Shown here: one piece after another, positions 1-64,000 of the stretch
Layout of the letters: every line of letters begins with the position of its first letter
How positions within the stretch are numbered: the first letter of the stretch is position 1
Source: Acidobacteriota bacterium
GTDB lineage: Bacteria > Acidobacteriota > Terriglobia > Bryobacterales > Bryobacteraceae
Direction of reading: 5' to 3'
DNA length: 64,000 bases
NCBI GenBank assembly: GCA_017304135.1
Contig: JAFLBB010000019.1
Location: forward strand, 1 to 64,000
The notes under the pieces: model-generated
Seen by the model: only the letters and a program-made list of their open reading frames with translations
Told to the model about the DNA's origin: nothing
The model's database searches: none
Made by a program: the position numbers and the translations under genes

Positions 1-396
1 GGCGGGGTGTCGCTGGGGCGGGGGTGGGGACGGCTGATTGGGTCGAACGAGCCGGGTTGGTTTGCCGAACATCACAGCGACGGGGTGTATGTGCACCGCT
101 TCAACAAAAGCCTCATCGTGTATGCGCAGAACCGGGTGGGGTACACGTTGAGGCCGGGGGGGCTGCGGGCACAGTTGACGTGGAGTGCGAATGTGACGGC
201 GGACCCGAAGGGGCAGTATTGGGCGAACTATGTGGAGACGGGGCCGGGGCTGCGGTTCCGGTGGGATTCGCTGCCGCCGCCGGTGGTGTTCACGGTGGAT
301 GTGCTGCGCGGGGCGCATACGACGAACACGGCGAATCCGCGGCGGCCGAATTACACGGATGTGAGGGTGGGGTTCTGGTATGCGATTACGCGGTAG
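1..396 (+). CDS. C-terminal part of an outer-membrane beta-barrel-like protein (truncated at window edge)
   Basis: The frame is open from the first base, so this is the 3' end of a longer gene. The GTG at base 7 is probably only an internal codon. The visible 131 residues have alternating aromatic and polar residues and the phrases IVYAQNRVGYTL and YVETGPGLRFR. The end, VGFWYAITR, is a pattern typical of C-terminal strands of Gram-negative outer-membrane barrels. The layout resembles the C-terminal domain of NfrA-like (phage N4 adsorption A) proteins found in exopolysaccharide export loci; that family assignment is inference from recall. The next gene begins 10 bases after the stop, suggesting one operon. 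Confidence 0.5.
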   Translation, partial: GGVSLGRGWGRLIGSNEPGWFAEHHSDGVYVHRFNKSLIVYAQNRVGYTLRPGGLRAQLTWSANVTADPKGQYWANYVETGPGLRFRWDSLPPPVVFTVDVLRGAHTTNTANPRRPNYTDVRVGFWYAITR

Positions 397-406
397 GGGA
401 GCGCAC

Positions 407-2473
407 GTGAAGCTGCTGGGGATGGCGATGCTGTTGGCCGTGCCGGTGTGGGGCGCGGTGAATTATTCGGTGGCGGGCGGCGATGGGGGGGCGTGGCCAA
501 GGGTGTTGGAGTCGATGGGCGTGCCGAGGGCGGCGGGCGAAGGCGAGGTGGTGGTGGTGGGCGCGGGGGCGGCGGGAGAGTGGCGGTCAAGGGTGGAGGC
601 CGGGGCGTTGGTGATTCTGGAAGGGGCGTCGGAGGCGGCGGCTGGGTTTGGGATTGTGGCGACGGGGAAGCGGGCGCAGACGCGGAGTGTGCTGGATGCG
701 GGCGCGCCGGAGTTGGACATCATTTGGGAAGAGGCGATCGAGGCGGCGGTGTTTGCGGTGCCGGAGCGGGCGCGGGTGTTTGCGCGGGAGCGGTGGAGCG
801 GCGCGCCGCTGGTGGTGGGTTGGCGGCAGGGGGCGGGGGCGGTGTTGTGGACGGCGGTGAGTCCGGGGCGGCGGGGGTATGAGCGGTTTCCGTATTTGCC
901 GCAGGCGCTGCGGGAGTTGGGGGTAACGCCGGTGGCCGAGACGCGGGCGTTGTGGGCATTTTTCGATGCGAGCTACAGGAGCCGGGTGGACCTGGATTTC
1001 TTTGCGCGGCGGTGGCGCGAGGCGGGCATCGGGGCGCTGCATGTGGCGGCGTGGCATTTCTGGGAGCCGGATGCGGAGCGGGATGCGTATCTGAAGCGAT
1101 TGATTGAGGCCTGCCACAAGCGGGCGATTCACGTGTATGCGTGGATCGAGTTTCCGCATGTGAGCCAGCGGTTTTGGGATGACCATCCGGAGTGGCGCGA
1201 GAAGACGGCGATCGGGCAGGATGCGCACCTGGACTGGCGGCGGTTGATGAACCTGCAGAATCCGGCGGCGAAGCTGGCGATTGCGGAAGGGCTGCGGGGG
1301 TTGGCGGGGCGGTTCGATTGGGATGGGATGAACCTGGCGGAGCTGTACTTTGAGTCGCTCGAGGGGTATGGGAACGCGGCGCGGTTCACGCCGATGAATG
1401 AGAATGCGCGGGCGGAGTTCACGGCGCGGCACGGGTTTGACCCGGCGGAGTTGTTTCGCGAGGGCGGGGCGCTGCACCACGCGAAGAACGGCGAGGGGAT
1501 GCGGAAGCTGCTGGAGTACCGGGCGTCGCTGGCGCACCGGATGCAGGTGGAGTGGTTGGATGAGCTGGAGCGGATTCGCGCCGGGAAGCCGCATCTGGAC
1601 CTGGTGTTGACGCATGTGGACGACCGGTTCGATACGCGGATGCGGGATTTGATCGGGGCCGATGCGGAGCGGTTGCTGCCGGTGTTGGAGCGGCGCGAGG
1701 CGACGTTTTTGATTGAAGATCCGGCGACGGTGTGGAACCTGGGGCCGGAGCGGTATCCGGAGATTGCGCGGCGGTACGGGCCGATCACGGAGCGGCCGGA
1801 GAAGCTGGCCATTGATATCAACATTGTGGAGCGGTATCAGGATGTGTATCCGACGAAGAAACAAACCGGCGGGGAATTGTTTCAACTGGTGCACCTGGCG
1901 GCGGGGGCGTTTGAGAGAGTTGCCTTGTATTTCGAGAGTTCGCTCGTGGGGCGTGATTTGCCGTTGCTGGCGGCCTCGGGGGCGCGCGTGGTGAGCGCGG
2001 AGCGGGGGGCGGCAGCGGCGGGGAACGAGGCGCAGGCGGCGGTGAAAACGGTGGCCTGGGCGGGACGAGCGGAGGGGCCGGCGGCGGGGGAGCGGTTGAC
2101 GGTGGAGGTGCGGGGGGCGCATGCGGTGCGTTGGACGGGGGCGGCAAGGGTGGATGGGCGGGTGTGGCCTGTGGCGGGGGGCGGCGTGGTGCGGGTGCCT
2201 TCGGGGAGGCACACGGTGGAGGCGTCGGCGGTGAAGCCGCCACTGTCGGTGGTGGATGTGAGCGCGGAGTTAACGAGCGCGAGCGTGGAGGGCGAGGTGG
2301 TGGAGATTGGCTATGAGGCGCAGGCGCGGGCGTGGGTGGTGGTGGACCGCAAGCCGGCGCGGGTGGAGGTGGATGGGGCGGCGCATGAGGCGCGCGCGGT
2401 TGCGCTGGGCGAGGGAGCGTGGTTGTTGGAGCTGCCGCGCGGGCAGCATGTGGCAGCGCTGTTTGCGCGCTGA
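407..2473 (+). CDS. Secreted TIM-barrel, glycoside-hydrolase-like protein
   Basis: A protein of about 688 residues starting at GTG 407, which has AGGGGAG just upstream and begins a clear signal peptide (MKLLGMAMLLAVPVWG). An in-frame ATG at 380 would overlap the upstream gene and add a charged tail before the signal, so I prefer 407. The central region from about residue 190 to 510 has TIM-barrel features (WAFFDASYRSRVDLDFF, IHVYAWIEFP, FDWDGMNLAELYFE) like family-10-type or PgaB-like hydrolases. The last 150 residues look like small beta domains. No catalytic pair can be named with certainty. Its place after a barrel C-terminus and before a PEP-CTERM gene suggests a role in polysaccharide processing (inference). 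The plus strand is extremely G-rich here. Confidence 0.6.
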   Translation: MKLLGMAMLLAVPVWGAVNYSVAGGDGGAWPRVLESMGVPRAAGEGEVVVVGAGAAGEWRSRVEAGALVILEGASEAAAGFGIVATGKRAQTRSVLDAGAPELDIIWEEAIEAAVFAVPERARVFARERWSGAPLVVGWRQGAGAVLWTAVSPGRRGYERFPYLPQALRELGVTPVAETRALWAFFDASYRSRVDLDFFARRWREAGIGALHVAAWHFWEPDAERDAYLKRLIEACHKRAIHVYAWIEFPHVSQRFWDDHPEWREKTAIGQDAHLDWRRLMNLQNPAAKLAIAEGLRGLAGRFDWDGMNLAELYFESLEGYGNAARFTPMNENARAEFTARHGFDPAELFREGGALHHAKNGEGMRKLLEYRASLAHRMQVEWLDELERIRAGKPHLDLVLTHVDDRFDTRMRDLIGADAERLLPVLERREATFLIEDPATVWNLGPERYPEIARRYGPITERPEKLAIDINIVERYQDVYPTKKQTGGELFQLVHLAAGAFERVALYFESSLVGRDLPLLAASGARVVSAERGAAAAGNEAQAAVKTVAWAGRAEGPAAGERLTVEVRGAHAVRWTGAARVDGRVWPVAGGGVVRVPSGRHTVEASAVKPPLSVVDVSAELTSASVEGEVVEIGYEAQARAWVVVDRKPARVEVDGAAHEARAVALGEGAWLLELPRGQHVAALFAR

Positions 2474-2480
2474 ATTCCCC

Positions 2481-2509
2481 TTGACCCGGGGGAGCGGCGG
2501 GCGCATACT
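2481..2509 (+). promoter_or_regulatory. Predicted sigma70-type promoter of the PEP-CTERM gene
   Basis: TTGACC at 2481-2486 is followed after 17 bases by CATACT at 2504-2509, giving a start about 25 bases before the TTG start codon. Four of six bases match at the -10. The -35 also lies inside a short CCCC/GGGG inverted repeat after the upstream stop. Confidence 0.45.
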
Positions 2510-2541
2510 CGCGTCGCATTGGCTCTCGACAAGGAGGTATC

Positions 2542-3189
2542 TTGAGACGCTTTGCTTTGTCGTTTTTAATCCTTACTAATTTGGTTGGGGCCGAGGTGAT
2601 TTCCAGCTATACGAGCGGACCGAATCTCACTCTTGGGACCTACGGGCGGGGACAGTCCGTGCTGACGCCCGCGGGCGGGCCGTGGACGAACATCACGTTC
2701 TGCTTCACAACCAGTGACACGGACTACTCCGGCAATCCGGCGGAACCCCGGTGTTGGGCGAATTTCGAGAACGATCCCCGCTACCCTGAGTGGTCTCCTG
2801 GACAGCTCTTCGTGCTTACCGAGGAATACCTCGGTGACATGTGGGGCCTTTCGCCGGCAACTCCCGGCTACCTGGGTGTCTCTTCCACGATGGTGGACGA
2901 GCGCTGGATTTTCGGCAGTGAGCTGAGATTGGACCCGCTCACCTTGTACTACTTCTACTCCGACACCATAGTGAGTGCCCTGGAAGGCGGAGGTCCGACG
3001 ATGGGGTATGCCACGTATGGCGGGGAGAACCTCGGGAATTGCTCGGAGTCTCTGGGGTGCCTCTTTCAGCCGCAGGGAACGAACAATTACCAGTTGACGG
3101 GGCTGGCGATTCCGGAGCCTGCGACAGGGTGGCTGCTGGGGGCGGGATGCCTGGCGCTGCTGGGGCTGCGTGGGCGGATCGGGCGATGA
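2542..3189 (+). CDS. PEP-CTERM sorting-domain protein
   Basis: A secreted protein of 215 residues. The start is TTG with a very strong Shine-Dalgarno (AAGGAGG, 2531-2537). Residues 1-17 are a signal peptide. The body is rich in G, S, T, N and Y with two likely disulphide-type cysteine pairs and no recognised catalytic motif. The end is a textbook PEP-CTERM tripartite signal: PEPATGW, a hydrophobic stretch, then an arginine-rich tail (LRGRIGR). Such proteins are processed by exosortase in bacteria that make exopolysaccharide, which fits the upstream genes; no exosortase is in the window. Codon use is less G-biased than in the preceding gene, and the gene sits between a full-length and a decayed copy of that gene's 3' end. 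Confidence 0.88.
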   Translation: MRRFALSFLILTNLVGAEVISSYTSGPNLTLGTYGRGQSVLTPAGGPWTNITFCFTTSDTDYSGNPAEPRCWANFENDPRYPEWSPGQLFVLTEEYLGDMWGLSPATPGYLGVSSTMVDERWIFGSELRLDPLTLYYFYSDTIVSALEGGGPTMGYATYGGENLGNCSESLGCLFQPQGTNNYQLTGLAIPEPATGWLLGAGCLALLGLRGRIGR

Positions 3190-3267
3190 GGTTCCCTTCG
3201 TCCGTTGTGACGAGAGGGTAATGGAAGCGGCGACGATGGGGTTCCGCTGGTGACGACGGTGGCGGCA

Positions 3268-3414
3268 GATGTGTGCGCGGATTCGACGAACGCGCTTGAG
3301 GAGGGCGAAGTGGCGGAGATTGGCTGCGGGGCGTATCCCGTTGCGCTGGGCGAGGGAACGTGGTTGTCGAAGCTGCCATGCGCGCAGCATGTAGGGGCAG
3401 TGTATGCGCGCTGA
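3268..3414 (+). pseudogene. Decayed duplicate of the 3' end of the 407-2473 gene
   Basis: The 48 codons before the TGA at 3412-3414 match the last 72 codons of the upstream gene (2255-2473) in the same order: DVSAELTSASVEGEVVEIG against DVCADSTNALEEGEVAEIG, then VALGEGAWLLELP against VALGEGTWLSKLP, ending QHVAALFAR against QHVGAVYAR. The copy lacks about 24 residues in the middle but keeps the frame and the stop. Weaker similarity may extend left to about 3240. There is no start codon with a ribosome site, so this is a gene remnant. Confidence 0.75.
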
Positions 3415-3439
3415 CAATTGCGGCGGGAGGCCGGGACGC

Positions 3440-3445
3440 TATAAT
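3440..3445 (+). promoter_or_regulatory. Perfect -10 box before the 3467 kinase gene
   Basis: TATAAT lies 21 bases before the ATG at 3467. TTGCGG at 3418-3423 is a weak -35 at 16 bases spacing. It shows that the in-frame start at 3404 would lie upstream of the promoter, so translation most likely begins at 3467. Confidence 0.5.
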
Positions 3446-3466
3446 GTCGGGACTGTTGCTGTTGTC

Positions 3467-4162
3467 ATGAATGAAGTACACACTGGGCCTGAAGTTTCGA
3501 CCGATCCCTCACAAGTTCGAGCAGAGTTTGAGATCACCGAAGTGGTGCGCCAACTGTCGCATGAGCTGCGCCAGCCGTTGAGCACGATGGAGTCGGTGGC
3601 CTATTATCTGTCGATGGTGGTGCCGGGGCACGACCTGCGCGTGAGGCAGCAGGTGGAGAAGATGCAGCGGCTGGTGGAGCAGATGAACTGGGTGCTGGCC
3701 GACGCGGTGCACTTCTTTCAAGCGACGCCGCCGAACCCGCAACGGGTGGATTTGAACGAGCTGATCACGGAGGCGGTGAGCGGGGAGCAGGGCGGGAAGC
3801 AACCGGTGCAGGTGAACTTGAGCGAGCGCCCGGCGCTGGTGGAGATGGACCCGCTACAGGCGCGGCATTGCGTGCAGAGCCTGATTGGGCTGGTGCGGAA
3901 GTGGGCGCACGGCGAGGTGCGGGTGAGCACGCAGTTTGTGGGCAGCGAGGTGCATGTGCGGGTGTCGGCGCCGCAGTTGCGGATTCAGAGTGCGGATGCG
4001 TCGCTGATCTTTGAGCCGTTCCGGCCGCATGCGCCGGCGGGGACGGGGTTGGCGTTTGCGAGCGTGCGGCGGATTGCGGAGGCCAGCGGCGGGCGGGCGG
4101 GGGTGGAGTTGAGCGAGCCGCGCGGGGTGACGGTGTCGGTGGAATTGCCGCGGTTGGCGTAG
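3467..4162 (+). CDS. Small histidine-kinase-like protein with a degenerate ATPase domain
   Basis: A soluble protein of 231 residues with no membrane segment or sensor domain. Residues 25-45 contain an H box (LSHELRQPLSTMES, His32), followed by a dimerisation helix pair. The C-terminal HATPase-like region keeps a G2-like loop (GTGLAFASVRRI) and the phrase LIFEPF. It lacks a recognisable N-box asparagine (QARHCVQSLIG at that position) and the D-x-G-x-G G1 box. It may therefore bind ATP poorly and act as a phosphotransfer or regulatory partner rather than a normal kinase (inference). No response regulator is adjacent. The start at ATG 3467 is chosen because it lies just downstream of a TATAAT. 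Confidence 0.7.
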   Translation: MNEVHTGPEVSTDPSQVRAEFEITEVVRQLSHELRQPLSTMESVAYYLSMVVPGHDLRVRQQVEKMQRLVEQMNWVLADAVHFFQATPPNPQRVDLNELITEAVSGEQGGKQPVQVNLSERPALVEMDPLQARHCVQSLIGLVRKWAHGEVRVSTQFVGSEVHVRVSAPQLRIQSADASLIFEPFRPHAPAGTGLAFASVRRIAEASGGRAGVELSEPRGVTVSVELPRLA

Positions 4163-4182
4163 GGCTCTGCTGGGGGCCAGGG

Positions 4183-4692
4183 ATGCCGATGAAACGTACG
4201 CGGGAAGAGATGATCGCCGAGTTCCACCGGCTCTACACGATCTTCGAAACCATCGAGGACTGCCTTCACAACCAGGACGGCGCTTACTGGACGACCGGGT
4301 TCGGCCGCCTGGTCCGCAGCCGCGCTGCGCAGCTTGAGCGCGTGGTGAAGGGAGAGTTCCCGCCCGGCGAGATCGTCCTGGGCACGCTTCAGGCAATCAA
4401 CGATACCTCGGCTGAACTGGTCAGCCAGCTCAGGGACGACCCCGCGAAAGCCGAGCAGGCCCTTGCCGCCTACCGGGAGCGGACGGGCCGCGACTACTGG
4501 CAGGACGCAAAACCGCCGAAGGCGCTGATCAAGGTGATCCTGAAACGCGGCCGGCTGCTGGATGAGGCCGAGGGCCGGCTGCTTGACGGCTGGCTTGCCG
4601 AGGCGACGGGTCGGGGGAAACCCGCCGAGATGACCTTGGCCAAGGACATTCTGGCACGCTTCCGCGAGGCCGCAGAACCGGGGCGAGGATGA
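4183..4692 (+). CDS. Hypothetical protein, 169 residues
   Basis: I do not recognise this gene. It encodes a mostly helical, soluble, charged protein without signal peptide or membrane segment. Possible starts are ATG 4183 or ATG 4189, with AGGG just before. Base use differs from both neighbours: codons end mainly in C and the sense strand is not G-skewed, while flanking genes make the plus strand strongly G-rich. This suggests acquisition from elsewhere (inference). The following 174 bases to 4866 hold no convincing gene. Confidence 0.6.
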   Translation: MPMKRTREEMIAEFHRLYTIFETIEDCLHNQDGAYWTTGFGRLVRSRAAQLERVVKGEFPPGEIVLGTLQAINDTSAELVSQLRDDPAKAEQALAAYRERTGRDYWQDAKPPKALIKVILKRGRLLDEAEGRLLDGWLAEATGRGKPAEMTLAKDILARFREAAEPGRG

Positions 4693-4866
4693 CCTGAAGG
4701 CTGGTCGTCCTTGCGGGGAGGCAACACACCAACCGCGTTACGCCTGGCCCCTCTCACGCGCGGGCCAATGCTGACGATCCAGCCTTGAGGCGTGGCAGTG
4801 GGAAGGGTGTAGATGCGAGACGCTCGCTGAGCGCACGTCAGGCCGGGTGTGGCTGAGAACTGCAGG

Positions 4867-6873
4867 TCAGCGAAGCACCTGGAGGAGGTTGTTGTAGTCG
4901 TCGGTCCAGGGGCGGTGCGTGGAGGCGAAGAGGGTGCGGGCAGTGGCGCGGAGGGCTGGGCGGGAGAAGACCTCTTCGTCGCGGGAGAGAAGGACCCATT
5001 CGGAAGGAGATTGCAGCGGGTCGCCGCTGCGCGGGTCGGCGATGAGGCGGGAGTGGAGGCCGAGGGTGCGGCCGACGCCTTCGACGACGGGGGCGAGGCG
5101 GAGGTGGAGGTTGGAGACGTGCATGGCGAGGATGCCGCCGGGCTGAAGGTGGGTGAGGTAGAGCTGAAGCGCTTCGCGGGAGAGCAGGTGGACGGGGATG
5201 GAGTCGCCGGAGAAGGCGTCGACGACGAGCAGGTCGAACTGGTTGGGGCGTTCGCGTTCGAGGGCCATACGGCCGTCGCCGAGGACGATGTCGTAGGGGG
5301 CGGGGCAATCGGCGAGGAAGCGGAAGCGTGTGCGGGCGTAGTCGACGACGAGGGGGTTGATTTCGTAGAAACGGAGCGCATCATCCGGTTTGGCGTAGGC
5401 GGCCAGAACGCCGACACCGAGGCCGATGAGGCCGATGCGGCGGCTGGGGCTATCGAGGCTGGCGAGGGCGAGGGCGGCGCCGGAGTGGGCCGTGTAGTAA
5501 GCGGTGGTGTCCCGGGGGTGGTTCACATACTGCGAGCCGTGGTTGACCGAGCCGTGAACGAGAGTGAGGGCGGGGCCGCGCGGGGTTTCCGAAGGGGCGA
5601 CGCGGAGGACACCGTAAAAGTTGCGGCCTGAGGCGAGGGCGCTGCCTTCGAAGCTGAGGATGGTGGCTCCGGCGCCGACGACGGCGGCAATGGCGACTCC
5701 GGTGTAGGCGAGATCGGTGACGATGTGTTTGCGGTATTCCAGGAAGAGGAGCGTGAAGGCGCAGAGAGCGAGGGCAAGGGGGAGTTCGAAGTAGCCGCGG
5801 AGGAGGCGCGGGGCGAGCATGCCGACGGCGAGAGAGCCGAGAGCGCCACCGAGGGAGATCATCAGGTAGAAGTAGGTGAGGTGCGCGGGGGCGGGCTTGC
5901 GTGCGGCGAGTTGCCCGTGGCAGTACATACAGGCGGCGAAGAGTCCGGAGAGGAAGAGGGGGATGGCGGCGCGGACGGGGAGTTGGGCTTGCAGTTCGGC
6001 CCAGGAGAGGGCGGCGAGGGCGGCGGCGGCGAGGAAGGTCCAGAGGGGCCAGCGGTGGAGGCGTTCGCTGTCAAAACAGAGGATGAACGTGGCGAGGTAG
6101 AGGACAAGGGGGAGGAGCCAGAGGAAGGGGATGGCGGCGACGTTCTGGCAGAGGTGATTGGTGACGGCGAGGAGGAGGGCCGAGGGGAGGGCGGAGAGGA
6201 GGAGCCATTGGAGGCGGTCGCGCCAGGGGGGAGCGGAAGAGCGCTGGGAGTTGGCGGCGGGGGCGGCGGAGGTGGAGAGGGAGGCTTGGCCGAGCCAGGC
6301 GGTGAGGGAGAGGGCGAGGGCGCAGAGGATGTAGAGGGCGGTCCAGAGGGTGGCCTGTTCGCGGGCAGTGGAGCGGGGTTCGATGAGAACGGGGTAGGCG
6401 AGCAGGGCGGCGAGCGAGGCGAGGTTGGAGAGAGCGAAGAGGCGGTACGGGAGGGCTCCGCCTTCGCGGCGGGCGTACCAGGATTGGACCAGCGGGCTGG
6501 TGGCGGAGAGCAGGAAGTAAGGGCCGCCGATGGAGGCGACGAGGAGGCCAAGGATGCGGGTGAGAGGGTCTTCCGCGCCGGCGGGTTTCCAGGAGGCGTT
6601 GGGGAGGATGGGGAGGGCGAGGAGGCTGAGTGCAAGGAGCGCGGAGTGGACGAGGGCCTGGCGGCGGGGGGAGAGATAGCGGGCCAGCAGGTGGGCGTAG
6701 CCGTATCCGGCGAGGAGCATGCCCTGGAAGAAGAAGATGCAGACCGACCAGACGGCGGCGGTTCCGCCGAACCAGGGGAGGATGAGCTTGGCCAGGACTG
6801 GCTGAACGGAGAAGAGGAGCAGGGCGCTGAGGGTGACCGAGAAGGCGCAGAGCCAGACGTACGGGATGGGCAT
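4867..6873 (-). CDS. Fused MFS/spermidine-synthase-type membrane protein (second module, own start)
   Basis: From the internal ATG at 6873 (AGG a few bases upstream) this would be a protein of 668 residues. The first 400 residues hold about ten membrane segments beginning LLLFSVQPVLAKLILPWFGG, a signature of the family annotated as fused MFS/spermidine synthase. The rest is a soluble Rossmann methyltransferase-like domain related to spermidine synthases: IGLIGLGVGVLAAYAKP, then YEINPLVV, DGRMALE and LLVVDAFSGDSIP. Family members are widespread in Acidobacteria, and their substrate is largely unknown. A cytoplasmic catalytic domain attached to a Tat-exported oxidoreductase would be topologically odd, another reason to treat this as a separate protein. 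Confidence 0.8.
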   Translation of the reverse strand: MPIPYVWLCAFSVTLSALLLFSVQPVLAKLILPWFGGTAAVWSVCIFFFQGMLLAGYGYAHLLARYLSPRRQALVHSALLALSLLALPILPNASWKPAGAEDPLTRILGLLVASIGGPYFLLSATSPLVQSWYARREGGALPYRLFALSNLASLAALLAYPVLIEPRSTAREQATLWTALYILCALALSLTAWLGQASLSTSAAPAANSQRSSAPPWRDRLQWLLLSALPSALLLAVTNHLCQNVAAIPFLWLLPLVLYLATFILCFDSERLHRWPLWTFLAAAALAALSWAELQAQLPVRAAIPLFLSGLFAACMYCHGQLAARKPAPAHLTYFYLMISLGGALGSLAVGMLAPRLLRGYFELPLALALCAFTLLFLEYRKHIVTDLAYTGVAIAAVVGAGATILSFEGSALASGRNFYGVLRVAPSETPRGPALTLVHGSVNHGSQYVNHPRDTTAYYTAHSGAALALASLDSPSRRIGLIGLGVGVLAAYAKPDDALRFYEINPLVVDYARTRFRFLADCPAPYDIVLGDGRMALERERPNQFDLLVVDAFSGDSIPVHLLSREALQLYLTHLQPGGILAMHVSNLHLRLAPVVEGVGRTLGLHSRLIADPRSGDPLQSPSEWVLLSRDEEVFSRPALRATARTLFASTHRPWTDDYNNLLQVLR

Positions 6874-8229
6874 CCTGATCGGTTCATCGGCTGCCGGCGG
6901 GGGGTGCAATAGGGGGGAAGCCGCCCTTGGTGCGGGCGGCCTCCGGTAGTCGCGGGTGAGCATTTTGTTGGCGTCGGAATCGCCGATGAACTGTTCCTTG
7001 GCGACGTCCCAGCGGAGCTGGCGGCCGGTGCGGTAGGCGATGTTGGCCATGTGGCAGAGGGCGGCGGAGTTGGCGCCGATTTCGATTTCGGCGTTGATCG
7101 ACTTGTAGTCGCGCGATTTGACGGCGGCGAGGAAGTTGGCCATGTGGAGGGCGGTGGTGTCGGCGCCGCCACGCTCGCGCTTCTTCTCCATGACGACGGC
7201 GCGGTCTTCGCCTTTGTAGACGCGGTAGTAGGAGTCTTCGACTTCGAGGACGCCATCCGAGCCGAGGAAGAGATTGCCGACGACGTTGCCCTTGCCCGTC
7301 ATGCCGGATTCGCCGTTGGTGAGGATGCCGCGGACCTCAAAGACGATCTGTTTGTCGCCGTAGTCGAAGGTGGCGAGCTGGGTGTTGGGGGTCTCCTGGT
7401 CGTCGACGTAGGCGAACTTGCCGCCAGTGCAGTAGATGGATTTCAGGCCTTCGTGGCGGTTGTCGGGGAGTCCGAGGCCCCAGCGGGCGATGTCCATTTC
7501 GTGGACGCCCTGGTTGCCGATGTCGCCGTTGCCGGTGTCCCAGAACCAGTGCCAGTTGTATTTGAAGCGGTTCTTGGTGAAGGGGCGCATGGGGGCGGGG
7601 CCGAGGAAGATGTCCCAGTTGACGCCGGGCGGGACGGGTTCGGCGGGGGTGACGCCGATGGACTTGCGGCGCTTGAAGCAGAGGGCTTTGGCGAGGTAGA
7701 CCTTGCCGATGACGCCTTCCTGGAGGAGCTTCATGGCCTCCATCTTGAGGGGTGTGGAGCGGGACTGGGAGCCGACCTGCATCATGCGCTTGTACTTGCG
7801 CGCGGCGGCGACCATCTGGTGGCCTTCGAAGATGTTGTGGCTGGCGGGCTTTTCAACGTATACGTCCTTGCCGGCCTGGGCGGCCCAGATGGCCGAGAGG
7901 GCGTGCCAGTGGTTGGGGGTGGCGATGGAGACGGCGTCGATGTTCTTGTCGTCGAACATCTTGCGCATGTCTTCGAACTCAGCGGCCTTGGGACGTTCGG
8001 CCTTGGAAAGGGAGCCCTGGGCGACTTCGCGGGCGGCCTGGTTGACGTCGCAGAGGCCGGTGATGGCGGCGTTGGGGAGCGAGAGGTAGCCGCGGAGGTG
8101 AGCGGTGCCGCGTCCGCCAAGGCCGATGATGCCGACGTTGACACGATCATTGGCGCCGAGGATGGGGCGGGCCTGGGTGGCGATGGCGGCGGCTGAGGCG
8201 AATTGGACGAAGGTTCTGCGATTGGTCAC
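4867..8229 (-). CDS. Gfo/Idh/MocA oxidoreductase reading in frame into an MFS/spermidine-synthase protein
   Basis: One uninterrupted frame of 1120 codons. Residues 1-28 carry a twin-arginine signal (NRRTFVQFASAAA). Residues 29-430 are a complete Gfo/Idh/MocA oxidoreductase: Rossmann motif VGIIGLGGRG, the EKPASHN lysine motif, and the long substrate domain with GNGDIGNQGVHEMDIARW. Such exported sugar oxidoreductases normally end soon after a motif like LTRDYRRP, seen here at about residue 427-434. Here the stop is missing, and a proline/alanine stretch leads into ATG 6873, the natural start of the second protein. A 7-bp GC hairpin (6920-6940) sits in the junction. This could be a real fusion, a lost stop codon or a sequencing slip; I favour two genes joined by stop loss. 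Confidence 0.75.
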   Translation of the reverse strand: MTNRRTFVQFASAAAIATQARPILGANDRVNVGIIGLGGRGTAHLRGYLSLPNAAITGLCDVNQAAREVAQGSLSKAERPKAAEFEDMRKMFDDKNIDAVSIATPNHWHALSAIWAAQAGKDVYVEKPASHNIFEGHQMVAAARKYKRMMQVGSQSRSTPLKMEAMKLLQEGVIGKVYLAKALCFKRRKSIGVTPAEPVPPGVNWDIFLGPAPMRPFTKNRFKYNWHWFWDTGNGDIGNQGVHEMDIARWGLGLPDNRHEGLKSIYCTGGKFAYVDDQETPNTQLATFDYGDKQIVFEVRGILTNGESGMTGKGNVVGNLFLGSDGVLEVEDSYYRVYKGEDRAVVMEKKRERGGADTTALHMANFLAAVKSRDYKSINAEIEIGANSAALCHMANIAYRTGRQLRWDVAKEQFIGDSDANKMLTRDYRRPPAPRAASPLLHPPPAADEPIRMPIPYVWLCAFSVTLSALLLFSVQPVLAKLILPWFGGTAAVWSVCIFFFQGMLLAGYGYAHLLARYLSPRRQALVHSALLALSLLALPILPNASWKPAGAEDPLTRILGLLVASIGGPYFLLSATSPLVQSWYARREGGALPYRLFALSNLASLAALLAYPVLIEPRSTAREQATLWTALYILCALALSLTAWLGQASLSTSAAPAANSQRSSAPPWRDRLQWLLLSALPSALLLAVTNHLCQNVAAIPFLWLLPLVLYLATFILCFDSERLHRWPLWTFLAAAALAALSWAELQAQLPVRAAIPLFLSGLFAACMYCHGQLAARKPAPAHLTYFYLMISLGGALGSLAVGMLAPRLLRGYFELPLALALCAFTLLFLEYRKHIVTDLAYTGVAIAAVVGAGATILSFEGSALASGRNFYGVLRVAPSETPRGPALTLVHGSVNHGSQYVNHPRDTTAYYTAHSGAALALASLDSPSRRIGLIGLGVGVLAAYAKPDDALRFYEINPLVVDYARTRFRFLADCPAPYDIVLGDGRMALERERPNQFDLLVVDAFSGDSIPVHLLSREALQLYLTHLQPGGILAMHVSNLHLRLAPVVEGVGRTLGLHSRLIADPRSGDPLQSPSEWVLLSRDEEVFSRPALRATARTLFASTHRPWTDDYNNLLQVLR
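6920..6940 (-). terminator. GC hairpin at the oxidoreductase/MFS junction
   Basis: GCCGCCC, a 7-base loop and GGGCGGC form a perfect 7-bp stem directly after the oxidoreductase's C-terminal motif. On the minus strand it is followed by a C-rich, not a T-rich, tract, so it is at best a weak terminator. Its place suggests this was once intergenic sequence. Confidence 0.35.
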
Positions 8230-8257
8230 TTGGGGGACTCCTTAGTGGATTCCCCCT

Positions 8258-8263
8258 TATAAT
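8258..8263 (+). promoter_or_regulatory. Perfect -10 box before the DUF1549/DUF1553 operon
   Basis: TATAAT ends 12 bases before the ATG at 8276, so the transcript would have a leader of only a few bases. No clear -35 is visible. The oxidoreductase gene at 8229 is divergent from the same 46-base gap. Confidence 0.5.
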
Positions 8264-8275
8264 AATGGCAATCGC

Positions 8276-10441
8276 ATGAGGCTGCTCAAACCGCTGGTAC
8301 CGCTGCTGGGAATGGTCTGTCTGGCGGCGACGCTGGACAAGGACGATGCCTGGGTTGCGCCCCGGAAGAACTACTGGGCGTTCAAGGCACCGGTGCGGGC
8401 CGAGGCGCCGGTATTTGACGATGCGGCGGGGAAGGCGTGGGTGAAGACGCCGGTGGATGCGTTTGTGCTGGAGGCGCTGCGGGCGAAGGGGCTGGAGCCA
8501 TCGCAGCCGCTGGAAAAAGCTAAGTTACTGCGGCGGGTGACGCTGGATTTGACAGGGTTGCCGCCGACGCCGGAAGATTTGGATGCGTTTCTCAAGGACA
8601 CCAAGCCGGGGGCGTATGAGCGCGTGGTGGAGCGGCTGCTGGCCTCACCGCGGTATGCCGAGCGTTGGGCGACGAAGTGGCTGGACGTGGTGCGGTATGC
8701 GGATACGAACGGCTATGAGCTGGACGCCGAGCGGACTCATGCGTGGCGGTACCGGGATTATGTGATCCGGGCGTTTCAGACGGACAAACCGTATGACAGG
8801 TTTGTAATGGAGCAGATCGCCGGCGATGAGCTATGGCCGGGGGACAAGGACGCGCTGGTGGCGACGGGCTTTCACCGCGCCGGGCCGATTCACCTGGTGG
8901 GCGGCAACCAGGATGAGGAGATGAACCGTCAGGAGGTGTTGACGGAGATGACCGGGGCGCTGGGGAATGTGTTCCTGGGCATGTCGGTGGGGTGCGCGCG
9001 TTGCCATAACCACAAGTTCGATCCGATTCCGCAGGCGGATTACTACAAGCTGCAGGCGGTGTTGGCGGCGACGGAGTTTGACGAGATCAGTATTGCGTCG
9101 AAGGAAGAACATGCGAAGTACGATGCGGCGGTGATGGCGCATGCGGAGAGAGTGAAGCCGGTGAAGGAGGCGATTGCGGCGATTGAGAAGCCGTATCGCG
9201 AGCGGTTGAAGGCGGAGAAGAAGGCGAAGTTGGGGGCGGAGTTTGTGGCGGCGCTGGAAGTTGCGAAAGACAAGCGCAACGAGGAACAGGAGCGGCTGGC
9301 CAAGGAGGCGAACGCGCAGTTGAGCGTGAGTTGGGATGAGGTGCTGGCCGTGCTGACGCCGGAGGACAGGGCGACGCGAGCGGGATGGCGGAAGAAGCTG
9401 CACGCGCTGGAGCGCGAGGAGCCGGAGCCGCCGGCGCATGCGTATGCGGTGAAGAATGCGGCGATGGCGCCGGTGTCGTTCGTGCTCAAGGTCGGCGACT
9501 ACAAGATGAAGCAGCAGCCGGTGTTGCCGGGCTTCCTGCGCGTGGTGAATGACGCCGGGGCGCCGGTGGAGCCTGTGGGAAGGCGGTCAGCGCTGGCGAA
9601 GTGGCTGGTGAGCGAGGAGAATCCGCTGGCGGCGCGGGTGATGGTGAATCGCATCTGGCAGGCGCGGATGGGCGTGGGGATTGTGGCTACACCGAACGAT
9701 TTTGGCGTGTTGGGGCAGCGGCCGTCGAACCAGAAGCTGTTGGACTGGCTGGCGACTGAGTTTGTGGCGAAAGGCTGGAGCGTGCGGACGATGGACCGGA
9801 TGCTGGTGACGTCGAGCGTGTACCGGCAGGCGACGGCGCATGATGCAAAGAAGGCGGAGGTGGATCCGCAGAACAAGCTGATGTGGCGGATGAACCGGCG
9901 GCGGCTCGACGCGGAGTTCCTGCGCGATGGGGCGCTGGCGGTGGCGGGCGTGTTGAACACGCGGATGTTCGGCCGGCCGATGAAGGTGCCGATTGAGCCG
10001 GAGGTCTACGACCTGATTTTCACGGAAGGCGAGCCGGATAACTTGTGGCCGGTGGAGTTGGAGGAGAAGGATCATTTCCGGCGGAGTTTGTATCTGCTGA
10101 ACAAGCGGACGGTGCGGCTGCCGATGATGGCGAATTTCGACCAGCCGGATGCGATGACGTCGTGCCCGGTGAGGCCGGTGAGCACGCATGCGCTGCAGGC
10201 GCTGTCGCTGTTGAACAGTGACACGATGCGCGGGGCGGGGCGGCAGTTGGCGGCGCGGCTGGAGAAGGAGTGCGGCGGCGATGCGGCGTGCCGGGTGAGG
10301 CGGGCGTATGTGCTGGCGCTGGCGCGCGAGCCGGAGGCGGCGGAGTTGGAGGAGGCGCGGGCGTTTGTTGGCGGCGGCGGGGCGTGGGAAGATTTCGCGC
10401 TGGCGATGGTGAACCGGAATGAGTTTGTGTATGTGCCGTAA
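8276..10441 (+). CDS. DUF1549/DUF1553 (PSCyt2/PSD1) domain-containing protein
   Basis: A protein of 721 residues with an N-terminal signal peptide. The DUF1549 region (about 45-250) contains LLRRVTLDLTGLPPTPEDL and the haem-like motif CARCHNH (Cys240, Cys243, His244). A central charged helical insert (290-370) separates it from DUF1553 (about 430-690), which contains MVNRIWQARMG and FDQPDAMTSCPVRP. The family is abundant in Planctomycetes and Acidobacteria, usually next to DUF1501 genes as here (12-base gap). It is thought to act in the periplasm in polymer breakdown or electron transfer, but no reaction is proven. It is the first gene of a plus-strand run up to 13581. Confidence 0.92.
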   Translation: MRLLKPLVPLLGMVCLAATLDKDDAWVAPRKNYWAFKAPVRAEAPVFDDAAGKAWVKTPVDAFVLEALRAKGLEPSQPLEKAKLLRRVTLDLTGLPPTPEDLDAFLKDTKPGAYERVVERLLASPRYAERWATKWLDVVRYADTNGYELDAERTHAWRYRDYVIRAFQTDKPYDRFVMEQIAGDELWPGDKDALVATGFHRAGPIHLVGGNQDEEMNRQEVLTEMTGALGNVFLGMSVGCARCHNHKFDPIPQADYYKLQAVLAATEFDEISIASKEEHAKYDAAVMAHAERVKPVKEAIAAIEKPYRERLKAEKKAKLGAEFVAALEVAKDKRNEEQERLAKEANAQLSVSWDEVLAVLTPEDRATRAGWRKKLHALEREEPEPPAHAYAVKNAAMAPVSFVLKVGDYKMKQQPVLPGFLRVVNDAGAPVEPVGRRSALAKWLVSEENPLAARVMVNRIWQARMGVGIVATPNDFGVLGQRPSNQKLLDWLATEFVAKGWSVRTMDRMLVTSSVYRQATAHDAKKAEVDPQNKLMWRMNRRRLDAEFLRDGALAVAGVLNTRMFGRPMKVPIEPEVYDLIFTEGEPDNLWPVELEEKDHFRRSLYLLNKRTVRLPMMANFDQPDAMTSCPVRPVSTHALQALSLLNSDTMRGAGRQLAARLEKECGGDAACRVRRAYVLALAREPEAAELEEARAFVGGGGAWEDFALAMVNRNEFVYVP

Positions 10442-10453
10442 GGGGGCGTAGCG

Positions 10454-11872
10454 ATGGACAAGGGTTGCGGACGGAACACGACGCGGCGGGATGTTTTGCG
10501 CACGGCGGCGCATGGTTTCGGAGCGATTGCTCTTGAATCGCTGCTGGCGCGGGAGGGCTTCGCGGCAACGAAGGGGAATCCGCTGGCGGCCAAGCCGGCG
10601 CATCTGCCGTCGAAGGTAAAGTCGGTGATCTTCCTGTTCATGGTGGGAGCGCCGAGCCAGATTGACACGTTTGACCCGAAGCCGGAGCTGCAGAAGTTTC
10701 AGGGGCAGCGGCTGCCGGAGAGCTTTGGGAAGATTGTGAGCCAGTTCACCGACGGTTCGACGCCGATTCTGGCCTCGCCGTGGGAGTTCAAACAACACGG
10801 GCAGAGCGGGGCGTGGGTGAGCACGCTGATGCCGCACCTGGCCAAGCGCGTGGACGACATCTGCTTCGTGCGGAACTTCTTTACGGAAAGCGTCGTGCAT
10901 GCTCCGGCGATGTACCAGGTGATGTCGGGGCGCATCCTGATGGGCTATCCGAGCGTGGGTTCGTGGGTGACGTACGGGCTGGGTTCATTGAGTGAGAACC
11001 TGCCGGCGTATGTGGTGATGCCGCAACCGGAGGGGACGCCGGAGGGCGGGACGCCGATGTGGGGTTCGGGCTTCTTGCCGGCGGTGTATCAGGGGAATTT
11101 GTTCCGTCCGGGGGCGAATCCGATTCTGCATTTGAAGTCGCCCGAGGGCGTGACGGTGGAGCGGCAGCGGCGGACACTCGATCTGCTGCAGAAGATGAAC
11201 GAGCACGACGCACCGCAAGAGGACGAGGAGATGGCGGCGCGGATTGCGAGCTATGAGCTGGCGTTCCGCATGCAGGCCCATGCACCGGAGGCGGTGGATC
11301 TGACCAAGGAGAGCCCGGCGACGCGGAAGATGTATGGACTGGAGGACAAGCGGACGGCGGAGTTTGGCACGCGCTGTTTGCTGGCGCGGCGGTTGGTGGA
11401 GCGCGGTGTGCGGTTCGTGCAGTTGTATTCGGGCGGCGGCCCGGTGAGCATTCAGTGGGATGCGCACAGCCACATTGTGGAGAACCACGAGAAGATGTGC
11501 GGGCTGACGGACCAGCCGATTGCGGCGCTGCTCGAGGATTTGAAGTCGCGCGGGTTGCTCGATTCGACGCTGGTGATTTGGGGGAGCGAGTTCGGGCGGC
11601 TGCCGATGTCGCAGAGCGGGAACGGGCGCGACCACAATCCGCACGGGTTCACGATGTGGTTCGCGGGCGGCGGCGTGAAGGGCGGGCAGACGATCGGGGC
11701 AACCGATGAGTTCGGGCTGCGGGCGATCGACGGCTATCACATGCGCGATTTCCACGCGACCATCTTGCAGGCCTGCGGACTGGAGCAGAACCGGCTGTGG
11801 TATCTGCACAACGGGCGGCAGGAGAAGCTCACCGATTTTGGCGGCAAAGTGATCCAACAGGTGTTCGGGTAA
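10454..11872 (+). CDS. DUF1501 domain-containing exported protein
   Basis: A protein of 472 residues with a twin-arginine signal ([15 protein letters not shown]). The fold is alkaline-phosphatase/sulfatase-like. Visible family hallmarks are [18 protein letters not shown] near the N-terminus, [18 protein letters not shown] and WDAHSHI in the middle, and [12 protein letters not shown] with GRDHNPHGF near the C-terminus, which supply likely metal ligands. It directly follows the DUF1549/DUF1553 gene, the standard pairing. The two products are probably exported by different routes (Sec and Tat) and work together outside the cytoplasm; this is inference. The following gene starts 6 bases after its stop. 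Confidence 0.92.
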
Positions 11873-11878
11873 ACGGCG

Positions 11879-12571
11879 ATGCTGGCGCTGCTGCTGCTGG
11901 CTTCGACGACGTTGACGGGGGAGATGTGGGAGCGGGCGCGCCCCGTGCATGAGAAGACGCTGGAGCATCCGTTCTTGCAGGGGCTCACCGACGGGAGCCT
12001 GCCGAGAGACAAATTTCAGTTCTATTTGGAGCAGGACGCGGAGTATCTGCGGGTGTTCGGGCAGGCTCTGAGCGTGCTGGCGTCGAAGGCGCCGCGCGAG
12101 GAGTGGGCGCGGACGCTGAACCGGCATGCGGTGGATGCAATCGAGGTGGAGCGCGCGTTACATGAAACCATCCTGGGGAAGTTCGGCGTCCAACGGAGTG
12201 GCGCGGTGCGCGCCGTGATGGCTCCGACGAACGCGGCCTACACGAATCACCTGCTGGTGACGGTGGAGCGCGGGACGTTTGCCGAGGGCCTGGCGGCGAT
12301 GCTGCCGTGTTACTGGATTTATTGGGAAGTGGGCAAGGTGTTGGAGAAACGGGGCTCGAAGAACCGCGAGTACCAGCAGTGGATCGATCAGTATGCGAGC
12401 GCGGAGTATGGCAAGACGGTGCGTGAGGTGCTGGCGATGATGGACGCGATGGCGGGCGAGATGACGGCGGCGCAGCGGGAGCGTTGCGTGGCGTTGTTTA
12501 CGCTGGGGGCGCGGTATGAGTGGATGTTCTGGGACATGGCGTGGAGGAAGGAAGAGTGGCCGCCGCGATGA
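11879..12571 (+). CDS. TenA/thiaminase II family protein with an N-terminal hydrophobic leader
   Basis: A protein of 230 residues with the complete TenA fold. Catalytic positions known in TenA are present: Asp53 (LEQDAEYL), Cys144 (MLPCYWIYWEV) and a C-terminal Glu in RYEWMFWDMAW. TenA enzymes hydrolyse aminopyrimidines or thiamin for thiamin salvage and are normally cytoplasmic, starting near the EHPF motif. Here the first 14 residues (MLALLLLASTTLTG) are a hydrophobic leader, which suggests export, although an alternative ATG at 11923 would remove it. No thiamin gene or TPP riboswitch is nearby; the neighbours are exported proteins. The stop overlaps the next start (ATGA). Confidence 0.85.
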   Translation: MLALLLLASTTLTGEMWERARPVHEKTLEHPFLQGLTDGSLPRDKFQFYLEQDAEYLRVFGQALSVLASKAPREEWARTLNRHAVDAIEVERALHETILGKFGVQRSGAVRAVMAPTNAAYTNHLLVTVERGTFAEGLAAMLPCYWIYWEVGKVLEKRGSKNREYQQWIDQYASAEYGKTVREVLAMMDAMAGEMTAAQRERCVALFTLGARYEWMFWDMAWRKEEWPPR

Positions 12572-13581
12572 AGTGGATGAGCGGGTTGGCGCTGGCGACG
12601 GCGATGGGCTTGGCGCTGTTGGCCCAGGAGCCGGAGGCGGAGGGTCCGCCGAAGCTGAAGCGGGGGGTGCCGAAGCAGGGGGCGGGTGAGCAGAGCACGA
12701 CGGCGCGGCCGGAGATGACGCCGTCGACGGGGCCGGCGGTGTACAAGGAAATCGTGACCGACGCCGAGGGGCGGGTGGTGGAGGAGAAAGCGGGAGCGGC
12801 GGGTCCGAAATTGGACCCGGTGATTGAGAAGGCGCGCCAGGTGGCGTTTGACTGGGTGGATTCGCTGCCGAACTTCTTCTGCCAGCAGATCACCTACCGC
12901 TTCCAGAGCGACACGAAGCCGGCGGACTTCAAGATGAAGGACCGGGTGACGGCGGAGCTGGCGCATGAGGGAGCGAAGGACGAGTTCCGGAATTTGGAGA
13001 TCAACGGGAAGAAGTTGAAGAAGGGCTCGCCCGAGGAGTCGGGCACGTGGAGCGTGGGCGAGTTTGGTTCGATGGCGGCGGATGTGTTGAATCCGGCGTC
13101 GGGGACGAAGTTTGAGAAGCGGGGTTCGGAGACGGTGGGGTCGCGGATGGCGAAGTGGTACGACTACACGGTGGAGCAGGCGAATTCGCATTGGAAGGTG
13201 ACGTTCGAGGGGCAGACGATCTATCCGGCATACAAGGGCTCGATTTGGATTGACGAGGAGACGCACCGGGTGTTGCGGCTGGAGATGCAGGGGCGGCTGT
13301 TGCCGGCGGACTATCCGATGGACAAGGTAGAGATGATGGTGGAGTACGGGAAGGTGAAGATCGGGCAGCGGGAGCATTTGATGCCGGTGAAGAGCGGGAG
13401 CCTGGGGTGCAAGCGGGGGACGCTGATTTGCGTGAACAACCAGACGGAGTATCGGAACTACCGGCAGTTTGCGAGCGAATCGACGATCATGACGACGGAG
13501 TCGACGGTGACGTTTGAGGGGACGGAGGAGGAGGGGAAGAAGGCGGGGGAGGAGGAGAAGAAGGGGAAGGGGAAGAAGTAG
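12568..13581 (+). CDS. Secreted hypothetical protein
   Basis: A protein of 337 residues. I choose ATG 12568 because it overlaps the TenA stop as ATGA and starts a signal peptide (MKWMSGLALATAMGLALLA); a longer in-frame start at 12520 is unlikely. After a low-complexity proline/lysine segment, residues from about 85 form a beta-rich domain beginning VAFDWVDSLPNFFCQQITYR. Such a LPNF-C-Q phrase is common in acidobacterial secreted proteins of unknown function. Two cysteines near SLGCKRGTLICVNN may pair. The end is a Glu/Lys/Gly-rich tail. It is the last gene of the run and faces hicA tail to tail, 8 bases away. Confidence 0.7.
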   Translation: MKWMSGLALATAMGLALLAQEPEAEGPPKLKRGVPKQGAGEQSTTARPEMTPSTGPAVYKEIVTDAEGRVVEEKAGAAGPKLDPVIEKARQVAFDWVDSLPNFFCQQITYRFQSDTKPADFKMKDRVTAELAHEGAKDEFRNLEINGKKLKKGSPEESGTWSVGEFGSMAADVLNPASGTKFEKRGSETVGSRMAKWYDYTVEQANSHWKVTFEGQTIYPAYKGSIWIDEETHRVLRLEMQGRLLPADYPMDKVEMMVEYGKVKIGQREHLMPVKSGSLGCKRGTLICVNNQTEYRNYRQFASESTIMTTESTVTFEGTEEEGKKAGEEEKKGKGKK

Positions 13582-13589
13582 GGGGGCGG

Positions 13590-13811
13590 TTAGAGAGGAC
13601 GGATCAGGGATTCGACCGTGAGTCCTGATTCGTGCAGGATTTGGCGCAGGGTCCCCGGGCGAAGCGAAGGGTGGTCGGGGATCGAGACACGCGCGGGCGG
13701 GTGATTGCGCTTCAGAAACATGTGGCTGCCGCGCTGGCGGAGGAACTCGAAGCCGGCGCGTTCGAGTGCCCGGCGGAGGTCGCGACCCGACAGGCCTCTG
13801 GGCAGTTTCAC
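13590..13811 (-). CDS. hicA: HicA-family mRNA interferase toxin
   Basis: A protein of 73 residues with the double-stranded-RNA-binding-like HicA fold: SGRDLRRALERAGFEFLRQ, then the catalytic histidine in RGSHMFLKR, and the PDHPSLRPGTLRQIL tail. Length is typical. The toxin cleaves mRNA and is neutralised by HicB. Its start overlaps the end of hicB by 4 bases, so expression is coupled. The order hicB then hicA is the reverse of the commonest arrangement but is known. Confidence 0.92.
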   Translation of the reverse strand: MKLPRGLSGRDLRRALERAGFEFLRQRGSHMFLKRNHPPARVSIPDHPSLRPGTLRQILHESGLTVESLIRPL

Positions 13812-14032
13812 TGGTACGGGCCGGCTTGGACCTCGACGAGTTCGCGCTGGTCCTCAACTGGTAGAGGCTCCCCGTTGGCGAGCATGTCTTCGATGAATAG
13901 ATCCATGGCTTCGCGGATGTTGGTGAGAGCCTCTTCGCGAGAATCGCCCTGGGAGACACATCCGGGCAGCATGGGCACAGTGGCGACGAAACCGCCGTCG
14001 GACTCGCGTTCCAGCATGACGGTGTACTTCAT
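13808..14032 (-). CDS. hicB: HicB-family antitoxin (short form)
   Basis: A protein of 74 residues with the partial RNase H-like HicB fold: MKYTVMLERESDGGFVATVP, then LPGCVSQGDSREEALTNIREAM. It ends after about one domain and lacks the C-terminal helix-turn-helix or ribbon-helix-helix DNA-binding domain of longer HicB proteins. Autoregulation of the operon may therefore differ or be absent (inference). It lies upstream of hicA with a 4-base overlap. Confidence 0.92.
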   Translation of the reverse strand: MKYTVMLERESDGGFVATVPMLPGCVSQGDSREEALTNIREAMDLFIEDMLANGEPLPVEDQRELVEVQAGPYQ

Positions 14033-14060
14033 GTGGGCAGGGTAGCACGGACGGGAGGAG

Positions 14061-14600
14061 TCAGGATTCGGATTGGTCCCGGATAGATTTCACGAAATCT
14101 ACGGCGCGCCTGCTCAGGACGAAATCGCTGGCGATCGGACCTAGGTCATTGTTGTTGCTCGGCTGATCGAGCCTTCGAAGCAGGCCAAGGCTTGACAGCT
14201 TGTCGCATACACTGTCAACGTCGGCAACCCCGAGTGAGCGCCACCTCCCGGCCAGCCACGCAGTCCTTGCCTGGTGTACGGACTGGGTGTGGGTTCCTGA
14301 AATAGCCCGTCCTTGAACGCGGACCGCCTCGCGCAACACCGTGACATCCGCATCATCGAGCAAGGTGGCGATTCGCATCATCTCCTCGACATGGTCAGCA
14401 GTGGGTGAGGGGAAAGCGAGAACGGCCCCAGAAAGTATCTCCGCAATTCGCTTTACGCGGGACCGCGATCGTGTCTGCCTCGCCTTCCGGTCCCCTTCAA
14501 CCAGGAGTTCGAGCCATTCCGTCCGGAGGAATGCCTGGTGTTCCTCGCTCTTGAGGTAATCTCGGTGTTCCTCGCTCAGTTTTGAGACCATTTTTCTCAA
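14061..14600 (-). CDS. Hypothetical protein, 3' part of a gene split by an amber codon
   Basis: The frame runs from TTG 14600; ATG 14591 is the more likely start if it is translated alone (about 176 residues). I do not recognise the family. The first 60 residues are one long charged helix (KLSEEHRDYLKSEEHQAFL) and the rest looks like two winged-helix-type helical segments (RIATLLDDADVTVLREAV; SVCDKLSSLGLLRRL). The start lacks a good Shine-Dalgarno. The frame continues directly from the upstream 85-codon ORF, separated only by one TAG, so the two probably form one original protein of about 265 residues. Base composition is less GC-rich than the surroundings, as in a transferred accessory gene. 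Confidence 0.6.
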   Translation of the reverse strand: MRKMVSKLSEEHRDYLKSEEHQAFLRTEWLELLVEGDRKARQTRSRSRVKRIAEILSGAVLAFPSPTADHVEEMMRIATLLDDADVTVLREAVRVQGRAISGTHTQSVHQARTAWLAGRWRSLGVADVDSVCDKLSSLGLLRRLDQPSNNNDLGPIASDFVLSRRAVDFVKSIRDQSES

Positions 14601-14858
14601 CTATCGAAGCTCGGAGATGACGACATTGACTAAGATCTCCGAGTTTTCCAATGCCCTTTGGTCGGTGGCTTGCCGGATACCTTCCGCGATAGACACAACC
14701 GCTGGAAACGGATTTCCGGTCACCACAGAGGTTACTAAGTCTACAATCGCCTTTATGAAAGGGGAGGCCGCAATCAACCCGGATAGCCCAGGATCTTTTT
14801 GACGAGCCTCGTGCTCTCGAATAGTCAACTCTTGGTCTAATGGGTCATCAATAGCCAT
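14601..14858 (-). CDS. Hypothetical protein, 5' part of the amber-split gene
   Basis: An 85-residue frame from ATG 14858 to TAG 14601-14603. It begins with an acidic segment (MAIDDPLDQELTIREHEA), then a hydrophobic helix (PFIKAIVDLVTSVVTGNPFP), then a helix ending NVVISELR that would run on smoothly into the next ORF. No known family is recognised. The position between a toxin-antitoxin pair and another antitoxin-like gene suggests a stress or defence role, but that is only context. It could be a nonsense-mutated gene, a stop-readthrough gene or a true two-gene operon. Confidence 0.55.
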   Translation of the reverse strand: MAIDDPLDQELTIREHEARQKDPGLSGLIAASPFIKAIVDLVTSVVTGNPFPAVVSIAEGIRQATDQRALENSEILVNVVISELR

Positions 14859-14869
14859 GCTGGTCTCAG

Positions 14870-15061
14870 TTAGCCAGGCAACCTGCCGATTAGGCCAAGT
14901 TCAGCCTTGACCTTGGCGAGGGGAATTCGCTTTTCTTTGCGGCGGGAGCGGGAGACGAGGATGTCCTGGATGTCTCCCCAGAGGGCGGCATGCTTTTTGA
15001 GGTCGATGACGGCGGCGGTTTTGCGGCCTTTTTCGTCGGTGATGTACTGGATGCCGGTCAT
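14870..15061 (-). CDS. Small antitoxin-like protein, no toxin partner seen
   Basis: A protein of 63 residues from ATG 15061. The sequence MTGIQYITDEKGRKTAAVID followed by LKKHAALWGDIQDILVSRSR has the pattern of short Phd/RelB-like antitoxins that begin with an extended strand and continue as helices (...RRKEKRIPLAKVKAEL). Antitoxins of this type normally precede a RelE/ParE toxin; downstream here are instead the unrelated split ORFs, starting 11 bases later. A longer frame extending to 15433 is an artefact running antisense to the CorA-like gene. Confidence 0.65.
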   Translation of the reverse strand: MTGIQYITDEKGRKTAAVIDLKKHAALWGDIQDILVSRSRRKEKRIPLAKVKAELGLIGRLPG

Positions 15062-15178
15062 GGTGGGAGGACGCCTTCTGAACCTGCACTCAGAATACCG
15101 CAGGGCTGGCGTGGGGCCGCCGTGGGGCCAAACTCGCGCTGCCGTTCTCCCTCGCCATGCCCTACACTGGTTAACCGG

Positions 15179-16891
15179 ATGAGCGTAGGCATACAACATC
15201 TCCACACCTACTTTCTCTTCCCGTTTTCGATCGACAAGCAGGCGGTGTCGCAGGATCACCCGGAGGTGTTCGGCAAGTACCACTACTGGATCGATGCGCT
15301 GGATGAGTGGCTGATGGTGCATCAGAGCGCGGGGTGCAGCGGGATCACGGACAAGCTGGGGACGTGGCGGCGGACGGCGTACACGCGGTTCGACATGGAT
15401 GCGCAGGCCTACCAGGACATGGTGTTTTTCCATCCCTACGTGCGGCGGGTGTTTTTCGATGCAAGGGATGAGAACCCGGACAACGACGACACGGAATCGC
15501 TGCTGCGGTGCTACACGATGCGGCCGCCTGCGGGGTCGCGGCTGTACTTTGAGGCGGGCGATGGGAAGGGGCGGTCAGCGAAGTGCGAGGCGACGGACCT
15601 GCGGCTGTTCCTGATGGCCAACGGCATTGGGATTCTGTCGATCGGGGTGGAGGGATTCGACCTGACGGCGAAGGAAGCGCTGTGGATCAACGAGGCCATG
15701 CGCAAGGTGTATCCGTCGAGCGGGCGGCAGGTGCGGGAGTCGCGGGTGCCGAACCGGGCGGCGTTCACGCTGGAGACCAATGGCGTTTCGGTGACGCTGG
15801 CGGAGGAGACGTTTCAGACGGGGGAGATGCACGGGTTTCTGCCGCCGTTGTCGCGATTGATCACGTCGCTGCTTTACTTCGCCGATTACGAGGAGCAGGA
15901 GTTGGAGCCGGTGTTGGATGAGCGGATGATCGTGTACACGTATTGCGCGATCGATCCCAAGTCAGTGCCGGAGGATTTCATTGAGACGCGCGATTACCAG
16001 GTGTTCCTGAGCCGGCTGCTCTACGTGGACCGCTATGGCGAGGATTACCGCTACGACGAGGCCTTCACGCGGCAGCAGATGACGCGGCAGCTCTACCGGC
16101 GGTGGAGCCACCAGGGGACGTATTACGGGTTCACGAGCTATTCGAACGTGACGTGCACGGTGGGGGCGTTCGATTGCGATGAGCACGAACTGCGCGAGGG
16201 CTTCCTGGTTCACCGCATGTTCAACACGCGGTATTACCTGATGGCGATGGTGGCGCTGTTTTACCGGGCGACGCTGCTTGATTTCGCCGAACGGACGGCG
16301 CTGGTGTCGCGGCAGTTGTTCAAGGACATGGAGGACGGACGCCTGGCGACGGAGAACGTGCGGCTGACGGCGGACCTGCGGGCGGAGTTCCTGCATTTTT
16401 CCAACTACTGGTATTTCGAGGAGCTGGCGAATAAGGACGAGGAGATTGAGCACTTCACGCTACATAGCCGGGAGTACCGCGTGGAGCAGATGAAGAAGGA
16501 GATCGAGGAAGAGATCGACAAGCTGAACGAGAGCCTGCACAACCACTACCAGTTCCGGAACACGGAAGCGGTGAACCGGTTGGCGATGCTGAGCTTGATT
16601 CTGGGCGCGGGGGCGGTGGCGACGGGGTTCTTTGGGATGAACTTCCAGGGGCAGTTTGAGCAGTGGTTCTTTCTGCCGGCGGCGGGGGGCGGGCTGCTGC
16701 ACAACGGGGCGATCGCGGCGGTGGCGCTGCTGGGGTTGGGGGCGATCGGGTTTGGGGCGTTCATGATTGTGTCGAACTGGGGGGATTACCGGGAGTCGCT
16801 GTTGCCGCGGTGGTGGCTGCAGCGGGGGCTGGCGACGCAGCGCAGTTTGCGGCGGGGCGGGCCGGGGGTGTTGCCGCCGCCGAAGGGGTGA
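15179..16891 (+). CDS. CorA-like divalent-cation transporter with a divergent cytoplasmic domain
   Basis: A protein of 570 residues. ATG 15179 is chosen because a -10-like TACACT lies 10 bases upstream and the longer frame to 14990 runs antisense over the antitoxin-like gene. The final 130 residues resemble CorA: a long charged helix (KEIEEEIDKLNES), then EAVNRLAMLSLILGAGAVA and the signature GMN (GFFGMNF), followed by a second membrane helix and a basic tail. The first 400 residues do not show the usual CorA N-terminal sequence and are much longer than in CorA (about 316 residues in total). Magnesium or other divalent-ion passage is likely by family; regulation may be different. Confidence 0.75.
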   Translation: MSVGIQHLHTYFLFPFSIDKQAVSQDHPEVFGKYHYWIDALDEWLMVHQSAGCSGITDKLGTWRRTAYTRFDMDAQAYQDMVFFHPYVRRVFFDARDENPDNDDTESLLRCYTMRPPAGSRLYFEAGDGKGRSAKCEATDLRLFLMANGIGILSIGVEGFDLTAKEALWINEAMRKVYPSSGRQVRESRVPNRAAFTLETNGVSVTLAEETFQTGEMHGFLPPLSRLITSLLYFADYEEQELEPVLDERMIVYTYCAIDPKSVPEDFIETRDYQVFLSRLLYVDRYGEDYRYDEAFTRQQMTRQLYRRWSHQGTYYGFTSYSNVTCTVGAFDCDEHELREGFLVHRMFNTRYYLMAMVALFYRATLLDFAERTALVSRQLFKDMEDGRLATENVRLTADLRAEFLHFSNYWYFEELANKDEEIEHFTLHSREYRVEQMKKEIEEEIDKLNESLHNHYQFRNTEAVNRLAMLSLILGAGAVATGFFGMNFQGQFEQWFFLPAAGGGLLHNGAIAAVALLGLGAIGFGAFMIVSNWGDYRESLLPRWWLQRGLATQRSLRRGGPGVLPPPKG

Positions 16892-16961
16892 GGGTGGGCG
16901 TGAGCCGGACGGAGGTGAGTCCGCGCGTGATTGGGTGACCGCCTTCGCGCGGAGATCCCCT

Positions 16962-17438
16962 ATGACACGAGTGAAAAGAATTGTGATTGCTCTTGCCCTG
17001 CCCTTGCTGGCGCAAGCCGCCGGGGCGGAGGCGGATTGGAACCGCGTGGAACGGCTGCGGCCGGGGCAGAACATTGAGGTTGTCGATGACAAGATGCGAA
17101 CGCACCGTGGGGAGTTTGGCGCGGCGGGGGCGGAGGAGTTGTCGCTGCAGACGGCGAACGGTCCGCTGGTTGTGAAGCGCGAGGCGGTGATGCGGGTGAC
17201 GGTGCGGGAAAATTCAAAGCGGACGCGGAATGCGTTGATTGGGGCGGCCGTTGGCGGCGGGGTGGGTTTGGTGGTGGGGGCGACTGTGGACAAGCGGTTT
17301 TCCAACGAAGGCGGGGCGGGCGTGGGGTATGCCATCAGCGCGCCGCTGGGGGCGGGGCTGGGCGCGGCGCTGGGAGCGGCCTCGCATGGGTTTGAGACCG
17401 TTTACCGGGCCGAGCGGACCGCCGGAGGCAGGAAGTAG
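16962..17438 (+). CDS. Secreted glycine-zipper-type hypothetical protein
   Basis: A protein of 158 residues from ATG 16962 (GGAGA upstream). A signal peptide ends near AQAAGAEA. Residues 25-85 resemble a small beta-barrel domain (RLRPGQNIEVVDDKMRTHRG) seen in many acidobacterial exported proteins. The second half contains glycine-rich hydrophobic stretches (IGAAVGGGVGLVVGATV; PLGAGLGAALGAAS) that may insert into or lie against a membrane. No enzyme motif. It follows the CorA-like gene on the same strand with a 70-base gap. Confidence 0.7.
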   Translation: MTRVKRIVIALALPLLAQAAGAEADWNRVERLRPGQNIEVVDDKMRTHRGEFGAAGAEELSLQTANGPLVVKREAVMRVTVRENSKRTRNALIGAAVGGGVGLVVGATVDKRFSNEGGAGVGYAISAPLGAGLGAALGAASHGFETVYRAERTAGGRK

Positions 17439-17528
17439 CCCACTGGCGGGCGGAAACGTAGTAGTCTCTACCGAGGGCGTCCTGTTCTGGGACGGGGCGT
17501 CCGCAATCCGATGAATCGCGGAGAGGCT

Positions 17529-18200
17529 ATGAAGATTTTTCTATTTACACTCAGCATGACGGTGGCGAGCGGGACGGTGGCTTTCGGGCAGCAGGCGCAA
17601 CAGCAGCGCGCGCCGATGACCTTCTTTTTGACCAGCGTGGGCATGGGCAACGGGGCCAACCTGGGGGGCCTGGAAGGGGCCGATGCGCATTGCCAGAAAC
17701 TGGCGGCGGCGGCGGGAGCGGGCGACCGCACGTGGCGCGCCTACCTGAGCACGCAGGCAGCTGACGGTAAGCCAGCGGTGAATGCGCGCGACCGGATCGG
17801 CAACGGTCCGTGGCACAACTCCCGTGGGACGATGGTGGCGCGCGACCAGGCGCACCTGCACGGCGACACGCTGGAGTTGGCGCGGCTGGGCAACCTGATT
17901 ACGAAGAACAACGGCGTGAATGAGAAGGGCGAGTTGGTGAACGGCGTGGGCGATAAGCCGAACATGCACGACATTCTCACCGGTTCGACGCCGGACGGCC
18001 GCGCCTATACCGACAGCGCCGACCACACGTGCAAGAACTGGACCAGCGGCGGTGAGGGTACGGTGCAGCTGGGCCATCATGACCGCAATGGCGGCGGGAT
18101 TTCGTGGAACTCGACGCATCCGTCGCGCGGCTGCAGCCAGGAGAACCTGGTGGCCACGGGCGGGGCGGGGTTGTTCTACTGCTTCTCGCCGGGACGGTAG
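17529..18200 (+). CDS. Secreted lectin-like/DUF1554-like protein
   Basis: A protein of 223 residues from ATG 17529, which has GGAGAGG at the right distance; an in-frame ATG at 17511 is less likely. A signal peptide ends near VAFGQ. The mature part contains MTFFLTSVGMGNGANLGGL, ADAHCQKLAAAAGAGDRTWR and a C-terminal WNSTHPSRGCSQENL. These are typical of secreted C-type-lectin or endostatin-like domain proteins found in many proteobacteria and acidobacteria. The conserved cysteines are present. The binding partner is unknown. A -10-like TAGTCT at 17462-17467 may start the transcript. Confidence 0.7.
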   Translation: MKIFLFTLSMTVASGTVAFGQQAQQQRAPMTFFLTSVGMGNGANLGGLEGADAHCQKLAAAAGAGDRTWRAYLSTQAADGKPAVNARDRIGNGPWHNSRGTMVARDQAHLHGDTLELARLGNLITKNNGVNEKGELVNGVGDKPNMHDILTGSTPDGRAYTDSADHTCKNWTSGGEGTVQLGHHDRNGGGISWNSTHPSRGCSQENLVATGGAGLFYCFSPGR

Positions 18201-18257
18201 GGCGGCCGGTAAGCGGCTTGGCGGAGGGCGGCGGTGAGCGATCGCCGCCCGTTCGCA

Positions 18258-18782
18258 TCAGCCCCAGAGGTCAGGCGTGGAAACGGGGACGCCCTGCAAC
18301 TTCAGATAGTAAAAGAGCTGGCTCTTGTGGCGGTCGAGGTGGCGCACCATCCGCAGGAAGTGGTAGCCGAGGGGATGGACATCACTGGGCTTCCAGGGCG
18401 AGGCCAAGGTGCGAGTGGAGAGGTCGTGGTCGCCGGCCATGCCGATCATTTTGAGGACGAGTTCTTTGTCGTCAGCCAGGAGTCGGCGGGCCTCGGCGAC
18501 GCTGGCGGCCGAGGGGAGAGAGGCGGCCGGTGGAAGGCGTTCACTGTCGGTCAGGCCGTCGAATGTCTTGCCTGGTGACAGGCCCCAGTCTCCGGTGAGG
18601 AAGGCCTGGCAAGCGGCGCCGCAAGCGTTGGACAAGTGGTGGAGCAACTGGCCGGTGGTCATCCAATTGTCACCTCCGGGCGGCTTCCAGGAGAGCGCGT
18701 CCTCAGGCACTTTCGCCATGAGGCCGTCGGTCGTGGAGTAGTTGATCTCGATCTCCGAAACGAGCAACTGGGTCCAATTCAC
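18258..18782 (-). CDS. DinB-family protein
   Basis: A protein of 174 residues from GTG 18782, supported by TAGGAG eight bases upstream; the longer frame to 18953 has no support. It is a four-helix-bundle DinB/YfiT-type protein: MNWTQLLVSEIEINYSTTDG, a histidine in TTGQLLHHLSNA, and the closing HFLRMVRHLDRHKSQLFYYL with two more metal-ligand histidines. Family members bind zinc or nickel, and some are thiol transferases (bacillithiol or mycothiol linked); the exact reaction here is not known. It stands alone between divergent neighbours. Confidence 0.85.
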   Translation of the reverse strand: MNWTQLLVSEIEINYSTTDGLMAKVPEDALSWKPPGGDNWMTTGQLLHHLSNACGAACQAFLTGDWGLSPGKTFDGLTDSERLPPAASLPSAASVAEARRLLADDKELVLKMIGMAGDHDLSTRTLASPWKPSDVHPLGYHFLRMVRHLDRHKSQLFYYLKLQGVPVSTPDLWG

Positions 18783-18919
18783 TGTAGGGCTCCTAGTAGA
18801 GGAGGTCCCGGCTGGTGTGAACAGAATAGCCGTGAACGGTGGCGAGAGGCAAGACGATTCGGACGGAGATGGGGTGTAATCCGCGAAGCGCCAGGAGGAG
18901 GGGTGGGCAGTAAAGAAAT

Positions 18920-18950
18920 ACCCGGCCACCCCACGCGGGGAGGGCCGGGT
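18920..18950 (-). terminator. Rho-independent terminator after ompH
   Basis: On the minus strand ACCCGGCC-CT-CCCC, loop GCGT, GGGG-TG-GGCCGGGT forms a long stem with one small internal loop and is followed by ATTTCTTTACT. It lies 33 bases after the ompH stop and ends the bamA-ompH transcript. Confidence 0.75.
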
Positions 18951-18982
18951 CAAGGTGGTTCTGCTGTGCCAGGGAAGGCCGG

Positions 18983-19585
18983 TTACGGTTTAGCGGCGGC
19001 CGGGGGCTTGGCGGCGGCGGGCTTGGGGGCGGGCGTGGCGGCCGGTTTGGGCGCGGGCGGCAGGCTGGCGGGTGAGTTCTTGTCGTAGAGGTCGACGATC
19101 TCCTTGGTGATTTCGACGCCGTTGGCGGCGAACAGGACCGGGGTTTGGGGGGAGCTGACGTCGAGGATGAGGGAGTAGGCGTTATCGCGGGCGTACTTGT
19201 CGATGACGACCATCAGTTTGCCGCCGAGGTCGTTGAGGAGCTTGTTCTGCTCCTGTTCGAATTCGGCCTGGGCGTCTTCGCTGGCGCGCTGGAGTTCCTT
19301 GGTTTTCTGGTCGATGTCGCGGGTGATCTGGGTGCGCTTGGCCTCGGCCATGGTGTTGGAGCCCTTGGCGAGTTCCTGTTGAAGGGCGGCAATGGAGCCC
19401 TGCATGGCTTCCAACTGCTTCTTTTTGGGGTCGAACTTGGTCTGCAGTTCGCCGGCGGCCTTCTGGCCGTCCTTGGTGGCGATGATGGCCTGCTGAATGT
19501 TGATGATGCCCACCTTGGACGGCGATTGGGCAGAGGCAAGGGTGGCGGCGCCGGCCACAAGGACGGCGAGAAGCGCTTTATTCAC
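18983..19585 (-). CDS. OmpH/Skp-family periplasmic chaperone
   Basis: A protein of 200 residues from GTG 19585, with AGGAG upstream. A signal peptide ends near LASAQS. The mature protein begins VGIINIQQAIIATKDGQKAA, the normal OmpH opening, followed by a long coiled-coil arm (about 55-125) and the closing ILDVSSPQTPVLFAANGVEI segment. A Pro/Ala/Lys-rich tail (APKPAATPAPKPAAAKP) follows, which is not part of E. coli Skp. OmpH holds unfolded outer-membrane proteins on their way to BamA, encoded 72 bases upstream on the same strand, the canonical arrangement. Confidence 0.93.
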   Translation of the reverse strand: MNKALLAVLVAGAATLASAQSPSKVGIINIQQAIIATKDGQKAAGELQTKFDPKKKQLEAMQGSIAALQQELAKGSNTMAEAKRTQITRDIDQKTKELQRASEDAQAEFEQEQNKLLNDLGGKLMVVIDKYARDNAYSLILDVSSPQTPVLFAANGVEITKEIVDLYDKNSPASLPPAPKPAATPAPKPAAAKPPAAAKP

Positions 19586-19657
19586 GGTGGAAACTCCTGG
19601 GAAAGTGACTGGTCCTAGCATAGCGAATGAGGCCGGGTTGGGGAAATTGGCGACTCG

Positions 19658-22621
19658 TTAAAAGGTTCGACTGATGGTGAAGCGGAAGGTTTTGCGCCGT
19701 TCAAAGAACGGGTAGGCCTGCCCGGAGTACCGGAGTGATTCAAGAAACGTCGCGTTGTTGGGGAAGTAGCCGCGGTCAGCGACGATGGGCGGAACCAGCA
19801 CCTCGCGCACGATCATGGGGTTGTAGGCCCAGTACAGCCGGAACGGCGCGTTCACGACGGGCATCATGATCTGCAACTCAAGACCGGTGGAACTGCGGAC
19901 GGCCTGCGTCGCTTTGGCGATCACGGCGCGTCCATCGAAGCCGGCTTGCGGGAAGGTGCCGTTGAGCTCGGCCGTACGTCCCGGATTGAGGCGCAACTGG
20001 CCGGGCAGGGAAAGGCGGTTCACGCCGGCATCGAAGAAGGCGGCCAGCGTGACGGGCCCGGCGATGGGAATGCGGTATTCGAAGTTGCCCACGCCCTGCG
20101 TGTCGCCGCCGGGGAAGATGAGCTGGTAGACGGGAATCTGTTGGGTGACCGCGGCGAACTGTTCAGAACCGTCGACGATGATCTTCTGCGTACGGGCTGA
20201 ACCGTCGGCGTTGAGCACGGGCACATTGGCCGCGCTGGGAATGTAGGCAACCGGCGAGATGCCCCAAATATCGAAGCCGCGGACGTCGTTTTCGCCGCCC
20301 ATGTAGAAACGGTTAAAGGGCGGGGCGGTCTGGCCGGAGTAACCGGTGACGAAACGGCCGAGGAGGTGGAAGCCGATGACGTGGCCCTTCTTGAAGCCGG
20401 CGCGGAACATCTTGAAGTCGACGGAAGGTTCGATCATCTTCACGTTGCCGCCGAGGCCGGCGAACTGGGTGGAGATGAAGAGGCTCTTGCCGCGCGAGGG
20501 GGTGATGGGGTGGTCGACCGTGTTGTAGGTGTAGGAGGGGACGATGGCGCTGGTGCGGATGCCGGTGAGAGAGTTCTGACCGTCGAGGCCCTGGAAGTTG
20601 ATGTACTCGAAGTATTGCTTGGAGGCGGTGGAGAGGGTGGTGATGTTCTGGACGCCGTAGCTGTAGGTGAGTGAGACGCGGCCGAAGAGTGAGCTCGACT
20701 TGAACATGCGGAACGGCGTGGACACGCTGGTGGTGGCGCCGTAGCCGTTGGAGACGTAATTGAGCAGGTTTTCCTGTCCGAGCTGTTGATAGAGGGGCAG
20801 CAGGTTGCGGCCGGTGAGCAGGGAGACTTCACGGCCCTGGTCGTAGTTGAAGCGCTGGGTGTAGACGGTGAAGCCGAGCTGGATGGGACGGTCAAACAGG
20901 TAGGGCTCGGTGAAGCCGACGGTGGCGTTGCGGATGCGGTCGCCGAACTGGGCGTCGAGGGAGAGGGTTTCGCCGAGGCCGAGGAAGTTGTTGGTGGCGT
21001 AGCCGAAGCCGATGAAGGAGCCGGCGATGCCGGAGACGCCGCCGTTTAACTGGACGCTGTTCTTGCCGCGTTCCTTCACCTTGAGGGTGATGTCGACGGT
21101 ATTGGTTTTGGTGTCGCGCTTGATGTCGGCGGCTTCGTTTTCCTTGAGCACCTCGAAGTAGCCGAGCTGGTTCAAGCGGAGGATGGAGAGTTCCCAATAC
21201 TGGTTGTTGAAGACCTGGCCTTCGTCGATGAGGATTTCGCGGCGGATGACCTTGTCGCGGGTGGTGGTGTTGCCGGAGAAGTCGATGCGGCGGACGAAGA
21301 ACTGTTTGCCTTCGTCGACGTTGAGGGTGAGGTCGATTTTATCGGAGTTGGGGATGACGTCGAAGCCGGGTTCGGGGACGAAGTCGATGTAGCCGAACTG
21401 GCCGTAGAGCTTGCGCAGGCTTTCCAGGCCCTTGCGCAACTTGGCGGTGGAAAAGACGTCGCCTTCGTTCATATTGAAGACGGGGCCCATGAGCGTTTCC
21501 GGGGTGCGGAAAAGTTTGACGCCGGCGAAGTTGATCTTATTCAGCTTGTACTGGCGGCCCTCTTCGATGTTGACCTTGACGGTGGCGCGCTTGCCGGGCT
21601 TGTTGGGGTAGAACAGCGGGAAGCGGAACTTGCCGCCGCCGACGTCGTTGATGGTGACCTCGTGATCGAGGGCGCGGGCGGTGAAGTAGCCACGCTCCTG
21701 GTAGAAGTTGCGGAGCATGTCCTTATCCATTTCGAGCTTGGTGGAGTCAAAGGACTTGGCGAAGAGGTTTTCAAACAGGATGGAGCGCGGGATGCCGATG
21801 GGGCGCAGGGCGCGCATGGAGCGGATGGCGACGCGATCGCTGAACACCTGATTGCCGGCGATGTCGATGGTGCCGACCTTGACCTTGGGGCCCTCCTGCA
21901 CCTTGAAGTTGACTTCGAGGGAGCTGGGGGGAATCTGGCGCAATTCCGGTTCGACGGTGGCAAACTGGCGGCCTCGCTCAGAGAGGTATTCCTTGAGCAC
22001 GACGGCGGCGCGCTGGATGGTGTTGGGGTCGTATTGCGTTTCGACGGTGAGGCCGACGCGGCGTTCCTTAAAGCGGTCGAGGATCTCCGAGACGGTGATC
22101 GACTTCATGCCGTCGTACTTGATGGAGCGGACCATGCGGCGCTCCGAGACGCGGAAGCGGATGATCCAGCCGGTGCGGCCGGGTTCTTTTTCAAGGGCGA
22201 TGTCGTCGAAACGGCGGGTGTTCCAGAGGGCGAGGAAGTCGCGGTGGAGGGCTTCGTTGTCGAGTTTGTCACCCTTCTTGGTAAAGATGAGGGCGCGGAG
22301 AGTGTCCTGGGGGACGCGGCGGGCGCCGCGGAATTCGATGGATTCGACGACGTCTTCTAGCTTTTCAGCGGCGGGAGGAGCGTCGGCGGGCTTAGGAGCT
22401 TCGAAAGGAGAACCGGGCTTGGGGGCTTGCGGTTGTGGCGCCTGGGGCTTGGGAGCGTCGGCGGGAGCAGTGGGGACGGACTCAAACGGATTCTGCGATT
22501 TGGGCGCAGGGGTCGGCTGTTGAGCCTGGGCGAAAGCGGAGAGGGTGAGCAGAAAGGCCGCCGTGGATAGGAGTAGACACAGACGGATCGCGCTCAGGCA
22601 GTGGCGCCTGCAAAACAACAT
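19658..22621 (-). CDS. bamA: Outer-membrane protein assembly factor BamA
   Basis: A protein of 987 residues, longer than E. coli BamA (about 810). A signal peptide is followed by a Pro/Ala/Gln-rich stretch of about 60 residues, then five POTRA domains (about 90-540; for example IEFRGARRVPQDTLRALIFT and VRRIDFSGNTTTRDKVIRRE). The C-terminal 16-strand barrel has the conserved loop-6 motif in GGENDVRGFDIWGISP and ends in phenylalanine. BamA is the core of the complex that folds and inserts outer-membrane proteins. ompH follows directly. No lpxD is seen after ompH, unlike many Gram-negatives. A symmetric TACAAT pair at 22743-22759 may be its promoter. Confidence 0.97.
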   Translation of the reverse strand: MLFCRRHCLSAIRLCLLLSTAAFLLTLSAFAQAQQPTPAPKSQNPFESVPTAPADAPKPQAPQPQAPKPGSPFEAPKPADAPPAAEKLEDVVESIEFRGARRVPQDTLRALIFTKKGDKLDNEALHRDFLALWNTRRFDDIALEKEPGRTGWIIRFRVSERRMVRSIKYDGMKSITVSEILDRFKERRVGLTVETQYDPNTIQRAAVVLKEYLSERGRQFATVEPELRQIPPSSLEVNFKVQEGPKVKVGTIDIAGNQVFSDRVAIRSMRALRPIGIPRSILFENLFAKSFDSTKLEMDKDMLRNFYQERGYFTARALDHEVTINDVGGGKFRFPLFYPNKPGKRATVKVNIEEGRQYKLNKINFAGVKLFRTPETLMGPVFNMNEGDVFSTAKLRKGLESLRKLYGQFGYIDFVPEPGFDVIPNSDKIDLTLNVDEGKQFFVRRIDFSGNTTTRDKVIRREILIDEGQVFNNQYWELSILRLNQLGYFEVLKENEAADIKRDTKTNTVDITLKVKERGKNSVQLNGGVSGIAGSFIGFGYATNNFLGLGETLSLDAQFGDRIRNATVGFTEPYLFDRPIQLGFTVYTQRFNYDQGREVSLLTGRNLLPLYQQLGQENLLNYVSNGYGATTSVSTPFRMFKSSSLFGRVSLTYSYGVQNITTLSTASKQYFEYINFQGLDGQNSLTGIRTSAIVPSYTYNTVDHPITPSRGKSLFISTQFAGLGGNVKMIEPSVDFKMFRAGFKKGHVIGFHLLGRFVTGYSGQTAPPFNRFYMGGENDVRGFDIWGISPVAYIPSAANVPVLNADGSARTQKIIVDGSEQFAAVTQQIPVYQLIFPGGDTQGVGNFEYRIPIAGPVTLAAFFDAGVNRLSLPGQLRLNPGRTAELNGTFPQAGFDGRAVIAKATQAVRSSTGLELQIMMPVVNAPFRLYWAYNPMIVREVLVPPIVADRGYFPNNATFLESLRYSGQAYPFFERRKTFRFTISRTF

Positions 22622-22742
22622 TTACCGATAGTTCCTTTCCACTCTGCGCCTCGTCTAGGGACGTCAGGAAACGTCTCCCGGTTTCGGTGGATTTCATCCC
22701 CCCGATCCGGGGAAACACTCAGGCGGCGGGATCAAACTTCCT

Positions 22743-22759
22743 ATTGTAGCGGATACAAT
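22743..22759. promoter_or_regulatory. Symmetric -10 element between bamA and the ketoacyl synthase
   Basis: ATTGTA-GCGGA-TACAAT is an inverted repeat in which each arm reads TACAAT on one strand. It sits in the 298-base gap between divergent genes, so one element could start transcripts in both directions. No good -35 is visible on either side. The rest of the gap (22622-22919) holds no gene. Confidence 0.4.
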
Positions 22760-22919
22760 CAGGACTTGGCGGACCCCGGACAGCATTAGACAGGCTACCG
22801 CAAAAAATGAGTCCTCCGGCGGGCGCAGGTGGTCATCTGGTGTAAACTTTAAGATTTTGCGGGGCATGGTGCGCCCGCCAGAGGGCGGCGTGCGGATGCA
22901 CGAAGCTCAAGGAGAACGA

Positions 22920-24167
22920 ATGACGGCCCAAGTGGCAATCACGGGAATCGGCGCTGTGTCGCCCAATGGAGTTGGCCGCGAGGTGTTCTGGCGCAACTGC
23001 CTGGAGGGCGTTTCCGGTGTGCGGAACATCAGCCGGTTCAACACCGACGGTTTTATGGTGAAGATCGCCGGCGAGGTGAACGATCTGAACCTGGAGGAGT
23101 GGGTGGAGCCGCGGGACCGTCCTCACGTGCCGCGGGCGGTGCCGTTGGCGCGGGCGGCGGTGGCCGAGGCGCTGATCGACGCGGGGTTGGAGCCGGCGAA
23201 AATGAACCGCGACGAGTTGCGCGAGATCGGCGTGTCGTGCGGTTCGGGCGGGGCGGCGCAGGAGTTCAGCGAAGAGCAGTACAGGCTGTGGTACGAAGGC
23301 AAAGTGAAGCAGTGCAGCGTGTACGTGATTCCGAGCTCAACGCCGGGCACGATGGCGAGCGAGATCTCGATGCACTTCGGTTTCCGCGGCTACAGCCACC
23401 TGATCTCAAACGGCTGCACGTCGTCGACCGACGCCATCGGCTATGCCTACCGCGCGATCAAGCACGGCGTGATGGACACGATGATCGCCGGCGGCACCGA
23501 CGCTCCGATTGCGCCGCTGATTGTGCGCGGCTTCCAGTTCATGCGGATCATGACGCAGCGTTGGAATGAGGCGCCGCACAAGGGTTCGCGGCCGTTTTCC
23601 AAGGACCGCGACGGGTTTGTGCTCAGCGAGGGGGCGTGGTTCTTCGTGCTGGAAAACGAAGAGAAGGCGCGGGCGCGCGGGGCGAAGATCTACGGCCGCA
23701 TTGAAGGCTATGGGGCCACGTGCGAAGCGTTTCACCGTGTGCGGCTGGAGGAGTCAGGCGAGGAGCCGGCGCGGGCGATGCATCTGGCGCTGAAGGAAGC
23801 CGGGTTGGAGACCAAGCAGGTGGACTACATCCAGTACCACGGCACGTCGACCGAGCTGAACGACCGCATTGAGACTAAGGCGGTGCAGATCGCCTTTGGC
23901 GATCATGCGGAGAAGCTGCCGGGTTCGAGCGTGAAGAGCATCATCGGCCATCCGCAGGGCGCGTGCGGCGCGGCGGGCATGGCGACCGTGCTGCTGGCGA
24001 TGCGCGACGGCAAGGTGCATCCGACGATCAACCTGGACGAGCAGGCGCCGGAGTGCCCGCTGGATTACATCGCCAACACGGCGCGGCCGCTGCAGATTGA
24101 GCACGCCGTGGCCAATTGCATTGCGTTTGGGAGCAAGAACTCGGCGCTGGTGTTGGGGCGGGCGTAG
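22920..24167 (+). CDS. Beta-ketoacyl-ACP synthase family protein (FabF-like)
   Basis: A protein of 415 residues from ATG 22920 with a strong CAAGGAGAACGA ribosome site. It is a thiolase-fold condensing enzyme with the full KAS II triad: Cys166 (NGCTSSTDAIG), His307 (IQYHGTSTELN) and His344 (SIIGHPQGACGAAG). The reaction is decarboxylative condensation of malonyl-ACP with acyl-ACP. Some features, such as the loop SGGAAQEFSEEQYRLW, differ from housekeeping FabF, so it could serve a special fatty acid or polyketide-like lipid. There is no adjacent acp or fabG. Its place beside bamA and fabZ-lpxA suggests acyl chains for the envelope (inference). Confidence 0.88.
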   Translation: MTAQVAITGIGAVSPNGVGREVFWRNCLEGVSGVRNISRFNTDGFMVKIAGEVNDLNLEEWVEPRDRPHVPRAVPLARAAVAEALIDAGLEPAKMNRDELREIGVSCGSGGAAQEFSEEQYRLWYEGKVKQCSVYVIPSSTPGTMASEISMHFGFRGYSHLISNGCTSSTDAIGYAYRAIKHGVMDTMIAGGTDAPIAPLIVRGFQFMRIMTQRWNEAPHKGSRPFSKDRDGFVLSEGAWFFVLENEEKARARGAKIYGRIEGYGATCEAFHRVRLEESGEEPARAMHLALKEAGLETKQVDYIQYHGTSTELNDRIETKAVQIAFGDHAEKLPGSSVKSIIGHPQGACGAAGMATVLLAMRDGKVHPTINLDEQAPECPLDYIANTARPLQIEHAVANCIAFGSKNSALVLGRA

Positions 24168-24184
24168 GGGCGGCGCGGTCGAGA

Positions 24185-25342
24185 TTAGACGCTGGCGATC
24201 AGGCCTGCGAGCAGGGCCGTGCGGTCGGCGATGCGATCGATGAGAATGCTCTCGTGGGGGGCGTGCGCGCCTTCGCCTACGGAACCTAATCCATCCAGCG
24301 TGGGGATGCCGAGGGCGGCGGTGAAGTTGCCGTCGGAGCCCCCGCCGGTGGAGGACTCCTCGGCCTTGATCCCCAATTGATGAGCCAGCACGATGGCGAG
24401 TTTGGCCAGACGGGCGACGCCGGCGGAGCGCTCCATGGGTGGACGGTTGAGTCCGCCTTCGAGGAAGAGGCGGCAGCGTTTGTCGGCGGGCTTCAGTTTG
24501 CGGAACTTCGTTTCGAGAGCGGCGAAGTCCTTGAGGCGGGGCACGCGGATGTCGATCTCGGCGGTGGCCTCGGGGGCGATGATATTGGAGCGCGAGCCGC
24601 CGCGGACGACGCCGACGTTGACGGTGACGCCGCGCTTCAGATTGGTGAAACCGGAGATGGTTTCGACCTGGCGCGAGAGTTCGAGGATGGCGCTGGCGCC
24701 GGCGGCAAAGTCGACGCCGGAGTGGGCGGCGACGCCTTCCACGCGCAGACCGTAGCGGCCGATGCCTTTGCGGGCTGTTTTCAATTTGCCGGCAAGCCCG
24801 GTGCCGGGTTCGAGAACCAGAACGGCATCGCTGGCGCGGGCGGTCTTCTCGGTGAGTTCGCGCGAGGCGGGGCTGCCGATCTCTTCGTCGCAGTTGATCT
24901 GGAGCAGGAGTTTCTTCTCGACAGGAATGTCGAGTTCGCGCAGGATGCGGGCGGCGAAGATGAGCTGGGCCATGCCGCCCTTCATGTCGAGCACGCCGGG
25001 TCCCCAGAGGCGGCCCTTCTCCTCGCGCCAGGGCATGGTCTTCAGCGTGCCCAGGGGCCAGACGGTGTCGCTGTGGCCGAGGGCGAGGATCTGTCCGGTT
25101 TTGCGCTTCGGACCGGGGAGTTGGAATTCCACCTGGAGGTGGCGGCCGTAGCGTCCGGCGGGGATCGTCTTCACCTTAGCCAGCCCGGCCACCTGTTCCG
25201 CAAAGAGGTCATTGAAGCGGATGATGTCGGGGGCGGATTCGCTCGGCGACTCGCACTGGACGAGTTCCTTGAGCATGGCTATCTGTTCGCGCTGGGTGAC
25301 GCGGGCGGCGGCGAGCAGGCTTCGGATCGCGGTGGTTTCCAT
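24185..25342 (-). CDS. M20-family metallopeptidase (carboxypeptidase G2-like)
   Basis: A cytoplasmic protein of 385 residues with all M20 dimetal ligands: His90 (LGHSDTVWP), Asp119 (GVLDMKGG, bridging), the Glu153-Glu154 catalytic pair (CDEEIGS), Glu178 (VLEPGTG) and a C-terminal His (GAHAPHE). The lid/dimerisation domain lies at about 190-300. The closest general type is glutamate carboxypeptidase (CPG2), which removes C-terminal glutamate from folates or peptides; the substrate here is not certain. The start at 25342 is 9 bases from a minus-strand TATTAT that overlaps the fabZ -10. Confidence 0.88.
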   Translation of the reverse strand: METTAIRSLLAAARVTQREQIAMLKELVQCESPSESAPDIIRFNDLFAEQVAGLAKVKTIPAGRYGRHLQVEFQLPGPKRKTGQILALGHSDTVWPLGTLKTMPWREEKGRLWGPGVLDMKGGMAQLIFAARILRELDIPVEKKLLLQINCDEEIGSPASRELTEKTARASDAVLVLEPGTGLAGKLKTARKGIGRYGLRVEGVAAHSGVDFAAGASAILELSRQVETISGFTNLKRGVTVNVGVVRGGSRSNIIAPEATAEIDIRVPRLKDFAALETKFRKLKPADKRCRLFLEGGLNRPPMERSAGVARLAKLAIVLAHQLGIKAEESSTGGGSDGNFTAALGIPTLDGLGSVGEGAHAPHESILIDRIADRTALLAGLIASV

Positions 25343-25347
25343 TCAGA

Positions 25348-25360
25348 CGCTATAATAGCG
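25348..25360. promoter_or_regulatory. Bidirectional -10 element between the M20 peptidase and fabZ
   Basis: CGCTAT-A-ATAGCG is a perfect inverted repeat. It gives TATAAT (25351-25356) on the plus strand, 16 bases before fabZ ATG 25373, and TATTAT on the minus strand, 9 bases before the peptidase ATG 25342. The whole gap is only 30 bases, so both genes must be started from here. Confidence 0.55.
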
Positions 25361-25372
25361 GCTTCATCTCAC

Positions 25373-25825
25373 ATGGCTGAACTTGACATCATGGCGATCC
25401 GCGGCTTGCTGCCGCACCGCTACCCGTTTCTGCTGGTGGACCGCGTGCTGGACATCGGCGATGACTACATCACGGCGATCAAGAACGTGACGGCCAACGA
25501 GCCGCACTTCACGGGGCATTTCCCCGATTATCCGATCATGCCGGGCGTGCTGATCATCGAAGCGATGGCACAGACGGCGGGCGTGCTGGTGTTGGGCAAG
25601 ATTGAAGACCGCGCCAACAAGCACGTGTTCTTGGCCGGCGTGGACGAGGCGCGGTTCCGGCGTCCGGTGGTGCCGGGCGACCAGTTGCGGATTGAGATCA
25701 AGGTGGTCCACGGGCGGCCGACGCGCATCAAGGCGCAGGGCAAGGCGTTCGTGGGAGACCAGTGCGTGGCCGAGGCCATGCTGGTATGCGTGCTGCAGGA
25801 CAAAGGCGGGGCTGCGCAGGCCTAG
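25373..25825 (+). CDS. fabZ: 3-hydroxyacyl-ACP dehydratase FabZ
   Basis: A protein of 150 residues with the single hot-dog fold. The opening DIMAIRGLLPHRYPFLLVDR and the active site with His49 and Glu63 (HFTGHFPDYPIMPGVLIIEA) are diagnostic. It dehydrates beta-hydroxyacyl-ACP in fatty acid elongation. The first gene of the run fabZ-lpxA-lpxI-Gfo/Idh-tonB-like, all on the plus strand with short gaps or overlaps. FabZ competes with LpxA for hydroxyacyl-ACP, and the pairing keeps phospholipid and lipid A in balance. The longer frame reaching back to 24377 is antisense to the peptidase gene. Confidence 0.96.
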   Translation: MAELDIMAIRGLLPHRYPFLLVDRVLDIGDDYITAIKNVTANEPHFTGHFPDYPIMPGVLIIEAMAQTAGVLVLGKIEDRANKHVFLAGVDEARFRRPVVPGDQLRIEIKVVHGRPTRIKAQGKAFVGDQCVAEAMLVCVLQDKGGAAQA

Positions 25826-25843
25826 CGCGAGGCGGGGCGTTCG

Positions 25844-26620
25844 ATGCCCATCCATCCCACAGCGATCATCGACGAGCAGGCGCGCATTCACCCGGAGGCC
25901 GACATCGGGCCGTTCTGCGTAGTGCAGGGCGAGGTGACCATCGGAGCGCGGACGCGGCTGATGGCGCACGCGTACCTGGAAGGCCCGCTTTCAGTGGGCG
26001 AGGACAACACATTCTTTCCCTACTGCTCGATTGGGGCGGCGCCGCAGGACATGAAGTTCAAAGGCGAGCGGAGCGAGACGCGCATCGGCAACGGGAACCG
26101 GTTTCGCGAGTTCGTGACGGTGCATCGCGGCACCGAGGGCGGCGGGTTGGTAACGTCGCTCGGCGACGACAACCTGCTGCTGGCCTACACGCACGTGGCG
26201 CACGATTGCATCGTGGGCAGCCATAACATCCTTTCCAACGGCGTGACGCTGGGCGGGCACGTGGTGGTGGGCGATTGGGTGGTGTTGAGCGGGTTGAGCG
26301 CGGTGCATCAGTTTTGCCGCATCGGGAGCCACGCGATTGTCGGCGGCGGGAGCATCATCACGCAGGATGTGGCGCCGTACTCAATGACGGTGGCCCCGCG
26401 CGAGGCCAAGCTGTTCGGGGCGAACAAGGTGGGCCTGCAGCGGCGAGGATTCGGTGAGGAGACGGTGAACGCGCTGCACAAGGCGTTCCGGCTGTTGGGG
26501 TCGAAGACGCTGAACACGACGCAGGCGCTGGAGAAGATCCGCGCCGAGGTGGCGCAGACGCCGGAGGTGGTGGAGGTGCTGGCCTTCATTGAGCGCTCCG
26601 AGCGCGGAGTGATCAAGTGA
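25844..26620 (+). CDS. lpxA: Acyl-ACP--UDP-N-acetylglucosamine O-acyltransferase LpxA
   Basis: A protein of 258 residues, the usual length. Left-handed beta-helix hexapeptide repeats span residues 5-190, with the catalytic histidine at His120 (AYTHVAHDCIVGSHN). A C-terminal helical domain includes GLQRRGFGEETVNALHKAF. It transfers a 3-hydroxyacyl chain to UDP-GlcNAc in the first step of lipid A synthesis, in the cytoplasm. The stop overlaps the GTG start of lpxI (GTGA), so the two are translationally coupled. Confidence 0.97.
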   Translation: MPIHPTAIIDEQARIHPEADIGPFCVVQGEVTIGARTRLMAHAYLEGPLSVGEDNTFFPYCSIGAAPQDMKFKGERSETRIGNGNRFREFVTVHRGTEGGGLVTSLGDDNLLLAYTHVAHDCIVGSHNILSNGVTLGGHVVVGDWVVLSGLSAVHQFCRIGSHAIVGGGSIITQDVAPYSMTVAPREAKLFGANKVGLQRRGFGEETVNALHKAFRLLGSKTLNTTQALEKIRAEVAQTPEVVEVLAFIERSERGVIK

Positions 26621-27444
26621 GCGAGGCGGCGAGGCGCTACGCGATTCTCTGCGGCAACGGCCGCTTTCCGATTCTGGCGTTGGAAGAAGCGCGCAAGCTG
26701 GGCGACGACGTGGTGGCCATCGGCATTCGCGATGAGGCGTCGAAGGAGATTGAGAGCCTGGCCGGGCGCTGCCATTGGGTGACGATTGCCGAGTTGGGCA
26801 AGCTGATCGACATTTGCCACAAAGAAGGCTGCGTCGAGCTGATGATGGCCGGGCAGGTGAAGCACGTATCGATCTTCAGCAGCCTGGCGCCGGACTGGCG
26901 ACTGGCGCGCGTGCTGTTCAAAGCGGCGACGAAGAGTACGGATTCGCTCATCGGCGGGGTGATTGAAGAACTGGCGCGGGAAAACATCCGCGTGGTGGAT
27001 TCGACGGCGCTGCTGAAGCCGCTGCTGGCGGGCGAGGGTCCGCTGAGCGGGCGGAAATTGACTTCCGAAGAAGAGGCTGACGTGCGCTACGGGCGGCGGA
27101 TCGCGGCGGCGCTGAGCGGCTTTGACGTGGGCCAGAGCGCGGCGATTTGTGAGAAAGCCTGCGTGGCTCTGGAGGCGATGGAAGGCACGGACGCGATGCT
27201 GCGGCGGGCTGCGGCGTTGACGGGCGGACGGCGGTTGACGCTGGTGAAGGGTTCGCGGCGGCGCAAGCACTTGTTGTTCGATGTGCCGGTGTTGGGGCTG
27301 GCAAGCATGGCCGTGCTGCGCGAGACGAATACGACGGCGGTGGCGGTGGACGCCGGGCGCACGCTGCTGCTGGACAAGGACGAGATGCTCGGGCAGGCGC
27401 GCGAGGCGCGGATTGCCATTGTCGGGTATCCGCCGGAGGAGTAG
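26617..27444 (+). CDS. lpxI: UDP-2,3-diacylglucosamine diphosphatase LpxI
   Basis: A protein of 275 residues from GTG 26617. It opens with AILCGNGRFPILALEEARK and contains GQVKHVSIFS, TDSLIGGVIEELARENIRVVD and a C-terminal domain ending AVDAGRTLLLDKDEMLGQA, all typical of LpxI (DUF1009). It cleaves UDP-2,3-diacylglucosamine to lipid X and UMP, replacing LpxH in many non-gamma Gram-negatives. Position between lpxA and a Gfo/Idh/MocA gene matches known clusters. lpxB, often next, is not in this window. Confidence 0.95.
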   Translation: MSEAARRYAILCGNGRFPILALEEARKLGDDVVAIGIRDEASKEIESLAGRCHWVTIAELGKLIDICHKEGCVELMMAGQVKHVSIFSSLAPDWRLARVLFKAATKSTDSLIGGVIEELARENIRVVDSTALLKPLLAGEGPLSGRKLTSEEEADVRYGRRIAAALSGFDVGQSAAICEKACVALEAMEGTDAMLRRAAALTGGRRLTLVKGSRRRKHLLFDVPVLGLASMAVLRETNTTAVAVDAGRTLLLDKDEMLGQAREARIAIVGYPPEE

Positions 27445-27446
27445 TC

Positions 27447-28409
27447 ATGAGTGTTCCGCGCATAGCGGTGGTGGGCTGCGGCGCTTTCGGGCGCAATCAT
27501 CTGCGCGTGGTGCGCGATTCAGACCGGGCGCAACTGGTGGCCGCCGTGGATAGGGACGCGGCCAAGGCCGAGACCGGCGCGGCGGAGTTTGGCGGCGTGG
27601 CGTTGACGGAGATCGCCGCGCTGCGGGGGAAGGCCGACGCGGCCATTGTCGCCGTGCCGACGACGCTGCACGCCGAGGTCGGCTGCGCGTTGATGGAAGC
27701 CGGGCTGGACGTGTTGATCGAAAAGCCGATCGCCTCGACGGTGGCCGAAGCCGGACGGTTGGTGGCCACGGCGGCGGCGCACGGGCGCATCTTGCAGGTG
27801 GGGCAGTTGGAGCGCTTCAATCCGGCGGTGATGGCGCTGACCCAAGCGGTGCGGGTGCCGCTGTTCTTCGAGGTCCACCGGCTGAGCGTGTTTGCGCCGC
27901 GGAGCCTGGATGTGGACGTGGTGCTCGACCTGATGATTCACGACCTGGACATTGTGCTCTCGCTGGTGGGCGAGGAGCCGAACGAGGTGCGGGCGGCGGG
28001 GATTCGCATCCTGTCGGAGAAGGTGGACATTGCCAACGTGCGGCTGGCGTTTCCAGGAGGGTGTGTGGCCAACCTGACGGCGAGCCGGGTGTCGACGGAG
28101 AAGGTGCGCAAGCTGCGGCTGTTCCAGCCGCACGAGTACATCTCGATCGACTATGCGCGGCAGGATGGGATGGTGACTGCGGTGAGTGAGAAGCGGCAGG
28201 TGTCGTTCCGGCCTCTGGCGGCGGTGAAGCGGGAGCCACTGGCGGCGCAGTTGGACGACTTCCTGGATGCGGTGGCGGGGCGCACGGCGCCGCGTGTGGA
28301 CGGGGTGGCGGCAACGCGGGCGCTGGCGGTGGCGTCTGACATTCTTGTTAAGATTGAGGAGCACGCGCGCATCGTCAATGCCCGACTCCAGGCCAGCGAG
28401 CAGCGCTGA
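27447..28409 (+). CDS. Gfo/Idh/MocA oxidoreductase of the lipid A cluster
   Basis: A cytoplasmic protein of 320 residues without signal peptide, unlike the exported oxidoreductase at 8.2 kb. It has the Rossmann motif VVGCGAFGRNHLRV, the EKPIAST lysine motif and VGQLERFNPAV, then a substrate domain with LDLMIHDLDIVLSL. Genes of this type often sit beside lpxI or lpxB. In some bacteria a related enzyme (GnnA) oxidises UDP-GlcNAc at C3 to make the 3-amino sugar of amide-linked lipid A, but its partner aminotransferase GnnB is not seen here. That role is only a possibility. The start lies 3 bases after the lpxI stop. Confidence 0.85.
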   Translation: MSVPRIAVVGCGAFGRNHLRVVRDSDRAQLVAAVDRDAAKAETGAAEFGGVALTEIAALRGKADAAIVAVPTTLHAEVGCALMEAGLDVLIEKPIASTVAEAGRLVATAAAHGRILQVGQLERFNPAVMALTQAVRVPLFFEVHRLSVFAPRSLDVDVVLDLMIHDLDIVLSLVGEEPNEVRAAGIRILSEKVDIANVRLAFPGGCVANLTASRVSTEKVRKLRLFQPHEYISIDYARQDGMVTAVSEKRQVSFRPLAAVKREPLAAQLDDFLDAVAGRTAPRVDGVAATRALAVASDILVKIEEHARIVNARLQASEQR

Positions 28410-29466
28410 TTCCCTCATCCTGCTCGAATCCCCCCAACTGGAGCGCCCCCGATGGACCAGTTCGGCCGCCGGGTCGCTCGCCGTGCACCTCGTGTTTCTG
28501 GCGGTTTGGCTGTCGATTCCCGAAGCCGGGCCGTACGAACCGGGCCAGCGGGGCGGGTCAACCACGCTACGGCTGACGCCGCTGGTGATGCCGCCGGAGT
28601 TGATCAAGCCGCGGGCGCCGGCGCCGGCCAGTGCGGCTGCCGACCTGACGCTGGACAAGCTGATGGCCACCCCCACGCCCAAGCCCCAACCGGCGCCACC
28701 CAGCACGGCGCAGGCGCGGCCGCAGGTGAGGATTCCCGTGCCCGGTCCGGCGCCGGCGGCGCAACCTAAGCCGATCGAAGCGCCGAAGATCGAGGTGCGC
28801 GATCCGGAGCCATTCGAGGTGGCGTCAAAATTGCCGCCGGGAGTGGGGTCGGCGGCGGCCCCGCCGCAGATTCAGCCGGCTGAGCGGACTCCGGCGGCGC
28901 AGCCGCCGAAGCTGGCCTTTGAGAATGTGGGCGGAGCCAGTGGGATGCGGGCGGGCGGCAGCGCGGCGGCGGGGCGGATTCCGGTTGCGCCGAAGAACAC
29001 GATTGAAGAGGCGGCACGGGCGGCGGCGCGCGGGCGTGGCGGCGGGGGCGTGGTGGTGGGCGACATCGGGGAGGGGCTAGGAGGCGTGGCTCCGTCGTTG
29101 GGGCAGCCGACGGGGGCGCCGAAGAACCTCAGTTCGCTGGAACTGATGAGCGACCCGATGGGCGTGGATTTCAAACCGTATCTGATCCGCATACTGGCCA
29201 CGGTGAAGCGCAACTGGCAGGCGGTGATGCCGGAGAGCGTGCGACTGGGGCGGCAGGGGCGGGTGTTGATTCAGTTTGCGATCGCGCGTGATGGCAATGT
29301 GCCGAAGCTGGTGATTGCCGCCGGTTCGGGGGCCGATGCGCTGGACCGTGCGGCGGTGGCCTCGATCAGCGCGTCGAATCCGTTTCCGCCGTTGCCGGGG
29401 GAGTTTCAGGGGCAGCAGGTGCGGCTGCAGTTCACCTTTATGTACAACATGCCGACAACGAGATGA
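28378..29466 (+). CDS. TonB-type energy-transducer-like protein
   Basis: A protein of 362 residues from ATG 28378, overlapping the previous gene by 32 bases, with GAGGAG about 17 bases upstream. One N-terminal membrane helix (AGSLAVHLVFLAVWLSI) is followed by a Pro/Ala-rich periplasmic spacer (about 65-260). The C-terminal domain of about 90 residues (FKPYLIRILATVKRNWQAVM to VRLQFTFMYN) resembles the TonB/TolA C-terminal fold. This suggests coupling of inner-membrane energy to the outer membrane. No exbB or exbD is nearby. It could instead be a structural cell-envelope protein of the same architecture. Confidence 0.75.
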   Translation: MPDSRPASSADSLILLESPQLERPRWTSSAAGSLAVHLVFLAVWLSIPEAGPYEPGQRGGSTTLRLTPLVMPPELIKPRAPAPASAAADLTLDKLMATPTPKPQPAPPSTAQARPQVRIPVPGPAPAAQPKPIEAPKIEVRDPEPFEVASKLPPGVGSAAAPPQIQPAERTPAAQPPKLAFENVGGASGMRAGGSAAAGRIPVAPKNTIEEAARAAARGRGGGGVVVGDIGEGLGGVAPSLGQPTGAPKNLSSLELMSDPMGVDFKPYLIRILATVKRNWQAVMPESVRLGRQGRVLIQFAIARDGNVPKLVIAAGSGADALDRAAVASISASNPFPPLPGEFQGQQVRLQFTFMYNMPTTR

Positions 29467-29624
29467 CGCGCGCACGATTGGTACGGGCGTTGGGGGCGCT
29501 AGGGGGGCTGGCGGTGGGAGCGGCCCTTGTCTTGCGAGGGGATGTACGAACCGTAGTGTTGATTTTTCTGGCTGGTTTAGCGGTGAAAAGCTGGATTGCC
29601 TACAAGAAAGAGACATTGGAGTAG
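29463..29624 (+). CDS. Small two-helix membrane protein
   Basis: A 53-residue ORF whose ATG overlaps the stop of the TonB-like gene (ATGA). It begins MTRARLVRALGALGG and has two hydrophobic segments, GALGGLAVGAALVL and TVVLIFLAGLAV, separated by a short RGDVR turn, and ends WIAYKKETLE. The positive N-terminus, the coupling overlap and the regular hydrophobic pattern argue for a real gene, though it has no recognised family. It would be the last gene of the lipid A run. Confidence 0.5.
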   Translation: MTRARLVRALGALGGLAVGAALVLRGDVRTVVLIFLAGLAVKSWIAYKKETLE

Positions 29625-30147
29625 GGGTGAGTTCCCCTCAGTACGCGTGTGGGAAATGAGGTAATCGGTACCTGGGGTATTAAGGTGAACAGCCGACTTA
29701 CTTGCCACTAAGGATCTGGTCTAATCAACCGAAGAGAGTAGAAGAGTCAGGCACGGTGACCTGAGGAGACGTACCGAATTGGAACACGCGTTCCGAATCG
29801 GGACGCCGAATTGGCACGGCGAGGATCAAACTGGAACCCGGAGGCGGCGCACCGGAGGGTGCCGTTGCAGTGGAGGGTTCTCCGTGAGGTCGGGCCGGCG
29901 GCCGCGGGTGGTCTGGGAGGAAACCTCCAACCGGATCAATCCGAGGCACTTACGAGTTGCCGTAAAGGCCGCGAGAGCTTGTCTGACGGTACCGGATGAA
30001 CGGGCGCGGGGCCATCTCCCGGAGTTGGCGTCCCAATTGCACCTAGGCGTGTGTCAGGTTTCTACCTGAGTACTATCGAAACCGCGAATTTGACCAGGAT
30101 CTTGCGGTGGGGGTAGCCGGTTCATTCCATCTGGAGGGTTAGCCACA
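29625..30147. other. Long intergenic region before the sigma factor gene
   Basis: This 523-base stretch has no well-supported gene. It is less skewed and less GC-rich than its surroundings. It contains two copies of CCGAATTGG 32 bases apart (29774-29782, 29806-29814), an inverted repeat GGAAC-ACGC-GTTCC between them, and a weak AGGGG/CCCCT hairpin just after 29624. A possible short ORF (29779-30069) is listed separately. A regulatory region or an unrecognised RNA is possible. Confidence 0.4.
29779..30069 (+). CDS. Doubtful short ORF, perhaps a helix-turn-helix remnant
   Basis: A 96-codon frame from TTG 29779, with TGAGGAG 10 bases upstream. The first half is arginine- and glycine-rich and not protein-like. 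The second half (HLRVAVKAARACLTVPDERA, then ELASQLHLGVCQVST) resembles the start of an AraC-type helix-turn-helix domain and stops abruptly. Another frame then stays open for a further 26 codons, as if after a frameshift. It may be a gene remnant or chance. Confidence 0.22.
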   Translation: MEHAFRIGTPNWHGEDQTGTRRRRTGGCRCSGGFSVRSGRRPRVVWEETSNRINPRHLRVAVKAARACLTVPDERARGHLPELASQLHLGVCQVST

Positions 30148-30981
30148 ATGCCTGCGAGTCGTGCCGCTGCAATCAGAGTCAGCACAACGTCGAGAATCAG
30201 TTCCCGCCGTGGAACCGCCGCCATAGCAGTGAGGCAGGTGGAGGTGGAACCGGTCCAGACGACGAATCGGGACCGCGTCATCCTGGAGCACTTGCCGTTG
30301 GTGAAGGCAATTGCCGTGCGTGTGCATGAGAATTTGCCGGTGCATGTAGACCTGGACGACCTGGTGCATGCGGGCATTCTCGGACTGTTTGACGCGGTGA
30401 ACAAATTCGATCCGGACAAGCAGGTGGCGTTTTCCAGCTATGCCAAGCATCGCATCAAGGGTGCGATTCTGGACAGCCTGCGGCAACTGGATTGGGCCTC
30501 GCGCGACTTGCGGCGGCGTCACAAGCAGGTGGAAGCAGCAACGCGCGACCTGGCGGCAACCCTGCAGCGCAACCCGACCGAAGCCGAAGTGGCCGAGAAG
30601 ATGGGCGTGAAGGAAGAGCGCTGGCGGACGATGATGGTGGACCTGCGCAACGTGGGCCTCATCTCGGCCAGCAGCCGTGTGCAGGAAGGCGACGACCTGC
30701 CGGCGCCGGATTTTCCGAGCCGCCCGGAGACGCAGCCCGACGTGATGTGCGTGCGCGAGCAGATGCGCTCAGCGCTCAAGGATGCCATGAAGGTGCTGCC
30801 GGAGCGCTACCAGCGCGTGGTTCTGCTCTACTACAGCAACGAGATGACGATGAAGGAAATCGGCGGCGTGTTGGGCATCAATGAAAGCCGCGTGTCGCAG
30901 ATCCACAAGTCGGCGCTCGAAAAGATGGCCGTTGTGCTCGAACAGAGCGGCATTCGCTCCAGTTCGGCGTTTGCCGAATAA
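30148..30981 (+). CDS. FliA/WhiG-type sigma factor (sigma-28 family)
   Basis: A protein of 277 residues from ATG 30148, with GGAGGG at good distance. Region 2 is clear: LVKAIAVRVHENLPVHVDLDD, then DAVNKFDPDKQVAFSSYAKH, then RIKGAILDSLRQLDW. Region 3 follows (AATLQRNPTEAEVAEKMGV). Region 4 has the DNA-binding helix-turn-helix (MTMKEIGGVLGINESRVSQI). This is the FliA/WhiG/SigF-like group, which controls flagellar or other special gene sets. The N-terminal 40 residues are basic and disordered. No flagellar gene is in the window, so its regulon cannot be told. Confidence 0.92.
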   Translation: MPASRAAAIRVSTTSRISSRRGTAAIAVRQVEVEPVQTTNRDRVILEHLPLVKAIAVRVHENLPVHVDLDDLVHAGILGLFDAVNKFDPDKQVAFSSYAKHRIKGAILDSLRQLDWASRDLRRRHKQVEAATRDLAATLQRNPTEAEVAEKMGVKEERWRTMMVDLRNVGLISASSRVQEGDDLPAPDFPSRPETQPDVMCVREQMRSALKDAMKVLPERYQRVVLLYYSNEMTMKEIGGVLGINESRVSQIHKSALEKMAVVLEQSGIRSSSAFAE

Positions 30982-30983
30982 CA

Positions 30984-31006
30984 GGGGCTGCGCGCCCCGT
31001 GTTTTC
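30984..31006 (+). terminator. Rho-independent terminator after the sigma factor gene
   Basis: GGGGC, loop TGCGC and GCCCC form a stem 3 bases after the stop codon, followed by GTGTTTTC. Just beyond are two tandem copies of CCACGTTCCCGG (31014-31025 and 31027-31038). Confidence 0.6.
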
Positions 31007-31052
31007 GATTTGCCCACGTTCCCGGGCCACGTTCCCGGTTTGACGGTGAGCC

Positions 31053-32822
31053 TTACTCGATCGTGATGCTGTAAGGCATCACGCGCAGGTAGGAGCCGTC
31101 GCGCATGAGACGCCAATCGAGGCCGGGGGCAACATCGCCCAGCATGCGGCGGGCTTTGGCCTGCACATACTGATCGAGCCAGGCGTCGGGTCCTTCGCTC
31201 ATTGTCTCCACCGACGTCGAGAAGAACTGCTCGAAGACCGACTTCTTCAGCGGGTAGGCGATCAGTTGGACCTGTTCGGATTCGGCGATCTTGGCTTTCT
31301 GCTTCACCAGCGCGATGGCGCGCTCCAGTCCGCCCATCTCGTCGACCAGGCCGTTGGTCTTGGCGGCGGCTCCCATCCAGACGCGTCCGCCGGCAAACGG
31401 TTCAACCTCTTCCACCTTCTTCTTCCGTCCAGTGGCGACGCGCCGCAGGAAGGTCCGGTAGATGGCCTGCACGCCTTCGTGGAGCTTGGCGCGTCCGGCT
31501 TCGTTGAGCGGGCGCGACGAGGTATCGAGGGCGGCGTTCTTGCCGCGGGTGAGGATCTCGACATGGATGCCGAGCTTCTCGTAGAGCTTTTCCAGGTTCA
31601 CCTTTCCGAAGATGACGCCGATGGAGCCGGTGATCGTGTTGGGGTAGGCGAGCACGGGGTCGCCGGACATGGCGATGTAGTAGCCGCCCGAGGCAGCCAC
31701 GTCGGACATGGAGACGACAAGGGGCTTCTTGGCGCTGAGGCGCTTCACCTCGTGCAGAATCTCGTCGCTGGCAATGGCATCGCCGCCCGGTGAGTCGACG
31801 CGGAGGATGACGGCGCGGATGCGTGCGTCTTCGGCGGCGTCGCGGAGGAGTTTGGTGAAGTTGGTGGAGTAGATGCCTTCGGAGTCGTCAAAGCCGCCGG
31901 GGGCGCTGCCGCGGAGGATGGAGCCGGAGCCGGAGATGACGGCGACGCGGCTCTTGCCGCCAAGGCCGACCGAGGCAGCGGGCACCTTCATATAGTCGCG
32001 GTAGCTGAGTCGGGTGAGTTTGTCCTGCTTGAGGCGCTTTTTGAGCTCGTCGAGATACTCGTTGTCGTACATCAGGCCATCGATGAGGCCGGAGGAGACG
32101 GCCTGGGGCCCGAGCAGCGGACCATCGTCGACCAGGCGGCGGATGTCGTCGACGGACTTCTTGCGGCCTTCGGCGACGGTGGCAAGGAAGCTCGTGTGGA
32201 CCTGGTCGAGAATGGCCTCGGTGGTGGCCTTGGTTTCCGGCGAAGGGGCGGATTTGAGGAAAGGGTCGAGGGCGTCTTTGTGCGGGCCGACGTTTTCCAC
32301 CTCCATCTGCACGCCGATCTTATCGAGGCCCTGTTTGTAGTACATGAGTTCGGCGCGGATGCCCCGGATGAAGAGGACATCCTCGCTGGTCATGTAGATC
32401 TTGTCGGCGGCCGTGGCGAGGTAGTATTCGCGCGAGCCGGGATTGCGCAGATAGCAGTAAACGGGCTTGCCGGACTTGCGGAAGTGGAGCAAGGCGCGGC
32501 GGATTTCGTCGAGTTTGGCCCAGCCGGCGTCCAGGCCGGCGGGTTCAAGGGCAATGGCGGCCACGCGTTTGTCGGCGGCGGCCTTGCCGAGCAGGTCCCA
32601 GACCTCCAGTACGGTGAGGGGCGAGCGGCTTTCGAAAAAGGGCAGCGGAATCTCGGGCTGGGCCACTTCGAGCACCGGTCCCTGGAGCTTGAGCATGAGC
32701 GTGGAGCCGGCGGCGATCTCCGGCTTGCGGTCGCCGAGCTTCATCATGGCGAAGCCGACGATGATGAGCGCCAGGCCCGCAAGGAGGAAGCCGGCGATGA
32801 GACCGATGAGGAATTTCTTCAT
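31053..32822 (-). CDS. sppA: Signal peptide peptidase SppA, 67K type
   Basis: A protein of 589 residues with an N-terminal membrane anchor (FLIGLIAGFLLAGLALIIVG) and two ClpP-like domains. The catalytic serine is Ser378 in SDVAASGGYYIAM, and the general-base lysine is Lys141 in YYLATAADKIYM, matching the Ser/Lys dyad split across the two halves of E. coli SppA. It degrades leftover signal peptides in the membrane. It is 3 bases downstream of the TIM-barrel gene at 33710, so they are probably co-transcribed, although the functions seem unrelated. Confidence 0.95.
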   Translation of the reverse strand: MKKFLIGLIAGFLLAGLALIIVGFAMMKLGDRKPEIAAGSTLMLKLQGPVLEVAQPEIPLPFFESRSPLTVLEVWDLLGKAAADKRVAAIALEPAGLDAGWAKLDEIRRALLHFRKSGKPVYCYLRNPGSREYYLATAADKIYMTSEDVLFIRGIRAELMYYKQGLDKIGVQMEVENVGPHKDALDPFLKSAPSPETKATTEAILDQVHTSFLATVAEGRKKSVDDIRRLVDDGPLLGPQAVSSGLIDGLMYDNEYLDELKKRLKQDKLTRLSYRDYMKVPAASVGLGGKSRVAVISGSGSILRGSAPGGFDDSEGIYSTNFTKLLRDAAEDARIRAVILRVDSPGGDAIASDEILHEVKRLSAKKPLVVSMSDVAASGGYYIAMSGDPVLAYPNTITGSIGVIFGKVNLEKLYEKLGIHVEILTRGKNAALDTSSRPLNEAGRAKLHEGVQAIYRTFLRRVATGRKKKVEEVEPFAGGRVWMGAAAKTNGLVDEMGGLERAIALVKQKAKIAESEQVQLIAYPLKKSVFEQFFSTSVETMSEGPDAWLDQYVQAKARRMLGDVAPGLDWRLMRDGSYLRVMPYSITIE

Positions 32823-32825
32823 GAC

Positions 32826-33710
32826 TTATGCGCCCGCAAGGATCTTGTCGACCCGCTTGCTGACGTCGGCAAGGTAGGTGCGGTCGCCGCCCGAGAGTTC
32901 GACCGTGGCCGTGCCGCGGTAGCCAATCTCGGCGAGCGCGGCGTGGATGGCCTTCCAGTCGATTTCGCCTTCGCCTAGGTTGACGAACTCGGCTTCGCGC
33001 TTGCGCGTTTCGCGGTTCTGCTGGAACTTGAAGTCCTTGAAGTGGAGCTTCACGATGCGCTTGCCGAGCGTGCGGATCCAGTCCTGGGGGTAGGCGAACA
33101 GGACGATGTTGCCGACATCGAAGTAGGCCTTCACCCAGGGGCTCTTGAACTCGTCGACGTAGCGGGCGAATTCGAGCGGCGAGAGGAGGAACTTGTTCCA
33201 GACCTCTTCGACGGCGATCACCACTTTGTACTCGGCGGCGAGCGGAATCAGTTCGCGGATGCGGGCCTGGGAGCGCTTGTAGGCTTCAGCGTAGCTGTGA
33301 TCGGGGCTGACCACAGCGGGCACAAGCAGGACCGTTTCGGCGCCCCAGAGCTTGGCGTTGCCGAGGCTGGTGCGCATGGCCTTCATGCTCTTGGCGACCA
33401 CTTCGGGGTCATTGGAGTTGAGGGGGAAGCGCCAGTGGTCGCCGTTCATCACGGAGTGGATGGGCAGTTTCGCCTGGTCGGCGGCCTTTTTGATGGCTTC
33501 GGCCTCGGCGGGGTCGTCAATCTGGGGGCACTCCATTTGCTCGAAGCCGATCTCCCTGGCCATCTGGAAGCGGTCAAGCAAGGGCATCTGCTTGGGGAGC
33601 ATGCCGTAGAGGATGCCTTTCTTGATGGGGAGGGTCGCGGCCTGGGCCAGAGGCAGGTTGGAGGCCAATTGCGTGGCCGCGGTGGCGGCAAGGAAGGTGC
33701 GCCTGTTCAT
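32826..33710 (-). CDS. Exported sugar phosphate isomerase/epimerase-like protein
   Basis: A protein of 294 residues with a twin-arginine signal (MNRRTFLAATAATQLASN). The mature part is a xylose-isomerase-like TIM barrel (AP endonuclease 2 superfamily): FQMAREIGFEQMECPQ, ETVLLVPAVVSPDHSY, VVIAVEEVWNKFL, VKAYFDVGNIV and IVKLHFKDFKF supply the usual Glu/Asp/His metal ligands. Such Tat-exported isomerases are common in Acidobacteria and Planctomycetes and probably act on sugars or inositols. The start is near a minus-strand TACAAT (33728-33733). Confidence 0.87.
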   Translation of the reverse strand: MNRRTFLAATAATQLASNLPLAQAATLPIKKGILYGMLPKQMPLLDRFQMAREIGFEQMECPQIDDPAEAEAIKKAADQAKLPIHSVMNGDHWRFPLNSNDPEVVAKSMKAMRTSLGNAKLWGAETVLLVPAVVSPDHSYAEAYKRSQARIRELIPLAAEYKVVIAVEEVWNKFLLSPLEFARYVDEFKSPWVKAYFDVGNIVLFAYPQDWIRTLGKRIVKLHFKDFKFQQNRETRKREAEFVNLGEGEIDWKAIHAALAEIGYRGTATVELSGGDRTYLADVSKRVDKILAGA

Positions 33711-33767
33711 GTGAGTACCTGGAGCCGATTGTATCGCGCCGGTTGGAAGGCGGCGCTGAAGCTAGAA

Positions 33768-33822
33768 ACCTGGCCCGAAGCCATGCGGGTGGATTCGGCT
33801 CGCAAGGGGCTTCGGGCCAGGT
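33768..33822. repeat. Inverted repeat with 15-bp perfect arms
   Basis: ACCTGGCCCGAAGCC (33768-33782) pairs perfectly with GGCTTCGGGCCAGGT (33808-33822) across a 25-base loop. It lies in the 184-base gap between the response regulator and the isomerase gene. On the minus strand it is followed by TTTCT, so it may end the two-component transcript. Its arms are longer than most terminators here. Confidence 0.6.
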
Positions 33823-33894
33823 CTGGTGACAACTTACGTGGACGGCGGTGCGCTTTTCGCACGGCGGTTCGCGGTGTGCGCTCCGGCGCTCGGG

Positions 33895-34560
33895 CTAGGC
33901 CAGGTTGGGGATCTTGATGATCTTCTTCTGGATGGCGTATTGGACCAGTTGCGCCTTGTTGTGGATGTCGAGCTTGCGCATGAGGTTGAACTTGTGGGCC
34001 TCGACAGTCTTCACGCTGAGGTTGAGGTCGCAGGCGATCTCCTTAACGGAGTTGCCTTCTGCGAGCATTTTCAGGACTTCGCGTTCGCGGCCGGTGAGGG
34101 TGGCAAAGCGCGGCATGCGGTTGGCGGACTTGATGCGCGAGCGGAAGTCGTCGACCAGTTGCGAGAGCATGCGCGGGCTGAGGTAGCTGCCGCCGCGGAA
34201 GGCGTCGCGAATGGCCGAGACGAGCTGATTGGAGGGGCTGTCCTTGAGGACATAACCGCTGGCGCCGACCTCCATGCCCTCGACGAGGTAGTCCTCGTCG
34301 TCGTACATGGTGAGAAAGAGGACCTTGGTTTCGGGGCGGTTCTTTTTGATCTGGCGGGTGGCCTCGAAGCTGCTCAGGCCGGGCATGCCGATGTCCATGA
34401 GCACGACGTCGGGGCGGGTTTCGTTGGCGCGGTCCACGGAGTCACCGCCGTTGGAGGCCTCGCCCACCACTTCCATGTCGGTTTCGGCCGAGATCAGGGT
34501 GCGGATGCCCTGGCGAAACAAGGTGTGGTCATCAGCGAGCAAGATGCGGATTTTAGCCAT
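33895..34560 (-). CDS. NarL/FixJ-family response regulator
   Basis: A protein of 221 residues. The receiver domain (1-120) has the acidic pocket in LLADDHTLFRQG, the phosphoacceptor Asp56 (DVVLMDIGMPG) and Lys in GYVLKDSP. The LuxR-type helix-turn-helix (about 150-215) has TLTGREREVLKMLAEGNSVK and NLSVKTVEAHKFNLMRKLDI. It is transcribed 72 bases after the histidine kinase gene and is its evident partner. It should bind DNA as a dimer when phosphorylated; target genes are unknown. Confidence 0.95.
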   Translation of the reverse strand: MAKIRILLADDHTLFRQGIRTLISAETDMEVVGEASNGGDSVDRANETRPDVVLMDIGMPGLSSFEATRQIKKNRPETKVLFLTMYDDEDYLVEGMEVGASGYVLKDSPSNQLVSAIRDAFRGGSYLSPRMLSQLVDDFRSRIKSANRMPRFATLTGREREVLKMLAEGNSVKEIACDLNLSVKTVEAHKFNLMRKLDIHNKAQLVQYAIQKKIIKIPNLA

Positions 34561-34632
34561 GGCGTTTTCAAGTCTCCTTCATATGTCCGGTCTAGCCTCG
34601 CGGCGCTCCTACGGTCTGAACCGGGGCCGCGG

Positions 34633-36405
34633 TTACTTGCCAGCCGATGTCGTCCCAACGGTTTCGGCGATTCCACGCCGTGAGTATTCCAACTGCCTGT
34701 GTGGACCGAGCAAGAGAGCTTCATCCGGGATGGGAAGCTCCACCTTGATGCGGGTTCCTGATTTATGGCTGCTCCCGGTCGCGCGGGAAGAGGTCGGTTG
34801 TTTGCCTTTGGCGCGTTTCACGCGCCGCCGCGAGAAGATGTCGCAGGTGCCGCCGAGCAGGGCCACACGTTCGCGAATGCCGGCCAGGCCGAACGATCCG
34901 GTCTTCTGCTGCGCTTCCTGCATGTCAAACCCGATCCCGTCGTCTTCCACGACCAGATGCAGTAGTCCATCGGCGGTCCTTAAGGAAAGGTTTACGGTTT
35001 GACACTGAGAATGCTTGGAGATGTTATGGAAACATTCCTGGAGAAGCCTGTAGAGGATCACCTCTGTCTGTTTGGGAAGCGGCTCCATCTTGCCCATTTG
35101 CAGCTTGATGCGCCAGGGGTGCATTTCGCGGTAGCGGTTGATGAGCTGGCGGATGGCGGCGGCCAGGCCGAGTTGTTCGAGCACGGCCGGTGAGAGGGCG
35201 GCGATGAGGCGGCGGATTTCGAGGATGGTGCGCTCGGTCATCTCGCGGGCCTCGCTGAGCCGCTCCTTGCAATCGCGCATGGAGTCGGGCAGTTGGCCCT
35301 CGATCATCTCCATTTGCAGGCGGATGCAGAGCAGGTCCTGACCGGTCTGGTCGTGCAGTTCGCGGCTGATGCGGCGGCGCTCCACCTCTTCGACGTGCAT
35401 CATGCGTTCGGCAAGCAGGCGGATCTGGCGTTCGCGCTCGGCCAAGTCGACCATGAGCTGGGCCTTTTCGACGGCGCGCAGGCAGCGTTCGGCGGCGGCG
35501 GTGAGCAGTTCCAACTCGCGCGGCAGCCATTCATAGGGCTTGGAGAAACCAAACTGGATGAGGCCGGCCAGACGGTCGCCGGAGATGAGCGGGATCGACC
35601 AGCAGGAGCGGAAACGGTTGGTCCAACTGGGATCCATCAGGGCGGCCAGGTTGCCGCTGGGGTCGCTGCGGTGGAGGCCGAAGCAGATCGGCTGGCGGAG
35701 CAGGGTTTCGCGCCCGTCCAGGGGGAAAGCATTGCGGACCGGACCGAACAGTGTGCCCCCGCTGGCCGATTCCCAATCGAGGGTGGCGCGGCGCTGCATG
35801 ACGCCCGTCTTGGGGTCAGCCAGATACCAGTGGGCGGCGTTGGCGCGGCTGAAGCGGGCCAGGATGGAGAGAAAGCGGTCGAGCAGGTTATCGAGGCCTT
35901 CGGCTTCCAGTTCGGCCCAGAACATCTCGTAAAAGGCCTGAGTCTCCTCTTCGCGCACCTGGTAGTAGGAGTTGTTCAGGGCCAGCATCACATAGAACTG
36001 AAGCTGTTCGCGCACCCAGTGGAAGTTTTCGAACTGCTCAGGGATTTTGCGCTTGAGCAGTGGGGTCAAAAGCGTGTCGAATTCGCGCAGAGCCAGTACG
36101 ATATCGCCGGGCGAGAGGTTCAATTTGGCCAGGCGGCGGCCGTGGTATTCCACCTGTTCGAGGAAGTGCGAGGGTCCGCCCCCAGTGCCCAGCACGCGGG
36201 CTGCGGCACCGGCGGTGAGGTAGACCAGCGCACCCCGCTGGCGGGGCTCAAAGCCCATCTCTTCCAACCGTTTGAGGAAACGAACTTCAAGGCGTCCGCT
36301 CTCAGGCTGCAGGAGAACAGCGAGGCGTTCGAGGAAGGTTAACAGCTGCTCACTCAGCGTACCGGCCGCTTCGGCGAGCACCGGAGGAGCTTTCTTACCA
36401 GGCAC
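34633..36405 (-). CDS. Histidine kinase with GAF-like sensor (HisKA_3 type)
   Basis: A soluble protein of 590 residues from a GTG start. The N-terminal 170 residues are helical and of unknown type. A GAF-like domain follows at about 180-315 (FSRANAAHWYLADPKTGV ... GLIQFGFSKPYEWLP). The HisKA_3 dimerisation domain has the phosphoacceptor His351 (RRRISRELHDQTGQDLLCIR). The HATPase domain has an N box (LLQECFHNISKHSQC) and a G1 box (VEDDGIGFDM). A basic insert (SRRRVKRAKGKQPTSSRATG) interrupts the ATPase end. It pairs with the downstream NarL-type regulator and probably senses a small cytoplasmic signal. Confidence 0.92.
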   Translation of the reverse strand: MPGKKAPPVLAEAAGTLSEQLLTFLERLAVLLQPESGRLEVRFLKRLEEMGFEPRQRGALVYLTAGAAARVLGTGGGPSHFLEQVEYHGRRLAKLNLSPGDIVLALREFDTLLTPLLKRKIPEQFENFHWVREQLQFYVMLALNNSYYQVREEETQAFYEMFWAELEAEGLDNLLDRFLSILARFSRANAAHWYLADPKTGVMQRRATLDWESASGGTLFGPVRNAFPLDGRETLLRQPICFGLHRSDPSGNLAALMDPSWTNRFRSCWSIPLISGDRLAGLIQFGFSKPYEWLPRELELLTAAAERCLRAVEKAQLMVDLAERERQIRLLAERMMHVEEVERRRISRELHDQTGQDLLCIRLQMEMIEGQLPDSMRDCKERLSEAREMTERTILEIRRLIAALSPAVLEQLGLAAAIRQLINRYREMHPWRIKLQMGKMEPLPKQTEVILYRLLQECFHNISKHSQCQTVNLSLRTADGLLHLVVEDDGIGFDMQEAQQKTGSFGLAGIRERVALLGGTCDIFSRRRVKRAKGKQPTSSRATGSSHKSGTRIKVELPIPDEALLLGPHRQLEYSRRGIAETVGTTSAGK

Positions 36406-36479
36406 TAACCTTACTATCGGGGTGGCGAGGAGGACTCTTTAGCGGAAGTATGAGGGAATCTCCTCTCAGGTGGTTCGGA

Positions 36480-37692
36480 TTAATCCTGTGATGGTTTGGA
36501 GCGTAGGAGTTGGACGACCTCATCCTGCTGGTTGGCGGCGGCGGCATCGGCGGGAGTTTGGCCCTGGGCGTTCTTGAGGTTGGGGTTTGCGCCTTTCTCC
36601 AGAAGGAGTTGGACCACTTCGAGGCGTCCCCAGGCGGCGGCCACGTGGAGGGGGGTGGCGTTGGTGCCGGTCTCGGCGGCCTGGAGGTCGGCACCCTTTG
36701 CAAGCAGAAGCTCGACCATGGCGAGGCTGCCCCCGAGGGCGGCGTCGTGAAGGGGGGTAGTGCCTTGTTTGCTGCGGGCCTGGGTGGTGGCGCCACGGGC
36801 GAGCAGGAGGCGGGCCAGGTCGAGGTGGCCCTTGAGGGCGGCGTCGTGGAGGAGGGTGGAGCCGGAGGGGGTGGCCATGGCGGCTGAAGCGCCGAAGTCG
36901 AGCAGGAGGGTGACCATGTCGACCTGGCCGCGCATGACAGAGTCGGCGAGGATGGCGTTGGCCTCGGGACCGGGCTTGACGCCCGCGGTGAGCAGGGCAC
37001 GGGCGGCCTTCACCTGCCGCTGGCGGAGGGCGATTTCCAGCGGCGTCTGGCCCTCGGCGTTGCGCAGGGCGGGGTCGGCGCCTTTGCTGAGGAGGAGGCG
37101 CACGGTGTCCTCATGGTCCTTGGCGGCAGCTTCGTGGAGGGGTGTGGATTGCGTAGTGGGGGTGCGGACGTTGGGCTTGGCGCCGCGGGCCAGGAGCAGT
37201 TCCACGGCGTCGGACTGGCCCTTCCAGGCGGCTTCGGCGAGAGCAGTGGCGCCGGAGGCGTCGGGGAGGTCGACCTCTATGCCGGCATCGAGGAGAAGCT
37301 TCAGTAATCCGGTGAAGCCGCGGTTGGCGGCCAGGTGGAGGGGTGTGGCTCCGGCGGCCGAGGCGAGGCGCGGATTAGCGCCGCGCTTGAGCAGCAGCGC
37401 GGAGAGCTCTTCGTGGTTGGTGATGACGGCGTAGTGGAGGGGGGCTGAGCCGCCTTCGCGGTGGCGGATGTTGGGGTCGGCCTTGAAATCGAGCAGGAGG
37501 GTAGCCATGGCGGTGTCGCCGGCCCAGGCGGCGTCGTGGAGGGGCGTGCCGCCGAGGGAGTCGCGTTCGTTGGGGTTGGCGCCCTTTTTGAGCAGAGCGC
37601 CGACGGCGGCGGTGTCGCCGGAACGCACGGCCGTGGCCAGTCCCGGCGCCTCAGGCTGTTGCGCGAGGGCGGGCAGGAGAGCGAAAAAAAGG

Positions 37693-37715
<23 letters not shown>
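36480..37715 (-). CDS. Secreted ankyrin-repeat protein
   Basis: A protein of 411 residues from ATG 37715, which overlaps the upstream stop by 23 bases and begins a signal peptide (MVRATSASLFFALLPALAQQ). Almost the whole mature protein is ankyrin repeats of about 33 residues, roughly eleven copies, with the typical GTPLHDAALKGHLDLARLLL pattern and GA-x-PN loops. Ankyrin arrays bind protein partners; export suggests a periplasmic or outer-surface partner. The overlap couples it to the amidohydrolase upstream. Confidence 0.9.
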
Positions 37716-40669
<2,954 letters not shown>

Positions 40670-40768
40670 GAAGATTCCTCAGAAGTGCGGCTGCGACAGG
40701 TAGATCGGCCGCAACCATCTTATCTTGTCCGGTTCATCGGACCGCAACCCTGTCTGGAGGGGGCGGCG

Positions 40769-41338
40769 CTAGCGGCCACCTGCCGCGGGTTTGGCGGCGG
40801 GAGCGGGCATGCCCGTAACGAGGGCCTCGATTTCGCTCATGAGCGGCGTGGCGTCACCGGTAAAGTAGGCTTCGGTGGCCTGGCCGTACTCGTAGTTGGA
40901 GCGGATGGTGCCGCGTTGATCGATGAGGAAGAAGTGGGGCAGGGCGATGCGCGGGTTTTGCGGCGTGAGGCGCAGGAACGAAGCGGTCACCTGGCCGCAA
41001 TCGAAGAGGACCGGATTGCGAACCTTGTAGGTGTTGATGAAGCTGAGCACGGCGGGTTGGGAATCGGGAGGGGTGTTGACGATGGTGAGCACTTCGACCT
41101 TGTCGCCGAAGCGGGTGCGGATCTTGTCGATGATGGTGGTGAAGCCCTGGCAGACCGGGCAATCGGTGCGCATGAACTCGACGAGCACGACTTTACCGCG
41201 ATAGTCGGCCAGATCGTGCTGGTTGTAGTTGATGTCCATGAGCGAGAAGCCGGGGGCGCGGCGATTATTCAGGCTCTCGGCGGCAAAGAGAGAGGCGACG
41301 CCGAGCACACCAAGGGCGGCGAGACGGAACAGCTGCAT
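40769..41338 (-). CDS. Exported thioredoxin/TlpA-like redox protein
   Basis: A protein of 189 residues with a signal peptide (MQLFRLAALGVLGVASLFAA). The thioredoxin fold begins NRRAPGFSLMDINYNQHDLA and has the active site Cys60-Pro-Val-Cys63 in MRTDCPVCQGF, then the cis-proline in ALPHFFLIDQ. The AhpC/TSA-like layout and CPVC site are consistent with periplasmic disulphide reduction or cytochrome maturation. A Pro/Ala tail ends the protein. A -10-like TAGCCT is 6 bases before the ATG. It is divergent from comEC. Confidence 0.88.
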   Translation of the reverse strand: MQLFRLAALGVLGVASLFAAESLNNRRAPGFSLMDINYNQHDLADYRGKVVLVEFMRTDCPVCQGFTTIIDKIRTRFGDKVEVLTIVNTPPDSQPAVLSFINTYKVRNPVLFDCGQVTASFLRLTPQNPRIALPHFFLIDQRGTIRSNYEYGQATEAYFTGDATPLMSEIEALVTGMPAPAAKPAAGGR

Positions 41339-41432
41339 ATTGTCAGGCTAGCACGGGGTCGCGGGTCTTCCGGCGCGGCTGGCATGAGAGCGCGGGGCCG
41401 TGCGGCGCACAGTGTTGGCAGGAGATCTCCGA

Positions 41433-43964
41433 GTGCCCGCGCCGATGCTCATTCCGTTCCTCGCCCTGGCGGCGGGCATCATTTTCTCGAGGATGGTGCA
41501 GGTGGAGTTGACGCCGGCGGCGCTGGCGTTGGGTGCGAGCGTGGCCGTGGCCCTGGCTGCCTGGTGGCGGGCGCCGCGTGTGCGCCGGCTGGCGGTGGCG
41601 GGTGTGTTCCTCTGGCTGGGGGCGGTGGTGGAGGTGGCTCGGCGCGCGCCGCCGGCGCCGTTTCTGGATGCAGGCCCCGAGGAGACGGTGATCTCGCGGG
41701 GCTGTGTGGTGGAGCCGCCGTCGTGGTTTGAGGACCGGGCGCAGCTTGTGGTCGAGTTAGGGCCGCGGGCACGGGCGCGCCTGAACCTTTATGTGAAGAG
41801 GGGCGAGCAGCCGTTGGCGGTGCGCTACGGGCAGCGCGTGGAGGTGGAGGCGCGGTTCCGCCCGCCGCGCAACTTCGCCAATCCCGGTTCGTTCGATTAT
41901 GCCGGCTATCTGGCGCGGCGCGATGTGCACTGGCTGGGGACGATTTCCGGGGCAGGCGGGTTGCGGGTGTTGCCGGGCGAGTGCGGTTCGCGGTGGCTGG
42001 GCGGCATCGTCAGGCTGCGCGAAGCGGCGATGGGACTGCTGGCCAAGCGGTTCAGCAGCGATGGAGCGATTCAGGGCGTGCTGCGGGCGGCGCTGCTGGG
42101 CGACGCCACGGGGCTTGATCCGGTGTGGAGCGAGGAGTTCCGGCGCACGTCGACCTATCACGTGCTGGTGATCTCGGGCTTGCACATCACAACGCTGTGC
42201 GCGGTGGTGCTGTTCTGTTTCCGGCTGTTGCCGGCGCATCCGGTAACGCGATTCGTCGTTACGTCGCTGGTGGTGTGGTTCTATGCGCTGCTGTGCGGCG
42301 GAGGCGCGCCGGTAATGCGGGCCGCCGGCGGCGCGACGTTGTTTCTGCTGGGAGGGGTATTTTACCGGCGGTCGAGCGTGGTGAACCTGCTGGCGGTGAC
42401 TGGGTTCGTGTTTCTCTGCGCCGATCCGGGCCAATTGTTTGAGGCAAGCTTTCAGCTGTCGTTTCTCGCTGTGGGCATTCTGGGATTGGTGGCCGCGCCG
42501 GTGACGGAGTTGAAGATCCGGCCCTCCCGCCAGGTGTTTGCGCGCCTCACGGGAAGCAGCGTGGACTTCACGTGGCCGCCCGAAGCTTCGCGGCTGTGGC
42601 TGGAGTTGCGGCAGACGGCGCGGGTGTTGGATCTGCGCTTCGGCTGGGCGCGGGAGCGCACGCTGCGCGTGGCCTCGCTGGCCGGCCGATTGGGAGCGCT
42701 GGTGGCCGAACTGGCCGTGGTGAGTGTGCTCATGCAGGCGGCGCTGACGTTGCCTATGGTGGTGTTCTTTCATCGCGCGCCGCTCTCGGGGTTCCTGGCC
42801 AACCTGATTGTGACGCCGCTGATGACGTGGGCCGTGCCGGTGGGCGCGGCGGCGCTGCTCACAGGCCTGCCGCCGCTGGTGTGGCTCACCGAAGCACTGG
42901 TGCGCGTCTCGCATTTGTTGACGAGTTGGATGGCCGACTGGGACCCGGCCTTCCGTGTGCCGGATGCGCCGGCGTGGCTGGTGCTGGCAGCCGGGGCGTG
43001 CCTGGGTTGGCTGGCGTGGGAGTTGCAGCGACGGCGGGGCGGGCGATGGCCAGCGGCGGCGCTGGCGGCAGGGCTGGCGATGGGCTGCGTGCTCGTGCAT
43101 CCCTTTGCGCCCCAACTGGAGCGGGGGACGCTCGAGTTGACGGCGATCGATGTGGCGCAAGGCGACAGCCTGTTGCTGGTGGCGCCGGGCGGCGAGACGA
43201 TGCTGGTGGATGGCGGCGGGCTGCCATTCGTGAACGGCAAGCCGCCGCGGCTGGACACGGGCGAGGGCGTGGTGTCGCCGTACCTGTGGCGGCGCGGGTT
43301 GCGGCGTTTGAACGTGGTGGTGATGACGCACGCCGACCAGGACCACATGGGTGGGCTCGAAGCTGTGGTGCGGAACTTCCAGCCGCGCGAGTTGTGGGTC
43401 TCGGCGTTTCCCGACCATGAGCCGACGCAGCGGTTATTGCGGGCAGCACACGAGGTAGGCGCGCGGGTTGTGGCCGTGCGGGCGGGTCATCGCGTGGAGT
43501 GGTCGGGGGCGCGGGTGGAGGCGTTGTCGCCGGAGACAACACGGCAGGGCGGTGCGCCGGAGAACAACGACTCGCTGGTATTGAAGGCCAGTTTCGGCGG
43601 CCATGCTTTTCTGCTCACCGGCGATGCCGAGCGGCAGGTGGAGCGGAGGCTGGTGGACAACCCGGAGGCGCTCCGGGCGGCGGTGTTGAAGCTGGGCCAC
43701 CATGGCAGCCGGACCTCAACGACGGTGAGCTTGCTCGAAGCGGTGCGTCCGGCCTATGCGCTCATTTCGGCGGGGCGCGGCAATCCCTTCCGGCACCCTC
43801 ATCCCGACGTGATGGAGAGGCTGGCCGGGTATGGCGTGCGCGTGTTGCGCACAGACGAGCAGGGGCTGGTGACGCTGCGCACCGATGGCGGGCGGCTGCA
43901 GGCGGAAACCTACTTGTGGCCGCTGTCGCCAGCAGAGGGATACCTGCCGGCCCTGCCCTTCTGA
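41433..43964 (+). CDS. comEC: DNA internalization competence protein ComEC/Rec2
   Basis: A protein of 843 residues from GTG 41433, chosen because AGGAG lies 8 bases upstream; GTG 41400 is possible. The first helices, a DUF4131-type domain (about 30-190), the Competence channel domain with TYHVLVISGLHITTLCA and about ten membrane segments, and the C-terminal metallo-beta-lactamase domain (LELTAIDVAQGDSLLLVAPG, VVMTHADQDHMGGLEAV, LKLGHHGSRTSTT) are all present. It transports single-stranded DNA across the inner membrane during natural transformation. No other com gene is adjacent. Confidence 0.96.
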   Translation: MPAPMLIPFLALAAGIIFSRMVQVELTPAALALGASVAVALAAWWRAPRVRRLAVAGVFLWLGAVVEVARRAPPAPFLDAGPEETVISRGCVVEPPSWFEDRAQLVVELGPRARARLNLYVKRGEQPLAVRYGQRVEVEARFRPPRNFANPGSFDYAGYLARRDVHWLGTISGAGGLRVLPGECGSRWLGGIVRLREAAMGLLAKRFSSDGAIQGVLRAALLGDATGLDPVWSEEFRRTSTYHVLVISGLHITTLCAVVLFCFRLLPAHPVTRFVVTSLVVWFYALLCGGGAPVMRAAGGATLFLLGGVFYRRSSVVNLLAVTGFVFLCADPGQLFEASFQLSFLAVGILGLVAAPVTELKIRPSRQVFARLTGSSVDFTWPPEASRLWLELRQTARVLDLRFGWARERTLRVASLAGRLGALVAELAVVSVLMQAALTLPMVVFFHRAPLSGFLANLIVTPLMTWAVPVGAAALLTGLPPLVWLTEALVRVSHLLTSWMADWDPAFRVPDAPAWLVLAAGACLGWLAWELQRRRGGRWPAAALAAGLAMGCVLVHPFAPQLERGTLELTAIDVAQGDSLLLVAPGGETMLVDGGGLPFVNGKPPRLDTGEGVVSPYLWRRGLRRLNVVVMTHADQDHMGGLEAVVRNFQPRELWVSAFPDHEPTQRLLRAAHEVGARVVAVRAGHRVEWSGARVEALSPETTRQGGAPENNDSLVLKASFGGHAFLLTGDAERQVERRLVDNPEALRAAVLKLGHHGSRTSTTVSLLEAVRPAYALISAGRGNPFRHPHPDVMERLAGYGVRVLRTDEQGLVTLRTDGGRLQAETYLWPLSPAEGYLPALPF

Positions 43965-43970
43965 GCGGTT

Positions 43971-44468
43971 CTAAACGGCGTCGGCCTGGGCGGCTTCGGC
44001 CGCTTCGGCGCCGGAAGCGAGGGCTTCGGCGAGCAGTGCCCGCGCCTGTTCGACGTCGCGTTGAGGGACGAGGACGGCGAAGGGGAGGGTGGGAATCTCC
44101 GAGGCGCTTTGCACCACGCAGGGAATGCCATTGGCTTTGAGGACCGCCTCGATGGACATGGCCTCCAGTTCGGCCGTGGTGCCTTGGCCTTCAAAGATCG
44201 GCTCCAGGTCCATGGCCGCGGAGGGGTCGCCCGGTACAACAGGGGCCGACTCGGCCAGGTCCGCCTGGAGTGCGGCGAGCGCGGCGGCTTCATCGGCGGC
44301 CGGCACGCGCACGGCATAACTGCCCGGAGGCGCGTCGGCATCGGAATCGTCCAACAACTCAGCGGTGAATCCGGCATCGAGCAGAGCCGCCTGCGCGTCC
44401 TGAGCATCTTGCAGCGCTGACGAATCCATGGACCGGAACACCACAGCCCACTCAGCATGGTTACTCAT
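43971..44468 (-). CDS. Hypothetical protein (DUF2007-like)
   Basis: A cytoplasmic, acidic protein of 165 residues from ATG 44468. It has two similar small alpha/beta halves, seen in AEWAVVFRSMDSSALQDAQ with AALLDAGFTAELLDD and MSIEAVLKANGIPCVVQSAS with FAVLVPQRDVEQARALLAEA. The second resembles the DUF2007 / putative signal-transducing fold that begins with a strand and ends in a helix with A-R-x-L-L. The C-terminus is Ala/Glu-rich. The function is unknown. It faces comEC tail to tail with a 6-base gap. Confidence 0.65.
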   Translation of the reverse strand: MSNHAEWAVVFRSMDSSALQDAQDAQAALLDAGFTAELLDDSDADAPPGSYAVRVPAADEAAALAALQADLAESAPVVPGDPSAAMDLEPIFEGQGTTAELEAMSIEAVLKANGIPCVVQSASEIPTLPFAVLVPQRDVEQARALLAEALASGAEAAEAAQADAV

Positions 44469-44544
44469 GCCTTCACCATAGCCCAATTGCCGGTGGATGA
44501 ACACCCCGCGGCGGCACGGGTGGGAATGGACGCGGGAGGCCCCC

Positions 44545-44573
44545 CTGTCAACCCGCGCCGTCGGAACTACAAT
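44545..44573 (+). promoter_or_regulatory. Predicted promoter of the YtxH-dehydrogenase unit
   Basis: CTGTCA at 44545-44550, a 17-base spacer, and TACAAT at 44568-44573. It lies 124 bases before the YtxH start in an otherwise empty 230-base gap. Confidence 0.5.
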
Positions 44574-44697
44574 TGAGGTGAGCGCCGGACAATTCTCTGG
44601 TCCAGGCCGCGCGTCGGATGGAGCGCGGTTGCCAAATCAGGCCGGGGAAGGTGGTTGGCGACGAACCGAACAGGGAAGCGCAAGGAGGACTCACAAC

Positions 44698-44958
44698 ATG
44701 GCATCGGATAATTCCAAGCTGGTCTGGTTTACGGCCGGGGTGGCCCTGGGGGCGACGATCTCGCTTTTGTTTGCTCCGGCATCGGGCGAAGAGACTCGGC
44801 GCATGATCCGCGAGAAGGCGGGCGAAGGCCGCGAGAAGCTGAGCGGGAAGGGCCGCGACCTGATGGATCAAGGCAAACATCTCTACGACAAGGGCCGGCA
44901 GATCGCCGACGAAGCGGCCGATCTGTTTGACCGCGGCCGGCGCATGGTGGAGGGCTAA
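44698..44958 (+). CDS. YtxH-domain membrane-anchored protein
   Basis: A protein of 86 residues from ATG 44698 with a strong AAGGAGG ribosome site. One N-terminal membrane helix (LVWFTAGVALGATISLLFAP) is followed by the YtxH signature ASGEETRRMIREKAGEGREK and an amphipathic charged helix with repeated DKGRQIADEA-like units. YtxH proteins are small general-stress proteins in Bacillus and are widespread elsewhere; the precise role is not known. It is the first gene of a unit with the aldehyde dehydrogenase. Confidence 0.87.
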   Translation: MASDNSKLVWFTAGVALGATISLLFAPASGEETRRMIREKAGEGREKLSGKGRDLMDQGKHLYDKGRQIADEAADLFDRGRRMVEG

Positions 44959-44969
44959 CCGCCAAGGCC

Positions 44970-46535
44970 GTGAAACCGACACAACTGCCGCCGTTCCGGA
45001 ACGAGCCGTACTCGGACTTTTCACAACCCGCGGCGCGCGGGGCGATGCAAGTGGCGCTGGATGCGGTGCGGGCGCGGTTCGGCCACGCCTACATGCCGTG
45101 GATCGCCGGGCGGCGGCGCGAGTTAACGGCAACGTTCGATTCGCGCAATCCGTCGCATCCTGATGAGACCGTGGGCCGGCACGGCAAGGGATCGGCCAAC
45201 GATGCGCACGACGCGGTGGAGGCTGCGTTCGCGGCGTTTCCCTCGTGGGCGCGGACGCGGCCGGAAGTCCGTGTCGAGATGCTGTTCCGCTGCGTGGAGA
45301 TCCTCAAGCGGCGCAAGAATGAGTTCAACGCCTGGCTGGTGTTTGAGGCCGGCAAGAGCTGGATCGAAGCCGAAGCCGACACGAGCGAAGCGATCGATTT
45401 CTGCGACTACTACGCGCGGCTCATGCTGAAGCACGCTTCGCCCGAACCGCTCACGCAGATGCCGGGCGAGCATGGCCACCTGCGCTATCTGCCACTGGGC
45501 GTGGGCGTCGTCATTCCGCCCTGGAATTTCCCCTTGGCGATCATGGCGGGCATGACGGTGGCGTCGCTGGTGGCCGGCAACACCGTGGTGATCAAGCCGA
45601 GTTCGGATACGCCGACCATCGCCGCGAAGTTCGTTGAGGTGCTGGCCGAGGCGGGTTTTCCGGAGAGCGTCTACCAGTTCCTGCCTGGTTCGGGCGCGGC
45701 CGTGGGCGACACGCTGGTGGCCCACCCCAAGACGCGCTTCATCAGCTTCACCGGCTCAAAAGCCGTGGGGCTGCACATCAATGAACTGGCGGCGCGCACG
45801 CAACCGGGACAGATCTGGATCAAGCGCGTGATCGCCGAGATGGGCGGCAAGGACGCCATCGTGGTGGCCGACGACGCTGACCTCGACGCCGCGGCGGCGG
45901 GCATTCTCGCGTCGGCCTTCGGCTACCAGGGGCAAAAGTGCTCGGCCTGTTCGCGGGCCATCGTCGATGCGCGTGTGTATGACGCGGTGGTGGAACGGCT
46001 GGCGGCGGGCGCGGCCAAGCTGACGGTGGGTCCGGCGGAGAACCCAGCCCATTACATGGGCCCGGTGATCAACGCCGGCGCGAAGAAGACGATTCTCGAC
46101 TACATCGAACAGGGCAAGCGGGAAGGGCGGCTGATTGCGGGCGGCGGCGCGGTGGCGGGGCTGGACGGCCATTTCATTCAGCCGACGATCCTCGCCGGCA
46201 TCGAACCGGCGGCGGTGATCTTCCGCGAAGAGATCTTTGGTCCCGTGCTGGCCGTGACGAAGGCGCGCGATTTCCAACATGCGCTGGCCCTGGCCAACGA
46301 CAGCGAATACGGACTCACGGGCGCGGTGTATTCCTCCGACCCGGCGCGGCTGCGCATGGCCGAGGAGGAGTTCTTCGTCGGCAACCTGTATCTGAACCGC
46401 AAGTGCACGGGGGCGATGGTGGGTTGCCATCCCTTCGGCGGCTTCAATATGTCGGGCACCGATTCCAAGGCCGGCGGCCCGGACTACCTGCTGCAGTTTT
46501 TGCAGGCGAAGTCGATCGCGGAGCGTACCGCTTAG
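44970..46535 (+). CDS. L-glutamate gamma-semialdehyde (P5C) dehydrogenase-type aldehyde dehydrogenase
   Basis: A protein of 521 residues from GTG 44970, 11 bases after the YtxH stop. Hallmarks are [55 protein letters not shown], the catalytic Cys in [16 protein letters not shown] and Glu in [12 protein letters not shown]. The order and the closing [20 protein letters not shown] are typical of RocA/PutA-type P5C dehydrogenases, which oxidise glutamate semialdehyde to glutamate in proline breakdown. No proline dehydrogenase gene is in view. The unit ends at a strong terminator. Confidence 0.88.
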
Positions 46536-46633
46536 GGCGCAGCTTCCGCGGCTCTTCTGCTACTCTGGAAGAGACCCCGAACAGAAGGGGACCAAGAAGT
46601 ACCAAACACAGGGTCAAACCTGAGTGACACGGC

Positions 46634-46659
46634 AACGGGGGCTCTTCGGAGCCCCCGTT
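46634..46659 (+). terminator. Strong rho-independent terminator
   Basis: AACGGGGGCTC, tetraloop TTCG and GAGCCCCCGTT form a perfect 11-bp stem, followed by CCTTATT. It lies 99 bases after the dehydrogenase stop. The gap before it (46536-46633) contains no ORF and may be a long 3' leader or a small RNA. Confidence 0.85.
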
Positions 46660-46721
46660 CCTTATTGGGGAACACCCGCGCGGCCCGCATCCCCTGTAGT
46701 AGTCTGGTTAACCGAATCCCT

Positions 46722-49625
46722 ATGCTTGATCGCCGACTGATCGTGTTGTGTGCCGCCGCTGTCTTCGCCGCCGGCTGCCAGAAATCCTCCTCCGAGGCGG
46801 AGCGCTACCAGGCGCCGCCGAAGTTCGTCGTGGAGACCATCGCGCCTGCCTCGCAAACGGGCTCGCTGATCGCCCTGACGTTCGATTCCCTCGGCCGTCC
46901 GGTGGTGAGCAAGGAGCGCGGCGGGCCGACCATCATGAGCGACAAGGACGGCGACGGCAAGTACGAAACCGAGAAGGCGTTTTCGAACAAGGTGAAGTCG
47001 TGCCAGGGGCTGTGGTTTGACGGGCGCACGCTGTATGGCTCGTGCAACGACGAGGGCGGGCAGATCGGCCTCTACCGCATGAGCGACACCAACGGCGACG
47101 ACGCGGCCGACACGTTTGACCGCGTGAGCATTCTCGAACGGCGCATCGGCGAGCATGGCCCGCACGCCATCCGGCGCGGGCCCGACGGCGCGCCGACGAT
47201 CATCATCGGCAACCATTCGGGTGTACCGGCTGAGTTGCTCGATCCGCAGTCGCCCTTCCGGCAATACAACGAGAGCCAGTTGATTGAGCGCTACAACGAC
47301 GCGCGCGGCCATGCGGCCAACATCACGGCGCCAGGCGGCACGGTGTCGCGCATCAACATGAACCAGATTGATGCGGCGATGAAGGTAGCCGTGACGCGCA
47401 CGGAAGAAGACATGCGCACGCCGATGACGCCGAAGCAGGTTCCTTCGCAAGCGCCGCTCTACACGCAGCTCTACGGCGGCTTCCGCAATGCCTACGACCA
47501 TGCGTATAACCTCGATGGCGAGGCTTTCGTGTTCGACTCCGACATGGAGTGGGACATCAACCTGCCGTGGTACCGCGACGTGCGCACGGTGCACGGCGTG
47601 CCGGGCGCCGACTATGGCTGGCGCACCGGTTCGGGCAAATTCCCCGGCTACTTCCTCGATTCGCTGCCGCCGACGCGCGAGGTGGGGCGTGGTTCGCCGG
47701 TGGGCGTGGAGTTCTATCAGCACACGGCGTATCCGCCGTCGTACCGCGATGCGCTGTTGGAGGCCGATTGGTCGCGCGGACGCATTCTCATCTCGAACCT
47801 GAAGAAGAAGGGCGCCACCTACCAGGGCGAAGCCACGGCGCGCGAGTTCCTGCACGGTGAGCCGTTGAATGTGACCGACATCGAGGTCGGTCCGGACGGC
47901 TTCCTGTGGTTCACGACGGGAGGTCGCGACACCGAGGGCGGATTGTATCGCGTGCGCTACGAGCCGGGCTATTTGGAATCGCTGTTCAACCGCCCCGCAA
48001 AGGCGGAGGGAATTCTCGCTGTGGTACGCCAGCCGCAGCCGCTTTCCAGTTGGGGCTATGAGCGGCAGCGGCAGGCCAAGGAAAAGATGGGCGAGGCATG
48101 GGGCAAGCAGTTGGACGCGCTGGCGCGCGACGGAAACGCCACATCGGCGGACCGCGTGCAGGCGTTGTTCCTGTTGCAGCGCTTCGGGCCCTCGCCGCGC
48201 GCGGAGTTGCTGCGGCCATTGAGCAAGGATCGTGATGCGGGCGTGCGTGCGGCGGCCGTGTATGTCGTCGGCCTGCACAAGAGCGACCGCGCCAAGGCGA
48301 TCGCCACCGAAGCGCTGGCCGACAAGGACGCGCTGGTGCGGCGCCGCGCCGCCGAGGCGGTGGTGCGGATGGGCTTCTCGCCGGTGGAGCAGTTGTATCC
48401 GCTGCTGGATGATTCAGACCGGTTTGTCCGCTACGCGGCGCGCCTGGCGCTGGAGCGCGGTGACCGCAACGCCTGGAAGGACCGCGTACTGCACGAGAGC
48501 AACGGGAACGGCGCGCTCGACGGTCTCTACGGGCTGGTGCGCACGGCGGCGAATGAGGCGGACCTGGAGCCGGTGCTGGCGCGTTCGATGGAATGGGCCA
48601 AGCGCGGCGACCTTTCGACCGAGGACCAGTTGCGCGCGCTGCGACTGATCGGCCTCGTGTCGATGGGCTACAAAGATGGGTTGAAGCCGGAGCTTCGGCG
48701 CGAATTGCACGAAGCGCTGATCGGCCGCTTCCCGGCCCAGGACGAACGCCTCAGCCGCGAACTGGCGCGCACACTGGCCTACTGCAACCAGCCCGAGGCG
48801 ATCGGCAAGATCCTCGCCGCCATGCCCAAGGATGATCACAACCAGCAGTTGCAGATTCACTACGCCTACTGCTTGCGCTCGATCACCAACGGCTGGACGA
48901 AAGAGCAGAAGATGCAGGTGCTGAACTGGTATCCCAAGGCGGCGCAGTGGCGCGGCGGTTCGAGCTTCACCGGGTTCATCAACCTGCTGTTTGAAAGCAA
49001 CCTGAAGGTGTTCGATGAGGCCGAGAAGAAGATCGCCTACGAGCGCGTGCCGGAGTTTGCGCCTTTGCCGCAGGGCGAGGAGGCATTGCGGTTGCTGCGT
49101 CCCGGCCAGACGGCGCGGCCGAATGTGCTGGCGCGTCGGAAGGGCCTGGAGTCGGTGTCGGCGCAGGAGATCATGGAGTTCCAGATGTTCGACCCGATGA
49201 CGCTCAAGGCCAAGGCCGACGACGGCGCGCAACTCTTCGAAAAGGAATGCGCCACCTGCCACCGCTTCGGCGGCATTGGCAAGGACTTCGGCCCCGACCT
49301 GACGACGCTGAATTCGCGCTTCAAGAAGAAGGATATTCTCGAAGCGATCCTCTGGCCGTCGAAGACGATTTCGGATCAATACGGCTCCAAGATCGTGACC
49401 ACCAAGGACGGCGACATCATCAACGGCCTCATCGTGAGCGAAGACGACAAGCGCGTGGTGGTGAAGACGGCCGAAGTGGAGCGGCCCATCGAGATCGCGC
49501 GGTCAAACGTGCGCAGCATTCGGCCGTCGCAGATCTCCATCATGCCGGAGAACCTGCTCACGCCCTACGGCATGAACCAGGTGAGCAACCTGATCGCCTA
49601 CCTGCAGCGCGGGCCGAAGAAGTAG
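46722..49625 (+). CDS. PVC-type haem-binding lipoprotein with HEAT-like repeats and cytochrome c domain
   Basis: A protein of 967 residues from ATG 46722. A lipoprotein signal ends AAVFAAGC. The first 420 residues are a beta-propeller-like domain (GLWFDGRTLYGSCNDEGGQI, GPHAIRRGPDGAPTIIIGNH, VTDIEVGPDGFLWFTTGGRD), followed by helical HEAT-like repeats (about 430-770). The end is a cytochrome c module with haem motif CATCH in LFEKECATCHRFGGIGKDFG and the tail SIMPENLLTPYGMNQVSNL. The architecture is that of the PVC-type membrane-bound dehydrogenase/cytochrome family, common in Planctomycetes and Acidobacteria. It probably oxidises a sugar in the periplasm; the substrate is unknown. Confidence 0.88.
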   Translation: MLDRRLIVLCAAAVFAAGCQKSSSEAERYQAPPKFVVETIAPASQTGSLIALTFDSLGRPVVSKERGGPTIMSDKDGDGKYETEKAFSNKVKSCQGLWFDGRTLYGSCNDEGGQIGLYRMSDTNGDDAADTFDRVSILERRIGEHGPHAIRRGPDGAPTIIIGNHSGVPAELLDPQSPFRQYNESQLIERYNDARGHAANITAPGGTVSRINMNQIDAAMKVAVTRTEEDMRTPMTPKQVPSQAPLYTQLYGGFRNAYDHAYNLDGEAFVFDSDMEWDINLPWYRDVRTVHGVPGADYGWRTGSGKFPGYFLDSLPPTREVGRGSPVGVEFYQHTAYPPSYRDALLEADWSRGRILISNLKKKGATYQGEATAREFLHGEPLNVTDIEVGPDGFLWFTTGGRDTEGGLYRVRYEPGYLESLFNRPAKAEGILAVVRQPQPLSSWGYERQRQAKEKMGEAWGKQLDALARDGNATSADRVQALFLLQRFGPSPRAELLRPLSKDRDAGVRAAAVYVVGLHKSDRAKAIATEALADKDALVRRRAAEAVVRMGFSPVEQLYPLLDDSDRFVRYAARLALERGDRNAWKDRVLHESNGNGALDGLYGLVRTAANEADLEPVLARSMEWAKRGDLSTEDQLRALRLIGLVSMGYKDGLKPELRRELHEALIGRFPAQDERLSRELARTLAYCNQPEAIGKILAAMPKDDHNQQLQIHYAYCLRSITNGWTKEQKMQVLNWYPKAAQWRGGSSFTGFINLLFESNLKVFDEAEKKIAYERVPEFAPLPQGEEALRLLRPGQTARPNVLARRKGLESVSAQEIMEFQMFDPMTLKAKADDGAQLFEKECATCHRFGGIGKDFGPDLTTLNSRFKKKDILEAILWPSKTISDQYGSKIVTTKDGDIINGLIVSEDDKRVVVKTAEVERPIEIARSNVRSIRPSQISIMPENLLTPYGMNQVSNLIAYLQRGPKK

Positions 49626-49654
49626 CGCCGGGACGTGATTCGGAGGCCGGGCGC

Positions 49655-51865
49655 TTACTGCCGCGCCTCACCCAGGCGCGCTTTGTACTGCTCGCGGGCG
49701 AAGTCGTAGGCTCGCGTCATGTCGCCTTGCTCGGCGAGACGGATGCGGCCGATCTTCTGCTTGTAGCAGCGGTCCACCGCGTCCAGCGCCCATTCGATGC
49801 TGCGGCGTTCGCGCACAGGCTTATCGCCGACAGTGACCCAGATGGGGTTGGTGTGCGAGCTGGGCAGGACGCGCAGGGCGATCCAGGAGCTGCGATCCAC
49901 CTGCACGTCGAAGACAACGTCCTGCAGCTTGCCGTCGGCTTCGATCTCACGGCGCGCCACCGGTTCGCCGTTCACAATCACCTCCACGGGCACCTTGCGG
50001 GTGTGGCCGAGGCGGGCGCGCTCGATGTGCCAGAAGGGCTTTTGGTCGACGCGCAGGCCGCGGATGGCGGCGTCGGGTTCGGGGTCGAGCATGGCCGCCA
50101 CCTTGGCGCGCACGCGCACACCGCCTGACTTGGCCATCTTCAGCTCGCTACCCGCCATGCCCATTTCGATGCTGCCGGCGCGGAAGTCGAGGATGTGGCT
50201 CTTGCCGTCGCTCACGTAGTTGCGTCCTTCGCGGATGCCCATCACCCAGTCGGCGTAGTCGAGCGCTTTCTGCTTCACATAGCTGCGGCCCAGGCCGACG
50301 CGTTCGCCATAGATGCAGGGGAAGTCGGTTTCGCCGCTGATGCGGGCGCGGTAGCCGGCGTTCAACGTGTGATACCAAATGGTGAGCTCATAGGGCCACG
50401 GCGTATCGACGGTGGAAATGAAATCGGTGGCGCCATGCGTGACGCTGACGATGTACTCGTTGGCGCCGATACCGTCAAAGGGCATGGGCTCATAGCTGAG
50501 GCGCTTCACTTCGCCGGGTGGCTCGGGAATGACGAGGCCCCAACCGGAGTGCGCATAGCCTGTGACGGCGTTCTGTCCCTTGGCCCATTTGAGAATGGGC
50601 ACGCCCCAGGTGGGCCAGTCCTCGATGCGCTGCGTGCCGGGGAAGTCCTGCTCCTTGAGGCCGAGCAGCACGAGGTGGCCGGTGTGGCTCGAAGGATGGC
50701 CGCTCACCTCAACGTCGTAGCGGATCTTGTAGTCGTTCGTGGAAACCGCGTTGTCCTTACCTTCGAAGAAGGTCTTCTGGAAATACCAGCCCGGCCCCCA
50801 GGTGAGCACGCTGCCGATCTTGAGATCTTCGCCCAGCACATGGCGCATCATGTCCTGCGGGTAGACGCCCTCTGTGGGGCGCTCATAGTGCGCGCAGCCG
50901 GCGGCGTGGATGTGGTGATCGCCGGAATACCAGCCCATCTTGGCGGGATCGATCCACCGCTCGAGGTGGAAGACGGCCTCCATCGGCTTTTCGCCGACGA
51001 CGAGTTGCTGTGTCTTGGGCAGGTATTCAGGGCCGCGCGAGTACTTCACCGTGTAATGCCCGGCGGGCAGATTCACATGCTCGCCGTTGGCGCGGTAGAC
51101 CTGTGGATGAAAGAAGAAGTCGCCGCCAAGGCGCTTGGCTTGCGACGGATAAACGCGCGCTTTGTCGTCGCGGATTTCGAATGCGGCGGTGGTGGGCTGA
51201 TCGTTCCAATCGAGCACGCGGAAGCTGACGCGCGTGGCCGCCTTGGCCGTGAAGAGGATGTCGACCTCGCTGCGGAAGCCCAGATCCTGCGTTCCCTGCC
51301 CCACATCGAAGGAGAGTTTGCCTTCGCGCTTGCCAGCGTCCTTGGAGTAGATCTGCAGGATGCGGTATTCAACTTCAAGGCCGGAGAGATGCCCCTTCAG
51401 CGGCTGGCGGTTGAACATCTGCAGGTCCAGCCAGCGGCGGCCGACCACGCCCGCGCCGGCGTTGGCAAGCTGCCCGGCGTTGGGCGAATCGACGGCGAGC
51501 ACGGCCGTGATGCCGGCCTCGTTGTGGACCTTGATGAGAAAGGTGCGCCAGCCCTGCTCCATCAGTTCAGCGCGCGCTTCGCCCTGCTGCGCTTTCACGC
51601 GCGACTCAGGATTGATGTGCACGCCGATGAGGCAGTGTTTGTCGAGGATGTCTTGAATAGCACTCGAGTTCTTGGCGGCCTTGAGCGCGTCGCGGTCAGC
51701 GGCGGGCAGCGGGTCGCCAAGCATTTCGAGCGCGGTCACGACGCGTTCGACCTGCGCCGCCAGCGGCTGCAGTTCGACGTTTGCCACGGTGGGCAGTTGT
51801 TCGGCGCGCGCGGCGGCGGCCAGGGCTAGGGCACAAACAAATCGAGCGGCGTGTCCCAGTCGCAT
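49655..51865 (-). CDS. CehA/McbA-family metallohydrolase
   Basis: An exported protein of 736 residues. A signal peptide (MRLGHAARFVCALALAAAARA) is followed by an N-terminal beta region and a PHP-like metallohydrolase domain from about residue 315, with the metal motif WYSGDHHIHAAGCAHY. Further ligands lie in TGYAHSGWGLV and GETDFPCIYGERVG. CehA and McbA hydrolyse carbaryl-type esters, and this large family is widespread with mostly unknown natural substrates. The start overlaps the upstream metalloprotease by 40 bases, so the two are coupled. Confidence 0.85.
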   Translation of the reverse strand: MRLGHAARFVCALALAAAARAEQLPTVANVELQPLAAQVERVVTALEMLGDPLPAADRDALKAAKNSSAIQDILDKHCLIGVHINPESRVKAQQGEARAELMEQGWRTFLIKVHNEAGITAVLAVDSPNAGQLANAGAGVVGRRWLDLQMFNRQPLKGHLSGLEVEYRILQIYSKDAGKREGKLSFDVGQGTQDLGFRSEVDILFTAKAATRVSFRVLDWNDQPTTAAFEIRDDKARVYPSQAKRLGGDFFFHPQVYRANGEHVNLPAGHYTVKYSRGPEYLPKTQQLVVGEKPMEAVFHLERWIDPAKMGWYSGDHHIHAAGCAHYERPTEGVYPQDMMRHVLGEDLKIGSVLTWGPGWYFQKTFFEGKDNAVSTNDYKIRYDVEVSGHPSSHTGHLVLLGLKEQDFPGTQRIEDWPTWGVPILKWAKGQNAVTGYAHSGWGLVIPEPPGEVKRLSYEPMPFDGIGANEYIVSVTHGATDFISTVDTPWPYELTIWYHTLNAGYRARISGETDFPCIYGERVGLGRSYVKQKALDYADWVMGIREGRNYVSDGKSHILDFRAGSIEMGMAGSELKMAKSGGVRVRAKVAAMLDPEPDAAIRGLRVDQKPFWHIERARLGHTRKVPVEVIVNGEPVARREIEADGKLQDVVFDVQVDRSSWIALRVLPSSHTNPIWVTVGDKPVRERRSIEWALDAVDRCYKQKIGRIRLAEQGDMTRAYDFAREQYKARLGEARQ

Positions 51866-54261
51866 GCGATGTCTCCTATCGGCTGGCCCGGCGGCGGCTC
51901 CAGCGCGGGCCGGGGTGAGAAGTCTTTGGGATTGTCTCGAAATTTGGCGATGAGATCAACGCCATGCTGGAGTTGGGCTCGGAAGGCCCAGTTGGCAGCA
52001 GTGCCGGCGGAGGCGCCGGCGGAGGCCTGGGTTTTCCACTTGCGGCTGAGGCGGTCGAGCGCGGCACGGGCCGTAGCGCGAGCTTGCGCGGTGGTCTGTT
52101 CGTCGGCGGCAAGCTGCATCAGATGGTGGAGCGCCGAGTAGTCGATGACGCGCTGCGCTTCGCCCTGCAGACCCGCGCGGCGCGGAGCATCCCAGGTGGC
52201 GCGGAGGATGGCGTGGATCACCGCGTCGAGACTTGGCGCTTCGCTGGCGCGTGCATTTTGTTCGATCAACCGCGCGGCGCGCTGGCCGTTGAACAGCAGC
52301 GAGAAGGTGAGGTTGGCGGCGGCTTCCACCGGAGCGAGTGCATCGAAGGTGAGGCCGGTGCGGCCGCGGAAATTTTCGCGCGTGCGCGCGTAGCCCGGCG
52401 GGCGCGGCGGGATGACGCGAAGCAGCGACTCGGGCAGCGTGAGTGCGGCGGGATCGATGGTCTTCAATAACGCGGCAAGGGCCTTGCGCTGCTCAGCGCC
52501 GCTGATGGGTGTGGTGGCGGGCTGTCCATCGCCGCGCAGAGCATACGTGTATTCGAGTCCGCCCAACACCTTGGCCGCGGCCTCGGTCTGATAGCGATGG
52601 AGCAGGTAGGCCGGCACGAGCGCGTCCTCGATGGTCGCCAGCGGCTGGCCTTCGCGGATGGTGCGCTCACCGAAGCGGGCCATCACCTTCGCGCGCAGTT
52701 GCAGCAGGCGTTCCAGCTCATCGGCGGCACTCGTGCCGTTATCCCAGAGGTGGTTCTTCGGATGCGCGCTGCCAGCCGGCCTCGCGTCGGCGTCGGTGAG
52801 GAAATCGAGCCCGGCCATCTGTGCCTCGCTGATGATGCCCGCCAGCGCCGCGCGTTCGCCCTCGCCCGCGCCGTGATCGCCGTAGCCCCAGCGGATGGCC
52901 ACCTTGTCCCACTCGCCAATACCTTCGGCGTAGGCGTTGTCGAGCGTCACCTCACCCGACGCGTCGAGCGTTGCGAGCGGATGCGGGTAATCCATCACGC
53001 TGGCGCGATTGGCCGTCGAGGAGATGTAGTTGTGCTGCAGCCCGAGCGTGTGGCCAACTTCGTGCGCGGAAAGCTGGCGCAATCGAGCCAGCGCCATGCG
53101 CTCCATGCGCGGGTCGGCGGGCTTGCCCTGTTCATACGGCGCCAACAGGCCCTCGGCGATGAGGAAGTCCTGCCGCACGCGCAAGGAGCCGAGCGTCACG
53201 TGGCCCTTCAGAATCTCGCCCGTGCGCGGATCGATGATGGACGAGCCATAGCTCCACCCGCGAGTCGAACGGTGGACCCATTGGATGAGGTTGTAACGTA
53301 CGTCCATCGGGTCGGCGTCCTCGGGCATCATCTCCACGCGGTAGCCGTTGGGGAAGCCCGCCGCCGCGAAGGCCTGCGCCCACCAGCGCGCGCCTTCCAG
53401 CAACGCGCTGCGGATGGGTTCGGGCGTGCCGCGATCGAGGTAGTAAACGATGGGTTTGTCCGCCGTCAGCCGGTGTCGCGTGATCCAGCGCTGGCGAATG
53501 GGCTCGCTGATCGGCGCGGCGTAGTCAAGAAAAGAGATGGCGATGAAGCCCGCGCGCGGGTTGAATTCACGGGGGCGATAGCCAGGGCCGGGCAGCGCGA
53601 TGAAGCTGTGGTGTTCACGCACGGTGATCGCTTCAGGCGTTGGCGCCACTTCGCGCACATAGCCGCCCGCGGGTTCGCCGGCCAGCGTGAGGGTGATCTC
53701 AACCTCCGTGTTGCGGGGGAAGTTCTTCGTGCGCGGCAGATAGAAGGCGGAGCGATCGAGATCGGCGCGGTATGTGCCCTGGCGCGCGGCCTTCAGCGCA
53801 CCGGCGGCATCGAAGGCATCGCGGAGAAAGAGGCTGGTGGCATCGACGAGCACGCGGCCGCCCTCTTCGGCCTCCACCTTGCCGCCCCACAACACGCTGC
53901 GCGCAAAGGCCTGCTCCACGGCGGCGCGCTCGGCCGTGCTGTCGGTGGTGGCGCGGTAGCCATAGTTGGATTGGACGAGCAGGACGCGTGGACCCACGCG
54001 TTCCCAGCGCACGACGCGCTCGGGACCAAGCTTGCCGCGATCCAGGCCGACGTCGTTCGAGCCCAGCCCCGCGGGCAGCGAAACGACGTAGAGGAACTCC
54101 TCGTCGAAGCGTGGAATCTCCAGCCAGAGCTTGCCCGCCTTGTCGTCCCAGTAATAGGGGAAGAGGCCGTCGGAACGCGTCATGCCGGCAGTCTTATCCG
54201 CGATGCCAGCCGCGGGGAGAGCGGCCACGGACACGAAGAGCGCGAGTGCGCAACGAAGCAT
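51826..54261 (-). CDS. Zinc-dependent metalloprotease (DUF5117/DUF4953 type)
   Basis: A protein of 811 residues with a signal peptide (MLRCALALFVSVAALPAAG). The zinc-binding motif HEVGHTLGLQH (His400, His404, His410) and the Met-turn (ASVMDYPHPL) place it among the metzincins. The preceding beta-rich DUF5117 region (about 30-265) and helical C-terminal part match the large exported zinc-dependent metalloprotease family of Acidobacteria and Bacteroidetes. A TACAAT lies 5 bases before the ATG, so the transcript may be leaderless. Confidence 0.93.
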   Translation of the reverse strand: MLRCALALFVSVAALPAAGIADKTAGMTRSDGLFPYYWDDKAGKLWLEIPRFDEEFLYVVSLPAGLGSNDVGLDRGKLGPERVVRWERVGPRVLLVQSNYGYRATTDSTAERAAVEQAFARSVLWGGKVEAEEGGRVLVDATSLFLRDAFDAAGALKAARQGTYRADLDRSAFYLPRTKNFPRNTEVEITLTLAGEPAGGYVREVAPTPEAITVREHHSFIALPGPGYRPREFNPRAGFIAISFLDYAAPISEPIRQRWITRHRLTADKPIVYYLDRGTPEPIRSALLEGARWWAQAFAAAGFPNGYRVEMMPEDADPMDVRYNLIQWVHRSTRGWSYGSSIIDPRTGEILKGHVTLGSLRVRQDFLIAEGLLAPYEQGKPADPRMERMALARLRQLSAHEVGHTLGLQHNYISSTANRASVMDYPHPLATLDASGEVTLDNAYAEGIGEWDKVAIRWGYGDHGAGEGERAALAGIISEAQMAGLDFLTDADARPAGSAHPKNHLWDNGTSAADELERLLQLRAKVMARFGERTIREGQPLATIEDALVPAYLLHRYQTEAAAKVLGGLEYTYALRGDGQPATTPISGAEQRKALAALLKTIDPAALTLPESLLRVIPPRPPGYARTRENFRGRTGLTFDALAPVEAAANLTFSLLFNGQRAARLIEQNARASEAPSLDAVIHAILRATWDAPRRAGLQGEAQRVIDYSALHHLMQLAADEQTTAQARATARAALDRLSRKWKTQASAGASAGTAANWAFRAQLQHGVDLIAKFRDNPKDFSPRPALEPPPGQPIGDIACDWDTPLDLFVP

Positions 54262-54266
54262 GTCCT

Positions 54267-54272
54267 ATTGTA
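54267..54272 (-). promoter_or_regulatory. -10 box almost touching the metalloprotease start
   Basis: On the minus strand TACAAT ends 5 bases before ATG 54261. A transcript begun the usual 6-8 bases downstream would start at or inside the start codon. No clear -35 is seen. Confidence 0.4.
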
Positions 54273-54285
54273 TGCGGGCCCTGGG

Positions 54286-55635
54286 CTAGGCCAGCGAACC
54301 GAGATGCCGCAGCGCGCGCGCCGTCATGCGCGGGGCCGAATCGGGGGCGAGGAAGCTCGACTTGGCGCGCCAGGTTTCGTAACCGCCCACCTGGAATGCC
54401 TCCTCGGTGGGAATGTAGCCGTAGTAGCCGTTGGCAAGCTCAACGAGAAACGTCGCCGGGAACGGACTCTTCTTCTTCACTTCGAGACCGAGCTCCGTGA
54501 ACGCCTCTCCGGGGAAGGTGGCGATGCCCAGAGCACCGATGCGGAGAGCCTGGATCGGCACCTGCACCACCGGCCCGTAGCCGTTGTGAAGCTGCATGGT
54601 TTCGAGGGCGTAGATGTGCGAGCGGTCCTTATATGGTCCGGGCCCGGCCAGGGCCAGCGTGCGCTGCGCGGCGGCCACGGCGTCGCCCGAGGGCAGGCGC
54701 ACACCGCATTCGATCGAATCGAGGGCGGCGTTGAGTTCCACCCAGTCCTGAAACTCAATGCCCTTCCATACGCGATAGCTTTCGGCGGCGAGAATGGCAG
54801 CCACCTCGTCCATGCGGCGATACGGCGGATATGGCTTGGCTGGCGGGTTCAGCGGATTGACGTTGTTTAGATTGCCCGAGCAGGCATTGGCAAGCGCCGC
54901 CATGCAGGGCGTGGTGACACCGGCGAGGCGCAGCAGATGACGGCCCCACAGCGGGAAGTAGTCAGCGCTGATATGCGTGCCGGGAACGCCGCCGACGTAG
55001 TGGAGCGCGTAGCTCGCATAGAGGGCGAGTGGGCGGTCATCAAGCGTATGTACGGCGAGCAGTCCCATGTCGGGATCGATAGGCCCGGACGGTTCGATGA
55101 TATTCGGGCTGCCGGCGGGCGGATTCATGAGCACCTTGTCGGCAGTGCCGCCGAAGGGGTCGGGCGGGATCGTGCCTGCCTTCATGCGGTAGCGGCGATT
55201 GAAGAGCAGGCTCGGCTCGCTGCCCACGCCCCAGCCGATCTTGGACGGCTGCAGGCGTGCGGCGGCCATGCGCACGCAATCGACGATGCGCATCCCCATC
55301 CAGCGCTGATAGAACGCATCGGGCTTGCTTTGGAAGAGGAACGCGCCGGGAGGAGCCGAGTGTGTATGCGTGGCCGAAAGCAGCACGTGCGAGGGCGGGA
55401 TCTTCGTCTCGGCGGCGATCTCCTTCTTGGCCGCGTCGAGCACCTCTTGCGCAACGGCGCAGGAATCGATCGTCGCCAGGGCGATGCGCGCGTTGCCGTT
55501 GTCGAGCACAAGCGCGCGCACGTGAAGCTCGTCGTGGATCTCCGTGGCGGTGTGGTCCGACATCGACCCGGCCTGCGACGAGCCGAGAAGCGGCGTAATG
55601 TTAGCCGTCGCCGCGCCGGCGTGAAAACGGGCCAT
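54286..55635 (-). CDS. Neutral/alkaline ceramidase-like protein
   Basis: A protein of 449 residues from ATG 55635, with GGAGGG upstream. It resembles the N-terminal catalytic domain of neutral ceramidases: AGAATANITPLLG at the start, LATIDSCAVAQEVLDAAK, the metal and substrate region HVLLSATHTHSAPPGAFLFQ, and LANACSGNLNNVNPLNPPA. No signal peptide is visible, unlike many ceramidases. The family cleaves the amide of ceramides or related N-acyl lipids. It follows metF by 18 bases. Confidence 0.82.
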   Translation of the reverse strand: MARFHAGAATANITPLLGSSQAGSMSDHTATEIHDELHVRALVLDNGNARIALATIDSCAVAQEVLDAAKKEIAAETKIPPSHVLLSATHTHSAPPGAFLFQSKPDAFYQRWMGMRIVDCVRMAAARLQPSKIGWGVGSEPSLLFNRRYRMKAGTIPPDPFGGTADKVLMNPPAGSPNIIEPSGPIDPDMGLLAVHTLDDRPLALYASYALHYVGGVPGTHISADYFPLWGRHLLRLAGVTTPCMAALANACSGNLNNVNPLNPPAKPYPPYRRMDEVAAILAAESYRVWKGIEFQDWVELNAALDSIECGVRLPSGDAVAAAQRTLALAGPGPYKDRSHIYALETMQLHNGYGPVVQVPIQALRIGALGIATFPGEAFTELGLEVKKKSPFPATFLVELANGYYGYIPTEEAFQVGGYETWRAKSSFLAPDSAPRMTARALRHLGSLA

Positions 55636-55653
55636 GGGTGCGCCCTCCGTTGC

Positions 55654-56511
55654 CTAGGATTTGATCGCCGACAAGATGACGCGTGTCGACAAGCTCTTGT
55701 TCAGCGTGTAGAAATGCAGGCCCGGCGCGCCGCGGGCGAGCAGTTCGCGGCACTGTGTGATGGCGTGCTCGAGGCCGATGGCCATCACGGCGGCTGCGTC
55801 GTCGCGGTGGCGGTCGAGGCGGGCGTGGAGGGCCTTGGGAATGGAAGCCCCGCACATCTTGGTGAAGCGTTCGATCTGCGCCACGTTGGTGATGGGCATG
55901 ATGCCCGGCACGATGGGCGCGGTGATGCCGGCGGCGCGGGCGCGGGCCACGTAGGCGAAATAGTCGTTGTTATCGAAGAAAAGCTGCGTGATGAGGAAGC
56001 GCGCGCCGAGCTCGGTTTTGCGCTGCGTCCAGCGCAGATCTTCGTCGGGATTCACCGCCTGCGGGTGCATTTCCGGGTAGCAGGCCGCCCCGAGGCCAAC
56101 GTCGAAGCGCTCGCGCAGGAACTCAATCAACTCGGTGGCGTGGCGGAACTCGCCATCAGCGGGCAGCCCCTCCTTGGGCACGTCGCCGCGCAAGGCGAGG
56201 ATGTTCACGATGCCGCTGGAAACGAGGCGGCCGGCGATTTCGGCAATCTCATCGCGCGTGTGGCCGAGGCAGGCCAGGTGGGCCATGGTGGGAATGCGCA
56301 GCGAGTTCTGGATGTGCGCCACCAGCTCCAGCGTGCGCGCTCGCGTGCTGCCGCCTGCGCCGTAGGTGACGGAGATAAAGTCGGGCTGATGCAGTTCCTG
56401 CAGCTCCGCCGCGGTCGCTAACAGATCGTCGGCCGCGGCCTCTGTCTTCGGCGGAAAGAACTCAAAGCTGAAGACAGGGGTGCCGCGGCCGTAAAAATCA
56501 CCAATGATCAC
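55654..56511 (-). CDS. metF: Methylenetetrahydrofolate reductase (MetF)
   Basis: A protein of 285 residues from GTG 56511. It has the TIM-barrel features of MetF: FSFEFFPPKTEAAADDLLAT, FISVTYGAGGSTRARTLELV (FAD/folate site), HLACLGHTRDEI, LALRGDVPKEG and FLITQLFFDNNDYFAYV. It reduces methylene-THF to methyl-THF for methionine. A -10-like TACCAT lies 7 bases before GTG. It is 27 bases after fdhA on the same strand; both handle one-carbon units. Confidence 0.95.
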   Translation of the reverse strand: MIIGDFYGRGTPVFSFEFFPPKTEAAADDLLATAAELQELHQPDFISVTYGAGGSTRARTLELVAHIQNSLRIPTMAHLACLGHTRDEIAEIAGRLVSSGIVNILALRGDVPKEGLPADGEFRHATELIEFLRERFDVGLGAACYPEMHPQAVNPDEDLRWTQRKTELGARFLITQLFFDNNDYFAYVARARAAGITAPIVPGIMPITNVAQIERFTKMCGASIPKALHARLDRHRDDAAAVMAIGLEHAITQCRELLARGAPGLHFYTLNKSLSTRVILSAIKS

Positions 56512-56538
56512 AAAGGCTATGGTAGCGTGAGCCGGGCT

Positions 56539-57738
56539 TTACGCAGCCGACTTGCGCACAATGCCGTGCGGGTCGAGGACGAACTTCTTGGCTGCGCCCT
56601 TGTCGAAATCCATGTAGCCGCTGGGCGCGTCTTCGATGCCGATGACGCTCACGTTCACCGCCTTGGCGATCTGAATCTTGTCGTGCAGGATGGCCATCAT
56701 GAGGTTGCGGTTGTAGCTCATCACCGGGCACTGGCCGGTGTGGAAGTGGTGCGATTTGGCCCAGCCCAAGCCGATGCGAATGCCGAGCATGCCGATCTTG
56801 GCATTGTCGTCGACGCCGCCCGGATCGCCCGTCACATAGAGCCCGGGAATGCCCAGGCCGCCGCCGGCGCGCGTGAGGTCCATGAGCGAATTGAGTACGG
56901 TGGCGGGGCGCTCCACAGCCGCGTCCGAGCCGTGGCCGCGCGCTTCAAAGCCGACGCAATCGACGCCGCAATCCACTTCGGGCACGCCGAGAATCTGCTC
57001 AATCTGTTCGGCGATGTTGGCGTGCTTGCCGACGTCGATCGTCTCGCAACCGAAGCTGCGGGCCTGCGCGAGGCGTTCGGGAATCAGATCGCCGACGATC
57101 ACCACAGCCGCGCCCAGCAACTGGCACGAGGCCGCACAGGCAAGGCCGACAGGGCCGCCACCGGCCACATAGACCGTCGCTCCCGGCTTCACGCCCGCCG
57201 TCACCGCGCCGTGATAGCCGGTGGGGAAGATATCGCTGAGCAGCGTGAGGTCCTTGATCTTTGCCAGCGCCTTGTCGCGGTCAGGGAACTTCAACAGGTT
57301 CCAATCGGCATAAGGCACCATGACGTAATCGGCTTGGCCGCCGACCCACCCGCCCATATCGACGTAGCCGTAGGCCGCGCCCGGACGCGCCGGATTCACG
57401 TTCAGGCAGATGCCCGTCTTGCCTTCCTTGCAGTTGCGGCAACGCCCGCAGGCAATATTGAAGGGCACCGAGCAGATGTCGCCCACCTTGACGAATTCGA
57501 CGTCGCGGCCGGCCTCAATCACTTCGCCCGTGATCTCATGGCCCAGCACGAGGCCCGTCGGCGCCGTCGTGCGCCCGCGCACCATGTGTTGATCGCTGCC
57601 GCAAATGTTGGTGGCGACGATCTTCAAAATAACGCCATGCTCACACTTGCGGTCACCCAGCGCCAGCTTCGGATAGTCAATCGACAGAACTTCGACCTTC
57701 CCAGGTCCCATGTATGCAACGCCGCGGTTTGATGCCAT
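56539..57738 (-). CDS. fdhA: Glutathione-independent formaldehyde dehydrogenase
   Basis: A protein of 399 residues of the zinc-dependent alcohol dehydrogenase family. Catalytic zinc ligands Cys in TNICGSDQHMVRGRT and His in LVLGHEITGEVIEAG, and the four structural cysteines in FNIACGRCRNCKEGKTGICL, are present, followed by the NAD Rossmann motif VYVAGGGPVGLACAASC. The insert AYGYVDMGGWVGGQADYVMV and the ending SGYMDFDKGAAKKFVLDPHG are typical of Pseudomonas putida-type FDH, which carries NAD tightly. It oxidises formaldehyde. The pairing with metF suggests a one-carbon unit. Confidence 0.93.
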   Translation of the reverse strand: MASNRGVAYMGPGKVEVLSIDYPKLALGDRKCEHGVILKIVATNICGSDQHMVRGRTTAPTGLVLGHEITGEVIEAGRDVEFVKVGDICSVPFNIACGRCRNCKEGKTGICLNVNPARPGAAYGYVDMGGWVGGQADYVMVPYADWNLLKFPDRDKALAKIKDLTLLSDIFPTGYHGAVTAGVKPGATVYVAGGGPVGLACAASCQLLGAAVVIVGDLIPERLAQARSFGCETIDVGKHANIAEQIEQILGVPEVDCGVDCVGFEARGHGSDAAVERPATVLNSLMDLTRAGGGLGIPGLYVTGDPGGVDDNAKIGMLGIRIGLGWAKSHHFHTGQCPVMSYNRNLMMAILHDKIQIAKAVNVSVIGIEDAPSGYMDFDKGAAKKFVLDPHGIVRKSAA

Positions 57739-57932
57739 AACGGGGGTCTCCTTTTCGCCCAGGCTCGGGCCTGACTCGGGGGACCGGTCCGCAACGCGAG
57801 TGAACGGCCGGCGCTGTTCAGGCTGAGCAGGCGACAGTTCATCACAATTTCCACGAACGGGTCAAGCGGTGCCGCCAGCGGGCGTTCGCGCCGAATGAGT
57901 GGGCCTGCCCGCCACGGCTTCTCATTTCGCAC

Positions 57933-57938
57933 TAGACT
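57933..57938 (+). promoter_or_regulatory. -10 box just before the sulfatase start
   Basis: TAGACT ends 6 bases before ATG 57945, suggesting a leaderless or nearly leaderless transcript. The other part of the 206-base divergent gap to fdhA holds no gene. Confidence 0.35.
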
Positions 57939-57944
57939 GCACCT

Positions 57945-59747
57945 ATGCAACGCCGCCAGTTCCTTGCCGCCGCCACCGCCCCGCTGGTTGCCCAAACCAC
58001 TCCGCCGCGCCCCGCCCCACCGCGGCCCAACGTCATCGTGATCCTCACCGACGACCAGGGCTTCGCCGACCTCGGCGCGCACGGCAATCCTCGATTAAAG
58101 ACGCCGAACCTCGACAAGTTGCACGGCGAATCGGTGCGGCTCACCGACTTTCACGTGACCCCGATGTGCACGCCCACGCGCGGCCAATTGCTCACCGGGC
58201 GCGACGCGCTGGTCAACGGCGCGGTGAACGTATCGAGCGGCCGCACGCTGCTGCGGCGCGACCTTCCCACCATGGCCGACATCTTTGCCGCCTCCGGCTA
58301 TCGCACCGGCATCTTCGGCAAATGGCACCTCGGCGATTCCTATCCCTACCGCCCCGAGGATCGCGGCTTTCATGAGGCCGTGTGGTTCCCGTCATCGCAT
58401 ATCGGCGCCACCTCCGACGCCTGGAACAACGATTACTTCAACGACCGCTACCGCCACAACGGCAAGCTGGAACAGTACAAGGGCTACTGCACCGACATCT
58501 TCTTCGACAGCGCCATCGACTGGATGCGGGCGCGGCAGACAGCCGGCGAGCGCTTCTTCACCTACCTGCCGCTGAACGCCGCGCACGGCCCGCTGTTCGT
58601 GCCCGACAAATACCGCGAACCCTACCGTGACCTGCCGCGCCCGCTGGCGAGCTTCTTCGGCATGATCGCCAACATCGATGAGAACGTGGGCAAGCTCGAA
58701 GCGTTTCTCGCCGAAACCGGGCTGCGCGACAACACCATCCTCATCTTCATGACCGACAACGGCGGCACGGCCGGAGTCGATTTCTTCAACGCCGGTCAGC
58801 GCGGCCGCAAGATCACGCTGTGGGAAGGCGGCCATCGTGTGCCCTTCTTCCTGCGCTGGCCCAAGGGCGCGCTCGGCGGCTCGGCGCAGAAAGCGAAGTC
58901 GGTCAGGGAACTCACCGAGGTGCAGGATGTGTTGCCGACGCTGATCGACCTGTGCGGATTGAAGAAGCCCGCGGCGAAGTTCGATGGCCTCAGCCTGGCG
59001 CCGCTGATGCGCGGCCAGATTGCGCGGCTTCCGGAGCGCATGCTCGTGATCCAGTTCGGCCGCATGAACGTGGGCCGCCCGCAGTGGGGCGATTCCTGCG
59101 TGCTGTGGAACAATTGGCGGCTGGTGTATCTCACCGAGTTGTACGACGTCTCCCGCGATCCGGCGCAGAAGGTGAACGTCATCAAGGACCATCCTGACAT
59201 CGCCGCGCGCATGACGGCTCACTACGAGAACTGGTGGAAGCAGGTGGAGCCTCGCCTGGAGCACCATCTGCCCATCCACATCGGTTCCGAGCGCGAGAAC
59301 CCCACGCTCGCCTCACCCACCGAGTGGGCCGACGTGTTCATGGATCAGGGAAGCCAGATCCGCGCCGGGCTGCGGCGCAACGGCTTCTGGCATGTGATGG
59401 TGGAGCACAACGGGCGCTACGAGTTCACGCTGCGCCGCTGGGCCAGGGATGTCGATGCGGCCATGCGCGATCCGCTGCCGCCGCACCAGACTGAAGATGG
59501 CGCCAGCTACGCCGCCGGCGTCGCGCTGCCCATTCATCGCGCCCGGCTCGCCATCGCGGGCATCGATCAATCACAATCGGTGGCGGCCGGCACGCGCGAG
59601 GTGAGGTTCACCGTTCAGCTTTTGGAAGGCTGGACGAAGATGCAGACCTGGTTCTACGACGACAAGGGGGCCGAGATCAGCGGCGCCTACTATGTGTATG
59701 TGGAGCGCAAGACGCCCGTGCCCGCCGCCGACGTTTCGAAAGCCTGA
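57945..59747 (+). CDS. Exported arylsulfatase
   Basis: A protein of 600 residues with a twin-arginine-like signal (MQRRQFLAAATAPLVAQ). It is a type I sulfatase: metal ligands in VIVILTDDQGFADLGAHG, the formylglycine motif Cys75-x-Pro-x-Arg in TPMCTPTRGQLLTGR, GIFGKWHLGDSYPYRP, and the second metal site IFMTDNGGTAGV. After the catalytic domain (to about residue 430) a beta C-terminal module follows. The cysteine must be converted to formylglycine by a separate enzyme, not seen here. It probably removes sulfate from polysaccharides or glycolipids. The next gene begins 3 bases after its stop. Confidence 0.95.
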   Translation: MQRRQFLAAATAPLVAQTTPPRPAPPRPNVIVILTDDQGFADLGAHGNPRLKTPNLDKLHGESVRLTDFHVTPMCTPTRGQLLTGRDALVNGAVNVSSGRTLLRRDLPTMADIFAASGYRTGIFGKWHLGDSYPYRPEDRGFHEAVWFPSSHIGATSDAWNNDYFNDRYRHNGKLEQYKGYCTDIFFDSAIDWMRARQTAGERFFTYLPLNAAHGPLFVPDKYREPYRDLPRPLASFFGMIANIDENVGKLEAFLAETGLRDNTILIFMTDNGGTAGVDFFNAGQRGRKITLWEGGHRVPFFLRWPKGALGGSAQKAKSVRELTEVQDVLPTLIDLCGLKKPAAKFDGLSLAPLMRGQIARLPERMLVIQFGRMNVGRPQWGDSCVLWNNWRLVYLTELYDVSRDPAQKVNVIKDHPDIAARMTAHYENWWKQVEPRLEHHLPIHIGSERENPTLASPTEWADVFMDQGSQIRAGLRRNGFWHVMVEHNGRYEFTLRRWARDVDAAMRDPLPPHQTEDGASYAAGVALPIHRARLAIAGIDQSQSVAAGTREVRFTVQLLEGWTKMQTWFYDDKGAEISGAYYVYVERKTPVPAADVSKA

Positions 59748-59750
59748 CGC

Positions 59751-61127
59751 ATGCGCATTTGGGAGTGGTCATTGATGGCCCTGCTGATGGGCGCGGCGCG
59801 CTTGGCGCACGCAGGCATCCTGTGGGTGGAGGAAGCCTATCCGGCGGCCGCGGCCATTCAGATGAAGCACGGGCTGTGGCCCTATCGCGATTTCTTCTAT
59901 GACAAGCCGCCGCTACCGGCGCTGCTCTATCGGCTCACCAACATCACGCAGGGCGTGGAGTTGCGCATCCTCGGCGCGCTGTTTGTGATCTGGTGCGCGT
60001 GGCTCATCGCCGACTTCGCGCGCGAGCATTGGGGCGAGGCCGAATCGCGCGCAGCGGCCTGGCTCACAGCCTTCTTCCTCACGTTCGATACGCCCAGCGC
60101 CGTAATGGCGCTCGCGCCTGACCTGCTGCTGTTCGTGCCCCACGTTGCCGCGGTGTGGCTGGCCTGGCGAAAAAACGCGCTCGCCTCGGGCATCGTCTGC
60201 GGACTCGCCCTGCTCACCAACGCCAAGGCCGCGCTGCTCATTCCCGTCTGCATGGCCTTCGCCGGCGGCTTCGCCTGGCCCATCCCCGCCGCCGCGCTCG
60301 CCTTCGCCGCGCTGCCCTTCTGGATTCCCGGCTACCGCGAGCAGGTGTGGGACTTCGGCCGTCTCTATGCGCAGGACACCTTTGTCGCCGCGCCCTGGAA
60401 GGAAGGCGCGCTGCGCACGGGCAACTGGCTGGGCTTCCACGCCGCACTGGTGATTCCCGCCGCGTGGGCCTTGTGGCGCGACCGCGACTGGCGCTGGGCC
60501 GTGTGGATCGTGTTCTCCTGCGCCAGCGTCGTCATGGGCCTGCGCTTTTTCCCGCGCTACTATTTCGCGCTGTTGCCCGTGGCCGTGTTGCTCGCCGCGC
60601 GTGGACTCCACTTGCTGCCCCGCCCCGCGCGGCTGCTCATGCTGGCCCTGCTGCTCATCCCCGCCGCTCGCTTCGGCCCGCGCTTCGTCACGCTCTACGA
60701 CGCAGGCGATGCGCAGTGGAGCGACACGGCGATGAACCGCGACAGCCGCAATGTGCGCGATGTCTTCGCGCGGCTTCCCTTGAAAGAGGAGAGCGTGTTC
60801 GTCTGGGGTTACCGGCCTGACATCCTCGTCTACCTCGGCCGGCCCGTGGGCGCGCCGTTTCTCGATTCGCAGCCGCTCACCGGTGTGCTCGCTGACCGCC
60901 ACTTGACCAGCAGCCAACCCACCGCCCCGGCGCTGGCCAGCACCAACCGCCAGGCCCTGATCGAGCGGCGTCCCAGCTTCATCATCGACGGTTTAGGACG
61001 GTACAATCCGAAACTGGCGATCACCGAATTCCCTGAACTCGCAGCGTGGCTCAAGGCCCACTATCGACCCTACTTCAGCACCGAAGGGACGTTCGTTTAC
61101 CGTCTAGCGCCCGCTCCAGCACGGTGA
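59751..61127 (+). CDS. GT-C-type membrane glycosyltransferase-like protein (GT39/ArnT-like)
   Basis: A protein of 458 residues with about ten membrane segments. The first periplasmic loop after helix 1 has the acidic start EEAYPAAAAIQMKHGLWPYR, then DFFYDKPPLPALLYRL, which matches the D/E-x-x and KPPL pattern of GT39/ArnT-type GT-C enzymes. The C-terminal quarter is soluble. It would transfer a sugar from a lipid carrier to a protein or lipid on the outer side of the inner membrane. It follows the sulfatase by 3 bases and overlaps the enoyl-CoA hydratase tail by 24 bases. Confidence 0.82.
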   Translation: MRIWEWSLMALLMGAARLAHAGILWVEEAYPAAAAIQMKHGLWPYRDFFYDKPPLPALLYRLTNITQGVELRILGALFVIWCAWLIADFAREHWGEAESRAAAWLTAFFLTFDTPSAVMALAPDLLLFVPHVAAVWLAWRKNALASGIVCGLALLTNAKAALLIPVCMAFAGGFAWPIPAAALAFAALPFWIPGYREQVWDFGRLYAQDTFVAAPWKEGALRTGNWLGFHAALVIPAAWALWRDRDWRWAVWIVFSCASVVMGLRFFPRYYFALLPVAVLLAARGLHLLPRPARLLMLALLLIPAARFGPRFVTLYDAGDAQWSDTAMNRDSRNVRDVFARLPLKEESVFVWGYRPDILVYLGRPVGAPFLDSQPLTGVLADRHLTSSQPTAPALASTNRQALIERRPSFIIDGLGRYNPKLAITEFPELAAWLKAHYRPYFSTEGTFVYRLAPAPAR

Positions 61128-61874
61128 GCGCTTTTCAAGAAACGCGCCGATGCCTTCCTGCGCGTCAGCGGCGAGCGCGTTCATCGACATCACTTCCTTC
61201 GCATAGGCATACGCCTTCGGCTGCTCCAGATCGATCTGCGCGTAGAAGGCCTGCTTGCCCAGCGCCACGGTGAACGAACTCGACGCGGCCACCTGACCGG
61301 CGAGTTCGCGCGTGGTCGTCTCGAGTTCCGCCGCCGGCACAACGCGGTTCACCAGCCCCCATTCGGCTGCCGTCGCCGCATCCACCAACCGCCCGGTGAG
61401 CAGCATCTCCATGGCACGCTTCCGTCCAATCGCGCGCGTGAGGGCCACCATCGGCGTCGTGCAGAAGAGGCCGATCTTCACGCCCGGCGTGGCAAACGCG
61501 GCGGCCTCGCTCGCCACCACCAGATCGCACGTTGCCGCCAACTGGCAGCCCGCGGCCGTGGCCAAGCCCTGCACCTGCGCAATCACCGGTTGCGGAATCG
61601 ACTGCACCAGCGCCATCAACTCCGTGCAGACGTCGAAGAGTTCTCGGTACTCCACCACGCTGCGCCCCACCATCTCGCTCAAATCGTGGCCGCTCGAAAA
61701 CACCTTGCCCTCGGCCGCCAGCACCACTGCCCGCGCCCCGGCATCAGCCCCCACCGCGCGCAGCTTCGCCATCAACTCGCGCATCAACTCGAGCGAGAGC
61801 GCATTGCGCTTCTCGGCGCGGTTCAACGTCACCACAGCCACCGCGCCCTCGCGCGCCACCTTCACCAAGGTCAT
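61104..61874 (-). CDS. Enoyl-CoA hydratase/isomerase family protein
   Basis: A protein of 256 residues from ATG 61874 with GGAGG upstream; a longer frame to 62102 runs antisense to the Nramp gene. The crotonase fold is clear: VAVVTLNRAEKRNALSLELM, the oxyanion site AEGKVFSSGHDLSEM, and IPQPVIAQVQGLATAAGCQL, with ATCDLVVASEAAAFATPGVK. One usual catalytic Glu position (in the region around AAGCQ) is not the typical glutamate, so hydratase activity is not certain. It overlaps the upstream gene end to end. Confidence 0.88.
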   Translation of the reverse strand: MTLVKVAREGAVAVVTLNRAEKRNALSLELMRELMAKLRAVGADAGARAVVLAAEGKVFSSGHDLSEMVGRSVVEYRELFDVCTELMALVQSIPQPVIAQVQGLATAAGCQLAATCDLVVASEAAAFATPGVKIGLFCTTPMVALTRAIGRKRAMEMLLTGRLVDAATAAEWGLVNRVVPAAELETTTRELAGQVAASSSFTVALGKQAFYAQIDLEQPKAYAYAKEVMSMNALAADAQEGIGAFLEKRSPCWSGR

Positions 61875-61908
61875 GCCGTAACGCCTCCTGGTGATAGCAT
61901 AACGGCCC

Positions 61909-63369
61909 ATGCGCTCGTTTCCCGCCTGGGACAAAGACACGCTGCCCGAGGTGCCCGATGCCGGCCGCCGCAAGTGGACCTCGCTCATCGGTCCTGGGCT
62001 CCTCATGGTAGGCGCCAATATCGGCGGCGGCGAATGGCTCTTTGGTCCGCTCGTCACGGCGCAGTATGGCGGCAAGGTGTTGTGGCTGGCCACCGTGTCC
62101 ATCCTCGTGCAGGTAGCCTACAACCTCGCCGTGATGCGCTACGCCCTCTACACCGGTGAGTCGATCTTCGTCGGCTTCTTTCGCACGCCCCCCGGCCCCA
62201 CGTTCTGGACCGGCTTCTATCTGCTCTTCGAGTTCGGCGCCATCTGGCCCTACCTCAGTTCCAACGCCGCCGTACCGCTGGCCAGCGCGCTGCTCGGCCG
62301 CCTGCCCACGGCCGCCGACGCCGACTTCGTGCGCATGCTCGGCTACGCCATCTTCTGCTGCGCCTTCATCCCGCTCATCTTCGGCGGCAAGGTCTATTAC
62401 GCGCTGGAGAAGGTGATGGTGACCAAGCTCGTCATCGTGCTCAGCTTCCTCGGCTTCGTTTGTGTGTTTTACGTGAGCCCGGCCACGTGGTGGGAGGTGA
62501 TCAGCGGCTTCTTCCGCTTCGGCACACTGCCTGAGGGCGAATTCAACTGGGCGACACTGGCCGCCTTCAGTGCCGTGGCGGGCGCGGGCGGGTTGACGAA
62601 TTCGGCCTTCTCCAGCTACGCGCGCGACAAAGGTTGGGGCATGGGCGCCAAGACCGGCGCCATTCCTTCGGCCATCGGCGGCCGTACTGTCAAGCTCTCG
62701 CACACCGGAAAGGTCTTTGAGGTGACGGCGGAATCGTTGCCCTTGTGGCGGCGGTGGCTGCAGGTGATTGAACGCGACCAGTTCTGGCTGTGGCTGCCGG
62801 GTTGTCTCTTGGGCATGGCTCTGCCGGCGATGTTTTCACTCGAGTTCGTGCGCGGCGTCAAGAATGTCGACGGCAATGCCGTGGCGGCGATGACGGCCGA
62901 TGCGTTGGCGCGGTCGCATGGCCAGGTGTTCTGGTTCCTCACGCTGCTCTGCGGGTTCCTCATCATGGCCCCCACGCAGGTGAGCCAGTTGGATTCCATC
63001 GCCCGCCGCTGGACCGACATCATCTGGATTGGCGCCCGGCGCACGCATTCGATGGAAACGCACAAGGTGAAGATTGTCTACTACACCATCCTCGGCGTTT
63101 ACTTCTTTTGGGGCCTCATCGCGCTGCGCATCACGCCCAATCCGCTCGTGCTCGCCATCGCCACCGGCGTCATGTGGAACTTCGCGCTCGGCTTCACCGC
63201 CCTGCACACGCTCAGCGTCCTGCGCCGTCTGTTGCCGCGCGAGTTGCAGCCCGGCTGGCTGGCACAATTTGGACTGGTGGCCTGCGCCACGTTCTACTTC
63301 GGCATCTCCGGCCTCGGCTTCGTCCAGCAGTGGCCCAAGGTGGTGGCCTGGCTGGGCTCGCTTTGGTAG
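61909..63369 (+). CDS. Nramp-related membrane transporter lacking canonical metal motifs
   Basis: A protein of 486 residues with about eleven or twelve membrane segments and the Nramp/APC-type fold. The first helix reads GPGLLMVGANIGGGEWLFGP. Canonical Nramp has the metal-binding DPGN there, which is absent. The sixth-helix region reads AGAGGLTNSAFSSYARDKGW in place of the usual MPH motif. It therefore probably moves some other substrate, though annotation pipelines call such proteins Nramp family divalent metal transporters. It is co-directional with the downstream metallophosphoesterase. Confidence 0.75.
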   Translation: MRSFPAWDKDTLPEVPDAGRRKWTSLIGPGLLMVGANIGGGEWLFGPLVTAQYGGKVLWLATVSILVQVAYNLAVMRYALYTGESIFVGFFRTPPGPTFWTGFYLLFEFGAIWPYLSSNAAVPLASALLGRLPTAADADFVRMLGYAIFCCAFIPLIFGGKVYYALEKVMVTKLVIVLSFLGFVCVFYVSPATWWEVISGFFRFGTLPEGEFNWATLAAFSAVAGAGGLTNSAFSSYARDKGWGMGAKTGAIPSAIGGRTVKLSHTGKVFEVTAESLPLWRRWLQVIERDQFWLWLPGCLLGMALPAMFSLEFVRGVKNVDGNAVAAMTADALARSHGQVFWFLTLLCGFLIMAPTQVSQLDSIARRWTDIIWIGARRTHSMETHKVKIVYYTILGVYFFWGLIALRITPNPLVLAIATGVMWNFALGFTALHTLSVLRRLLPRELQPGWLAQFGLVACATFYFGISGLGFVQQWPKVVAWLGSLW

Positions 63370-63393
63370 CGGAGCGGTTGCGATACTGAGAGG

Positions 63394-64000
63394 GTGACGC
63401 AGCGCCTCTCGCGCCGCCGGATACTGGGACTCGGCGCCGCGACTGCCCTGACCGGGTGCGCCTATCCCACGCTCCTCGAACCACGCTGGCTGGAGACCAC
63501 GCAGACGCGCGTCCCCGTGCAGGGCCACAGCGCCGCCCGCGCGCGCGTCCTTCATCTCTCTGACCTGCATGCGAGCCCGGCTGTACCTTGGTCGCTGATT
63601 GAGGATGCCGTCGACACAGGGCTCGCCGGGAAGCCCGACCTCATCTGCCTCACCGGCGACTTCATCACCGACCGCTTGGAAACCGACACCGCCCGCTACG
63701 TGACCATCCTGCGCCGCTTGAGCGCGGCCGCGCCCACCTTCGCCGTGCTGGGCAACCACGATGGCGGCTCGTGGGCCACCCGGCGTGGCGGCCACTTTGA
63801 TCACCGCTATGTGGAGCGGCTGGTAGAAGACTCACGGATCGAACTGCTGCACAACCGCTCGCGGCGTCTCGATCTGCCACAGGGCCGGCTGTCGCTTGCC
63901 GGCGTGGGCGATTACTGGTCCTATGAGGTGGACGCTCAGCGCGCCCTGCAGGACGCGTCGCCGTCACTCACCACCCTCGTCCTCTGCCACAATCCCGACG
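63394..64000 (+). CDS. Exported metallophosphoesterase (runs off the window)
   Basis: A frame open from GTG 63394 to the end of the window (202 codons), with GAGAGG just upstream. The start is a twin-arginine lipoprotein signal (SRRRILGLGAATALTGC, Cys22 lipidated). The calcineurin-like motifs follow in order: VLHLSDLHASP, DLICLTGDFITD, FAVLGNHDGGSW and VLCHNPD, giving both metals' ligands. It resembles the YkuE/UDP-2,3-diacylglucosamine-hydrolase-like group of phosphoesterases. The substrate is unknown. The C-terminus lies beyond the window. Confidence 0.88.
   Translation, partial: MTQRLSRRRILGLGAATALTGCAYPTLLEPRWLETTQTRVPVQGHSAARARVLHLSDLHASPAVPWSLIEDAVDTGLAGKPDLICLTGDFITDRLETDTARYVTILRRLSAAAPTFAVLGNHDGGSWATRRGGHFDHRYVERLVEDSRIELLHNRSRRLDLPQGRLSLAGVGDYWSYEVDAQRALQDASPSLTTLVLCHNPD

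Follow-up and report, generated by a model that had tools for sequence, protein, structure and literature searches.

A merged Gfo/Idh/MocA and MFS/spermidine-synthase reading frame at a probable rearrangement breakpoint in an Acidobacteriota genome

In the window, the 64-kb stretch of an Acidobacteriota draft genome analysed here, a Gfo/Idh/MocA-family oxidoreductase and a membrane protein of the MFS/spermidine-synthase type occupy one uninterrupted minus-strand frame (4867-8229) of 1120 codons, which opens with a GTG at 8229 and closes with a stop at 4867. The reading that we favour, with moderate confidence, is that of a species-specific accidental merger at a rearrangement breakpoint, without conserved function. 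A rearrangement in this species would have brought the MFS/spermidine-synthase gene up to the 3′ end of the Gfo/Idh gene, and its breakpoint would have cut off the last few Gfo/Idh codons together with the stop; the once non-coding DNA before the second ATG, 21 codons long, would then happen to be stop-free and in frame, so that two genes would be read as one. Mergers of open reading frames at rearrangement breakpoints are a known accidental event, and they share with the window the loss of a stop and tail at the point where homology to relatives ends. Three points of this reading are inferred: the join exists in the DNA, it arose recently, and a 1120-residue product, if there is one, is a by-product with no selected function.

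Results

The two halves of the merged frame

The first-pass annotation had reported the two proteins in a single stop-less frame, and reading the 1120 codons, together with matches to PF01408 and NF037959, bears this out (Table 1). The N-terminus, MTNRRTFVQFASAAAIATQA (MTNRRTFVQF...), is a predicted twin-arginine leader, recognized by eye from the translation; such a leader is common to the exported Gfo/Idh/MocA members and the window protein, and we take it to parallel that of the Zymomonas glucose-fructose oxidoreductase. The Rossmann domain PF01408 is matched at residues 30-153 with 80.8 bits against a cut-off of 24, which places this half in the Gfo/Idh/MocA family, while the equivalog cut-off of NF058561 (BT_2158 glycoside 3-dehydrogenase) was missed, at 149.8 versus 750 bits. 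Among solved structures, 8tdf and 8tdh were the best sequence matches for this part. Residues 1-431 are 83-84% identical to the same-genus orthologues (L009 and L010), and an AAGGAG, read from the sequence, precedes the start.

Against the two relatives (G001 and G002), dN/dS of the Gfo part was estimated at 0.153 and 0.169, and between G001 and G002 at 0.073, indicating that it is under purifying selection and was a working gene until recently. The values, about twice that of the G001-G002 pair, could hint at relaxation, but the doubling is common to the neighbouring DUF1501 gene (0.070 and 0.070 against the relatives, 0.033 between them), so there is no clear sign of Gfo decay. The PSD1 neighbour gave 0.160 and 0.145 against the relatives and 0.105 between them.

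The second half matches NF037959 (fused MFS/spermidine synthase) at residues 758-1046 with 62.8 bits, above the subfamily cut-off of 40, and both folds are present in the window protein. The structure model of this half, with a pLDDT of 86.7, was built from an alignment (A2) of 39 sequences, namely the window half and 38 of 40 spermidine-synthase references, to which it is 42-50% identical; a mixed full-length alignment (A1) of 18 of 82 Gfo and 22 of the 40 spermidine-synthase references was set aside because the halves were mis-aligned. In the model, approximately residues 1-384 superpose on the MFS transporters 9w1r (Z 21.2, rmsd 4.6, 353 aligned) and 9ll0 (Z 20.9, rmsd 4.8, 356 aligned), and residues 412-660 on the spermidine synthase 3gjy (Z 22.7, rmsd 3.2, 239 aligned). 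Twelve MFS helices are modelled, with a further hydrophobic helix (384-411) between the MFS part and the enzyme domain; given a cytoplasmic N-terminus, this helix might place the spermidine-synthase-like domain outside the cytoplasm. The ATG at 6871-6873 (residue 453) is the likely start of the second protein, in agreement with the natural ATG proposed earlier, and its position fits the N-termini of homologues. As judged from sequence, both halves appear intact save for the lost tail of the Gfo/Idh protein. A second NF037959-type copy, 48% identical, lies on another contig (C259) of the same genome.

Table 1. Features of the merged frame and its surroundings (window coordinates unless a locus is given)
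Feature	Position	Strand	Remarks
Gfo/Idh/MocA-family oxidoreductase with predicted twin-arginine leader, without C-terminal tail and stop	6937..8229	-	residues 1-431; PF01408
Linker PAPRAASPLLHPPPAADEPIR, probably former non-coding DNA	6874..6936	-	21 codons, residues 432-452; without homology
Fused MFS/spermidine-synthase-like membrane protein	4867..6873	-	668 residues, residues 453-1120; NF037959
Hairpin, 11-nt arms (10/11 paired), 7-nt loop	6916..6944	-	arms 6916-6926 / 6934-6944
Block collinear with both same-genus genomes	6938..13578	+	left edge is the junction; DNA comparison
BsuPI / aldo/keto reductase / hydrolase genes that neighbour Gfo in the relatives	L147:1406-4269 (contig C5 of this genome, G000)		neighbourhood split over two contigs here

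The missing end of the Gfo/Idh/MocA gene

The last conserved residue of the first half is Pro431 (6937-6939), in the motif ..TRDYRRP. Comparison of the junction in relatives, a check proposed in the first-pass annotation, drew on 87 distinct matches to Gfo/Idh at E <= 1e-60, window included (those that shared their last 300 bases entered as one, nothing was removed on the basis of coverage, and weaker paralogues were left out). A stop lies 3-10 codons past the Pro431 equivalent in 86/86 of the other matches, and all 86 have an aromatic residue immediately or one residue after that position (a pattern finds 80, and inspection by eye the other six), the tails including YVV, YVVPEKV and YVVEKV. 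The window protein differs from these close homologues in having neither the tail nor the stop. Thus the usual C-terminal motif, previously described as present, is retained in its first half (..TRDYRRP), and the YVV or YVVEKV-type tail is gone. In the same-genus orthologues the gene ends with YVVEKV and a stop, followed by a hairpin, seen by eye (TTTT accompanies it in L009, TTT in L010), and then by a gene that runs convergently on the opposite strand.

It had also been suggested that correction of a base error might restore a stop. A homologue-type tail was sought in the three frames of the junction and was absent from all of them, so that no single-base change accounts for the loss of tail and stop; a single-base or frameshift error at the junction is thereby rejected, and it is at this point too that DNA homology to the relatives ends. 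The data are better explained by a breakpoint, a deletion or a misjoin than by a point change.

Gene order around the junction

On the Gfo side, positions 6938-13578 are collinear with contig C41 of G002 (82%) and positions 6944-13581 with contig C83 of G001 (81%), DNA homology stopping at 6938 and 6944, respectively. The next genes in both relatives encode a BsuPI-domain protein, an aldo/keto reductase and a 3-keto-disaccharide hydrolase (PF06439). Here those genes are found on contig C5 from base 1402, where they adjoin a BsuPI-domain paralogue and what we read as an incomplete sulfatase-like frame; for that 1.4 kb of C5 the DNA matches in G001 and G002 are all short, about 100 bases at most. 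The ancestral neighbours stand beside other DNA on C5, so the loss of the former adjacency is visible on a second contig as well. Taken together, the end of homology, the lost tail and the position of the neighbours on C5 indicate that the junction is most likely a rearrangement breakpoint.

On the other side, positions 1-4151 match contigs C70 of G002 and C39 of G001 piecewise. Both flanks therefore have same-genus relatives, with no sign of a join to foreign DNA, and a contaminant left flank is unsupported. Four regions of the window (1-4151, 6938-13578, 15155-17411 and 18984 onward) match separate places in the relatives. The region 18984-40000 is collinear with both relatives, small gaps aside, so the disorder does not extend along the whole contig.

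Between 13578 and 18984 there are more breaks of homology order with respect to both same-genus genomes. On C5, the two BsuPI-domain genes stand in tandem (L147:469-2443), and their predicted frames (469-1461 and 1406-2443) share 56 bases. Contigs C5 and C309 have 110 end bases in common, whereas the contig of the window, compared over its first 400 bases, matched no other contig of the genome; contig-end overlap thus gives no firm clue to the method of assembly.

Linker and hairpin

The filler between the two proteins, put at about 18 codons in the first-pass annotation, counts 21, and no equivalent of residues 432-452 was found in the homologues. Its GC3 is 0.67, compared with 0.89 and 0.87 in the two flanking coding parts, as expected for former non-coding DNA, albeit over few (21) codons. 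The proposal of an old intergenic origin for the filler, with a true fusion unlikely, accords with homologues that stop just past the junction and with the lack of a full-length match in the other genomes searched. The probability that 21 codons are free of stops is 0.59 at the base composition of the window and 0.76 at that of the linker; an in-frame merger after loss of the stop is therefore not improbable. The 151-base junction has no second significant copy in the genome (best other E 0.07), leaving a repeat-mediated join unsupported.

A GC hairpin had been placed at the join with a 7-bp stem; there is a hairpin at this site, but it is of a different size (Table 1). Its left arm takes in the last conserved Gfo coding bases, and the structure spans into the linker. 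It has a stability z of -3.4 and exceeds 199 of 200 shuffles (1/200 as stable). Hairpins that pass a similar criterion occur at eight start positions in the 64-kb window, presumably including this one, so that the junction hairpin is uncommon, not unique. No T run lies downstream of it and the terminator scan made no call there; as the scan likewise misses the hairpins of the same-genus orthologues, this negative result is uninformative. The hairpin may be a relic terminator, or it may have aided the break.

Search for the fusion elsewhere

The full-length frame was compared with 237 genomes of the family and 396 sampled from the phylum (overlapping samples), with scoring of the top two or three candidates from each; a fusion should rank among these. 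No full-length 1120-residue match (E <= 1e-200) was found in the 236 other family genomes or the 395 other phylum genomes, and a conserved fusion is accordingly rejected for the genomes searched. The same-genus genomes in the family search match residues 1-432 and 2-432 only. The spermidine-synthase half was matched at E <= 1e-80 in 224 of the 237 family genomes. When both genes were sought within the flanks of the first 128 loci (E <= 1e-15), they occurred together only in L001 and L099, both of which are the window. Across the genomes and loci searched, the window copy alone of the NF037959 family was found with an in-frame oxidoreductase upstream. Open frames ahead of this gene are common in themselves: at least 21 in-frame stop-free codons lie upstream in 17 of 41 distinct other spermidine-synthase homologues (one reaching the contig end), which makes open continuity weak evidence of fusion.

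Discussion

A breakpoint that trims a stop codon can mimic a multi-domain fusion in a draft genome, and an annotation pipeline is likely to log the merged frame as a new 1120-residue architecture. If the join is true, it would be a fresh case of a fusion gene born by way of a non-coding linker; if it is false, it is a useful warning for annotation.

The main rival to a breakpoint merger is a local assembly fault, by which the join at about 6937 would be a misassembly or a consensus deletion and the living cell would keep a normal Gfo/Idh tail and stop. We regard this as possible, if doubtful. The source assembly is a draft of 353 contigs with 2.25% contamination, the tail absent here is present in every one of the 86 other matches, and four window regions correspond to different locations in the relatives. 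Such a fault could likewise look like this, a break that falls barely within a gene and coincides with a strong hairpin, and the evidence from C5 lies only 1.4 kb from a contig end, which weakens the case for a breakpoint merger. Set against a fault are the second contig, C5, on which the ancestral neighbour likewise no longer adjoins the Gfo gene, the same-genus relatives of both flanks in place of foreign DNA, and the collinearity of 18984-40000 apart from small gaps.

The remaining alternatives accept the join and differ as to the product. A newborn fusion confined to this species, with a formerly exported sugar-type oxidoreductase covalently tethered through a linker of intergenic DNA to an MFS/aminopropyltransferase membrane protein and either retained in the cytoplasm or imposing a new membrane topology, seems to us quite improbable. 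A genuine selected fusion, tethering the oxidoreductase to a membrane transporter/enzyme, is very improbable: the frame is open throughout, its halves look intact save for the lost tail and the Gfo part is constrained, but a full-length match appears in no other of the 237 family or 396 phylum genomes, and stop-free frames upstream of the spermidine-synthase gene are frequent (17/41), including three that run antisense to a Gfo gene. The membrane also stands against it. MFS proteins begin in the cytoplasm, so a Tat-exported N-terminal partner would come to lie on the wrong side, the leader and the MFS N-terminus requiring, on the model, opposite sides; the earlier judgement that the topology is unlikely is supported by an MFS fold that starts right at the N-terminus of the second half. 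The least probable reading is a real join that yields two proteins, the spermidine-synthase protein initiated at an ATG of its own (6873), with the Gfo part as a minor or unstable read-through product. That ATG fits the homologue N-termini, some of which, by eye, also lack a clear ribosome site, and the hairpin could limit read-through. However, no good Shine-Dalgarno sequence precedes 6873 (an AGG abuts the ATG), whereas the Gfo start has its AAGGAG, and a scan for promoters of the sigma-70 type gave no match in 4600-8400.

The long upstream frames at five other spermidine-synthase loci (L154-L158) were considered as fusions and rejected, L154 and L158 having no Gfo match and L155-L157 a Gfo gene on the opposite strand. 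In L155, L156 and L157, all of genus g48, the spermidine-synthase gene stands beside a different and more distant Gfo gene (31-33%), located upstream, and its frame is open upstream for 439, 385 and 222 codons, respectively, antisense over that gene.

Follow-up and report, generated by a model that had tools for sequence, protein, structure and literature searches.

A lone in-frame TAG in an accessory gene of a soil acidobacterium, and a protein family with a distant profile match to Abi-alpha

In E. faecalis, the Abi-alpha protein of prophage 6 brings about the premature lysis of phage-infected cells (PMC6356687). Genes that carry an in-frame stop codon have been described on a wider scale, and a survey found that such stops occur commonly among bacterial genes, do not last long, and are over-represented in genes of the mobilome (PMC7918605). 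It has also been argued that many in-frame stops do not mark pseudogenes, and purifying selection has been reported on bacterial genes that contain them (PMC7918605). A literature search found no publication linking pseudogenes with defence islands. The gene described here comes from a soil acidobacterium whose genome is a draft assembly of 353 contigs. It resembles the in-frame-stop genes of the survey in having a single stop, an otherwise intact frame, an accessory character, and intact relatives, and differs from them in that its stop is found in one genome only (PMC7918605).

The gene is encoded on the minus strand of the window, the 64,000-nucleotide stretch of DNA that was analysed, and runs from an ATG at 14858-14856 to a TGA at 14063-14061. 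Translation of the minus strand gives 85 codons, a TAG at 14603-14601 (codon 86), 179 codons, and the TGA, all in a single frame. The first-pass annotation had described this layout of two ORFs separated by a lone TAG, and its coordinates and both lengths were right. The stop is set within GAG CTT CGA TAG TTG AGA AAA ATG GTC, and the remaining 264 codons contain no further stop and no frameshift. The N-terminal fragment of 85 aa (14604..14858) carries a MAIDDP start motif, hydrophobic/amphipathic helices, and the first part of a long helix, while the C-terminal part (14061..14600; 179 codons and the TGA) comprises a conserved helical core and a predicted MarR-like winged-helix domain. Just past the TAG, on the same strand, is an in-frame 27-bp tandem duplication, LSEEHRDYLKSEEHQAFL (14526..14579), which amounts to a 9-residue insertion relative to the intact relative L009; its two copies are identical at 20/27 positions with an exact run of 14 nt, a likeness reached by 0/1000 shuffles. 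Since about a third of neighbouring gene pairs will be in the same frame by chance alone, the frame relation by itself is weak proof of a former single gene, and it is the homologues that decide.

Sequence and profile searches of Acidobacteriota genomes recovered 20 full-length relatives, whose ORFs measure 239-272 aa in the chosen reading and slightly more when the start is left open (L089, L090, L091, L094). Weak matches (L023, L093, L117-L121) and contig-end fragments (L019, L092) were left out of this count, and L004, a 721-aa ORF judged by its sequence to be polynucleotide phosphorylase-like, was discarded as a false match. In 20/20 full-length relatives a single uninterrupted ORF crosses the TAG column, and the stop is present only in the window copy. 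Two independent adjacent genes sharing a frame by chance are thereby excluded, since each full-length relative is one ORF. Full-length homologues were what the first-pass annotation had proposed to look for, and encoding by two separate genes, which it had named as counter-evidence, was seen in none of them.

The relatives are diverse, with 17-41% identity to the intact member L005, and the nearest to the window copy is 38% identical, too distant for dN/dS after the stop. In a core alignment of 17 distinct relatives and the window copy, no gaps occur next to the TAG, and all intact relatives have a sense codon at its position; SELR-stop-LRKM in the window copy aligns with EELR-R-IRAK in L009 and DELR-R-HEDR in L010. 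Both halves of the window copy are collinear with the family profile when compared by hhalign, the N-terminal half matching residues 1-76 (E 2.4e-6) and the C-terminal half matching with an E of 5e-32. In leave-one-out scoring, the N-terminal half reached 30.7 bits, within the 14.9-85.6 of the intact members, and the C-terminal half 163 bits, which is mid-range among intact members (89-207). Maximum-likelihood phylogeny placed the window copy within the family as sister to seven intact members, with moderate support (90/91), and because it is nested among intact members the stop is parsimoniously placed on one terminal branch. The unbroken relatives, the collinearity of both halves with the profile, and the position of the window copy inside the family tree strongly support an ancestral gene that encoded one protein of about 265 residues, as had been proposed from the window alone.

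The predicted fold was examined in a model of L005, built with a family alignment in which the window protein was included and its TAG translated as Q. The model (mean pLDDT 80, pTM 0.72) consists of long helices followed by a C-terminal winged helix. In this model the TAG column falls at residue 78, where a long helix (residues 44-78) ends; the part N-terminal to the stop is hydrophobic, and the conserved core with its predicted MarR-like winged helix lies C-terminal to it. A Foldseek search against the PDB and viral models gave no match at E 0.001 or better. Model residues ~120-260 superpose on the MarR/MepR-type regulators MepR/MarR (78-87 residues, rmsd 2.6-3.6) with a Z of up to 8.7, near the level that the tool calls common for (unrelated) small domains, and there is a weak sequence match to 2d1h (E 0.0015). 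This likeness is restricted to the C-terminal domain, and no MarR counterpart was shown for the N-terminal half of the family.

The location of the stop bears on the possibility of a functional fission, in which the N-terminal part would end at the TAG and the core with its winged helix (~175 aa) would be produced by termination-reinitiation at ATG 14591, yielding two subunits. An in-frame ATG is indeed found four codons past the stop (14589..14591, minus strand), and the conservation of the family is kept in the C-terminal half. Moreover, the Shine-Dalgarno site at 14591 is no worse than that at the gene's own start, as the anti-SD energy is -2.7 kcal/mol before ATG 14591 and likewise before the true start at 14858. 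Both sites are weaker than the mean of random positions (-4.9), and Shine-Dalgarno energy neither clearly favours nor rules out either start. The first-pass annotation was thus correct that the downstream part has no good ribosome site, but this does not discriminate, since the gene's own start is equally weak. However, no split relatives were found, the stop coincides with the end of a long helix in the model and not with a long flexible linker, and the conservation of the C-terminal half is equally explained by a young dead gene. A fission into two subunits is therefore considered unlikely, and its more specific form, in which an Abi-alpha-like protein was split at the end of a helix into two co-translated subunits with the winged-helix part made separately by reinitiation, would be quite unlikely.

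Searches of Pfam, NCBIfam, PADLOC, and PHROGs with the family yielded no significant assignment, and scattered single-member matches (Thy1, Protoglobin, Cas12d, InvH) were taken as chance. Relatives were likewise absent from viral, phage, and plasmid collections. When 19 intact members were compared by hhalign with ten acidobacterial Abi-alpha proteins (PF14337/DUF4393), a collinear profile match was obtained over 146 columns covering the helical core and the C-terminal domain (score 36.5, P 1.9e-4, probability 47%); 40 column shuffles scored no higher than 16.3 and the reversed control 13.7. The proteins are also similar in length, Ef2833 of E. faecalis V583 prophage 6 having 272 aa (PMC6356687), and both models run in the same order from long N-terminal helices through a helical core to a C-terminal winged helix, with overlapping lists of winged-helix matches. 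In contrast, the aligned stretch has only 14% identity, the alignment leaves out the N-terminal third, and the MxIDDP start is the family's own. Pfam's curated cut-off for PF14337 (29 bits) was reached by no family member, the best being one of the 17 scanned (E 0.058). The family is therefore not described here as an Abi-alpha, though it may work like one. A defence role for the family is plausible but unproven, given the distant Abi-alpha match. In genome G007, an Abi-alpha (PF14337) gene at L107 carries an in-frame TAA inside the match and represents another interrupted defence-like gene.

In the window, the split gene is part of a same-direction cluster on the minus strand (13590-15061), in the order orf63, split gene, hicB, hicA. 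The hicB-like antitoxin gene (13808..14032; PF15919, E 7.8e-13) begins 28 bp downstream of the split gene and overlaps by 4 bp the hicA toxin gene (13590..13811; PF07927, E 1.8e-17), while orf63 (14870..15061), a 63-aa ORF that is antitoxin-like by eye only, lies 11 bp upstream. A toxin-antitoxin-rich island had been suggested for this region; the hicB-hicA pair is confirmed by Pfam, but "rich" exceeds the data, as the other candidate is the antitoxin-like ORF without a Pfam match. No neighbour is common to the neighbourhoods of the relatives, and hicA, hicB, and orf63 are near none of them. A role as a toxin-antitoxin component is not supported, as the relatives' neighbourhoods show no conserved pairing with a partner gene. 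Several relatives do have genes of defence or toxin-antitoxin type nearby by Pfam, namely SIR2_2 with HerA (L080), RES (L072), FRG (L077), DUF433 (L079), and a CopG/BrnA antitoxin (L069), which is suggestive only, these neighbours having been picked by eye without a background rate. At L080:5647-10331, the relative L021 is directly upstream of the SIR2_2-domain gene, which is followed by the HerA/DUF87 gene, an arrangement resembling SIR2-HerA defence systems.

The family is patchily distributed, being found in 13/237 genomes of its taxonomic family. The GC3 of the two halves of the split gene is 0.53 and 0.66, as compared with 0.84-0.89 in the four longer flanking genes. Two congeners are syntenic with the window from 15155 rightwards, and neither has anything like 11800-15155 at that place. 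Together, the patchy distribution, the low GC3, and the absence of the stretch from the congeners fit mobile or dispensable accessory DNA that was probably acquired horizontally. The window copy is the only one in the draft assembly, where no second, intact copy was found.

Another possibility is that the TAG is decoded at some rate, so that a little full-length protein is made. Such readthrough would agree with the intact frame beyond the stop and with the purifying selection reported for in-frame stops in bacteria (PMC7918605). However, the stop is common to no relative, close relatives for a selection test are lacking, and no tRNA with a CUA anticodon is present among the 44 tRNA matches decoded with ARAGORN, although a draft assembly could miss one. 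Readthrough is thus very unlikely, and recoding by a suppressor tRNA or code reassignment was rejected, as no CUA tRNA was found in the assembly. The same genome has a tRNA-Sec (anticodon TCA) at L025:1361-1455, and UGA may accordingly be selenocysteine in some of its genes, which is irrelevant to TAG. Two weak tRNA matches, L066:159-228 (Glu-CTC, 40.7 bits) and L067:147-219 (Pro-GGG, 29.6 bits), are possible tRNA pseudogenes or remnants.

The gene might instead be intact in the organism and the TAG an error of sequencing or assembly, as the codon is known from the draft assembly alone and every relative is intact. Against this, the change is not a homopolymer indel, and the site lies 14 kb inside the end of an 80.5-kb contig; an error is thus very improbable. 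The locus is best explained, with good likelihood, by a recent nonsense mutation in an accessory gene that is present in one copy and was probably acquired horizontally, that is, by ordinary gene decay. Of the three fates that the first-pass annotation had offered, nonsense mutation fits best, while readthrough and a split into subunits are less likely, with positive evidence for neither. The lack of a second stop or frameshift and the mid-range score of the C-terminal half suggest little decay so far, and either the lesion is young or some product is still made. A well-conserved C-terminal half is equally expected from a working product, whether by readthrough or by reinitiation, and this speaks against a broken gene.

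If the nonsense lesion is accepted, the ancestral product would have been a protein of ~265 aa in which amphipathic helices at the N-terminus were followed by a long helix, a helical core, and finally a winged-helix domain. The nonsense change would cut the N-terminal helices off from the core and winged helix, and the full-length product would be gone or reduced to background readthrough. Reinitiation at the ATG four codons beyond the TAG may still yield a C-terminal fragment of ~175 aa. Three elements of this account are inferences: the loss of function through the stop, the recent date of the lesion, and a role of the intact protein in phage defence similar to that of Abi-alpha. The stop could also lower hicB-hicA expression through polarity, if the split gene and hicB-hicA are on one transcript.

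The lesion itself would be ordinary accessory-gene decay in a draft genome, and the uncatalogued family that it exposed is the more useful result. This family consists of at least 20 intact acidobacterial proteins, solitary and patchily distributed, which Pfam, NCBIfam, and PADLOC leave unassigned and whose profile distantly matches that of Abi-alpha, a phage-exclusion protein. If the link to Abi-alpha is true, it would extend a little-known abortive-infection superfamily in the Acidobacteriota.
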